Source: a virus. From it: DNA of 41,081 nt. The stretch covers positions 1-41,081 of the IMG/VR virus record IMGVR_UViG_3300032116_000486. One strand, 5' to 3'. Of this stretch, positions 1-41,081 are shown one piece after another. A model generated the notes under the pieces. That model was not told the DNA's origin and made no database searches. It was given only the letters and a program-made list of their open reading frames with translations. The translations under genes and the position numbers were made by a program. Within the stretch, counting starts at the first letter, position 1. Every line of letters starts with the position of its first letter.

Positions 1-101
1 CGCCCCCGCGCATACAGGCGAGTGCCATAGGCAGTTGAAACTTCACTTATGTCCGATTCGGCACCCGGCCAGGAGCCGGGCCTACACGCCCAGGAGGCGC
101 C
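1..101. other. left-end leader before terminase
   Basis: This stretch has no gene that I trust. It holds a G/C hairpin at 64-80 (CCCGGC, loop CAGGA, GCCGGG) and then AGGAGG just before the ATG at 102. A packaging (cos) end so close to terminase would be normal for this phage type, but nothing in the sequence proves that base 1 is a physical genome end. No consensus promoter is clear. Confidence 0.4.
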
Positions 102-455
102 ATGCCAGCACGACGCAAGACCGAGACCGTCGACCCTCGACGGGGCATCAAGCCGACGCGGACCACGTCGTCCACGCTGACCTCGGCACCCGAGGGTGTC
201 GTGTCGAAGCACGACGATCAGCGGGTCATCGACCTGTGGGAGGCGGCGAAGTCGACGTATGACGGCCGGCTCGACTCCCAGGGCTGGGGTCTGGTCGTGG
301 GTGCCATCGAGGTGGCGCGGCTGTTCTACGCGACGGGCTCGGTAGCGGCGTGGAGTGAGTACCGGCGCACGGTCAAGGATGTCGACCACATTGTCGGCCA
401 GACCCAGGCGAGCGGCGCCACTGCTGCTGCGCCGTCCGTGATCCGTATCGCCTGA
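102..455 (+). CDS. terminase small subunit (putative)
   Basis: This 117-residue protein sits immediately before the large terminase, with stop and start overlapping at 455, as expected for the DNA-recognition subunit of the packaging motor. AGGAGG lies about seven bases before the ATG at 102. The N-terminus is basic (MPARRKTE...RRGIKPTR). A helical segment follows, with a VDHIVGQ-type region near residues 90-100 and a low-complexity Ala/Thr tail. The role is inferred mostly from size and position, because small terminases diverge beyond easy recognition. A different small head-packaging factor is the main alternative. Confidence 0.7.
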   Translation: MPARRKTETVDPRRGIKPTRTTSSTLTSAPEGVVSKHDDQRVIDLWEAAKSTYDGRLDSQGWGLVVGAIEVARLFYATGSVAAWSEYRRTVKDVDHIVGQTQASGATAAAPSVIRIA

Positions 456-1996
456 TGGCCCAGCCGCGGAAGCGGTACAAGTTCCCTGCGACGATCGGTG
501 ACTACGTCGCGGACTGGATCGAGTCGGAGTGCCGGCACGGTCCTGGCGACGTGTACGGCGAGCATGTGGTGCTGACGAGTGAGGAGCGTGCGTTCCTTCT
601 CGACGCGTATGCGATTGACCGGATGACGGGTCGTCGCCTCATCGACATCGGCGTGTATGAGCGTCCGAAGGGCACCCGCAAGTCGGAGCTCGGGGTGTGG
701 ACGGCGCTTGCGGAGATGCGCGGCCCGACGCGCGCGTACCTCGAGGGCACCGAGAAGACCCTGGGGCCGCCGATGGACCCGTACATCACGGTCTTGGCGA
801 CGACGGAGGGGCAAGCGGACGCGACTGCGTTCGGTGCGCTGCGCGTCGTCATCGCGGCCAGCCCGACGCTGGTGGGTGCGTTCGATGTGGGCATGGACCG
901 GATCTTGATGAAGGACCGGCCGGGCAAGATCGAACTGCTGGCGTCGGGGAAGCCGGCGGCGCTTGACGGTGCCCGGCCGACGTTCTCCCTTGCGGAGGAA
1001 CTGCACCTGTGGGTCGGTCCGACGCTGTCGGAAGCCTGGGCGACGAACAAGCGGAACTTGAAGAAGCGCTTGCAGGCGCAGCCGTGGGTGTTCTCGCCGA
1101 CGACGGCGTACCGGCATGGCGCGCACTCGGTGTTGGAGTCCCTGCATGAGCAGGCTGGCCGGCATGCGACCTCGAGGAAGACGCTGGGGCGGCTGCTGTA
1201 TGACCGTAGGCAGGCCGCTGAGGGCTATGACCTGGGCGACCCTGTCCAGTTGAGGGCCGCGGTGGTTGAGGCCGGTGGCGATGCCTACTGGCGCGATATT
1301 GACGGCATTGTGGGGGAGTATTCGGATCCGCGGGTGCCTGAGTCGGAGTTTCGCCGCTATTGGCTGGGTCAGGTGGTGGCTGCGGAGGATGCGTTCATCG
1401 ATCCTGCGGAGTGGCGTGAGTGCGAGCAGGCTGTGACGCTTGAGCCGGGGGAGACGATCACGCTGGGGTTCGACGGCTCACTGTCGGACGATCACACGGC
1501 GCTGGTCGCGTGCCGGGTGGCTGATGGTGCGATCTTTCCGCTGGGTCATTGGGTGCCCTCTGAGGGCGGCCAGATCGACCAAGCGGACGTGGACGCCGCC
1601 GTGCAGCACGCGTTCGACACCTACAACGTGTGGAGCATGTTCCCTGACCCGCCGTACTGGTGGGACTGGGTCGCGAAGTGGCAGGCCGACTTCGGTGACC
1701 GGGTGAAGCCGTTCAACACGAACTCGAAGGCGAAGATGTCGCCGGCGCTGGATGCGTTCCGCACGGCGGTGCGGTCGAGGGCGTTGATCCAGCCGGGCAA
1801 TCCGACGCTGACGGCGCATGTGCTGAATGCGGTGCAGAAGGACCGTGGTGACTATCTCGCGGTGGCGAAGTCGACGCCGTGGTCGCGGGACAAGATCGAC
1901 ATGCTCGTCGCGGCGACGCTCGCGTACGTGGCACGGAACGACGCCGTTGCGGGTGGCGCCCTGGTGGTGAAGTCGCGCAAGGCTTACTCGTGGTAG
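455..1996 (+). CDS. terL: terminase large subunit
   Basis: The ATPase and nuclease that cuts concatemeric phage DNA and pumps it into the prohead. At 513 residues it has the usual length. The N-terminal ATPase half has a variant P-loop region around residues 68-78 (ERPKGTRKSE) and a Walker B-like LAEELHLW near 180. The C-terminal RNase H-like nuclease half shows LGFDGSLSDDHTAL near 338-351, where the first Asp is a candidate metal ligand, and DKIDMLVAATLAY near 478-490 as the last acidic motif. It overlaps the small subunit by one base and is followed by a hairpin leader and an inserted nuclease-like gene rather than directly by portal. Confidence 0.92.
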   Translation: MAQPRKRYKFPATIGDYVADWIESECRHGPGDVYGEHVVLTSEERAFLLDAYAIDRMTGRRLIDIGVYERPKGTRKSELGVWTALAEMRGPTRAYLEGTEKTLGPPMDPYITVLATTEGQADATAFGALRVVIAASPTLVGAFDVGMDRILMKDRPGKIELLASGKPAALDGARPTFSLAEELHLWVGPTLSEAWATNKRNLKKRLQAQPWVFSPTTAYRHGAHSVLESLHEQAGRHATSRKTLGRLLYDRRQAAEGYDLGDPVQLRAAVVEAGGDAYWRDIDGIVGEYSDPRVPESEFRRYWLGQVVAAEDAFIDPAEWRECEQAVTLEPGETITLGFDGSLSDDHTALVACRVADGAIFPLGHWVPSEGGQIDQADVDAAVQHAFDTYNVWSMFPDPPYWWDWVAKWQADFGDRVKPFNTNSKAKMSPALDAFRTAVRSRALIQPGNPTLTAHVLNAVQKDRGDYLAVAKSTPWSRDKIDMLVAATLAYVARNDAVAGGALVVKSRKAYSW

Positions 1997-2014
1997 ACTC
2001 GTAGACAAGAAAGA

Positions 2015-2043
2015 CCCCCGCATCGGGTGCAACCGACCGGGGG
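2015..2043 (+). terminator. G/C hairpin between terminase and the zinc-repeat gene
   Basis: CCCCCG at 2015-2020 pairs with CGGGGG at 2038-2043, and a small inner GGT/ACC helix lies between them. No U-run follows, so it is either a weak terminator or attenuator, or a 5' leader structure for the gene at 2071, whose ribosome site is the GGAAGGGG just before the ATG. Confidence 0.4.
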
Positions 2044-2070
2044 CGTGACCAGCCCGCGGAAGGGGCCGAT

Positions 2071-2949
2071 ATGACGAAGCGTACCTCGCATGAGGATGCT
2101 GAGCGGGTGATGCTCGCCGCTGGCTTCCAGCCGAATGTCCCCTACCGTGGCAATCTCAAGCCGTGGCCGGGTGTCTGCTTGGGGTGCGGCCAGCCGGGGT
2201 CTCCACGCTACGCGGATGTCCAGCAGGGCGGGGGGGCCTGCGGGTACTGCGCCGGGAAGAAAGTTGACGCTTCAATCGCAGAGGGCAAGATGCTCGCTGC
2301 TGACTTCCAGCCGAGCATCCCCTACCAAGGATCGCTGAAGCCGTGGCCGGGTGTCTGCCTGACGTGCGGCCAGCCCGGTAGTCCTGCGTACAACAGCGTC
2401 AAGCAGGGGCGAAGGCCATGCGCCTACTGCGCTGGAAACAAGATTGACTCCGTAGTCGCCGAAGGAAAGATGCTCGCCGCCGCCTTCCAGCCGAGCGCCC
2501 CATATCCTGGTGCGCTGAAGCCGTGGCGCGGGGTGTGCGTTAAATGTGGGCAGCCTGGTAGCCCGGCGTATTCCAACATTCGCGCTGGCTACGGGCCATG
2601 TTCCACCTGTGCCCCGAACGGATATAACCCCAGTAGGCCAGGCGTCTTCTATGCCGTAACCGACGGGCATATCGTCAAAGGTGGAATCTCGAACGTCAAA
2701 GGCGCGCGCCTTCGTGTGCACCGCAAGCAGGGCCTGACCGAGGTACTGCACGTGCTGCACTTCGGAGACGGGACGGACGCTGTATCCGTGGAGCGCGAAT
2801 GGATGGCGTACGTCTCCAGCCAGCCCTCACGCCGTGTCACCCGCGACCGTCTAGCCGACGGCCATACCGAGGCCCTGTACATGCACGACGGACTGCTCGA
2901 CTTCATCGATGAACTGGTCTCCCGCTGGACGCTGGAGGCCGCTGCATAA
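2071..2949 (+). CDS. zinc-repeat protein with GIY-YIG-like C-terminal domain (putative homing endonuclease)
   Basis: This 292-residue protein has three tandem 60-residue repeats. Each carries a CxxCGQPGSP motif followed by CxxC: Cys 36/39/57/60, 96/99/117/120 and 156/159/177/180. Each repeat also holds a KPWpGVC motif. The cysteines suggest zinc-binding treble-clef or ribbon modules. The C-terminus (about 190-290) has FYAV...VKGGIS...RLRVHRKQG and a later VEREWM glutamate, which resembles the T5orf172-type GIY-YIG nuclease core, though the match is loose. It lies between terminase and portal, which are normally adjacent, as expected for an intron-less homing nuclease. Nuclease activity is an inference. 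Confidence 0.6.
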   Translation: MTKRTSHEDAERVMLAAGFQPNVPYRGNLKPWPGVCLGCGQPGSPRYADVQQGGGACGYCAGKKVDASIAEGKMLAADFQPSIPYQGSLKPWPGVCLTCGQPGSPAYNSVKQGRRPCAYCAGNKIDSVVAEGKMLAAAFQPSAPYPGALKPWRGVCVKCGQPGSPAYSNIRAGYGPCSTCAPNGYNPSRPGVFYAVTDGHIVKGGISNVKGARLRVHRKQGLTEVLHVLHFGDGTDAVSVEREWMAYVSSQPSRRVTRDRLADGHTEALYMHDGLLDFIDELVSRWTLEAAA

Positions 2950-2952
2950 CCG

Positions 2953-2969
2953 CTCGGCCCGGTGCCGAG
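2953..2969 (+). promoter_or_regulatory. 5' leader hairpin with CCGGT loop before portal
   Basis: CTCGGC pairs with GCCGAG around the pentaloop CCGGT. It sits about 20 bases before the TGGAGG ribosome site of the portal gene. The same loop, closed by the same C-G pair, recurs before the scaffold gene (5389-5403) and at 24476-24492. Confidence 0.45.
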
Positions 2970-2997
2970 TCCAACCCTGACTCGCCCTGGAGGCTCC

Positions 2998-4440
2998 GTG
3001 GACACGCTCGCGCAGTACGACGCCGCCGATGGGGTGGACCGTAACGAGGTCGCGGACCCGAAGAAGGTTGTCGCAGAGTTCGAGGAGCTCATCAGCGAGA
3101 ACGACTGGGAGAACCTGCAGCGGTTCGACCGCTACCACCGTGGGATCTTCGAGCAGCCCTATCTGCCAAGCAAGGACCGCACGATGCTGGCCCTGGAGTA
3201 CGCGGACCTGCTGTCACGCGCGGACCTTCCCATCTGCGCGCTGATCGTCGCGGCTACTGCCGACCGTCTCGCGGTCGAGGGTTACGGGTCGACGGACTCG
3301 GGCGATGTGGACGACACGGTGTGGTCGTGGTGGCAGGCGTCGAGCCTGGACGGCCGTCAGGCGATGCTGTACACCGACTCGCTGGTGTTCGGTGACGGGT
3401 TCCTGTCTGTCACGGACGGCGGTGACGTGCCGAAGTACTCGGTGGAGTCGCCGTTGAACGTGGTGGTCGACATCGACTCGACGGATCCGTCGCGTGTCGA
3501 GGTGGCCGCGAAACTGGTGAAGAACCGGGGCTGGTTCTACACCGCGGACGCGATCTGGGCGTTGCGGAAGTCGACCAAGAACTTCCCGCGCGGCTGGGAG
3601 GTTGTCTCGGTGACCCCGCACACCGCGGGGGAGTGTCCTATCGTCAGGTTCCCGAACCGGATGGACTCCCGCGGCCAGACCCTCTCCGAGATCGCGTTGG
3701 TCGCCGGCCCGCAGCGGCGAATCATCCAGACGGTCGCAGACCGGCTGATGATCCAGCGCAGCGCATCCTGGCGGCAGCGTTGGATTTCGGGAATCAGCAT
3801 CGACACGGATGCGGATGGCAACCCGATCGCGCCGATGCGGATGGGCATCGACCAGTTGGTGGTGTCGGAGGATCCCGATACCCGCTTCGGCGAGTTCAGT
3901 GAGTCGCCGATGGGTGAACTGTTGAAGGCGGTCGAATCTGACATTCAGCATGCGGCTGCGATCTCGCAGACGCCGTCGCATCTGCTGATCCCCGGCTCGA
4001 TCTCGAACATTTCCGCTGATGCGCTGATCGCGCTCGAGGCGGGCCTGACGACGAAGGTGCAGAACCGCCAGTTGGTGTTCGGCGAGAGTTGGGAGCATGC
4101 GTTCCGCATCGGCGCGACCCTGGTCGGTCACACCCTGCCCGAGGAGGGCGAGGTGCTGTGGGGCGACCTCGAGAAGCGCAGCGAAGCCCAGAAGGTCGAC
4201 GCCGTCATCAAGCTCAACAGCATCGGCCTGCCGATGGAGTACCTGCTCGAGCGGCTGTCGCTGTCGCCGCAGAAGATCCAGTTGATCCTCGCCGAGATCG
4301 AGGAAGCGCGGAAGAAGGCCGCTGACGCGGCCGCCGCGTCGTTCGGTCTCGCGCCGGGACAGTCGCCGCTGGGCGACCCGGCGGCTGCTGAGTCGTTCGC
4401 GAACAGTGATCCAAGTGCCCCGAACCCAACGGGCACCTGA
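2998..4440 (+). CDS. portal protein
   Basis: This protein forms the dodecameric ring at the capsid vertex through which DNA enters and leaves. I take the GTG at 2998, giving 480 residues, because TGGAGG lies only four bases upstream. A GTG at 2962 is in frame but has no ribosome site. The protein resembles the SPP1 gp6-like portal group. It has an N-terminal helical region, a middle part with a MGIDQLVVSEDPDTRFGEF stretch, and a C-terminal helical stem (KLNSIGLPMEYLLERLSLSP, then an Ala/Lys-rich coil). The length fits the family. The next gene starts 35 bases before its stop. Confidence 0.88.
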   Translation: MDTLAQYDAADGVDRNEVADPKKVVAEFEELISENDWENLQRFDRYHRGIFEQPYLPSKDRTMLALEYADLLSRADLPICALIVAATADRLAVEGYGSTDSGDVDDTVWSWWQASSLDGRQAMLYTDSLVFGDGFLSVTDGGDVPKYSVESPLNVVVDIDSTDPSRVEVAAKLVKNRGWFYTADAIWALRKSTKNFPRGWEVVSVTPHTAGECPIVRFPNRMDSRGQTLSEIALVAGPQRRIIQTVADRLMIQRSASWRQRWISGISIDTDADGNPIAPMRMGIDQLVVSEDPDTRFGEFSESPMGELLKAVESDIQHAAAISQTPSHLLIPGSISNISADALIALEAGLTTKVQNRQLVFGESWEHAFRIGATLVGHTLPEEGEVLWGDLEKRSEAQKVDAVIKLNSIGLPMEYLLERLSLSPQKIQLILAEIEEARKKAADAAAASFGLAPGQSPLGDPAAAESFANSDPSAPNPTGT

Positions 4441-5350
4441 CTTCCTCGCGGAGCAGCGGGTCACGCTGATCCGTGAACTGGAGCGATCCAGGGTCGAGGG
4501 TGTCGCGCTGCTCGCGTCGCTGATGCGTGGCGTGGACGCACGGAGCATCAACGAGGTGTGGCCGGTGATCGGCCCGGTGGTCGAGATGATCATCGCGGCG
4601 CAGCAGGCGCAGGGCCGGCGGCTCGCGCTCGGCTACGCGTCCGCTCTGGGGATCGCGATGGGGCTGGGTCTGGTGCGCGCACGGGAACCGTGGAGCTCGA
4701 GCCGGCGTGACGGTCTTCTGCCGTCCGGTCTGCCCGCCGCGCGGCTCGTCCAGGCGGCACCGTTCGCGGTGAAGCACCGCATCGAACTGGGGCAGCCGGC
4801 GCCTGTCGCGCTGCAGCACACGCTCTCCTCGATCGTCCGCGCTGTCAACGAAGCCGCCCACGCGGAGGCCCGCGACATCGCGACGGACATCCTGAAGGAC
4901 AAGACGATCGACTTCCAGCAGGTCGTTGAAGACACGGTCGCCAGGAACCGGCTCGCGATGCCGGACGTGACTGCGCGTGAACCGGCTCCGGTGGTGGACA
5001 TGACCGCGCGGCGCGGATGGTTCGGGGAGCAGACGATCACCCGCTACATCCGTGTCCCATCGGTCGGGGCGTGCGGGTTCTGCCTCATGCTCGGGACGCG
5101 GTCGAGCAAGTCTGGGTCGGCGTTCTTCCACGAGTCATTCGGCGGGTCGAACAAACGGTTCACGGGCCGGGGGACAGCACGCGTCCACGCGAACTGCCGC
5201 TGCGTCCTGATGCCTGAGACGGTCCTGTCGAACTACTCGGGCGTCACGCTCGATGACCCTTCCCAGTACACGCAGGTCGTGTGGAAGGGCACCACGTACA
5301 CACGCAAGCATGATCTGTCGCGGATTGTCACTGCCGCGAACGCCGCCTAG
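4406..5350 (+). CDS. MuF-like minor head protein
   Basis: This 314-residue protein sits directly after portal, where MuF or SPP1 gp7-type proteins lie. These enter the prohead with the portal and leave with DNA in some phages. The N-terminal two thirds is helical and rich in Ala and Arg. The C-terminal third has a CGFCLMLGTR motif (near residue 222) and then VHANCRC (near 258), the cysteine/histidine pattern seen in the C-terminal part of many actinophage MuF/VG15-like proteins. The start is a GTG inside the portal gene, so the two are translationally coupled. There is no sign of a fused protease or toxin domain. Confidence 0.78.
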   Translation: MIQVPRTQRAPDFLAEQRVTLIRELERSRVEGVALLASLMRGVDARSINEVWPVIGPVVEMIIAAQQAQGRRLALGYASALGIAMGLGLVRAREPWSSSRRDGLLPSGLPAARLVQAAPFAVKHRIELGQPAPVALQHTLSSIVRAVNEAAHAEARDIATDILKDKTIDFQQVVEDTVARNRLAMPDVTAREPAPVVDMTARRGWFGEQTITRYIRVPSVGACGFCLMLGTRSSKSGSAFFHESFGGSNKRFTGRGTARVHANCRCVLMPETVLSNYSGVTLDDPSQYTQVVWKGTTYTRKHDLSRIVTAANAA

Positions 5351-5388
5351 AGCGGCCCAAAGACACCCCGCCGACAACGGCGAGGTAA

Positions 5389-5403
5389 CCGGCCCGGTGC
5401 CGG
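5389..5403 (+). promoter_or_regulatory. 5' leader hairpin with CCGGT loop before scaffold
   Basis: CCGGC pairs with GCCGG around a CCGGT loop, about ten bases before the CCCTGGAGGG ribosome site of the scaffold gene. The loop and the following CCCTGGAGG match the arrangement before portal. Confidence 0.42.
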
Positions 5404-5425
5404 GTAAACACCCCTGGAGGGTTGA

Positions 5426-5938
5426 ATGGATACCGCTGTTGTCGAGCAAGACGAGCAGCAGGATGCTGACACCGCTGTGGAGGCTGGTGAGCAGGGAACG
5501 GTCGATGAGCCGCAGATGTACGACGCCGATTACGTGAAGAAACTCCGCAATGAGAGCGCGAAGTACCGCACTCAGGCGAAGGATCTCGCCGAGAAGGCCA
5601 GGGCGTACGACGAACTGCAGGAAGCGCAGAAGACCGAAGCACAGAAGCAAGCGGAGGCCCTGGAGGCTGCGACCCGCGAACGCGACACTCTGCGGACGGA
5701 GATGCTCCGTCTGAAGGTGGCGCAGGCCAAGAATCTCCCGGCCGGGCTTGTTGATCGTCTCCGTGGTGACACGGAGGAGGACATGCTCGCCGACGCTGAC
5801 GCACTCCTTGAGGGTGTGAGGGGCGTGTCGAAGCCGAAGCCGTCTGCCGAGCAGACCGGTGCCGGTGTCGTTGGGGAGGCCGAGGCCGAAACCGATCCAG
5901 CCACTCTCGCGGCGCGCGTCACAGCGCATCGCCGCTAA
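5426..5938 (+). CDS. scaffolding protein
   Basis: A 170-residue acidic, highly charged protein that lies just before the major capsid gene, the classic place for the internal scaffold that guides prohead assembly. Residues about 30-105 form a long Lys/Glu/Ala-rich coiled coil (YVKKLRNESAKYRTQAKDL...). The C-terminus ends with a small basic segment (ARVTAHRR), like the capsid-binding tail of other scaffolds. CCCTGGAGGG precedes the ATG. No protease motif is visible. Confidence 0.85.
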   Translation: MDTAVVEQDEQQDADTAVEAGEQGTVDEPQMYDADYVKKLRNESAKYRTQAKDLAEKARAYDELQEAQKTEAQKQAEALEAATRERDTLRTEMLRLKVAQAKNLPAGLVDRLRGDTEEDMLADADALLEGVRGVSKPKPSAEQTGAGVVGEAEAETDPATLAARVTAHRR

Positions 5939-5959
5939 CCCTCCAAAGGAGAACCTCTC

Positions 5960-6889
5960 ATGGCAATTCAGTCATCTGGCAAGACCGCTGTCGGCGGCCA
6001 GTCGTTTTTCATTACGCAGCAGGTCGGCCCGGTCGCGAATCAGGCGCTCGGCATCCTGCACTGGGCGAGCATCATGCCTCGCCTGCTGTACCGCGATCTC
6101 GGTGTGTCGGGCAGCCTCGCTGTCGGCTCGGTCGTCAACGTCCGCAAGCCCGCGACTCTCACGGTCAACAAGTTCGACCGCACTGCGGGCATCAGCACGC
6201 AGACCATCACCGAGTCGACCATCCCGGTCGCTCTGACGGACATCTACGACGTGTCCGTGTCGCTGACGGATGAGCAGGTCACTCTCGACCTCGACTCGTT
6301 CGGCCAGCAGGTCACGATGCCGGCGATGCTCGCCATCTCTCGCGAGATGGAGAAGAAGTGCGTCGAGCTCCTCGAGACGGTGCGTCACACCGGTGGCGGC
6401 GCTGTCCCCGCGGGCAAGGTGCTGGAGAAGGTTCTGTCTCCCACCGCTGCCATCGACGGCGTCCTCGAGGCCGCTGCCGTGCTGAACCAGAACGAGGTGT
6501 CGATGGGCGGCCGTGTCATGGTCGTGGGCACCAGCATCGCGGCGCTGATCAAGAAGCAGCAGACGCTGCTGCAGGTCAACACCTCCGGTTCGAGCGACAC
6601 TCTCCGCAACGCGACCATCGGCCGCCTCGCGGGCTTCGAGGTCATCGAGAACCCGCACCTGGATCCGAAGAAGGGCTTCGCGTTCGCTGACGACGCCGCC
6701 GTGTGGGTCTCCCGCGCGATGTCGACCATCGGCGCCGTGAACACCTCCTCGGGCACGTACGAGTCGTCTGCGATCCGCACCGTGATCGCCCACGACATCA
6801 ACAAGAAGGCCGTGACCTGCTCGTTCGACACGCTGGTTGGTGGGGCGATCCTCGACCCGCTGCGGATCGTGCCGGTCTCCATCGCCTAG
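5960..6889 (+). CDS. major capsid protein
   Basis: The main shell protein, expected to have the HK97 fold. It is 309 residues long, follows the scaffold after 21 bases and has a strong AAAGGAG site. Visible traits fit the coat family: a SLAVGSVVNVRKPATLTVNKF segment, a central part predicted to be helical (MLAISREMEKKCVELLETVRHTG), the glycine-rich RVMVVGTSIAALIKKQQ region, and a C-terminal AIRTVIAHDINKKAVTCSFDTLVGGAILDP segment. There is no long N-terminal delta domain, which is consistent with a separate scaffold gene. Confidence 0.9.
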   Translation: MAIQSSGKTAVGGQSFFITQQVGPVANQALGILHWASIMPRLLYRDLGVSGSLAVGSVVNVRKPATLTVNKFDRTAGISTQTITESTIPVALTDIYDVSVSLTDEQVTLDLDSFGQQVTMPAMLAISREMEKKCVELLETVRHTGGGAVPAGKVLEKVLSPTAAIDGVLEAAAVLNQNEVSMGGRVMVVGTSIAALIKKQQTLLQVNTSGSSDTLRNATIGRLAGFEVIENPHLDPKKGFAFADDAAVWVSRAMSTIGAVNTSSGTYESSAIRTVIAHDINKKAVTCSFDTLVGGAILDPLRIVPVSIA

Positions 6890-6902
6890 TTCGACCCCCC
6901 GT

Positions 6903-6936
6903 GATGCGGGGGTGGCCTTCGGGCCGCCCCCGCATC
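6903..6936 (+). terminator. 15-bp hairpin with TTCG tetraloop after major capsid
   Basis: Bases 6903-6917 pair with 6922-6936 with a single G-T wobble, closed by a TTCG tetraloop, one of the most stable RNA loops. It begins 13 bases after the capsid stop. No U-run follows, so it more likely acts as an mRNA 3'-end stabiliser or partial attenuator than as a full terminator. Confidence 0.6.
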
Positions 6937-6961
6937 GCACCATCTCGTCTGGAGGACACAC

Positions 6962-9706
<2,745 letters not shown>

Positions 9707-9717
9707 GAGGGTGACTA

Positions 9718-11268
9718 GTGCCGTCTCTTCAGGCTTCCGCGCTTGCCACGTTGGACTGGGTTCCCAGCCCGGTCGACTCGGTGTACACGACGCCGCGTGA
9801 TGGGGCGTTCCCCGAGGCTGGTGTTCCGCTGGTTCGGTTCGCGAATCACTGGTGCCAGATCGCACGGGCGTACGTGAATGCCGCGGACTCGGGCATGCCC
9901 CCCATCTGGGAGCTCGTGTATGAGGACAGCCTGAAACTGACGGTCACGCCGAATGGTGACGGCTCTGTCGTGTTCTTGGTGGAGAAGGATCACGACCTGA
10001 ACATCCCGGTCACCGTGTCCGCTGGCGATGGCCGCTCCTACTCGGGGACGAGCCCGCTTACAGTCACCCACCACTACGGGAAGGCCGGCAAGTACGAGGT
10101 GCTGGCGCACAACCCGGCCGACGGCCAGTACCTGTACCAGACGCTGCCGCTGCCGCAGCCGACGTTCGAGCATCACCTGCTGTTGACGCGGGTGGGGACG
10201 ACGACCCCGGAGAAGTGGCACATCGAGATCGTGGTCCCTGACAAGGCGAACGACCGGACGGCGACCGTCGCGGTGTCGATCAACGGCGTGATGGTGAACG
10301 CGGCTGTGCAGTTGACCAACGGTGTCGGTGCGATCGAGTACCAGTTCACTGCTGCTGACAGCGGCGAGCAGCATGTCGCGGTGACGTATGTGGGGCAGAT
10401 CAGCGGCCTGGACGGCACGATCCGTCTGGCTGATGCGCCTGCGCCGACGGTCACCAGTGTCGTGCCGGCGGTGGGTCTGCCTGCGGGCATGAACATCGTG
10501 ACGGTGAAGGGCACGAACTTCACTGGCACGCCGACTGTGCGGTTCGACCTGTCGGAGGGCACGAACGTGACGGTCGTCGATGCGCAGACGTTGACTGTGC
10601 AGGTGCCTGCTCACGGCCCTGGCAAGGTCGACGTGCGGGTGATCACTACCGCTGGCGAGGGCAGGCTCACGAACGGTTACGAGTACAAGGACGTGTTGAC
10701 GGCGACGCCGTTCCTTGTGCCGTCGAACGAGTTGCAGGACTACCTCGAAGATGGCAGCGAGATGGTTCCGCTGATGGCTGGTGGCAAGCCTGCGCTGATC
10801 GCGGACGGTACGTCGATCTTCGCGGTGGGCTTGCAGGGCAACGTCCCCACGTTCGGCGCGAACGATGCTCGGGTGCACCTGAGGGCGGCGTCTGCCGCTG
10901 GCACCTTCTACCGAATGTACTGCTACAGCGACGATGACACGTGGGACAAGGTCATAAGTCCCGACGGCACGGTCAAGTCGTGGGGCCTAGACCGGGTGAA
11001 GAGCACGATCATCAAGGACATCGATCCCAATTCACCAGAAGCCCACTACGGCACGTACTTCTCTGAGACTCCGATCCACCCGTTCAAGTACGGGACGAAC
11101 GCTGACGACAACTGGACCGACGGTGGTGGTCACGCACCGGAGTTCGGTGGCATCGTCCCCCCGAGGAAGTACTGGGCGCAAGATCAGATCGAACTTCAGG
11201 CTGTGACTAGTGGCTCTGCCCCCACCGACGCAGTCAACTTCATCGTCGTCATCTTCACCCTCACCTAG
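9718..11268 (+). CDS. TIG-domain structural protein, possibly capsid-associated
   Basis: A 516-residue protein starting at GTG right after AGGAGGG. Residues about 80-130 look like a PKD-type beta-sandwich (NIPVTVSAGDG...HHYGKAGKYEVLAHN). Residues about 240-325 match an IPT/TIG immunoglobulin-like domain (PTVTSVVPAVGLPAGMNIVT, GTNFTGTPTVRFD, VTAQTLTVQVPAH-type strands). Ig-like domains are common on phage capsid and tail surfaces, where they bind host glycans weakly. It is encoded with the collagen-like protein between capsid and connector, so both may decorate the head. The C-terminal 190 residues are not recognised. Confidence 0.65.
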   Translation: MPSLQASALATLDWVPSPVDSVYTTPRDGAFPEAGVPLVRFANHWCQIARAYVNAADSGMPPIWELVYEDSLKLTVTPNGDGSVVFLVEKDHDLNIPVTVSAGDGRSYSGTSPLTVTHHYGKAGKYEVLAHNPADGQYLYQTLPLPQPTFEHHLLLTRVGTTTPEKWHIEIVVPDKANDRTATVAVSINGVMVNAAVQLTNGVGAIEYQFTAADSGEQHVAVTYVGQISGLDGTIRLADAPAPTVTSVVPAVGLPAGMNIVTVKGTNFTGTPTVRFDLSEGTNVTVVDAQTLTVQVPAHGPGKVDVRVITTAGEGRLTNGYEYKDVLTATPFLVPSNELQDYLEDGSEMVPLMAGGKPALIADGTSIFAVGLQGNVPTFGANDARVHLRAASAAGTFYRMYCYSDDDTWDKVISPDGTVKSWGLDRVKSTIIKDIDPNSPEAHYGTYFSETPIHPFKYGTNADDNWTDGGGHAPEFGGIVPPRKYWAQDQIELQAVTSGSAPTDAVNFIVVIFTLT

Positions 11269-11276
11269 GAGCCGCT

Positions 11277-11483
11277 GTGAAGTTGCCGACGAGTACGCAT
11301 GTGTGGCTGGGGCTTGCCCTGGTGGTGGGGATCGCCGGCTTGACTATCGGCGGGGTCATCGCGGCCCTTTATGGCAGTGGGCCGTCCGATGGCATGGTCA
11401 CGGCGGTCACGTCGATGCTCTCGGCAATCATCGGGGGACTCGTCGGTTACTCGGCAGCCAGCAACCGAAACGACAAGGAGTAG
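11277..11483 (+). CDS. small two-helix membrane protein
   Basis: A 68-residue protein from a GTG at 11277, preceded by TAGGAGCC. It has two likely membrane helices (about 9-31 and 38-58: VWLGLALVVGIAGLTIGGVI and AVTSMLSAIIGGLVGYSA) and a charged tail (NRNDKE). Size and topology allow a class II holin, but the gene lies in the head module, far from any lytic enzyme. I therefore call it only a membrane protein. It is three bases from the next gene. Confidence 0.6.
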   Translation: MKLPTSTHVWLGLALVVGIAGLTIGGVIAALYGSGPSDGMVTAVTSMLSAIIGGLVGYSAASNRNDKE

Positions 11484-11486
11484 ACG

Positions 11487-12041
11487 ATGGCGACCTACAA
11501 CGGTGGTCCCTCTCCCAGCGGCGGTGGCTTGTCTATCGGCTCGTCTGGTGACCCGTTCATCGACGCCATTCAGGCGCTCCTGGGGATGAGTGTCGACCAG
11601 GCGCGAGCGGGCGCACTGCTCGACCAGGCGATGGTGTACGTGCGCCTCCTGGCGCCGTGCAAGGCGACCGTGTGGGACGCGTACGCGAAACTGCCAGTCG
11701 ACGTTCAGCATGTCGTGCAGGCGGCGGTGGCCCGGTCGTTCACGTCCCCGGTGGGGGTGCGGCAGGAGACGATCGGCGAGTACTCGGTGACGTACAGTGG
11801 TGGGTCTGCGTCGTCCTCGACGGGGCCGTTCACCTCGGATGAGGGCCGTGTCATCGGGTTGACTGCTGGCTGCGGTTCGGCGAAGTTGAAGACGATCCAC
11901 GTTGGTGGGAACGCGCCGCTGCACATCGACCCCGTTGAGCTCATCGGGGTTTCTGATGTCGACCTGAAGTCGAACGCCGGCTGGCAGTGGGAGGAGCCGT
12001 CGCATGCAAACGGCTTTAACGGCCGCTGGGTGAAGGTCTGA
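11487..12041 (+). CDS. head-to-tail adaptor (putative)
   Basis: A 184-residue protein located where the first connector ring (HK97 gp6/SPP1 gp15-like) is expected. Its N-terminal part is Gly/Ser-rich. Residues about 24-85 are helical (DPFIDAIQALLGMSVDQARAGALLDQAMVYVRLLAP...), in line with the helical core of adaptors. A VTYSGG strand region follows. Function rests on position and general fold expectation rather than on a specific motif. Its last base overlaps the next start. Confidence 0.6.
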   Translation: MATYNGGPSPSGGGLSIGSSGDPFIDAIQALLGMSVDQARAGALLDQAMVYVRLLAPCKATVWDAYAKLPVDVQHVVQAAVARSFTSPVGVRQETIGEYSVTYSGGSASSSTGPFTSDEGRVIGLTAGCGSAKLKTIHVGGNAPLHIDPVELIGVSDVDLKSNAGWQWEEPSHANGFNGRWVKV

Positions 12042-12379
12042 TGGCTATCCCGGCGCGGCTGATGACCGCGGACGTGACCCTCGCGCACCGTGTGCCGGAC
12101 GCACCGGACGCCTACAACCAGCCGACGTTCACGATCCGGCTCGAGACGGTGAAGGGCTACTACCTTCCCCGCCGCTCGAACACGGTCGTGTCGAGCGGTG
12201 AGGTGGAGAAGTCCGACGAGTCGGTGATGATCAACCCTGGCCCGAAGGTGGACGACCTCGACCACGTCATCGTGGATGGCGAAAGGTTCGGGGTCGACGG
12301 TGAAGCCATGAACCATTGGAATCCGCGCTCCGCGTCCATCGGCTACGTCCGTATCGATCTGAGAAGGGGCGTGAACTGA
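12041..12379 (+). CDS. head-to-tail stopper (putative)
   Basis: A 112-residue, beta-rich protein second in the neck cluster, fitting the stopper (SPP1 gp16/HK97 gp7-type) that plugs the connector after packaging. The KGYYLPRRSNTVVSSGEVEKSD and IVDGERFGVDGE segments look like the small beta-barrel of that group. Start and stop overlap the neighbours (TGATG), so translation is coupled through the cluster. Confidence 0.6.
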   Translation: MAIPARLMTADVTLAHRVPDAPDAYNQPTFTIRLETVKGYYLPRRSNTVVSSGEVEKSDESVMINPGPKVDDLDHVIVDGERFGVDGEAMNHWNPRSASIGYVRIDLRRGVN

Positions 12380-12789
12380 TGGCGACGAAGGTGCGGTACG
12401 ACGACCTCGGCAGGGGCCGGAACTTCAACCGGAAGTCCGCGGACATCATCTACGACGCGGACAAGTCGACTATCGACGCGGCCGTGTTCCGCAAGGGCGA
12501 TGAATGCACGGACGCTATCCGTGCGAACGTTCAGTCGCTTGTTCCGAGCCGTCCGTCGATGGCTGCGATGCTTCAGGACTTCCTTGACCATCTGCGGACA
12601 GAGCCGGCGATGGAGTTTCAGCGGCGACGGATGCCTGGGTACAACAACTCGACCATCCCTGTCGCGCTGGTATCCGTTGAGGGTGCCAGCCTGTACGGGC
12701 AGCAGAACATTGAGTACGGCGCGGGCGACTTCCCATCTGGCGCTCCGATGAGGTCCGCTGTCTTTGAGATGGGTGGGGATATCGCGTGA
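12379..12789 (+). CDS. neck/tail-completion protein
   Basis: I choose the ATG at 12379, which overlaps the previous stop as TGATG, giving 136 residues; in-frame codons further upstream lack that coupling. The protein has a basic N-terminus (KVRYDDLGRGRNFNRKSAD) and an ASLYGQQNIEYGAGDFP stretch, like the HK97 gp10-family tail-completion proteins of other siphoviruses. Its stop overlaps the tail terminator start. Confidence 0.55.
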   Translation: MATKVRYDDLGRGRNFNRKSADIIYDADKSTIDAAVFRKGDECTDAIRANVQSLVPSRPSMAAMLQDFLDHLRTEPAMEFQRRRMPGYNNSTIPVALVSVEGASLYGQQNIEYGAGDFPSGAPMRSAVFEMGGDIA

Positions 12790-13187
12790 GTGCGCCGGAT
12801 GGTGTCGCCATCGTCGTGAACGCGCTGCTCGCCGACGCGGCCGTGAAGGCCCTGGTGGGGGCGAAGGTGTTCGGTGGGAAGGTGCCGCCGAACGCGGTGC
12901 CGCCACTGATCGTTGTGCGTGGGATCGCTCGCCGGCCGGCGACGCAGCCCACAACCCAATGGTGGGAGACCGCCATTGCCATTGACTCGCAGGCCGAAGA
13001 TCCTTCGGTGTCTTTCCAGACAGCCTGCGCGGCCGAGGATGTCGTCAACGGCATCCGCGGTGCAACGCCCACAGCAGTCGTCCAGGCGGCGACCGTGACT
13101 GGGACCAGCATCATCGAGGACGGCGCGTTCACGCCGACCCGGTATCGATCGGTAGCCACAGCCGAAATCACGGCGCGTCGGCCCTAA
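12786..13187 (+). CDS. tail terminator (putative)
   Basis: A 133-residue protein starting at GTG 12786, just before the major tail protein. That is the usual place for the terminator ring that caps the tail tube and joins it to the neck. The sequence has an N-terminal helix (VAIVVNALLADAAVKALVG), a PPLIVVRGI strand and an IAIDSQAED segment, similar in plan to the gpU/HK97 gp10-type fold. The assignment is by position and size. Confidence 0.6.
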   Translation: MSAPDGVAIVVNALLADAAVKALVGAKVFGGKVPPNAVPPLIVVRGIARRPATQPTTQWWETAIAIDSQAEDPSVSFQTACAAEDVVNGIRGATPTAVVQAATVTGTSIIEDGAFTPTRYRSVATAEITARRP

Positions 13188-13204
13188 CCACAAAGGAGAA
13201 TCAC

Positions 13205-13813
13205 ATGGCGATCAACGCCAGCGAAGTCAGGGTCGCGGGCACCGGCAAGGTGTTCATGGCCCCCGCAAAGACCAGTGCCGGGCAGCCGGCGACCCTGCCC
13301 ACCGACGCGACCACGGCGCCCGGCGCCGGGTTTGTCGACCTCGGGTACACCACCCCGGACGGCGTGAAGATGACCTTCAGCCGCGAGACTTCCGAACTCG
13401 ATGCGTGGCAGGGATCCTCGATCCGCGTCCTCACGTCGAAGGAGCCGAAGGAAATCACCTTCACCCTCATGCAGCAGTCCACGGACACCCTGGTGGCTGC
13501 GTTCGGTGGCGGCACTGTCGCTGTCGTGGCTGCCTCGGGCACGGCCGGTTCTCCTGGCTACAAGCCGGCTGTCGCGACGTTCACGCCGCCGACGAAGGGC
13601 ACCAACACGGAGCGTGCGCTCATCGTGCAGTACGACGATGGCGCGATCCACACCCGCTTCCTGTTCGCTCGCGCGCAGATCTCGGGATCCGTCGAGCTCT
13701 CGCTCAACGCGAACGGTTCGGTCGACCTGCCGCTGACGTGGAAGGTTCTCGACTCGACGCCGCCGTTCTCGATCATCTCGGACGACCCGGCGATGGTCGC
13801 GACCACCCCGTAG
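13205..13813 (+). CDS. major tail protein
   Basis: A 202-residue tube subunit with a strong AAAGGAG site. It has the traits of this family: an N-terminal arm (INASEVRVAGTGKVFMAP), then FVDLGYTTPDGVKMTFSRETSELDAWQG, a much-repeated major-tail signature (Gly-Tyr-hydrophobic then DG), and a C-terminal domain that makes the tube wall. It is followed by a long hairpin, the tail chaperones and the tape measure, the standard order. Confidence 0.88.
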   Translation: MAINASEVRVAGTGKVFMAPAKTSAGQPATLPTDATTAPGAGFVDLGYTTPDGVKMTFSRETSELDAWQGSSIRVLTSKEPKEITFTLMQQSTDTLVAAFGGGTVAVVAASGTAGSPGYKPAVATFTPPTKGTNTERALIVQYDDGAIHTRFLFARAQISGSVELSLNANGSVDLPLTWKVLDSTPPFSIISDDPAMVATTP

Positions 13814-13831
13814 CACCCTGTAGTCCCCTGG

Positions 13832-13869
13832 CCGTCCCGCCCTCGCGTCCTCTCTCGAGGGCGGGGCGG
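13832..13869 (+). terminator. 14-bp hairpin after major tail protein
   Basis: Bases 13832-13845 pair with 13856-13869 with one G-T wobble and a 10-base loop. No U-run follows. A second, weaker hairpin lies at 13880-13905. The pair sits between the highly expressed tail tube gene and the low-copy chaperone and tape-measure genes, where partial termination would help set protein ratios. Confidence 0.55.
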
Positions 13870-13936
13870 TCAGGTTCGGCCCCGTTGAGCAACCTGCCAG
13901 CGGGGTAGGGAGGAACCCTCAGAAGGAGCAATTCGC

Positions 13937-14188
13937 ATGAGTGCAAAGTTCAAGATCACGTACGCCGGCGCCGACGAGGCTGTTGTCCTCTCCGTGCGCC
14001 CGATCGACATTCTCCGCATTGAGCGTGAGGCTGGCCCGAACGGCATGGAGGCGACGATCGAGTCGTCGTACAAGTTGGCGTGGATGGCTGCGCGCACGGA
14101 ACTGGACTTCGAGTCCTGGCTCGAGGGCATCGATGACATCGAGCCCGTCGAGCAGCCTGCTGACAAGGATGCGGCCCCTTCTTCCTGA
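13937..14188 (+). CDS. tail assembly chaperone, short form (gpG-like)
   Basis: An 83-residue protein that should coat the tape measure during tail assembly. AGAAGGAG precedes the ATG. The sequence (FKITYAGADEAVVLSVRPIDILRIEREAGPN... and LAWMAARTELDFESWLEGID) matches the usual first chaperone of actinophages, including the conserved W-x(0-2)-A and FxxWL region. It ends at a TGA at 14186. An alternative reading continues by -1 frameshift into the frame that ends at 14490. Confidence 0.82.
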   Translation: MSAKFKITYAGADEAVVLSVRPIDILRIEREAGPNGMEATIESSYKLAWMAARTELDFESWLEGIDDIEPVEQPADKDAAPSS

Positions 14189-14490
14189 GTCGTATCGCTG
14201 ACCTGTCCGTCTCCACGGGCCTCCCGCCGTCCGTTCTCCTCGCGGAGGACATGGACATGCTGGAGGCCCTGGAGGCGGCGGCGGTACGGCGTGAGGAACG
14301 GTGGACTACTGATCGGGAGATCGCTGCGATGACGTTGGAGTTGACGCATGCGGGGATCCTGCAGGCCGCCGCGGTAGCAGGTGCGAAGAACGTTGGGAAG
14401 CCTCTCCGGTTCCCCAGGCCGTATGACACGGCCCCTGAAGTCCAGACGATGTCGGTGTCCGCGTTCGCTGCGGAGATGAGGAGCGAGTAA
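14164..14490 (+). CDS. tail assembly chaperone, frameshift extension (gpT-like)
   Basis: This frame is -1 relative to the first chaperone and open from 14164 to 14490. It has no good own start near its beginning, as expected for a gpGT-type fusion. It encodes SRIADLSVSTGLPPSVLLAE followed by DMDMLEALEAAAVRREERW, the typical second-chaperone pattern of a helical segment ending near the tape measure. Its stop overlaps the tape-measure ATG (TAATG). The shift must happen between 14164 and 14188. An ATG at 14251 could give a stand-alone form, but I see no strong ribosome site for it. Confidence 0.7.
   Translation, partial: QGCGPFFLSRIADLSVSTGLPPSVLLAEDMDMLEALEAAAVRREERWTTDREIAAMTLELTHAGILQAAAVAGAKNVGKPLRFPRPYDTAPEVQTMSVSAFAAEMRSE
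14173..14185 (+). other. probable -1 ribosomal frameshift site
   Basis: The overlap of the two chaperone frames is only 25 bases. No perfect XXXYYYZ heptamer is present. The best candidate is the GCCCCTTCTTCC stretch, where tRNA-Pro can re-pair from CCT to CCC after a -1 slip. The exact slip codon is a guess; that a -1 shift occurs is well supported by family precedent. Confidence 0.5.
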
Positions 14491-17400
14491 TGGCTGCACC
14501 CATCGGCCGGCTGTTTGTGGCGGTTGACGCGGACACTGTCCCCGCGATCCGCAAACTGCAGATGCTGGACAATCAGGCGATCAAGACGGCGCAGACGTTG
14601 CGCCGTCTTGGTGGCGCCGGTGCGCTGGGTGGCTCGAACGTGCATGTGTTGGCACTTGCCAACGGGTTGAAGCAGACGAACACGGAGGCCACGAAGGCTG
14701 CCGCGAGCGTGCGCCGGGTGGGCGCTGCGGCGGGTAGTGCCCGGTCGCCGATGGCGGCTCTCACGGCCTCGACGCACCGCTTCTCGCAGGCGTTCATCAA
14801 CCTGCGGTACGGGAACCCGATCGGTATGATCGCGGGCATCTCGGGCGGCGTGATCTCGCTGGGGAAGGCTCTCCCGGCCGCTGCTGGTGGCGCAGCCGCG
14901 CTCGGCGCCGGCCTCGGGGTCGCCGCAGTTGCGGCTGGCGCCTTGGCAGCGGCAGGGATCGCTGCGACCGTCGGCGCGATCGGGGTGAGCGGCCTGAGCG
15001 CGGCTGCTGACATCGAGATGCTGGAGATCCAGTTCAAGGGCCTCCTCGGCTCCACGAAGGCCGCTGCCGCGGAGATGAAGTTCCTGCAGCAGATCGCGCA
15101 GGAGTCGATCATCCCGACTGAGGAGTTGATGGTCGCTGACCGGCAGTTGATCGCGTTCGGCATCACCGCCCAGGGCCTGCGTCACGAGCTCGTCCAGTTC
15201 CTGTCGGACTACGGGTCCGCAGCCGGCCTGTCCGCATCCCAGATCCAGGGCCTGTCGTACGTCATGGGCCAGATCAACGCGCAGGGCAAGGCGTACACGC
15301 AGGACATCAAGCAGTTGGCGAACGCCCAGATCGGCGTCGACAAACTGAGCAAGGCCCTGGGCATGTCCCAGAAGGACTTCATGGCGTTGGTGAAGGACGG
15401 CAAGGCCGGTGCCGACCTCATGCTTGACGCCATCAAGAAGATCGGCCAGGACAAGTCGATCCAGAAGGCCGCGAAGGAAGCCCGCAACTCGAGCCGCGGC
15501 ATCATCGCGAACCTGAAGGACATGGTGCAGATCGGGCTCGGGAACGCGTTCCAGGGCGCCCTCGACCAGTTGAAGCCGGTCCTGAACTTCCTGCAGGACA
15601 TGATCAAGTCCCTCGACTTCTCCAAGATTGGGAAGGCGTTCGAGTCTGGCTTCAGGGCTATCGGTGACGCGTTCAAGGGGATGAACGCGAACGCGAAGGA
15701 AACTGCCGACTGGTTCAACACCACGATCCCGGCTGCTATCCAGCGGACAGTGGAGACCATCGGTCTGGTGATCCGCGTGGTCCGCACCGTAGTCGAGGCG
15801 TTCCATTGGATGGGGCAGAACATCGCCCAGATCTGGTTCAAAGCCACCGAGGTCACCGCGGCAGCATTCGCATCCGTGTACGAGATGGCCGGCGCATGGG
15901 ACTCGATGCTGAACCCGCTGAAGGGGTGGGCTGATGATGGCGCTGCGGAGATGCGAAGGATGGAGGCTGAGGCCATCGCTTCGGGGAAAGGCGCCGTCGC
16001 TGGTGTCGCTGCTGCGGAGAAGAATCTCGCGGCGATCTGGTCGACTCCGGTGTACAAGCAGTTGTACTACTCGGTGCACTCCACTGACACGCAGGGCCGC
16101 TACGTCGGGTCGGTTGGCCCGTTCAATGACCCTGGGTCGAACACTACCGAGACGCCGGACATCCCCGACTTCACCTTCCCCGGTAATGGAGACTCGAAGG
16201 GTGGCGCGGCGAAGGAAGACCCACGCCTCGCGAGGCTGAAGAAGTTCTTCGAGGGGCTGAAGGGCCTGATCGGGCAGATCAAGGACGCCCGCGCGAGCGT
16301 GCGGGAGATGCTCGACAAGCCGTTCGGCACCGCGTCGAAGGTGCAGGAGGCGCTCGGCTTCGACCCGCAGACGTTCCAGGCCGACACCGACGCGATCATC
16401 TCCACGTTCAAGGACGGCGCCGACGCGATGCGGAAGTACTTCGACGCGGTCGGCGGCGGCGAGGACCGCATCTTCGGGAAGAAGGCGTGGAACAAGGCGC
16501 AGAAGCAGTCGGAGCAGCGTGTCGGCGAGATGAAGAAGCAGACCGCCGAACTGGTGCGGCTCGCGAAGGAGAACGAGCGGTTGGCCGCGGAGATGGCGTC
16601 GTGGCAGGAGTCCGAGACGGCACGCCTCGAGTCCGAGCTCGCGAAGTTGGAGAAGGTTTACAACGGCTACCTGCAGGCTGACGGCAGGTGGGCGAAGGGC
16701 CGCCTCGAGATCGCGCAGCAGATCCTCAACGACGCCACGACTGCGTACGACGAGGCTGCCGGGAAACTGGCTGAACTGATCTCGGCGCGCGACGACTTCC
16801 TGTCGCAGATCCGTAACTCGGCCCGCTCCTACGTGAACTCGATGGAGACGACCACGACGATGGTGACGGAGTTCCGTCGCCTGGACGACGTGGGCTCGTT
16901 CATCATCACGGAGAAGGAGAAGACCTCCTCCATCAAGGAGTCGATGGCTGAGCGGCTGAAGGTGCTGAAGGAATGGGCTGAGAACATCAACGCCCTCCGC
17001 ACCGCCGGCCTCGACCAGAACCTGCTGCAGGATCTGATCTCGCAAGGCCCGGAGTCGAACGGGTTGATGTCGGAACTCGTCTCGGGCGGCCAGGCCGCGG
17101 TGGACGAGGTCAACAACATCCAGCAGGAGATGAACACGGTCATCTCGGGGATCCAGGGCGCCGCGAACGACATGTTCTTCCAGTCCGGCATCACCGCCCA
17201 GTCCGGGCTGGTGGCGCAGTTGGAGGCGCAGAAGATCGTCGCGCAGGCGTCGTACGAGGCCACTCAGGCTGAGTATGAGCGTTCGCGGATGGCGCTTGAA
17301 GAGCAGCAGAAGATGGTGCAGGACGGCGTCGATGCCCACTCGCTGGTGCTGAAGGCGCAGATGGAGGAGAACGCGACCCTGGCCGCGACGACCGCTCAGG

Positions 17401-17858
17401 CGATGACTGCGTCGCTGCAGTGGCTGCTGAACCGGAAGGAGAACGCGAACAGCATGTTCTCCCTCGGTGAGCGGACAGTGCAGGGCATCATCGACGGCCT
17501 CGAGTCGAAGAAGAAGGACGCGATCGACAAGGCTGAGCAGATCGCGAACGCGATCTCTCGGGCCATCAGGAGGGCGCTCGACATCAACTCGCCGTCCCGG
17601 CTGATGATCCAGTACGGGCAGTGGGTGTCGGAGGGTCTCGCGATCGGCATGGAGCAGGCGATGCCGTCCGTTCAGGGCGCGTCGATCGCTGTCGCGTCGG
17701 CCGTGATCCCGGCGCATGTCCCCGCCGGCTCGTCCAGCGGTCCTGTGGATGTGCGCGTGTTCATCGGCGACACTGAACTGAGGGACATCGTGGATGTGCA
17801 GGTCGGCGCCGCTGACACACGGAACGGGTCGTACGTGACAACCGGACGGAGGCTGTAA
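14490..17858 (+). CDS. tape measure protein
   Basis: At 1122 residues this is the longest protein in the window, as expected for the ruler that fixes tail length; at about 1.5 angstroms per residue the tail would be near 170 nm (inference). The N-terminal 100 residues are basic and helical. Residues about 110-180 form hydrophobic Gly/Ala-rich helices (GNPIGMIAGISGGVISLGKA...). A TP901-like tape-measure core follows (MLEIQFKGLLGSTKAA...QGLSYVMGQINAQGKA). Long coiled coils lie about 640-780 and 920-990. The C-terminus has INSPSRLMIQYGQWVSEGLA, a common tape-measure ending. There is no embedded peptidase motif that I can see. Confidence 0.93.
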   Translation: MAAPIGRLFVAVDADTVPAIRKLQMLDNQAIKTAQTLRRLGGAGALGGSNVHVLALANGLKQTNTEATKAAASVRRVGAAAGSARSPMAALTASTHRFSQAFINLRYGNPIGMIAGISGGVISLGKALPAAAGGAAALGAGLGVAAVAAGALAAAGIAATVGAIGVSGLSAAADIEMLEIQFKGLLGSTKAAAAEMKFLQQIAQESIIPTEELMVADRQLIAFGITAQGLRHELVQFLSDYGSAAGLSASQIQGLSYVMGQINAQGKAYTQDIKQLANAQIGVDKLSKALGMSQKDFMALVKDGKAGADLMLDAIKKIGQDKSIQKAAKEARNSSRGIIANLKDMVQIGLGNAFQGALDQLKPVLNFLQDMIKSLDFSKIGKAFESGFRAIGDAFKGMNANAKETADWFNTTIPAAIQRTVETIGLVIRVVRTVVEAFHWMGQNIAQIWFKATEVTAAAFASVYEMAGAWDSMLNPLKGWADDGAAEMRRMEAEAIASGKGAVAGVAAAEKNLAAIWSTPVYKQLYYSVHSTDTQGRYVGSVGPFNDPGSNTTETPDIPDFTFPGNGDSKGGAAKEDPRLARLKKFFEGLKGLIGQIKDARASVREMLDKPFGTASKVQEALGFDPQTFQADTDAIISTFKDGADAMRKYFDAVGGGEDRIFGKKAWNKAQKQSEQRVGEMKKQTAELVRLAKENERLAAEMASWQESETARLESELAKLEKVYNGYLQADGRWAKGRLEIAQQILNDATTAYDEAAGKLAELISARDDFLSQIRNSARSYVNSMETTTTMVTEFRRLDDVGSFIITEKEKTSSIKESMAERLKVLKEWAENINALRTAGLDQNLLQDLISQGPESNGLMSELVSGGQAAVDEVNNIQQEMNTVISGIQGAANDMFFQSGITAQSGLVAQLEAQKIVAQASYEATQAEYERSRMALEEQQKMVQDGVDAHSLVLKAQMEENATLAATTAQAMTASLQWLLNRKENANSMFSLGERTVQGIIDGLESKKKDAIDKAEQIANAISRAIRRALDINSPSRLMIQYGQWVSEGLAIGMEQAMPSVQGASIAVASAVIPAHVPAGSSSGPVDVRVFIGDTELRDIVDVQVGAADTRNGSYVTTGRRL

Positions 17859-17860
17859 CC

Positions 17861-18631
17861 GTGGCGAACCCGACGATCTCGATCGTTTCGCAGCCAGGCT
17901 CGATGCGGGTGGTGCTTCACGTCACCGCGGATGTCGGCTCGACTGTGTCGGTGGTCCGCATCGTGGACGGGGTCGAGTACCCGGTGCGTGGAGCGACGGA
18001 CGTGACGATGAGGACCGTCGACTTGGTTCTCGCGGATTACGAGGTTCCGCAGAACGTGACGTTCTCGTACCTTGTGCGGGCTCGACAGTCGAGTACGATC
18101 GCGGCGTCGACACCGTCATCGGTGGGGCCGCTGGACTTCGGTGGCGACGTGATCTTCGACCTGTCGAAGCCGTGGGACGCGATGGTGGTGGACGTGGAGT
18201 CGTTCCCGACCCTCGACCATGATGTGGCCCGTGACGTAGTGCAGGTGTGGGACCGTGACGACCCTGTCGTGGTCAGCGGCCGTCGGCAACTGCCTTCCGG
18301 CACCCTGAACCTGATCACGCTCACGCTGCAGGCACGCACCCGTTTCCTGGGTGTCATTCGGTCGGGCAACGTGCTGGCGTTCTCGGCGCGCTACCCGACG
18401 TACGGCCTGGACCCTGTCATGTACCTGTCGGTGGGGAAGGTGGTCGAGGCGCGCACCTCCCAGTTCGCGGTGGAGGATTCGCGGCGGTGGGCGTTGGAGG
18501 TGCAGCAGGTGCGGCAGCCGGCGTCGGATGTGCTGACGGCGAAGGGCACGGTCACGTGGCAGGCGTTCAAGGATGCGGGTGGCACGTGGGCGCAGTCGAA
18601 GCAGACGTGGCTGCAGACGGCGGGGTTCTAG
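17861..18631 (+). CDS. distal tail / minor tail protein
   Basis: A 256-residue protein starting at GTG 17861 behind CGGAGG, directly after the tape measure, where the distal tail (Dit-like) hub protein lies. It is beta-rich: an Ig-like opening (ISIVSQPGSMRVVLHVTADVGSTVSVVRIVDG) resembling a fibronectin-type strand pattern, then PWDAMVVDVESFPTLDHDVARDVVQVWDRDDPVVVSGRRQLPSGTL-type strands. I see no catalytic motif. The Dit role is by position. Confidence 0.68.
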   Translation: MANPTISIVSQPGSMRVVLHVTADVGSTVSVVRIVDGVEYPVRGATDVTMRTVDLVLADYEVPQNVTFSYLVRARQSSTIAASTPSSVGPLDFGGDVIFDLSKPWDAMVVDVESFPTLDHDVARDVVQVWDRDDPVVVSGRRQLPSGTLNLITLTLQARTRFLGVIRSGNVLAFSARYPTYGLDPVMYLSVGKVVEARTSQFAVEDSRRWALEVQQVRQPASDVLTAKGTVTWQAFKDAGGTWAQSKQTWLQTAGF

Positions 18632-18632
18632 C

Positions 18633-19820
18633 ATGCTGACGGCGACACCGCTGTTCAGCAAGGCGCTGGTCGACTCGCATCAGGCGTTGACGCGGGTGGC
18701 GCTGCTCAAGCCCGGCTCGAGCTCAGGGTTCACGGCTGCGGGGACGTTCACCGTGACGGCCGGCTCGATGGATATCGACTGCACAAGGAACGTGTGGCGG
18801 TCGATGAACGTGACCCTGGCCGCGGAGACGACGGCGCTGAAGGCGGCGCTCCACGCGATCGACGGGACGTGCCGGTTGAAGGTGGAGCGCGGGTTGCGCT
18901 TCTACGACGGCACCGAAGAGTGGATTCAGATCGGCCTGATGCAGGTGCAGGACTCCGACGTGAACCAGCACGACGCGGTCGCGACGGTGACGGCGCAGGA
19001 TCTCGGCTCCCTAGTTGAGGGCTACGACCTGATCACCCCGTACGCCCCCATCGCGACAGACGGCACGAAACTGACCACGATCGCCGCGATTCAAGACCTC
19101 GTCAACGCCGCGATCGTGTGGGACGGGACACCGGCGTGGGCGATCGACCCGGCGCTGGATGCGACGGTGACGCCGTCGGACGGCACCGTGTTCACCGGCT
19201 CCCGCTGGGGCGCCATCCAGATGCTCGCCACCAGCATCGGCGCGGTCTGCCACGCCGGTGTCGATGGGACGTGGCATCTGCGTTCCGCGAAGACCAGCAC
19301 CGGCCGGCCGCTGCCGATCAACCCTGGAGCGGGAGGCACCCTCGTCAACTACTCCCTGTCACGGTCCCGCGCCGAGCAGTACAACGGCGTGCCGCTGCGC
19401 TGGGACGGCCCCACGATCGGCGGGCTGGTGTTTCAGGTCGACAACGACCCGGCGTCACCGACGTTCTGGAACGGCCCGTTCGGGAAGCACTCCCGCGCGG
19501 AGGAGACCAACGACGTGATCGAGACGGAGGCGCAGGCTATCGAAGCGGCGACGGCGCTGCTCGACCAGTACAAGGGCCGCGCCAGCAAGTTGTCGTTCAC
19601 GTCGGTGCACAACCCGCTGCTCGAGCCGTTGGACAAGGTGTCCCTGCGGGTGGCGACCGGGATCCAGACCCACATCATCGACTCGATCTCTTACCCGCTG
19701 GCCGGGGGCACGATGTCGTGCCAGACGCGGCAGGTTCAGACGGTCGCGGGCGCCGGCTACAACGACCCGAAGATCTTGTACTCCGACCAGAAGTTCCACT
19801 TCGACGGGAGCAAGGTATGA
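18633..19820 (+). CDS. minor tail protein (DUF5047-like)
   Basis: I take the ATG at 18633, two bases after the previous stop, giving 395 residues. The N-terminus (LFSKALVDSHQALTRVALLK, then SMDIDCTRNVWRSMNVTLA) matches my memory of the DUF5047 family of actinophage minor tail proteins, which sit after the distal tail gene and probably form the tail-tip hub (Tal/gp27-like role). The C-terminus has a ...DKVSLRVATGIQTHIIDSISYPL stretch typical of hub domains. The stop overlaps the next gene. Confidence 0.72.
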   Translation: MLTATPLFSKALVDSHQALTRVALLKPGSSSGFTAAGTFTVTAGSMDIDCTRNVWRSMNVTLAAETTALKAALHAIDGTCRLKVERGLRFYDGTEEWIQIGLMQVQDSDVNQHDAVATVTAQDLGSLVEGYDLITPYAPIATDGTKLTTIAAIQDLVNAAIVWDGTPAWAIDPALDATVTPSDGTVFTGSRWGAIQMLATSIGAVCHAGVDGTWHLRSAKTSTGRPLPINPGAGGTLVNYSLSRSRAEQYNGVPLRWDGPTIGGLVFQVDNDPASPTFWNGPFGKHSRAEETNDVIETEAQAIEAATALLDQYKGRASKLSFTSVHNPLLEPLDKVSLRVATGIQTHIIDSISYPLAGGTMSCQTRQVQTVAGAGYNDPKILYSDQKFHFDGSKV

Positions 19821-20047
19821 GGTCCGTGGACAAGATCATCGACGCTGCCGTGTCGAAGTCGATGACGATCTCGGTGAACCTGCGGTTCGGGAAGGTGACC
19901 GCGGTGACCGGGCGCACGGTCACGGTCGACCTCGACGGCACCTCGGTGCCTGGGGTGGCGTGCATGAAGTCGTACACGCCGACGGTCGGGGACCGTGCGT
20001 GGCTGCTCTATCAAGGCTCAACTGTTGTCGCTATCGGCTGCACCTGA
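19817..20047 (+). CDS. small OB-fold-like tail-tip protein
   Basis: A 76-residue protein starting at ATG 19817, four bases inside the previous gene. After a short helix it is nearly all beta (VNLRFGKVTAVTGRTVTVDLDGTSVP, then GDRAWLLYQGSTVVAIGC). This is the pattern of a five-stranded OB barrel, as found at the base of tail spikes and baseplate gpV/gp5-like proteins. The assignment is by predicted fold and position. Confidence 0.55.
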   Translation: MRSVDKIIDAAVSKSMTISVNLRFGKVTAVTGRTVTVDLDGTSVPGVACMKSYTPTVGDRAWLLYQGSTVVAIGCT

Positions 20048-20061
20048 CCGGAAGGATTCTC

Positions 20062-22128
20062 ATGCCCTCGAACTACCCGGCGAGCTTCGACTCGTTTGAA
20101 AATCCGACTGCGACGGACTCGTTGAACGATGCGCGGGTTCCGCATGCGAAGCAGCATGATGACGCGAACGACGCGATCGAGGCGATCGAGGCGACCCTCG
20201 GCCTGCATCCGCAGGGCACGTCGGCGACGGTCGACGCCCGCATCACGAAGGTGGAGGGGCGGGCGTTGCCGGCGACCGCTCCCGCGACGGGTGCCCCCGC
20301 GAAGTCCCCCGACATGGGGAAGACGCCGGTGGTGCAGGCTGACGGCTCGTACGCGCTCGGCGCGCCGTCCGGTGGCGGGGCGGCCCTGTCGGACGCTGCC
20401 CCCCACGATCCTGGGGCGACGGCAGCAGCGGGGACGGGCACGAAGGCGTCTCGCGACGATCACGTCCATCAGCGTGAGATCCCGATGCTGAAGCCCGCGG
20501 ACAAGATCGGAGCGGTCCTGACCCTCGACGCAGGCCGCACCGCCGCGTGGGTGGACCCGCTGGCCCTGGCGACGGTGGTCCCCGCTGATCTGGCGACGAC
20601 GGCGAAGGTTGGCACGGCCACAGAGGCCGCGAAAGCGGACCATGTGCATGCGCTACCCCTCGCGACGACAGCGCCCTCAGACCCCGCTGCTGTGGCCGCG
20701 AAGGGCGTCGCTGAACTGGCTGCCCGCGCTGACCATCAGCACAAGGCTGAACTGCCGGCGCACGTCGCCGCGGACGCCAACAAGGTGCTGACTGTCGACG
20801 CGTCGGGCACCACTGTCGCGTGGAAGCCGACCACCGACGTGACCGAGCTCAAGTCGGCGGTGGCGAACGAGGCCGCTCTCCCCGCTACGGGGAACACGGT
20901 TGGCGACATTCGGGTGACGCTGGACGACGGCAACATGCACGTGTGGATCGCTGCGACGGTGACGCCTGCTGTCGCGGCGCATTGGGACAAGATCGGTCCT
21001 GCCGCTGCGAACATGACGCTGGCGACGGTCGCGGCGAAGGACCCTGCCGCTGCCGCTGCTATCGGGGTCAGCACGTCCGCTGCCCGTGAGGATCACCAGC
21101 ACAAGGCTGAACTGCCCGCCCACGGTGCCGGGGACGCGAGCAAGTACCTCGCGGTGGACGTCGGGGGAGCCGCCGCGTGGAAGGCTCCAAGCCCGAGCAT
21201 CACGCCACTAGGCGTACATTTCATAGACCCTCCCGGATTCCCTATGATAAACGTGAACGCAGCGTCTGCGACTGCCAAGGTGAGCCTGACCGGACTCGCT
21301 AGCCTCCCCGTCGCGCACCGCCAGTTCTTCGTGGCTGGTGGGCTTATCAAGGTGGCGAGGGCATACAAGGGGACACCACGGACCTACCGCATCGTCAAGG
21401 ACTTCCCTGCTGCTGTGTGGACAGCGACTGATCCGATCCCAGAGGCTACTTGGGGCCCGCATGGAGCGGACGAGTATTTCGCTTGGGAAGACGTTGCGGC
21501 TGCTCTCGCTGACGGCGGCACGATGGGGAAATACGACTACGCCGTCCCGGAAATCCCCGTGCACACGGAGGACGAGAACTACAACGACATTCTGCGGGTA
21601 AGCCGCATGAACACCTACGAGTGGAGGGCTCCCACTCGGTTCGTTGAGCCGTCGTACACCGGGGATTGGACTCCCGCCGTCGGGACGGGGCGTTCCACGC
21701 TATTTAATAACAGCACAAAAGATCTTCCGCAAATGTGGTTCGCTTACGTACAGCAGTCCCCTTACAGGGCGTTGTTCAAGGCCGGTAACGTCATCAAGAT
21801 AACGGACAGGGATGGGCGTGGCGACTTCTACTACCGCATCATCAAGGACCTCCCCGACGCTATCTTCGACACCCCGCAGCCCGCTGGAGGACAGTGGATT
21901 GACTGCACCGTGTATGGCGAGACGGACCAATACATCGCTTGGGAGGACATCGCCTCCGCCGCTGCTGCTATCCATAGGGTGAAGGGCCCCAGCAGTGTCG
22001 GAGGATGGTCGGTGCAAGGCGATCTCTTTGTTCGGACGAAGGCTCCGAGGCTGCCTGCGTTCACCGCTGCCGACGCTGGCAAGACCCTTGCCATCAACCC
22101 TGCCGGTACCGGCTTGATGTGGAAGTGA
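20062..22128 (+). CDS. tail fibre / receptor-binding candidate
   Basis: A 688-residue protein from ATG 20062, preceded by GGAAGG. The start (MPSNYPASFDSFENPTATDS, then VPHAKQHDDANDAIEAIEATL) is a common actinophage fibre opening. Residues about 110-370 hold at least four Asp-His-x-His modules (DDHVHQ, ADHVHA, ADHQHK, EDHQHK) embedded in Ala-rich linkers, like the metal-binding HxH rings of trimeric fibres. The C-terminal part has two related copies of about 90 residues (PxTYRIVKDFPAAVW...FAWEDVAAA and FYYRIIKDLPDAIF...IAWEDIASA). The end (TLAINPAGTGLMWK) repeats the linker pattern. Confidence 0.75.
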   Translation: MPSNYPASFDSFENPTATDSLNDARVPHAKQHDDANDAIEAIEATLGLHPQGTSATVDARITKVEGRALPATAPATGAPAKSPDMGKTPVVQADGSYALGAPSGGGAALSDAAPHDPGATAAAGTGTKASRDDHVHQREIPMLKPADKIGAVLTLDAGRTAAWVDPLALATVVPADLATTAKVGTATEAAKADHVHALPLATTAPSDPAAVAAKGVAELAARADHQHKAELPAHVAADANKVLTVDASGTTVAWKPTTDVTELKSAVANEAALPATGNTVGDIRVTLDDGNMHVWIAATVTPAVAAHWDKIGPAAANMTLATVAAKDPAAAAAIGVSTSAAREDHQHKAELPAHGAGDASKYLAVDVGGAAAWKAPSPSITPLGVHFIDPPGFPMINVNAASATAKVSLTGLASLPVAHRQFFVAGGLIKVARAYKGTPRTYRIVKDFPAAVWTATDPIPEATWGPHGADEYFAWEDVAAALADGGTMGKYDYAVPEIPVHTEDENYNDILRVSRMNTYEWRAPTRFVEPSYTGDWTPAVGTGRSTLFNNSTKDLPQMWFAYVQQSPYRALFKAGNVIKITDRDGRGDFYYRIIKDLPDAIFDTPQPAGGQWIDCTVYGETDQYIAWEDIASAAAAIHRVKGPSSVGGWSVQGDLFVRTKAPRLPAFTAADAGKTLAINPAGTGLMWK

Positions 22129-22141
22129 CAGGAGGAATGTG

Positions 22142-22321
22142 ATGGCGCAGGACTACAAGGGGTATCAGATCCCTGAGTATCTGGAGATGGCTGACGCGGT
22201 GATCGCGTTTGAGGCGGAGCAGGACGCTGCGCGACAGGCCGCAATCGACCACGCCAAGAGCCTCGGATTCACCGATGCCATGATCGCCGTGATGTACCCG
22301 AACCTTGGTAAGAAGGAGTAG
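22142..22321 (+). CDS. small tail-region protein
   Basis: A 59-residue, mostly helical protein (YQIPEYLEMADAVIAFEAEQ, then QAAIDHAKSLGFTDAMIAVM). GGAGGAATGTG precedes the ATG at 22142; the GTG one codon earlier is a possible start. It lies between two fibre-type genes and may be a fibre accessory or chaperone. I do not recognise it. Confidence 0.55.
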   Translation: MAQDYKGYQIPEYLEMADAVIAFEAEQDAARQAAIDHAKSLGFTDAMIAVMYPNLGKKE

Positions 22322-22324
22322 CAG

Positions 22325-22417
22325 ATGCCACATCCGATTGACGAAGACCTCATCGAGACTGAGGTGGACGACGGCCCGGAGTTCAAGGACATCCCGGGCG
22401 AGGACTACGAGGCGTAA
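22325..22417 (+). CDS. 30-residue acidic protein
   Basis: A tiny open frame (MPHPIDEDLIETEVDDGPEF, then KDIPGEDYEA) with AAGAAGGAG just upstream, inside the end of the previous gene. It fits tightly in the row of small tail genes, but at this length coding status is uncertain. The N-terminus is reminiscent of the small acidic protein at 23288. Confidence 0.45.
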   Translation: MPHPIDEDLIETEVDDGPEFKDIPGEDYEA

Positions 22418-22437
22418 CGAGAAGAAGGAGTAGGAAC

Positions 22438-22638
22438 ATGCCACAGCCACACCAGGGTCGACTGTCGGGGCAGACGTATCAGGTTCCGACGTACACGGAG
22501 ATCGCGGACGGCCCGGCGGCGTTCATCGACTTCGCCGACTCCATCCCCGCCCCGGCGAAGCAAGGGCCGACGATCACATCCAGCACCGTGGCGGCAGCGG
22601 GCACCGCGGCTGTCGGCGACATCCACATCCAATACTGA
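22438..22638 (+). CDS. small structural-region protein
   Basis: A 66-residue protein with AGAAGGAG before the ATG. The sequence (GQTYQVPTYTEIADGPAAFIDFADSI, ending VGDIHIQY) has no helix-rich core and looks like a short beta or fibre-associated piece. It lies between two minor tail genes. I do not recognise the family. Confidence 0.58.
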   Translation: MPQPHQGRLSGQTYQVPTYTEIADGPAAFIDFADSIPAPAKQGPTITSSTVAAAGTAAVGDIHIQY

Positions 22639-22654
22639 GCTCGGAGGAGTCCTG

Positions 22655-23218
22655 ATGGCGCGTGCTCTGGATACGTGGGACGGGTCCGCGTGGAAACCAG
22701 CGAAGGTGCTGTCCGTCAACGACGGCACCACATGGAAACCCGCGAAGGGAGCCTGGGTGTACGACGGTGCCGCATGGCAGCAGTTCTGGCCCGTCGCGCC
22801 ACCCGTCAAGCCGTCACTCGCGTACACCGGGAACGGCCTGTTCATCATCCAGAACTACGACCCCGCCGTCGTCTACGCCGCGGTCGGCGGTGTGCAGACG
22901 GGCAACCAGTTCGTCGTCGGCAACGCCTCCGGTGACGCGACGCTGACGCCGGCGTGGTACGCGGGTGGCCCGACTGGCCCGGCCGCAGGCTGCCACCGCC
23001 GACCGATCACGTACACCGACAAGTGGACGGACACGACGCAGCCCGCGTACGCGGCGAACGTCGGTGCCGGCGCGGTCGGCCCCGCCTGTCCCTGGGGCGG
23101 TACTCACAACGGCACCGGGCTGTGCGTGTTCCCCTCCTCCGGGTACAACACGCGGACGAAGGACTCCGCGCCTGCGGGCTACACCGAGTCGTTCGGTGAA
23201 TGGTGGAAGGTCGACTAG
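22655..23218 (+). CDS. minor tail protein with WDG-type repeats
   Basis: A 187-residue protein with GGAGG before the ATG. The N-terminus holds three short repeats (TWDGSAWKPAKVLSVNDG, TTWKPAKGAWVYDG, AAWQQFWPV), common in actinophage minor tail proteins and resembling carbohydrate-binding aromatic repeats. The C-terminal half is Gly-rich, with paired cysteines (AGCHRRP, GPACPWGG, GLCVFPS). It ends the tail module, before a terminator. Confidence 0.65.
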   Translation: MARALDTWDGSAWKPAKVLSVNDGTTWKPAKGAWVYDGAAWQQFWPVAPPVKPSLAYTGNGLFIIQNYDPAVVYAAVGGVQTGNQFVVGNASGDATLTPAWYAGGPTGPAAGCHRRPITYTDKWTDTTQPAYAANVGAGAVGPACPWGGTHNGTGLCVFPSSGYNTRTKDSAPAGYTESFGEWWKVD

Positions 23219-23240
23219 ACCGCCACACAGCACTTCCCCT

Positions 23241-23268
23241 GACCCTCACCAATCTGGTGGGGGTCTTC
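23241..23268 (+). terminator. rho-independent-like terminator after tail genes
   Basis: GACCCTCACC pairs with GGTGGGGGTC (one G-T wobble) around the loop AATCT, followed by TTCTC. It sits 22 bases after the last tail gene and just before the small-gene cassette. Confidence 0.65.
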
Positions 23269-23287
23269 TCGTGAGAGGAGTAACACG

Positions 23288-23407
23288 ATGACCGAACCGA
23301 TGCACGACCCTGACGACGACTTCGAGCCGCTGCCGTTCGAGGACGGCCACGAAGACGACACAGAGGAGTCGCCGGCAGAAGACGACACAGAGGAGTCGCC
23401 GGCATGA
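23288..23407 (+). CDS. 39-residue acidic repeat protein
   Basis: A short acidic protein ending in two identical nine-residue repeats, EDDTEESPA, encoded by perfect 27-base copies (23351-23377, 23378-23404). AGAGGAG precedes the ATG. Its stop overlaps the next start (ATGA), which supports coding. Function is unknown; a tail-module acidic tag or DNA mimic would be speculation. Confidence 0.55.
   Translation: MTEPMHDPDDDFEPLPFEDGHEDDTEESPAEDDTEESPA
23351..23404 (+). repeat. perfect 27-bp tandem duplication
   Basis: Two adjacent identical 27-base units, in frame inside the acidic 39-residue gene, encoding EDDTEESPA twice. Identity at every third position indicates a recent duplication. Confidence 0.85.
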
Positions 23408-23793
23408 GAACAGGAGCCCAGGCGATTGACTGGATGATGCACCAGATCAACCACCCGTCACAGGATTGGCGTTGCAAATGCCAGTCCAGCGTTAGGCAGG
23501 CTCTGGGCCTCCCCGCGTGGGCGGCCAGTGCAAAAATCGCCCACGATCGGACCCCGAAGTCTGAGCTTCACCACACCACGCCAGACAAGGTTCCGCCTGG
23601 GGCGATCTGCTATGGCCTCCTGAACCACACGTACGGCCATGCGTGGCTGGCCGGTCACAACGGCAACGGTTTCTCCGTGGACTACAAGCGACGGGGCCAG
23701 ATTGACAGGGTGCCGCTTGCTCTGCCGCATTGGACCCACGACCAGAAGGTCATCTGGACCCTCTGGACTCCGTACGGGCACATCAAGCCATGA
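23404..23793 (+). CDS. small cysteine/histidine hydrolase-like protein (candidate endolysin)
   Basis: A 129-residue protein whose layout resembles CHAP/NlpC-P60 papain-like peptidases: an N-terminal helix with a Cys (WRCKCQSSVRQALGLP, Cys24/26), then a strand with GHAWLAG (His79) and an acidic residue in FSVDYK (Asp93). The opening MRTGAQAIDWMMHQ also recalls actinophage lysin-type proteins. It would cleave peptidoglycan peptides. It overlaps its neighbours as ATGA. It is short for a complete endolysin and has no wall-binding domain. The catalytic call is by motif order only. Confidence 0.55.
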   Translation: MRTGAQAIDWMMHQINHPSQDWRCKCQSSVRQALGLPAWAASAKIAHDRTPKSELHHTTPDKVPPGAICYGLLNHTYGHAWLAGHNGNGFSVDYKRRGQIDRVPLALPHWTHDQKVIWTLWTPYGHIKP

Positions 23794-23939
23794 GCGACGG
23801 GTTGGTGGAGGCGATGCTCAGGGCTCAGATAGTGGCTGAGATCGCCTCTGCCATCCCGAAGGAGATTGTCACCGACTGGGAACACGGATACAGCAAGGGC
23901 CTAAAAAAGGCCATGGAGATAGCGAGGGACAAGGCATGA
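23790..23939 (+). CDS. 49-residue helical protein
   Basis: Starts at the ATG overlapping the previous stop (ATGA at 23790). The protein is a single amphipathic helix-rich chain (VEAMLRAQIVAEIASAIPKE ... GYSKGLKKAMEIARDKA). It is part of the hydrolase-membrane protein cassette and its stop overlaps the next start. Function unknown. Confidence 0.55.
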   Translation: MSDGLVEAMLRAQIVAEIASAIPKEIVTDWEHGYSKGLKKAMEIARDKA

Positions 23940-24445
23940 CCGACGGCAAGCGCGTCACGATCTTCTTCGTAGCCCTGATCGGGGTGCTGTCCTTGACGCT
24001 GGTGGCCGCTGTCGTGGCTAATGCTGGGGTGTGGCTTCAGCAGTACGGCAAGGCTGAGAGCGTGGCCTGCGAGGAGGGCTGGGGCGAGTCGTGGGCGATG
24101 TGGGTGAACGACGGCACGGGTGGCCCGGTCTGCACTCGTGAAGTTGATGACCCGTCCCAGCCAGTCCCCGCTGTCGAGCCTGCCGCTCCCTCCGGCCCCC
24201 AATACGCATGGGTCCGTCTTGGCACGGTGACGCTCATTCCGGGCCAGAACGGTGCCGGGTCGCTTCCGCTGAACGGATGCGCCACGAACCCCAGCGGCCT
24301 GTACACAGGCAGCCCCCTGGACATGCGTGCCGAGAACCCTGATGTCAGGGTGACGTGGTATCCCGACACCCGCTTTTACATCCTGAGAAACCCGACGACT
24401 GCGACCATCACGACTGTCGTTGAGGTCGAGTGTGAGGTCTTGTGA
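23936..24445 (+). CDS. membrane-anchored extracytoplasmic protein
   Basis: A 169-residue protein with one N-terminal membrane helix (about residues 7-30: VTIFFVALIGVLSLTLVAAV) and a mostly extracytoplasmic remainder. That part has cysteines at about 45, 66, 114 and 166, a Pro/Val/Glu linker and a beta-rich end. As the last gene after a hydrolase-like gene it could serve in lysis (holin or spanin-like) or in superinfection exclusion. It ends just before the paired terminators. Confidence 0.58.
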   Translation: MTDGKRVTIFFVALIGVLSLTLVAAVVANAGVWLQQYGKAESVACEEGWGESWAMWVNDGTGGPVCTREVDDPSQPVPAVEPAAPSGPQYAWVRLGTVTLIPGQNGAGSLPLNGCATNPSGLYTGSPLDMRAENPDVRVTWYPDTRFYILRNPTTATITTVVEVECEVL

Positions 24446-24475
24446 AACTTCCACGAGTGCCCGACCCCATGATCC

Positions 24476-24492
24476 CCCCGCCCGGTGCGGGG
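24476..24492. terminator. hairpin with CCGGT loop
   Basis: CCCCGC pairs with GCGGGG around CCGGT, with a C-run before it. It may add to termination at the end of the left arm. The loop equals that of the leader hairpins at 2953 and 5389. Confidence 0.45.
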
Positions 24493-24522
24493 TAGCACCA
24501 CCCTCCACAGCACCAAAGCGAA

Positions 24523-24560
24523 GCCCCCCACCCCCAGTCACTCGACTGGAGGTGGGGGGC
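24523..24560. terminator. bidirectional terminator between converging operons
   Basis: Bases 24523-24539 pair with 24544-24560 (17 positions, one mismatch) around a four-base loop. It lies exactly between the rightward late genes, ending at 24445, and the leftward operon, ending at 24570, so it can stop both. TCT follows on the + strand and CTT on the other. Confidence 0.8.
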
Positions 24561-24569
24561 TCTGCTGCG

Positions 24570-24773
24570 TTACCGGGCGGTGAAGTAGGACACGACGCCG
24601 ACGACAACGGACGCTGCCAGGAAGGCAACGGCCGCGACGGCCGACGCGGTGGCGATGAGCGGGATGACGTAGGTCTTGTCCGGTGTCCAGCCCCCGTAGA
24701 TCAGGGCTCCGATGGCGGCGAGGACGAACATGACGACCGACGTGAGGCCGAGGATGACGGCGAGGCGGCTCAT
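24570..24773 (-). CDS. two-helix membrane protein
   Basis: A 67-residue protein, last in the leftward operon. It has two membrane helices (about 5-27, VILGLTSVVMFVLAAIGALI, and 38-63, PLIATASAVAAVAFLAASVV) joined by a short loop. It overlaps the previous gene by four bases. It could be a holin-like or membrane-exclusion protein. The operon appears to be driven from the lysogeny region, which argues for a role other than lysis. Confidence 0.55.
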   Translation of the reverse strand: MSRLAVILGLTSVVMFVLAAIGALIYGGWTPDKTYVIPLIATASAVAAVAFLAASVVVGVVSYFTAR

Positions 24774-24982
24774 CGCTTGCCCCTAGCCTTGCGGACGGTC
24801 ATGCGGTCGATGCCGGCGAGCCGGGCGGCCTCATGCTCGTAGCCGCCCGCATCGCAGTACTCGACCACGCCGGCCAGCACCTCCGCGTAGATCGCGGCCT
24901 GCTTCTCCCGCGCCTTCGCCAGGGCCTTGCCCTTGGCTTTCAGCGCCAGTCCCAGCCCCAACTCGTAATCCTTGAGCTCCAT
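24770..24982 (-). CDS. small HTH-like protein
   Basis: Start taken at the ATG at 24982, overlapping the previous stop; 70 residues. The middle is a Lys/Ala-rich helix (LALKAKGKALAKAREKQAAI). The C-terminus (HEAARLAGIDRMTVRKARGK) looks like the recognition half of a helix-turn-helix, similar to small phage DNA-binding proteins. A regulatory role inside this operon is an inference. Confidence 0.55.
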   Translation of the reverse strand: MELKDYELGLGLALKAKGKALAKAREKQAAIYAEVLAGVVEYCDAGGYEHEAARLAGIDRMTVRKARGKR

Positions 24983-25170
24983 CAGGTGGTGTCCTTTCTC
25001 GGTGTGATCGTGACGGTGATATCGGTGTCGTTGCCGTGCCCCTCGACCTCGATGACGTACGAGGTGTGGAACGCGCACATGGTCTCGGTCAGGTCGCCCA
25101 GGTCAGGGTCGACGCGGACGATCGTGAAGCGGGGCTCGTCTTCGCAGTCGACCCACGGGCAGGCGGCCAT
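24982..25170 (-). CDS. 62-residue Cys/His protein
   Basis: Has CPWVDC near the start and MCAFHTSY in the middle (Cys4, Cys9, Cys32, His35), which could bind one zinc. The rest is beta-rich (YVIEVEGHGNDTDITVTITP). Overlaps of one base on both sides show a compact operon. Not recognised. Confidence 0.52.
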   Translation of the reverse strand: MAACPWVDCEDEPRFTIVRVDPDLGDLTETMCAFHTSYVIEVEGHGNDTDITVTITPRKDTT

Positions 25171-25418
25171 CAGGCGTTCCTGTAGGCGCGAATGTGGCGC
25201 TTGATCTTCTCGATGGCCGGGTTGTCGTACTCCTCGAACTCCCAGGGCGCGGCCTCATCGAGGAGACCCCACTTGCACAGGCGGTCGATGAAGTCCTCCC
25301 AGTCGATCCGCTCGTCGTCCGAGAACCAGCCGTCGTACACCTCTTCCGCGGCCGTCAGCATCGCCGGCGTCACGTCGGCTGCCGTGGACGGGTAGAAGAT
25401 GGCGTTGAGGTCAGGCAT
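25170..25418 (-). CDS. 82-residue acidic protein
   Basis: An acidic, aromatic-rich helical protein (EEVYDGWFSDDERIDWEDFIDRL ... PWEFEEYDNPAIEKIKRHIRA). It overlaps the upstream gene by eight bases and the downstream gene by one. I do not recognise it. Small acidic phage proteins sometimes inhibit host enzymes, but nothing here shows that. Confidence 0.52.
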   Translation of the reverse strand: MPDLNAIFYPSTAADVTPAMLTAAEEVYDGWFSDDERIDWEDFIDRLCKWGLLDEAAPWEFEEYDNPAIEKIKRHIRAYRNA

Positions 25419-25584
25419 CGGTGGCCTCCAGGGTGTGCGGGCCGCCCTGGTGCTGCTCGCACAGCGGGACCGGGCCGGACTGCGTCTGCCACAGAACCTT
25501 GGCCTGCTTGCCGCAGGAGCAGCGCACGTCCTTGCCGGCGCTGAAGCGGGCGTACAGCGTGCGGGCGTTCATCGGTAACCCCAT
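25411..25584 (-). CDS. 57-residue zinc-ribbon-like protein
   Basis: Start taken at 25584, where ATG overlaps the previous stop; a second in-frame ATG lies four codons later. The protein has RCSCGKQAKVLW and PLCEQHQGG, a CxC...CxxH set that could hold zinc. Function unknown. Confidence 0.52.
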   Translation of the reverse strand: MGLPMNARTLYARFSAGKDVRCSCGKQAKVLWQTQSGPVPLCEQHQGGPHTLEATDA

Positions 25585-25769
25585 CACTGCTCCCCGATGG
25601 TCTCGTAGCCGAGGTCGGTGCGGGCCTGCCGCTTGTTCTCCTGCAACGGCACACCGGCCTTCCGTGCGGCGGCGTACTTCGCGGACGCGGCACGCTTGCA
25701 CGCGATGCACGCCCCCTGGTTGTTGCGGCCCAGGACCGCTAGGTCGTGGTTCTTCTTGCACTTCTCCAT
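25584..25769 (-). CDS. small C-x3-H-C-x2-C zinc protein, paralogue A
   Basis: Start at the ATG at 25769 behind GAGAGGAA; 61 residues. Cys4, His8, Cys21 and Cys24 make a compact zinc site (CKKNHD ... GACIACKR), followed by a basic helix (ASAKYAAARKAGVPLQENKR). A clear relative lies at 40301-40537; residues 46-55 (KRQARTDLGY) are identical. The same Cys/His pattern occurs as a C-terminal domain in the HNH nuclease at 28954, so this may be a free-standing version of a nuclease-associated DNA-binding module. Its promoter region carries a TGTAG-N6-CTACA operator. Confidence 0.65.
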   Translation of the reverse strand: MEKCKKNHDLAVLGRNNQGACIACKRAASAKYAAARKAGVPLQENKRQARTDLGYETIGEQ

Positions 25770-25792
25770 GATGGTTCCTCTCTTCGCTGATA

Positions 25793-25808
25793 TGTAGATG
25801 GTACTACA
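25793..25808 (-). promoter_or_regulatory. operator copy 2 (TGTAG-N6-CTACA) over a -10 box
   Basis: A 5-bp inverted repeat with a six-base spacer, 23 bases before the ATG at 25769. On the - strand a possible -35 TTACTG (25821-25826) and -10 TACCAT (25798-25803) stand 17 bases apart, so the operator would block the -10 element. The same palindrome, with the same spacer length and a similar downstream leader, lies at 26130-26145. Confidence 0.6.
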
Positions 25809-26106
25809 GATTGGTAGATGCAGTAACACGCTTGTTGTGGTTCGACACCTTGATCGCGGTGCACAGCACCACGGCCGGCCACGTCAGCAGGATCGACAGG
25901 CCCAGGGTGAACACGGCCAGGACGACGGACGACAGCAGCCACAGCGTGCCCCACAGCCCACCGGCGTAGAACGCGCCCAGCGGGCCGAAGAACAACGTCA
26001 ACAGCGTCGCGGCCGCAACCGACTTCGGGGGCTGCTGGACGACCACGACCACCGGCCCAGTGGGGGCGGCGGGGCGTTCGCGGTAGACGGGGACGATGTC
26101 AGACAT
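25804..26106 (-). CDS. TM2-like membrane protein
   Basis: A 100-residue protein, first in the leftward operon, with GAGAGAGGAA before the ATG. A Pro/Val-rich N-terminus (VPVYRERPAAPTGPVVVVVQ) is followed by two membrane helices (about 30-55 and 58-88), with GPLGAFYAGGLWGTLWLL resembling the TM2-domain motif. Prophage-expressed membrane proteins of this size often alter the host envelope or block superinfection, but that role is untested here. The stop codon overlaps operator copy 2. Confidence 0.58.
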   Translation of the reverse strand: MSDIVPVYRERPAAPTGPVVVVVQQPPKSVAAATLLTLFFGPLGAFYAGGLWGTLWLLSSVVLAVFTLGLSILLTWPAVVLCTAIKVSNHNKRVTASTNL

Positions 26107-26129
26107 TGGGGTTCCTCTCTCTTGGCTGA

Positions 26130-26145
26130 TGTAGAAGAGCCTACA
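26130..26145 (-). promoter_or_regulatory. operator copy 1 (TGTAG-N6-CTACA) in the leftward promoter
   Basis: On the - strand, -35 TTGGAC (26162-26167), an 18-base spacer and -10 TAGGCT (26138-26143) form a good sigma-70-type promoter reading into the leftward operon. The palindrome covers the -10 box. A regulator bound here would repress the operon. Confidence 0.62.
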
Positions 26146-26184
26146 CCATGTCTGGGCAGATGTCCAAATCGGGGCGCCAGCCCC

Positions 26185-26213
26185 ATGTCAGACCCTTGCC
26201 CTACCCTGGGAAC
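26185..26213 (+). promoter_or_regulatory. leaderless promoter of the DUF3263-like gene
   Basis: TACCCT at 26202-26207 is followed by exactly six bases and then the ATG at 26214, so transcription would start at or next to the A of ATG. The 11-base element ATGTCAGACCC (26185-26195) lies in the spacer, as in the promoter at 27736. No good -35 is visible, so an activator may be needed. Confidence 0.55.
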
Positions 26214-26447
26214 ATGAACGACAACGACAAGGCGATCCTCGACTTCGCCGCCCGGACCTACCGCTACCCCGGCGCGCAAGCCGAAGCCATCACCACCGAA
26301 CTCGACATGCGGCCCACCCGCTACTGGCAGCGCCTCAACCACCTGCTGGACGACCCGCAGGCGCTCGCCTACGCGCCCACCACGGTCAACCGCTACCGGC
26401 GGCTACGCGACCGCGCGCACCGCAGCCAGCGCAGCATCATCATCTGA
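26214..26447 (+). CDS. DUF3263-like protein
   Basis: A 77-residue basic protein. ILDFAARTYRYPGAQAEAIT, then MRPTRYWQRLNHLLDDPQAL and TVNRYRRLRDRAHR, match the DUF3263 family of small actinobacterial proteins, which look like HTH DNA-binding proteins. It is probably made from a leaderless mRNA. It faces the integrase gene and overlaps its end by 45 bases in the opposite direction, so the two transcripts may interfere. A role in the lysogeny choice is inferred from position. Confidence 0.68.
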   Translation: MNDNDKAILDFAARTYRYPGAQAEAITTELDMRPTRYWQRLNHLLDDPQALAYAPTTVNRYRRLRDRAHRSQRSIII

Positions 26448-27302
26448 CGCCACATACACCATCGTCGTGGACACCGACACGTGCCCCAGCAACTGGCGCA
26501 CCACCATGATGTCCTTCGTCGCCGCATACACCCGCGTCGCGAACCCATGCCGCAACGAATGCGTCGAATGCCCTTGCGGCAGAACGGCTTTCACCCGCGC
26601 ATCCACGTAGTCCGGTGACACATGCTCACCCGGCCGCGCCGGCGACGGAAACAACCAGCCCGTGAACTCCTTCAGGTGGGGGGCCAGCGACGCATTGATC
26701 GGCACGACCCGATCCTTCGCCCCCTTGCCGTGCACGACCAGCCGGTCCCCACGCACATCATCACCATGCACCTGCGCGATCTCCGACAGGCGCAGGCCCG
26801 CGTGATAGCCGAGGGCCAGCATCGCCCGCGTCTGCCGGTCAGCGCGCCCATACGCCTGCTGGTACGCGTCGTCGGGCAGCGGCTTCGGCACCCCAGGGCT
26901 GGCACGGACAGGGCGCAGCCCGACCGTCGGGTCCACGTCCACGCGACCCGTGCGATGCGCCCAGCCGTAGAACGAGCGGAACGCCGCCTGCATCGACTTG
27001 CGCGTGTTCGGCGACCGGCCGCGCGCACCCAGGTACGCGACCAGGGTGTCCTCCGTCTGGTCGGCCAGCGGCCCCGTCACCGACAGCGACGCCAACTGGT
27101 AGCGGCGCAGCCGCACGGTCTTCGGTGACGCGGACGTGGCGAGCCACGCGCACCAGTCGCTAATGAGTTGCCGATCCACCTTCGTCCCCGCGATGTCAGC
27201 CAGCACCAGACCCCCGCGATCTGAAGCTCCGGCGGGAACCGTACACGGTGACGGGTTGGGGAGCGGTGACGGGTTGGGGAGCGCGACAAGATGACGCGCC
27301 AT
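26403..27302 (-). CDS. int: tyrosine integrase
   Basis: A site-specific recombinase that would integrate the phage into a host tRNA gene. I take the ATG at 27302, giving 299 residues, one base after the repressor stop; longer in-frame starts would read through the tRNA-like sequence. The N-terminus has a tandem PNPSPL repeat. An N-terminal SAM-like core-binding domain covers about 40-125. Catalytic residues are visible: Arg171 (HAGLRLSEI), Lys193 (GKGAKDRVV), His248-Arg251 (HSLRHGFATR), His274 (LLGHVSVSTT) and Tyr283. It has no promoter of its own and must be translated from the repressor mRNA. Confidence 0.9.
   Translation of the reverse strand: MARHLVALPNPSPLPNPSPCTVPAGASDRGGLVLADIAGTKVDRQLISDWCAWLATSASPKTVRLRRYQLASLSVTGPLADQTEDTLVAYLGARGRSPNTRKSMQAAFRSFYGWAHRTGRVDVDPTVGLRPVRASPGVPKPLPDDAYQQAYGRADRQTRAMLALGYHAGLRLSEIAQVHGDDVRGDRLVVHGKGAKDRVVPINASLAPHLKEFTGWLFPSPARPGEHVSPDYVDARVKAVLPQGHSTHSLRHGFATRVYAATKDIMVVRQLLGHVSVSTTMVYVASDDDAALAAVRAVA
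27246..27281. repeat. 18-bp perfect tandem repeat near attP
   Basis: Two adjacent identical 18-base units (27246-27263, 27264-27281) in the integrase start region, encoding PNPSPL twice. They lie 55-90 bases from the tRNA-like core, a distance at which arm-type integrase sites occur. Confidence 0.75.
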
Positions 27303-27303
27303 G

Positions 27304-27648
27304 TCAGGCGGCTTCGGCCAGCCAGTAACCCGACCCGTAATCGAAGGGTTCGTGGTTCGAGTCCACGTGGGGGAGCGCAGTGCCCGGCCCCGGTGTGTCA
27401 TCACTGGGGTCGGGCATTCCTGTTTCTAGCCAAGCGAAATCGACGCCTGTCGCCATTGCGATGAGCCGCAGGTAGGACGACTTCAACTTCGTCGTCGCGC
27501 CGGATTCGTAGTTGCTGATCGTGTTGCGTCCGATGCCGGTCAGGTCGGCGAGTTGCCCTTGATCCAGGGCGGCGTCCTCACGCGCCATACGGATCCGTCG
27601 TGCCGCGGTAAGTGCGGGGATGTGCCGGCCCGTGGGCTGAGTTGTCAT
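27304..27648 (-). CDS. HTH repressor with attP inside its 3' end
   Basis: A 114-residue protein with a Cro/CI-type helix-turn-helix at about 28-60 (LDQGQLADLTGIGRNTISNY). After residue about 90 the reading frame crosses a tRNA 3'-half on the other strand (LPHVDSNHEPFDYGSG), and the protein ends YWLAEAA, a small-hydrophobic ending like ssrA-type degradation tags. This matches the known mycobacteriophage integration-dependent immunity design. The free-phage protein would be unstable, and integration would replace its tail with host-encoded residues. mRNA from TAACTT-N6-ATG is probably leaderless. Repressor function and instability are inferences. Confidence 0.8.
   Translation of the reverse strand: MTTQPTGRHIPALTAARRIRMAREDAALDQGQLADLTGIGRNTISNYESGATTKLKSSYLRLIAMATGVDFAWLETGMPDPSDDTPGPGTALPHVDSNHEPFDYGSGYWLAEAA
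27336..27375 (+). other. attP core: 3' half of a tRNA gene
   Basis: The + strand shows CGTAA then TCGAA (end of an anticodon loop and stem), a variable loop GGGTT, a perfect T-arm (CGTGG at 27351-27355, loop TTCGAGT, CCACG at 27363-27367), acceptor strand TGGGGGA (27368-27374) and one further base. The upstream half is not tRNA-like, so this is a tRNA fragment carried as the crossover core. The anticodon position reads CGT, which would mean tRNA-Thr, but this is uncertain. Confidence 0.82.
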
Positions 27649-27654
27649 GTGTCC

Positions 27655-27683
27655 AAGTTACGTCACAACTGGGCAAGTAGCAA
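27655..27683 (-). promoter_or_regulatory. leaderless repressor promoter with inverted repeat
   Basis: On the - strand, -35 TTGCTA (27678-27683), a 17-base spacer, -10 TAACTT (27655-27660), then six bases and the ATG at 27648. An imperfect inverted repeat, CCAAGTT-N7-AACTGGG (27653-27673), covers the -10 box and would suit autoregulation. Confidence 0.65.
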
Positions 27684-27735
27684 CACACCACCAAAACTAG
27701 GCACGCCCAAATCACGACACGCCGGGCGTAGGTAC

Positions 27736-27771
27736 TTGACCAATGTCAGACCCATTCCCTAACTTGTGCAC
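27736..27771 (+). promoter_or_regulatory. leaderless promoter of the excisionase/Cro-like gene
   Basis: -35 TTGACC (27736-27741), an 18-base spacer holding ATGTCAGACCC (27743-27753), -10 TAACTT (27760-27765), then six bases and ATG at 27772. The spacing places the transcript start at the A of ATG. It diverges from the repressor promoter about 50 bases away. Confidence 0.7.
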
Positions 27772-27957
27772 ATGCCCAAGACCGACACCCCACTCTCCAG
27801 CGCCCAAGTCGCTGAGATCCTCGGCTGCGACGTACGCACCGTCAACCGCCGCGCCGGCGCAGGCGACATCCCCTACCTCCTGAAGATGCCCGGCAAGACC
27901 GGCGCCTACGTCTTCCTCGCAGGGGACATCGAGCGCATCCGCAAGCGCGCCGCATAG
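27772..27957 (+). CDS. excisionase/Cro-like DNA-binding protein
   Basis: A 61-residue protein with an HTH_17/MerR-type fold (LSSAQVAEILGCDVRTVNRR, then GDIPYLLKMPGKTGAYVFLA). It is the first rightward gene opposite the repressor. Such proteins act as excisionase or as the lytic Cro-like switch. I prefer the ATG at 27772 to the GTG at 27766 because the promoter points to a leaderless start there. A block of hairpins follows. Confidence 0.72.
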   Translation: MPKTDTPLSSAQVAEILGCDVRTVNRRAGAGDIPYLLKMPGKTGAYVFLAGDIERIRKRAA

Positions 27958-27960
27958 ACA

Positions 27961-28064
27961 CCGGCGGCTGCACGGCTCCCCCGTGGCCGCAGCCGCCGGC
28001 GACCCCCTCCGGGGTCACGTTGGTCCCGTCCCGTGACCGGGGAAGGCGCGGGGCGGGACCAACG
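27961..28064 (+). terminator. three-hairpin structured region
   Basis: Three hairpins in a row: 27961-27971 with 27989-27999 (11 bp, inner ACGG/CCGT extension), 28001-28006 with 28011-28016 (6 bp, loop CTCC), and 28018-28033 with 28049-28064 (16 bp, one wobble, 15-base loop). No U-runs follow. It could be an early terminator needing antitermination, or a structured RNA. No gene fits here. Confidence 0.6.
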
Positions 28065-28119
28065 CCCAGCACCACCACCCTCCCCAAACCCTCCCCCACC
28101 GCAAGAGAGGAACACCCGC

Positions 28120-28344
28120 ATGAACAGCCTCGCCATCCTCATCATCCTCACCACCGCCGCCGGGCTCTACACCATGCGCGTCCTCTACCTCGACGCCGAG
28201 CGGCAGCGCCGCAGGGCCGACCGGCTCGCCGCCCGCTGCAACGAGATGCGCACCGAGATCGAAGACCTCCACCACATCATCTGGCCCACCGAGCCAACCC
28301 AGCCCTGGAACAACGTCCGCGTCCTGAAGGACACCGACAAGTGA
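28120..28344 (+). CDS. small membrane protein
   Basis: A 74-residue protein from the ATG at 28120 behind AGAGAGGAA. One N-terminal membrane helix (SLAILIILTTAAGLYTMRVL) is followed by an Arg-rich coiled segment (AERQRRRADRLAARCNEM) and a charged tail. It overlaps the next gene. With that gene it forms a pair of small membrane proteins before a transglycosylase-like gene, the layout of a lysis cassette. Confidence 0.6.
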   Translation: MNSLAILIILTTAAGLYTMRVLYLDAERQRRRADRLAARCNEMRTEIEDLHHIIWPTEPTQPWNNVRVLKDTDK

Positions 28345-28502
28345 CCACCGCCCACGGCCTCGTCGCCGCCGGGCTGCTCGTCATCCTCATCATCCCCTTC
28401 ACCACCGTCGTCGGCCTCCGCGCCATCGAACGCCGCGACCAGCGGCTCCGCGACGCCCAGAACGCCGACGCCGCCGTCGCCCGCTGGAAGGAAACCCACT
28501 GA
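28341..28502 (+). CDS. small membrane protein
   Basis: A 53-residue protein from a GTG overlapping the previous stop (GTGA). One membrane helix (HGLVAAGLLVILIIPFTTVV) precedes a charged helix (RAIERRDQRLRDAQNADAAV). The topology resembles small spanin or holin partners, but it is not diagnostic. Stop and next start overlap (TGATG). Confidence 0.57.
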   Translation: MTTAHGLVAAGLLVILIIPFTTVVGLRAIERRDQRLRDAQNADAAVARWKETH

Positions 28503-28954
28503 TGATCGAGATCCTCACCGGCGCCCTCGTTGAGGCCGTCGCCACCGCCGACCGCGACCGTGAATGGGCCGTCAACCGGCCAAACCGCTCGGTGAGCTCC
28601 CTGCGTGATGCGGCCCTGCCGCCGCGCGGATGGGAAGCATTCGCCGACTGCGTGGAGCAGCGCGAGAGCGGCGGTTCACCCACCGCAGTCAACTCCTCGT
28701 CTGGAGCCGCGGGGCTGTTTCAACTGATGCCCGCGTGGCGCTCCGGTGCCCCGTACATCGTGCGTGAACGGCTTCTCCAGTTCGGCGTCGGCAAGCAGCA
28801 GGCCAAGGCTGTGCGCGTCTACCTGACCGGGCTGGGGCGCATCGAGAAGTGGCCGGCTCTGTACCAGCGGGTCGTGTTCGCCGAAGTCATCGAGGACGGC
28901 CTGTGGCATCACTGGACGCTCCCCGGTTCACGCTGCCAGGGGCTGGCGCGCTGA
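28502..28954 (+). CDS. transglycosylase-like lytic protein
   Basis: A 150-residue protein with a lysozyme/SLT-type signature: ADCVEQRESGGSPTAVNSSS, with Glu55 as the likely catalytic acid, then GAAGLFQLMPAW, as in Rpf and soluble lytic transglycosylases. It has no signal peptide or wall-binding domain. The two membrane proteins just upstream suggest it acts with them at the envelope. It is separate from the late hydrolase-like gene at 23404, so the phage may carry two wall enzymes in different operons. The role could be lysis or local wall opening. Confidence 0.68.
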   Translation: MIEILTGALVEAVATADRDREWAVNRPNRSVSSLRDAALPPRGWEAFADCVEQRESGGSPTAVNSSSGAAGLFQLMPAWRSGAPYIVRERLLQFGVGKQQAKAVRVYLTGLGRIEKWPALYQRVVFAEVIEDGLWHHWTLPGSRCQGLAR

Positions 28955-29556
28955 TGCCTAACAACTACACGATGATCGAACGGTTCTGGCAGAAGGTCGA
29001 CGTTCGTGGTGCCGATGAATGCTGGGAATGGACAGGTGCGCGCAAGCCGAACGGCTACGGGCTGCTGTCGCTCGCTGGTCACAATCGTGTGCAACTCTAC
29101 GCACACAGGGTCAGCGCATCTATCCACTTCGGCATGTTCCACCGCAAGAGTCTGATCTGCCACCACTGCGACAACCCGCCGTGCGTCAACCCCGCCCACC
29201 TCTACGTCGGCGACGTGCGGACCAACGCCGCAGACATGATGCGGAGAGGGCGAGGTAACGGCCAGTTCCAGCGGCAGACGCACTGCCATCGCGGGCATGA
29301 GTTCACGCCTGAGACGACGTACACCTGGAACGACGGGAAGAACCGCGAGTGCTACGTCTGCAAGCGCGAGAAGTGGTTGGCGGGCAGGGAACGCCGCTAC
29401 TTCGCTGCCGACATTAAGGCCGCTGCTGTGGCCGACTACGTCGGAGGGATGCCAACTTCGGATCTCGCCGCGAAGTACGGAGCGGACTCAGGCACGTTTC
29501 GCATTTGGGCTAAGGCTGCAGGCGCTCCCGTGCGCCGCGTGGGCAGGCCCCGATGA
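28954..29556 (+). CDS. HNH endonuclease with zinc and HTH tail
   Basis: Start at the ATG at 28954, which overlaps the previous stop; 200 residues. An HNH core of the homing type is clear: LICHHCDNPPCVNPAHLYVG (69-86), preceded by CWEWTG and followed by TNAADMMRRGR. A second zinc site follows (CHRGH at 111-115 and CYVC at 133-136), the same pattern as the small zinc proteins at 25584 and 40301. The C-terminus (AVADYVGGMPTSDLAAKYGA) looks like a helix-turn-helix. Probably a mobile free-standing homing nuclease. Confidence 0.85.
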   Translation: MPNNYTMIERFWQKVDVRGADECWEWTGARKPNGYGLLSLAGHNRVQLYAHRVSASIHFGMFHRKSLICHHCDNPPCVNPAHLYVGDVRTNAADMMRRGRGNGQFQRQTHCHRGHEFTPETTYTWNDGKNRECYVCKREKWLAGRERRYFAADIKAAAVADYVGGMPTSDLAAKYGADSGTFRIWAKAAGAPVRRVGRPR

Positions 29557-29798
29557 GCTCGAGCCACGGGTGGCGCGGACAAGCGCTCTGCGCCCAGGTC
29601 GACACCGGCCTGTTCTTCCCCGAGAACGGGCAAGGCAACCTCGCCAAGCAAGCCAAGCGGATCTGCGCCATGTGCGACGTCACCATGCCCTGCCTCAACG
29701 AGGCACTCTCCGACCCGTCACTCATCGGGATCTGGGGCGGCACGTCGGAAAAGGACCGCTACGCCCTCCGCAGGCAGATGAACAAGGTGAGTGCCTGA
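29553..29798 (+). CDS. WhiB-like transcription factor
   Basis: An 81-residue iron-sulphur regulator of the actinobacterial WhiB family. It has the four cluster cysteines (Cys13, Cys38, Cys41, Cys47), the DTGLFFPE motif and the GIWGGTSEKDR turn before a basic end. WhiB proteins bind the primary sigma factor and alter transcription; phage copies can repress host WhiB genes. It overlaps the HNH gene by four bases. Confidence 0.9.
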   Translation: MSSSHGWRGQALCAQVDTGLFFPENGQGNLAKQAKRICAMCDVTMPCLNEALSDPSLIGIWGGTSEKDRYALRRQMNKVSA

Positions 29799-29905
29799 TG
29801 ACATGGACACGGTTCGCCGCCTTCACCATCAACGCCACCATCATCATCCTCGACACCCTCATCGCCAAGCCCCTGTTCTGGTGGATGGATCGGGGCCGGC
29901 GATGA
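29798..29905 (+). CDS. 35-residue membrane peptide
   Basis: A tiny protein (TRFAAFTINATIIILDTLIA, then KPLFWWMDRGRR) with one membrane helix and a basic end. Start and stop overlap neighbours (TGATG, ATGA), which supports translation. Function unknown. Confidence 0.5.
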   Translation: MTWTRFAAFTINATIIILDTLIAKPLFWWMDRGRR

Positions 29906-29997
29906 GCGACCCCGTCACCTGCACCCGCTGCGGCGACACCGGCTGGACCGGCCGCGCCGACGACCCCGACTCCTGCGACTGCGGGAGGGACCAGTGA
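29902..29997 (+). CDS. 31-residue zinc-knuckle peptide
   Basis: Holds CTRCGDTGWTG and DSCDCG, the DnaJ-type CxxCGxxG pattern. It overlaps both neighbours by four bases (ATGA, GTGA). Probably a small zinc-binding protein; the partner is unknown. Confidence 0.52.
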   Translation: MSDPVTCTRCGDTGWTGRADDPDSCDCGRDQ

Positions 29998-30164
29998 CCG
30001 TCCCCGCGTCCTACCCCGAACCCCCCAACCTCACCCACATCCTCACCGCACGGCAGGCACTGCCCTGCCACAACTGCACCCTGCTGATCAACGTCGGCGA
30101 CGCCATGCAACTGGACGAGTACGGCTGGCGGCACGCCATCTGCAGCACCGAGGTGCAGGCATGA
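29994..30164 (+). CDS. 56-residue Cys/His protein
   Basis: Starts with GTG overlapping the previous stop. LPCHNCTLLINVGDAMQLDE and RHAICS give a possible CxxC...HxxxC site. It overlaps the methyltransferase start (ATGA). Not recognised. Confidence 0.5.
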   Translation: MTVPASYPEPPNLTHILTARQALPCHNCTLLINVGDAMQLDEYGWRHAICSTEVQA

Positions 30165-31033
30165 GCATCCGCATCGGCTCTTTCTGCAGCGGCTACGCCG
30201 GCCTGGACGAAGCCGTCCAAGAGGTGTTCGACGCCGAGGTCGCCTGGGTGTCCGACATCGACGCAGCCGCCAACACCGTCCTCGAAGCCCGCTACCCGAA
30301 CGTCCGCAACCTCGGCGACATCACTTCGGTCGACTGGGACACCGTCCCCGCCGTCGACATCCTCACCGCCGGATTCCCTTGCCAACCCTGGAGCAAAGCC
30401 GGCAACCAGAAAGGAGCCGACGATGAGCGGCATCTCTGGCCGTACATCGCTGACGCCATTGGCGTACTACGACCGCGAGTCGTCATCATGGAAAACGTCG
30501 TTGGCCTCGTCTCTCTGGGCCTTGGAGATGTCACCCGAGACTTGGCCCTCCTGGGGTATGACGCACGCTGGGGAGTTGTTCGAGCGTCAGATATCGGCGC
30601 ACCGCATCAGCGTGCGCGACTCTTCATCCTCGCAACTCCTACCCACCCCGACCGTGATGGACATGGGATCCCGCTACACCCCCGAACGGTGGGACGAGTG
30701 GAAGCGGGCACACCAGCAGAAGCACGGCAACGGCAACGGGCACGGGGCGTCGCTGACACAGGAAGCACTGGCGATATCCAGTGGGGAACGTACGCGGACG
30801 CGATCGAACGCTGGGAGTCCATCACCGGACGACCCGCCCCACGGCCAGATGTCCCTGGTGCCGAGGGACCAGAGCGACTGAACCCCCAGTTCGCCGAGTG
30901 GCTCATGGGTCTCGAACCCGGCCACGTCACCGGCCACGGACTCCCCGCCACCAAAGAGCTCGCGCTGCTGGGGAACGGGATCGTCCCCGCCCAAGCCGCG
31001 CACGCCATCCGACTCCTGATCGAGGTGCCATGA
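30161..31033 (+). CDS. C5 cytosine DNA methyltransferase
   Basis: A 290-residue enzyme that would methylate cytosine at C5, probably to protect phage DNA from host restriction. Conserved motifs: I, GSFCSGYAGLDEA (6-18); IV, PCQPWS with nucleophile Cys74; VI, ENV at 111-113; VIII, QRARLF at 150-155; X, LGNGIVPAQA near 270-279. The target-recognition region is short and variable. From 30423 to 30881 a second frame also looks protein-like, and the methyltransferase codons there have fewer G/C third positions than before. No restriction partner is nearby. Confidence 0.9.
   Translation: MSIRIGSFCSGYAGLDEAVQEVFDAEVAWVSDIDAAANTVLEARYPNVRNLGDITSVDWDTVPAVDILTAGFPCQPWSKAGNQKGADDERHLWPYIADAIGVLRPRVVIMENVVGLVSLGLGDVTRDLALLGYDARWGVVRASDIGAPHQRARLFILATPTHPDRDGHGIPLHPRTVGRVEAGTPAEARQRQRARGVADTGSTGDIQWGTYADAIERWESITGRPAPRPDVPGAEGPERLNPQFAEWLMGLEPGHVTGHGLPATKELALLGNGIVPAQAAHAIRLLIEVP
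30423..30881 (+). CDS. overlapping gene inside the methyltransferase
   Basis: A 152-residue frame wholly inside the methyltransferase gene, starting at an ATG. Its sequence is not like a random shadow: YDRESSSWKTSLASSLWALE, then SPETWPSWGMTHAGELFERQ and LLPTPTVMDMGSRYTPERWD closely follow a phage protein pattern (ESSxWKTSxxS...SxTWPxSGMxxxGxLYE...LPTPT) that I recall beside or within phage cytosine methyltransferases. Between about 30655 and 30760 this frame has higher G/C third-position use than the methyltransferase frame. No strong ribosome site is seen. Function unknown. Confidence 0.55.
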   Translation: MSGISGRTSLTPLAYYDRESSSWKTSLASSLWALEMSPETWPSWGMTHAGELFERQISAHRISVRDSSSSQLLPTPTVMDMGSRYTPERWDEWKRAHQQKHGNGNGHGASLTQEALAISSGERTRTRSNAGSPSPDDPPHGQMSLVPRDQSD

Positions 31034-31398
31034 GCCGCTCCTGGGTCGTGCGCCTCTCACCCGACGACACCAAGCCACCGCTGTCCCTCAACGGGCGCAT
31101 GCACTGGCGCGTCAAGGCCAAGCACACCAAGCGTGTCCGCGACTGGGTCTGCCAGGCCGCGTTCTTCACCGTCCCCGCATGCTCCGCAGTCGCCGTCGAA
31201 CTGCACTACGTCCCCCGCGACGGCCGCAGGCGCGACCGCGACAACCTCGTCGCCACGTTGAAGCCCTGCATGGACGGGCTGGTGGACGCCGGCGTCATCC
31301 CCGACGACACCCCCGAGTACCTCGACTGGTCGATCCACATCGACCCGCCGAATCGGGCCGACCCCCACCTGTACCTGCTGATCAAGGAGACCACGTGA
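31030..31398 (+). CDS. RusA-type Holliday junction resolvase
   Basis: A 122-residue nuclease that resolves branched DNA during replication and before packaging. It shows the RusA pattern: LNGRMHWRVKAKHTKRVRDW, then RDRDNLVATLKPCMDGLVDA with Asp69 and Asp71, and GVIPDDTPEYL with Asp92/Asp93. Start overlaps the methyltransferase stop (ATGA). The length fits the family. Confidence 0.85.
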   Translation: MSRSWVVRLSPDDTKPPLSLNGRMHWRVKAKHTKRVRDWVCQAAFFTVPACSAVAVELHYVPRDGRRRDRDNLVATLKPCMDGLVDAGVIPDDTPEYLDWSIHIDPPNRADPHLYLLIKETT

Positions 31399-31535
31399 AC
31401 CTGATCGACCGGCTCGCCGAGATCTACAGCCTGCCGCCGGCCGAGGTCGAGCGCTGGCCCGCCGCCGTCCAATCCGTCCTCTACCGCAACGCCCGCAACC
31501 GTGGCTGGTTGATCCCCCAGGAGACCCCGTGCTGA
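31395..31535 (+). CDS. 46-residue helical protein
   Basis: Starts with GTG overlapping the resolvase stop. The sequence (IDRLAEIYSLPPAEVERWPA, then VQSVLYRNARNRGWLIP) is helical and conserved-looking, but I do not recognise it. It overlaps the next gene by seven bases. Confidence 0.52.
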   Translation: MNLIDRLAEIYSLPPAEVERWPAAVQSVLYRNARNRGWLIPQETPC

Positions 31536-31666
31536 CCCCGTTCACGACGTGCTTCACCTGCGGGGCAGACCTCACCCAGCCCGGCGCCCACATCTACCTC
31601 CCCAACGGCAACCGCGCCTGCCGCGCCTGCCACATCGCCAAACTCCCACGCCGCCGCACCCGCTGA
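31529..31666 (+). CDS. 45-residue zinc-finger protein
   Basis: Two CxxC knuckles (CFTCG at 8-12, CRAC at 31-34) and a basic end (KLPRRRTR) make a compact zinc ribbon, likely binding nucleic acid. GTG start inside the previous gene, with GAGA upstream. Confidence 0.55.
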   Translation: MLTPFTTCFTCGADLTQPGAHIYLPNGNRACRACHIAKLPRRRTR

Positions 31667-31688
31667 TCACGACAACAGGAGAACAGAC

Positions 31689-32042
31689 ATGACCCAGAAC
31701 CGCATCGCCGAAGGCGACCTCCTCGCCGCCGCCCTCGAGCTCAAAGAGATCGCTGCACTCGAGAAGCAGTTGAAGGAACGCCGCGCCAGCATCGTCGCGC
31801 AGATCCGCGACACCGTCGAAGCCGGAACCACCATCATCAGCAGCGACGGCGAAATGCTCGCCCAGGTCCGCGCCGGCGCACGCCGCTTCGACGCCGAACT
31901 CGCCAAGCAGAACCTGCCCGCCGAGCAGTACAGCGCCATCTGCATCCTCCAGCCCGACAGCAGGCTCGCCAAGCAGATCCTCGCCCCCGCCATCTACGAC
32001 CTCGCCTGCAAGTCCACCGAGAACAGCGTGGTCGCACTGTGA
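31689..32042 (+). CDS. coiled-coil protein of the replication module
   Basis: A 117-residue protein with AACAGGAG before the ATG. Residues about 8-45 form a coiled coil (LLAAALELKEIAALEKQLKE). It is immediately upstream of an exonuclease gene and overlaps its start, so it may be a recombination or replication accessory. No motif identifies it. Confidence 0.55.
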   Translation: MTQNRIAEGDLLAAALELKEIAALEKQLKERRASIVAQIRDTVEAGTTIISSDGEMLAQVRAGARRFDAELAKQNLPAEQYSAICILQPDSRLAKQILAPAIYDLACKSTENSVVAL

Positions 32043-32911
32043 AGGCCACCGACACCTGCCTCGTCTGCGAGCAGCCCCTCATCGTCGTCACCGACATCCG
32101 CGTCCACCCCACCTGTGACATGGACCCGCAGATCGCCGTCGGCGACGTGTTCGCCACCATCCGGCACGGCATGATCTACACGCCCCGCTCCGGGCAGCGG
32201 ATGATCGGGCCGTCCGAGATCGGGCAGCCCTGCGAGCGTCGCATCGGCTACCGGCTCGCCCAGGTGCCCAAGACCCGCGTCGAAGACGCCGCGTGGATGC
32301 CGTTCATTGGCACCTCAGTGCATGAGCAGTTGGCCGACATCGTCGCCCGCACCGAACTCGCCCGCTGGAACCCCGACGGCTCCAACGACCCCGCCCCCCG
32401 GTGGCACGTCGAAGAGCGCGTCACCGTCGGCACCGTCGCCGGCATCGACATCACCGGATCCTGCGACCTGTTCGACGCCCAGTACGGCATCGTCTACGAC
32501 CACAAGGTCGTCTCCAAGAACAAGATCCGCGAGACGTACCGCCCCCACGGCCCCGGCGAGCAGTACCGCCTCCAGGCCCACCTGTACGGCAAGGGCTTCG
32601 AGGACGCCGGCCACGACGTACGCCACGTCGCCATCATCTTCTGGACCCGCGACGGCCAGTTCGAGGACCGGCACGTCTGGACCGAGCCATACGACCGGCA
32701 GATCGCCATCGACGCCCTCGCCCGGCTGGAGCGCATCAACACCCTCCTCACCGAACTCGGCCCCCAGGACGCTTTGCCGCTGCTCGAGGCCACCGAGTCC
32801 TACTGCACCTACTGCCCGTGGTTCCACCGCGGCGCGAACGACCCGGCCAAGTCCTGCGCCGGCGTCGAACGCGAGATCGCACCACGCGTCCCGTTCGCGA
32901 GCCTGTCGTGA
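32039..32911 (+). CDS. PD-(D/E)XK exonuclease with Cas4-like cysteines
   Basis: A 290-residue nuclease from a GTG at 32039. The RecB/Cas4-type active site is visible: His95 (GTSVHEQL), Asp143 (GSCDLF), Asp154 and Lys156 (YDHK), and the QYRLQAHLY motif (175-183). Four cysteines, Cys65 before the domain and Cys256, Cys259 and Cys273 after it, are placed like the iron-sulphur ligands of Cas4/AddB. An extra N-terminal CxxC...C may bind zinc. It likely resects DNA ends for recombination. No CRISPR array or other cas gene is present. Confidence 0.82.
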   Translation: MKATDTCLVCEQPLIVVTDIRVHPTCDMDPQIAVGDVFATIRHGMIYTPRSGQRMIGPSEIGQPCERRIGYRLAQVPKTRVEDAAWMPFIGTSVHEQLADIVARTELARWNPDGSNDPAPRWHVEERVTVGTVAGIDITGSCDLFDAQYGIVYDHKVVSKNKIRETYRPHGPGEQYRLQAHLYGKGFEDAGHDVRHVAIIFWTRDGQFEDRHVWTEPYDRQIAIDALARLERINTLLTELGPQDALPLLEATESYCTYCPWFHRGANDPAKSCAGVEREIAPRVPFASLS

Positions 32912-33456
32912 AGACGTGCAGCATCGACGGATGCGACCGGCCCTCGCGGTCCAAGGGGATGTGCAGGACGTGCTACGAACGCACGCGTCGCAGTCTCCCC
33001 ACGTACCGGAAGCCGCCGTCTGCGACTGGCTCCTGCACGGTTGACGGATGCGGAAACGAGACAACCGCTAAGGGTCTGTGTCACATGCACTACACCCGCA
33101 TGCGAAAGCACGGAGACGTTGTAACGAATCTGCGGACCATCAGTAACGGGTGGGTCAATGATCGCGGATACCGAATGCGTCGGTCGGGTGGGCGCACTGT
33201 TCCTGAGCATCGTCTCCTCATGGAGCAGGCCATCGGCCGGAGCCTCTGGCCCGACGAGAACGTCCACCACATCAACGGTGACCGAGCCGACAACCGGCTG
33301 GAGAACCTCGAACTCTGGTCAACGTCGCAGCCCCCCGGCCAGCGCATCGAAGACAAGGTCGCGTGGGCGCAGGACATCCTCGCGCGCTACGCCCCACACA
33401 CTCTCGCGCCAGATGCGCGAGTAGCAGTAAACACTCAACAGAAAGCAGGTAACTGA
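32908..33456 (+). CDS. HNH endonuclease with two zinc fingers
   Basis: Start at the GTG at 32908, overlapping the exonuclease stop; 182 residues. Two N-terminal fingers (Cys4/9/19/22 and Cys43/48/58/His61, with the repeated SIDGC/TVDGC and KGMC/KGLC pattern) precede an HNH_3 core: EHRLLMEQAIGRSLWPDENV, then HHINGDRADNRLENLELW (120-137). A free-standing homing nuclease inserted between exonuclease and the next replication gene is the best reading. Confidence 0.85.
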   Translation: MKTCSIDGCDRPSRSKGMCRTCYERTRRSLPTYRKPPSATGSCTVDGCGNETTAKGLCHMHYTRMRKHGDVVTNLRTISNGWVNDRGYRMRRSGGRTVPEHRLLMEQAIGRSLWPDENVHHINGDRADNRLENLELWSTSQPPGQRIEDKVAWAQDILARYAPHTLAPDARVAVNTQQKAGN

Positions 33457-33457
33457 C

Positions 33458-34048
33458 ATGGCCTTGGCCGATCTTCTCAGCAGCGGCAGCGCATTCATCA
33501 AGTGGGCCACCCCCGGCCGCACCGTCACCGGCACCATCGTCCGGCTCGAGGAGCGGCAGGCCCGCGTCTTCGGCGGGACCGACCTCGACGTGTGGCCCGA
33601 CGGCAACCCGAAGATGCAGTACGTCTTCACCCTCCACACCGCCGAGCGTGACCCCGAGGACGCCGACGACGACGGCACCCGCAAGGTCGTGTTCAACGCG
33701 TGGGGCGACCAGAACGCCGCCCTGCGCGCCGGCGTCGCGACCCTCGGCCGCATCCCCGCCGACGGCGACCAGATGACCGTCACCCACACCACGGGGCAGG
33801 GCGGCGCGTCCGACCCGCGGAAGTTCACCGTGACGTTCGTGGCCGGGGCACCGGCCGGGATCGCCGCAATGGCCCCCGCTGCTGCAGCACCCGCCGCCGC
33901 AGCACCCGCCGCCGCACCGGCGAGCGATGCCTCCCCGGCCACCCAGGCCAAGGAGCTCCTCGCGGCTGGGCTGGACGTGCCCGCCGTCGCCGAGGCCACC
34001 GGCCTCTCCGCGACAACCGTCCAGGCGCTCGCCAACACCCTCAAGTAG
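33458..34048 (+). CDS. ssDNA-binding-like replication protein (putative)
   Basis: A 196-residue protein with GAAAGCAGG before the ATG. Residues about 15-125 are beta-rich and OB-like (KWATPGRTVTGTIVRLEERQ, then KMQYVFTLHTAERDPEDADD and KVVFNAWGDQNAAL). A long Ala/Pro linker follows, and then a small HTH-like end (VPAVAEATGLSATTVQALAN). It lies between exonuclease/HNH and primase-helicase. SSB or a recombination partner is likely; the HTH-like end is unusual for SSB. Confidence 0.6.
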   Translation: MALADLLSSGSAFIKWATPGRTVTGTIVRLEERQARVFGGTDLDVWPDGNPKMQYVFTLHTAERDPEDADDDGTRKVVFNAWGDQNAALRAGVATLGRIPADGDQMTVTHTTGQGGASDPRKFTVTFVAGAPAGIAAMAPAAAAPAAAAPAAAPASDASPATQAKELLAAGLDVPAVAEATGLSATTVQALANTLK

Positions 34049-34127
34049 GCGGCGCGGCCCCTCCCCGTCACAACCGGGGAGGGGCCACCACCCCCCAGCC
34101 AACACCACCGCCCAGGAGGCGACCCGC

Positions 34128-36551
34128 ATGACCCTGATCGACACCGCGCTCGCCGCCGACACCGCAGGCATCGCCGTACTCCCCGTCCGCACCGACGGCA
34201 CCAAAGCACCCGCCGTCAACTGGAAGGACTACCAGACCGAGCGCCCCACCCTCGACCAGTTGGTCACGTGGTTCGACAGCGGCCACACCGACGGCATCGG
34301 CTTCATCACCGGCGCCATCTCCGGTGGCCTCGAGATGCTCGAGGCCGAGGGCCGCGCCGTCGAAGACGGCACCTGGGAACGGTTCAGCGACCTGTGCATC
34401 GACCACGGCATCGACACCCTCGGCCTCATCTGGGAGGGCTACGCCGAACAGACCCCCTCCGGTGGCATCCACCTCCTCTACCGCGTCAGCGACGGCCCCA
34501 CCCGCGGCAACACCAAACTCGCCCGCCGCCGCGACGAGAACGGCCGCATCGAGGTGCTGCTCGAGACCCGCGGCGAAGGCGGCTTCGTCGTCACCGCACC
34601 CTCGGCCGGCCGCACCCACCCCACCGGACAGCCCTGGAAGATGCTCGCCGGCGGCGTCAACACCATCGCCACCATCACCAGCGAGGAACGCGACACCCTC
34701 TTCGCCATCGCCACCATGCTCGATGAGATGCCCGCCCAGGTCGACCCCACCCCCCGGCCCGCCCGCAACGGCATCACCGACGGCCTGCGCCCCGGCGACG
34801 ACTACAACAACAAGGCCGACTGGGCTGACATCCTCGACGGCTGGCAGCGCGTCCGACGCATGGGCAACGGCTACGGCTGGCGCAAGCCCGGCAGCCACGA
34901 CCCCGGCATCCACGCCACCACCGGCCAAGCCACCGACGGCGTCGACCGGCTCTACGTCTTCTCCACCGCCACCGAATTCGACCCCGAAACCCCGTACACG
35001 AAGTTCGCCGCCTACGCCGTCCTCCACCACAGCGGCGACTACGCCGCAGCCGCCCGCGAGCTCGGAGCGCAGGGGTACGGCACCCAGTCGCAGATCACCC
35101 GCAACCCACCCGCCCTCGGCACCCTCGGCCCCACCGCCCAGGCCGCAGCGCCAGCGCCACAGCAGGCCACCACCGTCCAAGCCCCACCCGCCCAGACCCT
35201 CACCTACTCCGAAGACGGCGTCGCCAGCATGCTCGTCAACGAGTACGGCGGCGTCATCCGCTACTGCACCGACATGGGCAAGTGGCTGTACTGGACCGGC
35301 ACCGTGTGGGCCACCCAGCCCCTCGGCGGCGGCATGGTCCGCGAACTCGTCAAGGGCATCGGCCGCACCCTCCCCGAAACCAACCGCGAAGAGGTCGGGC
35401 ACAAGAAGCGGATCCTGTCCGCGTCCGGCGTCGCCGCCGTCGTCGCCCTCGCCGCCACCGACCCCGTCATCACCGTCCGCATGGACGAGTTGGACACCCG
35501 CACCTGGGAGTTGAACACCCCCGCCGGCATCATCGACCTCCACACCGGCGCCCTCGGCCCGGCCAACCCCGCCAGCCTCCACACCAAGATCACCGCCGTC
35601 GCCCCCGACCCCACCGCTCCCCGCACCGCCTGGACCCAGTTCCTGTCCACCACGTTCAGCGGCAACGACACCATGATCGGCTTCATCCAGCGGCTCCTCG
35701 GCTACGCCTGCGTCGGCGAGGTCCGCGAATCCGTCCTCCCCGTGTTCTTCGGCGAAGGCGCCAACGGCAAAACCGTCCTCCTCGAGACCGTCGCCGACAT
35801 CCTCGGCGACTACGCCACCAGCGTCGGCCAGAAGTTCCTCGTCCAAGGCCCACCCCAGCACCCCACCGAGGTCGCCGCCCTCGCCGGCAAGCGCCTCGTC
35901 ATCGCGTCCGAGACCAACGAGGGCGAGAAGTTCGATGAAGCCAAGGTGAAGCTCCTGACGGGTGGTGACCGGCTCAAGGCCCGGTTCATGCGGATGGACG
36001 AGTTCACGTTCATCCCCAGCCACACCCTCATCCAGTTGACCAACCACCAGCCCGAAGTCACCTCCGGTGGCGCCGGCTTCTGGCGCCGCGTCAGGCTCGT
36101 CCCCTTCGACCACCAGATGCCCCGCGAGAAGCGCGACCCCGAACTGAAGCAGCGCCTCGTCCGCGACCACGGACCCGCGATCCTCGCGTGGCTCGCCGAA
36201 GGCGCCGCCCAGTACGCCCAGCACGCCCTGGGCGAGCCTGAGGGCGTCCGTGCCGCCACCCAGGAGTACGAGCAGTCCACCGACACCGTCGGCCAGTTCA
36301 TCGCCGACATGGTCATCCTGGGTGGCGGGGATGCCGTGCAGGTCAAGACCAGCATCGTCAGGGACGCCTACGAGAAGTACTGCGCCGACGAAGGGTCCAC
36401 CCCCGTCACCGCGAAGGCCCTCACCACGTACCTCGCGAAGAAGGGCGTCGGCAAGGCCCGCGACATGCACCACCGCTACTACACCGGCATCACCATCCTG
36501 TCATCACCTGACATGGATGGCCCCGCGCTCGACGGCTGGCAGAGCCGGTGA
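34128..36551 (+). CDS. primase-polymerase / D5-type helicase fusion
   Basis: An 807-residue replication protein from the ATG at 34128 behind AGGAGG. The N-terminal 220 residues resemble the archaeo-eukaryotic prim-pol domain (GIAVLPVRTDGTKAPAVNWK, then GIGFITGAISGGLEMLEAEG, and TPSGGIHLLYRV). The usual DxD metal motif appears as Glu-rich MLEAE (70-74), so polymerase activity is uncertain. The C-terminal half is a D5/P4-type SF3 helicase with Walker A GEGANGKT (542-549), a downstream VIASETNEGEKFDEA region and a TNHQPEV sensor motif. It should open and prime the phage origin. Confidence 0.88.
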   Translation: MTLIDTALAADTAGIAVLPVRTDGTKAPAVNWKDYQTERPTLDQLVTWFDSGHTDGIGFITGAISGGLEMLEAEGRAVEDGTWERFSDLCIDHGIDTLGLIWEGYAEQTPSGGIHLLYRVSDGPTRGNTKLARRRDENGRIEVLLETRGEGGFVVTAPSAGRTHPTGQPWKMLAGGVNTIATITSEERDTLFAIATMLDEMPAQVDPTPRPARNGITDGLRPGDDYNNKADWADILDGWQRVRRMGNGYGWRKPGSHDPGIHATTGQATDGVDRLYVFSTATEFDPETPYTKFAAYAVLHHSGDYAAAARELGAQGYGTQSQITRNPPALGTLGPTAQAAAPAPQQATTVQAPPAQTLTYSEDGVASMLVNEYGGVIRYCTDMGKWLYWTGTVWATQPLGGGMVRELVKGIGRTLPETNREEVGHKKRILSASGVAAVVALAATDPVITVRMDELDTRTWELNTPAGIIDLHTGALGPANPASLHTKITAVAPDPTAPRTAWTQFLSTTFSGNDTMIGFIQRLLGYACVGEVRESVLPVFFGEGANGKTVLLETVADILGDYATSVGQKFLVQGPPQHPTEVAALAGKRLVIASETNEGEKFDEAKVKLLTGGDRLKARFMRMDEFTFIPSHTLIQLTNHQPEVTSGGAGFWRRVRLVPFDHQMPREKRDPELKQRLVRDHGPAILAWLAEGAAQYAQHALGEPEGVRAATQEYEQSTDTVGQFIADMVILGGGDAVQVKTSIVRDAYEKYCADEGSTPVTAKALTTYLAKKGVGKARDMHHRYYTGITILSSPDMDGPALDGWQSR

Positions 36552-36727
36552 ACGGCCGAAACCTGTCATGCCATGACACATCCGTCATGCGTCATTTCGA
36601 CACCCGCAACCGAACCCGAGGAAACCTGTCATACCTGTCATATCCCTCACGAATCGACACCCGAACCTGTCATAACCGGACCCTCTGCAGCAGTAGTCAC
36701 CACTACCACTCCATGACACATGACAGG
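36497..36727. repeat. iteron-like CCTGTCAT/ATGACA cluster, possible origin
   Basis: Perfect CCTGTCAT octamers start at 36497, 36562, 36625, 36634 and 36666, and the reverse complement lies at 36720-36727; ATGACA cores lie at 36573 and 36713. One pair makes a 15-base palindrome (36564-36578). The cluster starts inside the end of the primase-helicase gene and fills the 243-base gap after it. This fits a replication origin or a regulator-binding array. Confidence 0.65.
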
Positions 36728-36794
36728 TTTGCTCTAGTTGACGGTCTATACGCGCGCACACAGCAGTCAAATCCGGCGACAGGCAGAAACCGTC

Positions 36795-37193
36795 ATGGAC
36801 GCTGACCTGAAGACACTGCTCATCGGCGTCGGAGCCATGACCCAAACCGGCATCATGCGGCGAGCCCGGATCCAGACCTGCCGCACCTGCCACCACCCCA
36901 TCCTCGCCGGACTCGACTCCGAACGAGCAGCCCTCGAAGCCCGCTGCGACCTCGACCGACTCTCCACAACAGGCGAAGCCGAAGCACTCCTCGCCGGCCG
37001 CACCACCTACGACCTCCACGGCCACACCGGCGACCGGCCTGTCCTCGAACGCCGCGACCAGTGGACGATCCGCACCCCCGCCGACTCCAGGCTCGTACTC
37101 GCCTCCCACACCTGCCACCAGCCCATCCCCGCCGCATGGACAACCCCCATGCCCCCCGCCCGCCCCCAGCCCACCCAGAGGGAGTTGTTCTGA
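36795..37193 (+). CDS. 132-residue Cys-containing protein
   Basis: I use the ATG at 36795; a TTG at 36738 is in frame but lacks a ribosome site. The protein has CRTCHHPILAGLDSERAALEARC and a later HTCHQPIPAAW, which could form a zinc site. The middle is helical. It overlaps the next gene (TGATG). Not recognised; it may partner the PAPS-reductase-like protein. Confidence 0.58.
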   Translation: MDADLKTLLIGVGAMTQTGIMRRARIQTCRTCHHPILAGLDSERAALEARCDLDRLSTTGEAEALLAGRTTYDLHGHTGDRPVLERRDQWTIRTPADSRLVLASHTCHQPIPAAWTTPMPPARPQPTQRELF

Positions 37194-37981
37194 TGAGCCG
37201 CCACATCGTCATGTTTTCGGGAGGAGTCGGATCATGGGCCGCCGCCCGCCGCATCGTGGATGAACACGGCCCCGACAACGTCATCTGCCTGTTCACCGAT
37301 GTCCTAGGCGAAGACGAGGACACCTACAGGTTCATCGACGACGCCATCGCCGACCTCGGCTGCGAATACCTGCGGCTCGCCGACGGGCGCGACATCTGGC
37401 AGGTGTTCAAGGACCGGAAGTTCCTCGGCAACTCCCGTCAGGCGAACTGCTCAGCAGAGTTGAAGCAGAAGCCAGCACGCGAGTGGCTCAAGGCCAACGG
37501 AGACCCCGAGCGCGACGTGATCGTCATCGGGATCGACTGGACCGAGACCCACCGCATCCCCGCCGTGGAGCGCGCCTACGCGCCGTACCGGGTCGAGTTC
37601 CCCATGACGGAGTACCCACTGATGAGCAAGGCGACCATGATCGCCCTAGCCGAGAGGCGTGGCCTCACCCCGCCGCGCCTGTACAGCATGGGCTTCAGCC
37701 ACAACAACTGCGGCGGCGGCTGCGTCCGCGCCGGCCAAGCCCAGTTCACCCACCTCCTGCGCGTCATGCCCGAGCGGTTCGCACAGTGGGAAGCCAACGA
37801 GGCCGACGTAGCCGCGCACCTGGGCAAAGACGTGGCGATCCTGTCCGAGACCGTCAACGGGCAGAAACGACTCCTGCCACTGACCGTGCTTCGCCAGCGT
37901 GTCGAATCGCAGCCCTCCCTGCTCGACCCGGACGACTGGGGCGGCTGCGGCTGCTTCGTGGACTACGAGGAGACCCGATGA
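37193..37981 (+). CDS. PAPS reductase-like PP-loop protein
   Basis: A 262-residue protein with the ATP-pyrophosphatase P-loop FSGGVGSWAAARRI (8-21), then FTDVLGEDEDTYRF, NSRQANCSAELKQKPAREWL, and a cysteine cluster NNCGGGCVRAGQAQFTHLL. This is the layout of phage PAPS-reductase family proteins, related also to DndC. It could act in sulphur metabolism or nucleic-acid modification. There is no dnd gene set nearby. Overlaps both neighbours. Confidence 0.82.
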   Translation: MSRHIVMFSGGVGSWAAARRIVDEHGPDNVICLFTDVLGEDEDTYRFIDDAIADLGCEYLRLADGRDIWQVFKDRKFLGNSRQANCSAELKQKPAREWLKANGDPERDVIVIGIDWTETHRIPAVERAYAPYRVEFPMTEYPLMSKATMIALAERRGLTPPRLYSMGFSHNNCGGGCVRAGQAQFTHLLRVMPERFAQWEANEADVAAHLGKDVAILSETVNGQKRLLPLTVLRQRVESQPSLLDPDDWGGCGCFVDYEETR

Positions 37982-38775
37982 GCCAGTGCGTCATCTGCCC
38001 ACCCAAGCGGCCCACCGAAGTCGCCACCGGCCACGCCTGCCCAGCATGCGCCGCCCGCATCAACCACCTCCTCGCCCTCATCCCCACCCTCGCCGAAGCA
38101 GCCACCACCACCCGCCCCACCACCACAGGCGGCACCACCAGCCGCCCCCACCCAGGATCCAAACCCCCCTGCGACATCACCGCCATCGACCCCGAACTCG
38201 CACTACTGCCCACCGGCGACACCATCCTCGGAGCTCTAGAGGAGTTCGAGATCCTCATCCGCGGCATGCGCGGCCTCGCCCCCTACGGGCCAGCCAGCCT
38301 CGCCCGCGCCCTCACCAACGACACCCGCCACGCCCTCACCGGCGTCTGCCAGTTCCTCGCCACCCAAACCGACTGGGCCACCCACGACGAAAACTTCGGC
38401 CTCGAGGACTACCACCGCACCCTGGTGCAGGCCCACCGGATCCTCAGCCACTGGGACACCGAGAAGGACCGGCAACCCTCCCACGGGCTGCGCTGCCCCA
38501 CCATCACCGACACCGGCACCACCTGCGGCTGCTTCATCAGGTGGAGCGACGGAGCCACCGAAGTCACCTGCCCCCGCTGCCACGCCACCCGCACCCCCGA
38601 ATGGCTGCTCCTCCTCGGAGCCGACGGCGACGCCTGGGCCGACGCCGAAGCCATCGCCGCAGTCGCCGGCATCCACGAAGCGACCATCCGCAGGTGGGCA
38701 CGATCCGGCAAGGTCCGCAAACGCGGCATGCTGTACTCCCTCGCCGATGTCCAGACCCAGCGTGTCGGCGCTTGA
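37978..38775 (+). CDS. zinc- and HTH-containing DNA-binding protein
   Basis: A 265-residue protein from the ATG overlapping the previous stop. The N-terminus has CVIC and CPACAARINHLL (a zinc knuckle). A Thr/Pro linker follows, then a helical middle domain (about 75-160). A second zinc ribbon comes next (LRCPTITDTGTTCGCFIRW, then VTCPRCHATRTPEW), and a C-terminal helix-turn-helix (AEAIAAVAGIHEATIRRWAR, then GKVRKRG). This architecture recurs in actinophages as an HTH protein of unknown role, possibly regulatory. Confidence 0.72.
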   Translation: MSQCVICPPKRPTEVATGHACPACAARINHLLALIPTLAEAATTTRPTTTGGTTSRPHPGSKPPCDITAIDPELALLPTGDTILGALEEFEILIRGMRGLAPYGPASLARALTNDTRHALTGVCQFLATQTDWATHDENFGLEDYHRTLVQAHRILSHWDTEKDRQPSHGLRCPTITDTGTTCGCFIRWSDGATEVTCPRCHATRTPEWLLLLGADGDAWADAEAIAAVAGIHEATIRRWARSGKVRKRGMLYSLADVQTQRVGA

Positions 38776-38868
38776 CTCCAGCCCCCCTGCTCGTACCATT
38801 CACGTAAGTTGCGCGGTCTGTCCCACAAGGACGGCCGCGCTGCTTGCATGGTGGGGGTCAAACCCCCA
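38772..38868 (+). promoter_or_regulatory. promoter and two-hairpin leader
   Basis: TTGACT (38772-38777), a 16-base spacer and TACCAT (38794-38799) form a likely promoter. The transcript would begin near 38806. It would then contain a hairpin at 38811-38840 (GCGCGG with CCGCGC, inner GTCC/GGAC) and another at 38852-38868 (TGGGGGT, loop CAA, ACCCCCA), followed by two C-rich direct repeats. This may be a short RNA or a regulatory leader for the genes after it. Confidence 0.5.
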
Positions 38869-38970
38869 GGGGCTCAAACTTCAGGCACCCCACCCCCCTC
38901 AGACCCCACCCCCCTCGACGTTTCCGAGGGCCACCCAGCCATGCACGCCTCATGCACACTGGAGGTCGCG

Positions 38971-39135
38971 TTGCCAACGCTTGAGACCATCGAAGAGATC
39001 GACGCTGCCCTGGAGCGCGCTAACGCGGTGCCGAAGGATGAGCGAGGGTCAGCGTGGCATCAAATCACCGACGGGCTCCTCGAGCAGCGGCGCCGGCTCA
39101 CCCTGGCCGAGGCTTCCGCGCTCCTCGGCGGCTGA
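38971..39135 (+). CDS. 54-residue helical protein
   Basis: I choose the TTG at 38971 because GGAGG lies five bases before it. An upstream ATG at 38941 is in frame but has no such site. The protein (LETIEEIDAALERANAVPKD, then ERGSAWHQITDGLLEQRRRL) is a helical hairpin ending LAEASALLGG. It lies just before the HNH gene. Not recognised. Confidence 0.52.
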   Translation: MPTLETIEEIDAALERANAVPKDERGSAWHQITDGLLEQRRRLTLAEASALLGG

Positions 39136-39142
39136 GACGCCC

Positions 39143-39466
39143 ATGCCAGCCCGGTACACGTCGACCTGCTCGCTGGGTTTCTGCTACGCGCCCGCGGTGA
39201 AGGATGGCCGCTGCTCGAGCCATCAGCGGCCAGCGAAGAAGGCCCGACCCGGCTTCGGGCGGCGGTGGACGGCGATCAGGGCACGGATGCTCCGCAGGTC
39301 CGACTGGACGTGCGCAGGATGCGGTCACCGTGATGTGACGGGGGCGAGCCTGCAGATCGACCACATCACCCGTCAGGCTGATGGCGGCAGTGATGAGCTC
39401 GGGAATCTTCAGGTGCTGTGCACCGGCTGCCACAAGGACAAGTCAGCCGCGGAACGACGACGCTGA
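39143..39466 (+). CDS. small HNH endonuclease
   Basis: A 107-residue nuclease of the short phage HNH type. It has Cys57/Cys60 (CAGCG), the catalytic IDHITRQADGGSDELGNLQ (72-90: Asp73, His74, Asn88) and CTGCHKDKS (93-101). HNH proteins of this kind assist terminase in cos cleavage in many phages and lie next to terminase on the circular map, so this may be a packaging helper if the genome joins near here. An N-terminal Cys set (TCSLGFC...GRCSSH) may add a zinc site. Confidence 0.82.
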   Translation: MPARYTSTCSLGFCYAPAVKDGRCSSHQRPAKKARPGFGRRWTAIRARMLRRSDWTCAGCGHRDVTGASLQIDHITRQADGGSDELGNLQVLCTGCHKDKSAAERRR

Positions 39467-39571
39467 ACGACGCTCGTCGCCCAGAAATTTTTGGAAATCG
39501 CAGCCCCTTTACTGCACTTCCTGCTTTCCTGGCCTTCTCGCCCTCGCTTCCGAATCGGACATTCCGGGCTT

Positions 39572-39690
39572 CGGGGCAAACCGGGGCAGACCGGGGCAAG
39601 CCGGGTCGAATCGAACATACAGGGGCAGACCGTGACAAACCGGGGCAGGCCGGGTCGAATCGGACATACCGGGACAGACCGGGACGTGTC
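39572..39690. repeat. 10-bp periodic repeat (CGGGGCAnAC-like)
   Basis: The sequence repeats with a period of about ten bases: CGGGGCAAAC, CGGGGCAGAC, CGGGGCAAGC, CGGGTCGAAT and so on. A longer unit of about 50 bases (CGGGTCGAATCG then ACATAC, then GGCAGACCG) occurs twice, near 39602 and 39650. All copies fall on one face of the helix. Confidence 0.7.
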
Positions 39691-40123
39691 CGACATGGGC
39701 ATACGTGGCCGACATCACAATGACGCGACGCGTCCGGTCGGCCGATCGGCGCGCACGCGTCCGGCACGCGGCCGGACAGTGTGCACGTGCCCAGAATTAG
39801 GCATAGAACGGCCGTAGGCGCGTTTACAGTGCACGCCGGACCGGTTAGGCCGGGATGCATGTACGGCCGTCCTAGGGCCCTTCTAGGGCCATCTAGCGGC
39901 ATGTCCAATTTTGAGCTCAGAATTGGCGTTCCGGAATTTCGGACACGCCACGACGGCCGGCCGGCATGGCCGGACGACAGGAGACCTAGCCGAGCACGGC
40001 TAGCAATGGATGGCGCGTGCACGCCGGTCGGATCCGGCGCAGACGATCGAACGTCGCACGCTAGGCGAAATACACAGCACGGCGCATGGCCGACCTCCTC
40101 TCACGTCTAGGGATCCATGGCGT

Positions 40124-40146
40124 GCGCCCGGAACGTTTCCGGGCGC
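40124..40146. terminator. 10-bp hairpin GCGCCCGGAA / TTCCGGGCGC
   Basis: A perfect inverted repeat with a three-base centre, downstream of the leftward gene that ends at 40301. It may stop leftward transcripts, though no U-run is present. Confidence 0.45.
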
Positions 40147-40300
40147 CACCAGGGGCGCCTAGGCGCCTACAGGCTCGCGAGCCGGGCGCACGCGTCACAC
40201 GCGCCCGGACGTGATTCGCACGCGCCTAGCGCATGCGAAACGGCACACTCCCGACATAGCCCGACCACGACGGCCGGCGCGCCGGCGCAATACGTGCACG

Positions 40301-40537
40301 TCATTGCGCGACCCCGCACTCCGTGCAGTAGGTGTCATCGATGAAGCACACGTGATCGGCCGCAATGACGGCGTAGCCGAGGTCCGTACGCGCCTGTCGC
40401 TTGCGTTCATTCAACGGCACGCCAGCCGCACGCCGCGCCGCGTACGTCCGCGCCGCAATGCGCTTGCATTCCATGCACGCGCCGCGCGCGTTCACGCCAG
40501 CCGCATCCTTGTCGTGTCCGTTCCTGCACAATGCCAT
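40301..40537 (-). CDS. small C-x3-H-C-x2-C zinc protein, paralogue B
   Basis: A 78-residue protein with GAGAGGAACGG before the ATG. It has the same zinc site (Cys4, His8, Cys21, Cys24) and the same basic helix and KRQARTDLGY (46-55) as the protein at 25584, plus an extra C-terminal set (Cys64, Cys71, Cys74). Nearly all of its alanine codons are GCG, unlike the mixed use in the central copy, so the two copies have different recent histories. DNA binding is likely but not shown. Confidence 0.68.
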   Translation of the reverse strand: MALCRNGHDKDAAGVNARGACMECKRIAARTYAARRAAGVPLNERKRQARTDLGYAVIAADHVCFIDDTYCTECGVAQ

Positions 40538-40587
40538 CGTTCCGTTCCTCTCATTCGGTCCTCATCAGGGCGCGCGTCACGCGCCGA

Positions 40588-40607
40588 CCGTGCGCCAGGG
40601 CGCACGG
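40588..40607. terminator. 8-bp hairpin between the two leftward genes
   Basis: CCGTGCGC pairs with GCGCACGG around CAGG. It lies in the 80-base gap between the two right-end genes and may lower expression of the second. No U-run. Confidence 0.4.
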
Positions 40608-40617
40608 TTTCGGACTG

Positions 40618-41081
40618 TCAGACAGCGCGAATGAATCCGGACGCGTCCGCGGCGCCCGCGCGACCCTTAGGACGGAGACCCACGATCACGCCGCACGCGC
40701 CGCGCGGATCCGTCGTGCGGTCATCGGTCAGGTCTCCGTCAATCACGCGGAAAGCCTGACCGTCAAGCGTGTAGGTCTCAGGCAACGCGTCACTCTTCCG
40801 CACGGCCATAGGCATGGCGACGTTATGGCCGGCCGTGAGGATGCCGGAAAGGTACGCGTCAGACGTGTGCGCGGATTCTTTCGCGCTGTACGTGAGGCTG
40901 TAGCCGTGCACGGGCTCGCGATCCTCGGGGCGCCATGCCGTGTAGTCATAGACTCGCACGCCTAGATCCTCGAGCATGGCAAGCGCGCCCGGAATGATGA
41001 ATTCCACGCGGTAGTCCGTCAGAACGTTGAACCGGAACGTCACGCCATCGTGGCCGTACTTATCGGCCGCGGCGCGAATTT
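40618..41081 (-). CDS. phage protein of unknown function, cut by the window edge
   Basis: The frame stays open from its stop at 40618 to the right edge, so the N-terminus is missing. A GTG at 41043 is in frame but has no convincing ribosome site, and the residues before it (RAAADKYGHDGVTFRFNVLT) read as normal protein. Visible pattern: FRFNVLTDYRVE, VYDYTAW, YSLTYSAKES, GHNVAMPM, then VIDGDLTDDRTTDPRG and VGLRPKGRAG. I recall this order from a widespread phage/plasmid family of unknown function. Codon use resembles that of the 40301 gene. Confidence 0.6.
   Translation of the reverse strand, partial: IRAAADKYGHDGVTFRFNVLTDYRVEFIIPGALAMLEDLGVRVYDYTAWRPEDREPVHGYSLTYSAKESAHTSDAYLSGILTAGHNVAMPMAVRKSDALPETYTLDGQAFRVIDGDLTDDRTTDPRGACGVIVGLRPKGRAGAADASGFIRAV

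Follow-up and report, generated by a model that had tools for sequence, protein, structure and literature searches.

Phage repressors made from leaderless mRNA are exemplified by lambda cI when it is expressed from PRM. Integration-dependent immunity is defined, in the sections of PMC9262239 on this subject, by a repressor-integrase operon, an attP site located within the repressor gene (rep) and an LAA-like tag; in phage BPs, according to the same sections, a changed third codon position turns a cysteine codon into a stop. For BPs, parts of PMC4557955 also place the operator OR between the -10 and -35 boxes of PR, and say that CGACATACCGGC overlaps the transcription start of P(rep). Leaderless expression in mycobacteria is put at about 14% of genes in portions of one paper (PMC7148126) and at nearly a quarter of transcripts in portions of another (PMC4633059). 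We found no paper that brings "integration-dependent immunity" and "leaderless" together in a literature search covering few subscription papers.

Herein, we describe a probable locus of this kind in a stretch of 41,081 nucleotides (the window), IMG/VR record IMGVR_UViG_3300032116_000486, belonging to a phage of a high-GC, probably actinobacterial host. On its minus strand, the gene of an HTH_3 immunity repressor (27304..27648; 114 aa in the phage form, with the tail YGSGYWLAEAA) is followed by that of a tyrosine integrase (26403..27302), whose ATG at 27302 lies directly past the rep stop (TGACATG); the shared strand and this junction point to a repressor-integrase operon of the BPs type. Divergent from rep is a Cro/Xis-like HTH gene (27772..27957, + strand; below, xis), matching HTH_17 at 1.6e-6 and phrog_66, excisionase and transcriptional regulator, at 1.9e-4. 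Convergent with int is a DUF3263 gene (26214..26447, + strand; PF11662, 2.1e-23), whose Pfam match reaches 82.4 bits against a curated cut-off of 22.3. Both of these + strand genes are predicted to be leaderless. About seven small genes form a leftward operon that begins at 26106, with the promoter TTGGAC-18-TAGGCT and a leader containing AGAGAGGAA; none of its seven proteins has a Pfam or PADLOC match at E <= 0.01. Taken as a whole, our reading of the region as three switch promoters (rep, xis and DUF3263) with leaderless mRNAs and a BPs-type integration-dependent immunity switch is one that we hold with good confidence.

Promoter spacing in the window and in relatives

A first-pass annotation of this DNA had placed a TANNNT box six bases before the ATG of three genes, at 26214, 27648 (minus strand) and 27772, and all three boxes are there. 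Among the 1056 ATGs of the window, counted on both strands, exactly these three, belonging to DUF3263, rep and xis, have TANNNT at that distance (N6), while each other distance from 0 to 13 is represented by 0 or 1 ATG. P(xis), a PR-like early promoter (27760..27771, + strand), consists of the -10 TAACTT at 27760-27765, six bases and the ATG at 27772, preceded by the -35 TTGACC at 27736-27741 with a spacer of 18. P(rep) (27649..27683, minus strand) has the -35 TTGCTA at 27683-27678, a spacer of 17 and the -10 TAACTT at 27660-27655, again six bases before the ATG at 27648. The fitting -35 boxes that had been claimed for two of the promoters are thus confirmed, as is their absence from the third, P(DUF3263) (26202..26213, + strand), where the -10 TACCCT at 26202-26207 stands six bases before the ATG at 26214. 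Having no -35 and a C-rich -10, P(DUF3263) may be weak or not a promoter. A generic sigma-70 scan of 25600-28400 returned no promoter.

A -10 box six to seven nucleotides before an ATG or GTG start codon, combined with an absent Shine-Dalgarno sequence, is the mark of leaderless actinobacterial genes, and this combination is found here. Such positions make leaderless initiation of the three genes likely, with transcription inferred to begin at the start codons.

The relatives of rep comprised 37 viral_contigs loci and eight phage records (45 loci), and rep starts were chosen blind to promoters as the ATG nearest the expected position, which yielded a start in 44 of the 45. TANNNT was located at N6 in 10 of these loci, at N7 in 11 and at N8 in 2, and none of the other spacings between 0 and 30 was seen in more than one locus. 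With GC of at least 0.55, 21/38 rep loci carry the box at N6 or N7, against a background rate of 1.6% among 4418 ATGs from the same loci, keeping in mind that the loci are phylogenetically non-independent (e.g., L017, L018 and L054, or L035 and L036). The divergent HTH gene had a recognisable frame in 33 of 35 loci, and 14 of the 33 offer a candidate start with TANNNT at N6 or N7, which is the peak of the histogram. The strict box is absent from these two positions in 17 of the 38 high-GC rep loci and in 19 of the 33 divergent loci. Overall, leaderless initiation of rep looks like a family trait, judging from these sequence comparisons.

Annotated genes of four phage records passed a -10 test: rep in Barebow, the divergent gene in SallySpecial and Wizard, and both in Gusanita. 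Across the 175 annotated genes of these records, TANNNT at N5-8 was found at nine starts, five of them those of repressor or divergent genes. For SallySpecial and Wizard, the annotated repressor starts are internal TTGs and miss an upstream ATG of the same frame whose -10 stands at N7. The leaderless spacing therefore offers a simple rule by which annotated start codons of such repressors can be checked.

A repeated 11-mer and the putative DUF3263 promoter

The 11-mer ATGTCAGACCC occurs twice in the window as identical copies, each six bases before a -10: one at 27743..27753 (+ strand), between the -35 and -10 of P(xis), and one at 26185..26195 (+ strand), before the -10 of P(DUF3263) and in the same register. 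Because of these two positions and of the placement of OR in BPs, we take ATGTCAGACCC as a candidate repressor operator, a role that is probable by sequence and analogy; counting both copies, the place of a BPs-type operator between -10 and -35 would be occupied twice. P(rep) contains no copy of ATGTCAGACCC and is not similar to the other two promoters. The DUF3263 and xis promoters agree in 27 of 34 bases when the ATG is counted; elsewhere in the window, the best agreement is 21/34. This likeness had escaped the first-pass annotation. Taken alone, the similarity (24/31 without the ATG) is not rare, since 6 of 400 random 31-mers of the window have a non-self match of at least 24/31; what counts is the register and the exact 11-mer.

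When those of 104 loci that are pieces of the window itself are set aside, ATGTCAGACCC stands before a -10 in none of the remaining 101. The pattern of 11-mer, -10 and ATG had three matches in viral_contigs (L111, L112 and L113), in all of which the 11-mer reads as the protein start MSDP.... L112 and L113 are contigs of lower GC (0.47 and 0.41), and their matches resemble the starts of other genes; in the vicinity of L111, none of the nine frames of at least 100 aa matched an HTH or integrase family in Pfam. Within the window, ATGTCAGACMC with at most one mismatch has 5 sites against 1.57 expected by chance, and 4 of 100 shuffles reach 5. Given these shuffles, further operator copies were rejected, and only the two exact copies and perhaps the site at 26096 merit attention. 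This last site, the odd-length palindrome ATGTCAGACAT (26096..26106, no strand assigned), covers the start codon with which the leftward operon begins and is possibly a third operator.

The product of the DUF3263 gene is a relative of M. tuberculosis NapA, matching the sequences of the NapA structures PDB 9n2n (4.7e-10) and 9n2g (6.5e-10); its predicted fold (model pLDDT 88.6) compares to NapA with a VIA Z of 6.5 over 57 residues and a Foldseek E of 0.055. Sequence and model together suggest that it probably binds DNA. In 39 other viral loci with a DUF3263 gene, which include several near-identical Gordonia phages, 28 copies are coupled to an upstream frame (overlapping it or directly after it), 9 show neither feature and 2 have TANNNT at N5-8, one of the latter also overlapping an upstream frame. 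No duplicated early promoter was seen in four other phage records (Barebow, SallySpecial, part of Wizard and Gusanita). The simplest account of the sequences would be that the early operator-promoter was copied ahead of a DUF3263 gene that relatives express within an operon. The ATG of the 11-mer at 26185 also opens a frame of 10 codons without a Shine-Dalgarno sequence, whose TGA overlaps the DUF3263 ATG (noted by eye).

Two alternatives concern where expression of these genes begins. The TANNNT boxes might exist and transcription nevertheless start further upstream, producing short leaders without Shine-Dalgarno sequences; the boxes are weak by the E. coli standard, in line with the empty sigma-70 scan, and the missing -35 of P(DUF3263) also fits. 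This alternative is at odds with the clustering of the box at N6 and N7 over divergent loci, and with the sequence that parts of PMC4557955 place at the BPs P(rep) start: CGACATACCGGC agrees by eye in 11 of 12 bases with the start-codon region of the Angel repressor, the exact 12-mer being absent from the Angel locus. We therefore regard upstream starts as unlikely. We give slightly less credit still to the idea that DUF3263 is translated from an upstream in-frame ATG (26148 or 26160), in which case its box and 11-mer would be coding sequence and only two promoters would be real. An open frame from 26148 does exist, but the protein family begins at 26214, the duplicated promoter segment ends at that very ATG, and among the Gordonia matches listed, DNA similarity begins at 26213-26215 in 21 of 40 and further upstream in 0 of 40.

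The remaining alternative concerns the reason for leaderless initiation rather than its existence. It had been proposed that every switch gene is leaderless because the switch is tuned to a translation mode different from that of the structural genes, which might be 70S or stress-ribosome initiation in the case of the switch. A Shine-Dalgarno match of at least 4 bases indeed precedes 42 of the 48 script-called genes and neither DUF3263 nor xis, in a permissive count that accepts starts within 60 nt and for which the gene-calling script did not call rep. Moreover, portions of PMC4633059 state that the few leaderless genes known in E. coli belong mostly to mobile DNA, including lambda and P2, and that in this species initiation on leaderless mRNAs differs functionally from that on leadered ones. 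However, with its ATG one base past the repressor stop, the integrase gene is translationally coupled to rep; a leader is present in the neighbouring leftward operon; and the structural genes, being internal to operons, could not be leaderless whatever their control. The same portions of PMC4633059 call leaderless translation comparably robust, and those of PMC7148126 report that leaderless and leadered mRNAs of mycobacteria do not differ systematically in their protein/mRNA ratio, also naming the alternative model in which leaderless mRNAs are translated less well. In Gusanita, a Shine-Dalgarno match of at least 4 bases precedes 8 of 11 other operon-first genes. Since internal genes cannot be leaderless, int is coupled and the leftward operon is leadered, the contrast drawn earlier is mostly one between operon-first and internal genes. 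Hence leaderless initiation itself is upheld by the recurrence of the box in distant relatives, for rep and for the divergent HTH gene, while the separate mode finds no support and seems improbable: the promoter positions suffice to explain leaderlessness, and a separate layer of translational control is unnecessary.

The putative attP core and the hairpin beside it

The putative attP core (27338..27376, + strand) lies antisense inside rep and corresponds to the 3' half of tRNA-Asn(GTT), from the anticodon side to the discriminator; an attP in the repressor gene over a tRNA 3' half, as in BPs-type systems, is thus present as a predicted core. Its 26-mer 27347-27372 is identical to four genome contigs (three from Sumerlaeia, one from an unclassified bacterium), and on three of these contigs ARAGORN places a tRNA-Asn(GTT) at the 26-mer. 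Among viral contigs, a 29-mer from the core had no match. Rfam returned no tRNA at the attP region and ARAGORN none in the window, which is to be expected of half a tRNA. On this sequence we predict attB in a host tRNA-Asn gene; the predicted joint changes the codon TAC to TAA and leaves a 103-aa repressor ending in ...SNHEPFD, without YGSGYWLAEAA. The phage-form tail ...YWLAEAA ends in AA, as an ssrA-like tag would. Systems of the BPs type are further characterised by an unstable full-length repressor and an active shortened one, and by a degradation tag at the C-terminus of the integrase; the Int C-terminus here is ...AAVRAVA, not LAA. Among relatives, rep ends in a tRNA-Asn in L019 (...SNQQPFD before the stop) and L023 (...LNQRPSD before the stop) and in a tRNA-Arg in L017. 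In seven further loci (L018, L020, L021, L030, L032, L041 and L052), the viral contig ends exactly with the repressor frame, as would be expected if the prophage boundary were there; the database may also trim prophages at gene ends.

A terminator-like hairpin with a stem of about 18 bp and a T-rich tail (27377..27420, + strand) adjoins the attP core, antisense to rep. A generic terminator scan likewise reported a 17-pair hairpin on the + strand inside rep, and 27372-27435 folds at -39.2 kcal/mol (z -5.92). In a first fold test of 24 genes, 13 of the 20 that could be scored reached z <= -3 at the site of the hairpin, a neighbouring stretch of the same genes giving z values of -1.8 to 2.3; L019, L021, L022, L025, L028, L030 and L031 did not reach this threshold. 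A second test covered 43 repressor genes including that of the window, with a T-loop core found in 30 and none in 13 by a loose regular expression, so that some cores (L022, L034) are probably false. Nineteen of the 30, the window included, have a hairpin (stem length, 12 to 19 pairs) whose end lies 1 to 19 nt from the core, and 11, Angel among them, have no hairpin ending within 19 nt of it. In 15 of these 19 genes, the stem length was matched by no more than 15 of 300 shuffles of synonymous codons. Of 10 bases, on average 4.4 are T on the antisense side and 1.9 on the sense side (antisense higher in 17/19, lower in 0/19), a polarity that is partly confounded, since sense-side bases may already belong to the tRNA core. 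When twelve chosen hairpins are aligned at their centres, they have on average 35% of bases in common, with a maximum of 83%.

It is tempting to suppose that the hairpin is a built-in terminator for the rebuilt tRNA gene and perhaps protects rep; alternatively, it may play a role in the rep-int mRNA. Once the phage has integrated, the rebuilt tRNA gene would be followed immediately by the hairpin, which would stop transcription coming from the tRNA and shield rep from antisense transcription. Since the stem varies and its place is kept, a protein linker would here be shaped by a DNA or RNA element of importance to the lysogen alone. A terminator at this site, if that is what the hairpin is, would explain how rep withstands a head-on junction with an active tRNA gene, a question that we did not find raised in the sections of the literature covered; "integration-dependent immunity" and "terminator" came up together there in one paper, in the sense of a tail terminator. 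We see even chances for the general proposal that integration-dependent rep genes carry an antisense intrinsic terminator in the codons before the attP core, in addition to leaderless mRNAs on either side of the switch and an operator-promoter copied before a NapA-like gene.

The proposed switch and known systems

The whole would probably work as follows. P(rep) would express the repressor and the integrase, P(xis) the early operon and P(DUF3263) the NapA-like protein with its probable DNA binding. The repressor probably binds ATGTCAGACCC in P(xis) and P(DUF3263), which would silence both in the lysogen and leave P(rep) active. If the phage integrates at the host tRNA-Asn gene, the change of TAC to TAA would remove the last 11 repressor residues, which resemble a degradation tag; a stable repressor would thus come only from the prophage. 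Such a scenario turns the sighting of a motif into a testable switch model that specifies transcript starts, two promoters shut by the repressor, the target tRNA and the length of the prophage repressor.

We conclude that the region is probably a variant of integration-dependent immunity, novel in its duplicated operator-promoter and, probably, in a terminator on the attP side. With BPs and its relatives (clusters G, N and P and Gordonia phages) it shares the rep-int operon, the attP in rep over a tRNA 3' half, a short alanine-ended tail lost on integration (as predicted here), a divergent HTH gene and an operator-like site between the -10 and -35 of the early promoter. It differs from BPs in the sequence of the candidate operator and in a putative attP derived from tRNA-Asn instead of tRNA-Arg, and from the BPs group in the second operator-promoter copy ahead of the DUF3263 gene. 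The hairpin beside the attP core separates it from Angel, a BPs relative without one, and BPs probably lacks it as well. Lambda cI is comparable in its leaderless repressor mRNA and unrelated in layout, both sides of the switch being predicted leaderless here. The DUF3263 product resembles M. tuberculosis NapA (PDB 9n2g, 9n2n) in sequence (E about 5e-10) and in predicted fold, the phage copy differing in having its own promoter with a candidate operator. Finally, cluster O mycobacteriophages also have divergent SigA-like promoters with a predicted +1 at the first base of the start codon; the relevant parts of PMC4351075 do not present these promoters as a switch for integration-dependent immunity, while in the present locus the spacing belongs to such a putative switch and was followed across a repressor family.

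The repressor gene and its surroundings

In the phages SallySpecial (loci L055/L063) and Wizard (L059/L064), found among the repressor relatives, the repressor is annotated from an internal TTG, and the in-frame ATG upstream carries a TANNNT box seven bases before it, the sign of a predicted leaderless start. We consider that these start annotations are probably wrong.

Within the immunity repressor gene of the window, and antisense to it, a strong hairpin with a T-rich tail (27377-27420, plus strand) adjoins the putative attP core; of the 30 repressor genes in which a core was detected, the window's included, 19 have such a hairpin at that place. A large inverted repeat is also present a short way past the divergent xis-like HTH gene, at 28018-28064, its 16-nt arms being 94% complementary and 15 nt apart.

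The leftward operon

Between the structural genes and the DUF3263 gene lies a minus-strand operon of about seven small genes (24570-26106), none of which had a match in Pfam or PADLOC; a hairpin, read by eye, follows near 24510-24560. These genes are candidates for expression in lysogeny. The operon's start codon falls within an odd-length palindrome, ATGTCAGACAT (26096-26106), which may be a third repressor site.

A start-associated repeat

The sequence AAGAGAGGAAC stands directly ahead of a gene start at 25774-25784 and 26111-26121 (both minus strand) and at 28103-28113 (plus strand). When at most one mismatch is allowed, four matches occur in the window, the fourth at 40544, against 0.26 expected. 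By its placement, AAGAGAGGAAC resembles the start-associated sequences that PMC11373665 mentions for cluster K phages.

Follow-up and report, generated by a model that had tools for sequence, protein, structure and literature searches.

The locus described here raises the question of how an immunity repressor can be encoded across a phage attachment site, and what becomes of the protein once the phage integrates there. It was found in a viral genome of 41,081 nt (IMG/VR record IMGVR_UViG_3300032116_000486; the whole stretch of DNA analysed is called the window). The combined evidence indicates that the locus is very probably an integration-dependent immunity switch aimed at the tRNA-Asn gene of the host. 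Its features are listed in table 1.

Table 1. Features of the immunity region, in window coordinates.
Feature	Position	Strand	Basis or remark
Immunity repressor gene, virion form, 114 aa	27648→27304	-	ORF; Pfam HTH_3, E=2e-11
Terminator-like hairpin in repressor linker codons, 3 bases past the tRNA 3' end	27379..27418	+	Terminator scan; 17 pairs
attP common core, tRNA-Asn positions 36-73 (3' half), 38 bp, over repressor codons 92-104	27338..27375	+	
Repressor codon 104, TAC (Tyr)	27337..27339	-	Its third base, 27337, lies just beyond the core
C-terminal segment predicted to be lost on integration, YGSGYWLAEAA, probably an ssrA-like degradation tag	27307..27339	-	-AA end
Tyrosine integrase, 299 aa	26403..27302	-	PF00589 (Phage_integrase), E=1e-20
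Divergent small HTH protein (HTH_17), in the place of BPs gp34 (Cro-like/RDF-like)	27772..27957	+	Pfam match
Candidate control segment ahead of the divergent HTH gene	27740..27787	+	Putative function

The repressor gene lies directly upstream of the integrase gene and is co-directional with it. Its product contains an XRE-type HTH (residues 19-74), has homologues annotated as "immunity repressor", and is 33-47% identical to 11 relatives. The first-pass annotation had described a minus-strand HTH repressor of 114 residues ending in YWLAEAA, with the integrase ATG one base past its stop. Both points were confirmed by the ORF and the HTH_3 match: the protein ends in GYWLAEAA, and its stop codon TGA (27306-27304) is followed by a single C (27303) and then by the integrase ATG at 27302. 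The integrase is 35-42% identical to those of McGonagall, EricDab and the Angel/BPs group, and the order of repressor, core and integrase is common to the window, McGonagall, Angel, Cracklewink and others. The C-terminus of the integrase reads AAVRAVA, and integrases of relatives end in FAAVA, AAAA or LVA; AVA is only loosely tag-like. Within the N-terminal integrase codons (27246-27281) an 18-bp unit (CGGTGACGGGTTGGGGAG) occurs twice in tandem without a mismatch; it resembles the acceptor end of the tRNA (GTGGGGGAGCGC) in the attP core.

On the other side of the repressor gene, across an intergenic region of about 120 nt, lies the divergent HTH_17 gene, and divergent genes occupy the matching position in McGonagall, Angel and Coeur. 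The candidate control segment ahead of it has a second 48-nt copy (75% identical) at 26182-26229, which also precedes a plus-strand gene; the two segments read ATGTCAGACCC..CCCTA and are candidates for a shared promoter or operator. A search for sigma-70-like sites found none anywhere in 26100-28100, even where the repressor promoter must lie, and is a weak test of whether the integrase gene lacks a promoter of its own.

The left 25 kb of the window gave no megablast match to any phage record. A second viral contig (IMGVR_UViG_3300042691_035606) encodes a capsid identical to that of the window over 265 residues, so another metagenome record contains this phage or one nearly identical to it; the immunity region would not fit on that short contig. 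Between the terminase and portal genes (2071-2949) an ORF of 292 aa carries three zinc-knuckle-like repeats (PWPGVCL.CGQPGSP.Y), and is possibly a homing-endonuclease-like insertion.

The end of the repressor gene overlaps the 3' half of a tRNA. On the plus strand this segment (27338-27375) reads TAATCGAAGGGTTCGTGGTTCGAGTCCACGTGGGGGAG and spans the end of the anticodon loop, the variable loop, the T arm, the acceptor and the discriminator G (G73). The presence of a tRNA 3' half within the gene had been noticed before and stands, while its extent, given then as 27336-27375 and codons about 92-105, is corrected to the 38 bp and codons listed in table 1. When the core was joined to a tRNA-Asn 5' half, ARAGORN returned a clean tRNA-Asn(gtt); the window by itself gave none. 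The nearest cellular tRNA found was a tRNA-Asn(GTT) with 3 mismatches in 38 to the core (locus L013), against 11-12 for examples of tRNA-Lys. Agreement with tRNA-Asn ends at position 35, where the phage has G (27337) instead of T. A tRNA-Thr(CGT), prompted by the phage letters CCCGTAA, was dropped, because phage and tRNA-Asn agree only from position 36 onwards, so that the earlier phage bases are not target tRNA, and the acceptor and discriminator fit Asn. By sequence, the target tRNA is tRNA-Asn.

The match is, by comparison with relatives, far beyond chance, since the tRNA segment occurs at an equal place and in the same reading frame (xDSNxxP) in known relatives and forms the duplicated att core in the prophages of six of them. 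The tRNA half could otherwise be a vestige or a coincidence, in a phage that integrates elsewhere or is not temperate. Such a reading would agree with the outcome of the search for a host attB. The first-pass annotation had proposed finding the host tRNA gene that shares the core bases, and the exact 38-39-bp core had no match in the viral contigs, all genome contigs, 397 phylum-wide genomes, a 188-genome family and 396 genomes of one order; the attB and the junctions of this phage are therefore unseen. It is nevertheless highly improbable, given that 38 bp of tRNA are present in the correct orientation, with T stem and acceptor strand intact, beside a complete tyrosine integrase and in the position used by experimentally studied relatives.

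The consequence of integration at the tRNA-Asn core was read from the repressor frame, which runs antisense to the core as ...GAC TCG AAC CAC GAA CCC TTC GAT TA|. The base after TA| is C in the phage, giving TAC (Tyr104), and A in any tRNA-Asn host (T35 of the tRNA), giving a TAA stop in the anticodon loop. The predicted junction leaves tRNA-Asn intact, and the prophage repressor predicted in silico has 103 aa, ends in ...DSNHEPFD*, and has lost YGSGYWLAEAA. As a positive control, the same junction reading ended the BPs-type Angel repressor at residue 103, and the published active form of the BPs repressor is gp33-103 (PMC4557955).

It had been suggested earlier that the prophage frame reads on, antisense, through the 5' half of the host tRNA. 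A target tRNA lacking an in-frame stop would give an extended repressor of this kind, which is extremely unlikely here: the core is tRNA-Asn both by sequence and by its discriminator, TAA arises in the repressor frame from either anticodon, Asn (GUU) or Lys (NUU), with A37, and read-through was seen in none of six prophages with paired att sites. Translation of the junction frame, proposed as a check, was carried out in silico with the tRNA-Asn 5' half; it returned the 103-aa product and no extension. Since the first base beyond the core makes TAA in a tRNA-Asn or tRNA-Lys host, the prophage repressor would merely be shorter, without a host-encoded tail.

Natural prophages with related integrases were then compared. 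A first search with the window integrase led to a 38.4-kb prophage of Frigoribacterium sp. PhB160 (NZ_RKIE01000001.1), the integrase of which is 40% identical to that of the window. At its attL the tRNA-Asn(GTT) is intact and the repressor, of 111 aa, ends in ELDSNQQPAG*, with the TAA supplied by the anticodon loop; at its attR the detached tail ends in SKVRAA*, and the joined flanks gave one continuous frame. A second search, restricted to a single actinobacterial order, found related integrases in 29 genomes, and both att sites were located in five. These five further prophages lie at tRNA-Asn (17.4 kb) or tRNA-Lys (32.6, 48.7, 29.0 and 32.9 kb). The attL repressor stop falls at host anticodon-arm bases in each (TAA in four, TGA in one), and the attR tails end in RLAA, EEAA, AVAA, AVPA and RLAA. 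Taken together, the attL repressor ORF stops in the tRNA anticodon arm in 6/6 prophages (two at tRNA-Asn, four at tRNA-Lys) and the detached attR ends are -AA in five and -PA in one, counts which are descriptive because the relatives are not phylogenetically independent. The prophage-form repressors of three viral contigs (43-56% repressor identity) likewise stop, two with GLEPPTF* and one with DLNPQPAD*; the tRNA of the former is tRNA-Arg where the gene is whole, and the third contig has a Lys/Asn-type core. The anatomy of the locus and the six prophages thus strongly support the initial idea of a BPs-like switch, in which attP lies inside the repressor gene and integration both removes an AA-ending C-terminal segment, the probable tag, and separates the integrase gene from the repressor promoter.

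Two further contigs are of note. In one (L032, G643:C52) the integrase lies near the contig end, with a tRNA-Asn-like core and a remnant DSNQQPLDYQ...WKEAA; the other att site is off the contig, and the junction codon follows the pattern GAT TAC, like that of the window. The other (G637:C1, L059-L061) carries three copies of one tRNA-Lys att core about 14.5 kb apart (int-oriented positions 510, 15019 and 29521), which suggests that a single tRNA gene holds a tandem pair of small prophages.

The segment that integration would detach is likely, from its sequence, to be an ssrA-like degradation tag. The virion repressor ends in LAEAA, in which the AA is present and the canonical LAA is absent, and the tmRNA tags of seven actinobacterial genomes (the six prophage hosts and G309) all end in FALAA. 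This mismatch would suit a different explanation, namely that attP does truncate the repressor while YGSGYWLAEAA is no degradation signal, its loss having no effect or another one, e.g. on oligomerisation. That explanation is unlikely in view of the relatives, where five of the six remnants share a final AA although their tails are otherwise unrelated, as against an AA share of 2.7% among the dipeptides of the structural proteins of the window. Moreover, the published tags of integration-dependent systems are described as "LAA, or similar" (PMC9262239), and in BPs both repressor forms bind DNA similarly (PMC4557955), so that tail loss there acts otherwise, namely via degradation.

The linker codons of the repressor contain a terminator-like hairpin on the opposite strand, with a U-rich tail at 27419-27428. 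Its folding energy (dG -35.5) corresponds to a z of -6.0 against dinucleotide shuffles, and in 300 synonymous recodings of the peptide that stability was never reached. A strong hairpin was present at this position in 13 genes of an initial set of 15 (z -3.3 to -8.1) and was visible in 20 of 22 in an enlarged set, again as descriptive counts, which leave out JustASigh, Dmitri, Rem711 and NM241 (repressors without a tRNA T-loop motif). No hairpin follows the core in BPs-type Angel, and Gusanita has a core-like segment without a hairpin there. The synonymous test was less uniform, with z from -0.9 to -4.7 among the 20 hairpin genes; about 5% or more of the recodings reached the observed energy in McGonagall, SallySpecial, GMA5, GRU3, Emperor, Coeur, G613 and L021. 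When ranked among all 60-nt windows of their own locus, 12 of 21 sites fell in the top 2%, and EricDab, L021 and Angel were clearly not exceptional. In six Gordonia phages 14/14 stem pairs are kept in each sequence, with two positions changed on both sides (compensatory).

At attR the host's own post-tRNA hairpin was seen displaced in 5/5 prophages, and the core of the PhB160 prophage includes the host tRNA hairpin itself. In the relatives integration puts the terminator of the tRNA 17-49 kb away. For ICEKp1, displacement of the tRNA-Asn terminator on integration has been shown, with read-through (PMC13023037), and Cluster K phages have a terminator beside the attP core, with attP beside the integrase gene (PMC3203893). 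The hairpin may serve as a replacement terminator and as a shield against antisense transcription. On balance the data favour, with some reserve, the proposal that many integration-dependent repressor genes, this one included, carry a one-way terminator for the host tRNA, antisense in their linker codons and before the attP core, which replaces the displaced one and blocks antisense transcripts through the repressor in the lysogen. The open-access papers searched (the primary paper, Broussard 2013, not among them) yielded no account of such an element within an integration-dependent repressor gene, and the embedded, recurrent element is possibly new.

The locus shares several features with BPs and other Cluster G phages (gp33 repressor, gp32 integrase), i.e. 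a leftward repressor-integrase operon with a divergent gene upstream, and attP at the 3' end of the repressor gene within a tRNA 3' half. In both, a codon at the core edge receives as its third base the first host base past the core and so becomes a stop, Cys TGT becoming TGA in BPs (PMC9262239 section 9) and Tyr TAC becoming TAA in the window, and in both the prophage form has 103 aa. In contrast, BPs targets tRNA-Arg, the reading frame through the core differs, the lost tail has 33 residues in BPs and 11 in the window, and the repressors are about 33% identical; the BPs-type Angel also differs in having no hairpin after the core. The closest named isolated-phage relatives by integrase (39-42%) are the Gordonia Cluster CW phages (McGonagall, GMA5, GRU3), for which integration-dependent immunity into tRNA-Lys was predicted (PMC5559632). 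They share the core frame (DSNPEPAD in CW), a short tail ending in AA and the linker-codon hairpin, but differ in their tRNA-Lys target and their genomes of 16-18 kb. The PhB160 prophage agrees with the window in its tRNA-Asn target, core frame, TAA from the anticodon loop and AA-ending remnant, whereas its core is longer (70 bp), as is its lost tail (38 residues), and its integrase start lies about 225 bp from the core.

In the proposed switch, a single leftward operon would yield both repressor and integrase before integration, and the 114-aa repressor of the free phage, with its probable degradation tag, would be subject to proteolysis. The integrase would then recombine the attP core within the repressor gene with the 3' half of a tRNA-Asn gene in the presumed host. 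At attL the tRNA would be rebuilt, and the host anticodon loop would change codon 104 from TAC to TAA. The resulting tagless repressor of 103 aa, presumably stable, would hold the prophage dormant. The integrase gene and the tag codons would be left at attR beside host DNA, without the repressor promoter. The opposite-facing hairpin, if active as a terminator, would probably end transcription of the tRNA and spare the repressor from antisense transcripts.

With this unclassified actinobacterial phage, integration-dependent immunity would come to include a tRNA-Asn target. The six natural prophages show the supply of a stop codon by the anticodon arm of the host tRNA to be a shared principle. 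The locus also offers a practical sequence signature for finding integration-dependent switches. If the embedded terminator is real, about 80 bp would at once encode part of the repressor, form the tRNA 3' half, act as recombination core and terminate transcription, and this would explain how the lysogen maintains proper tRNA expression while keeping antisense transcription out of the repressor gene.
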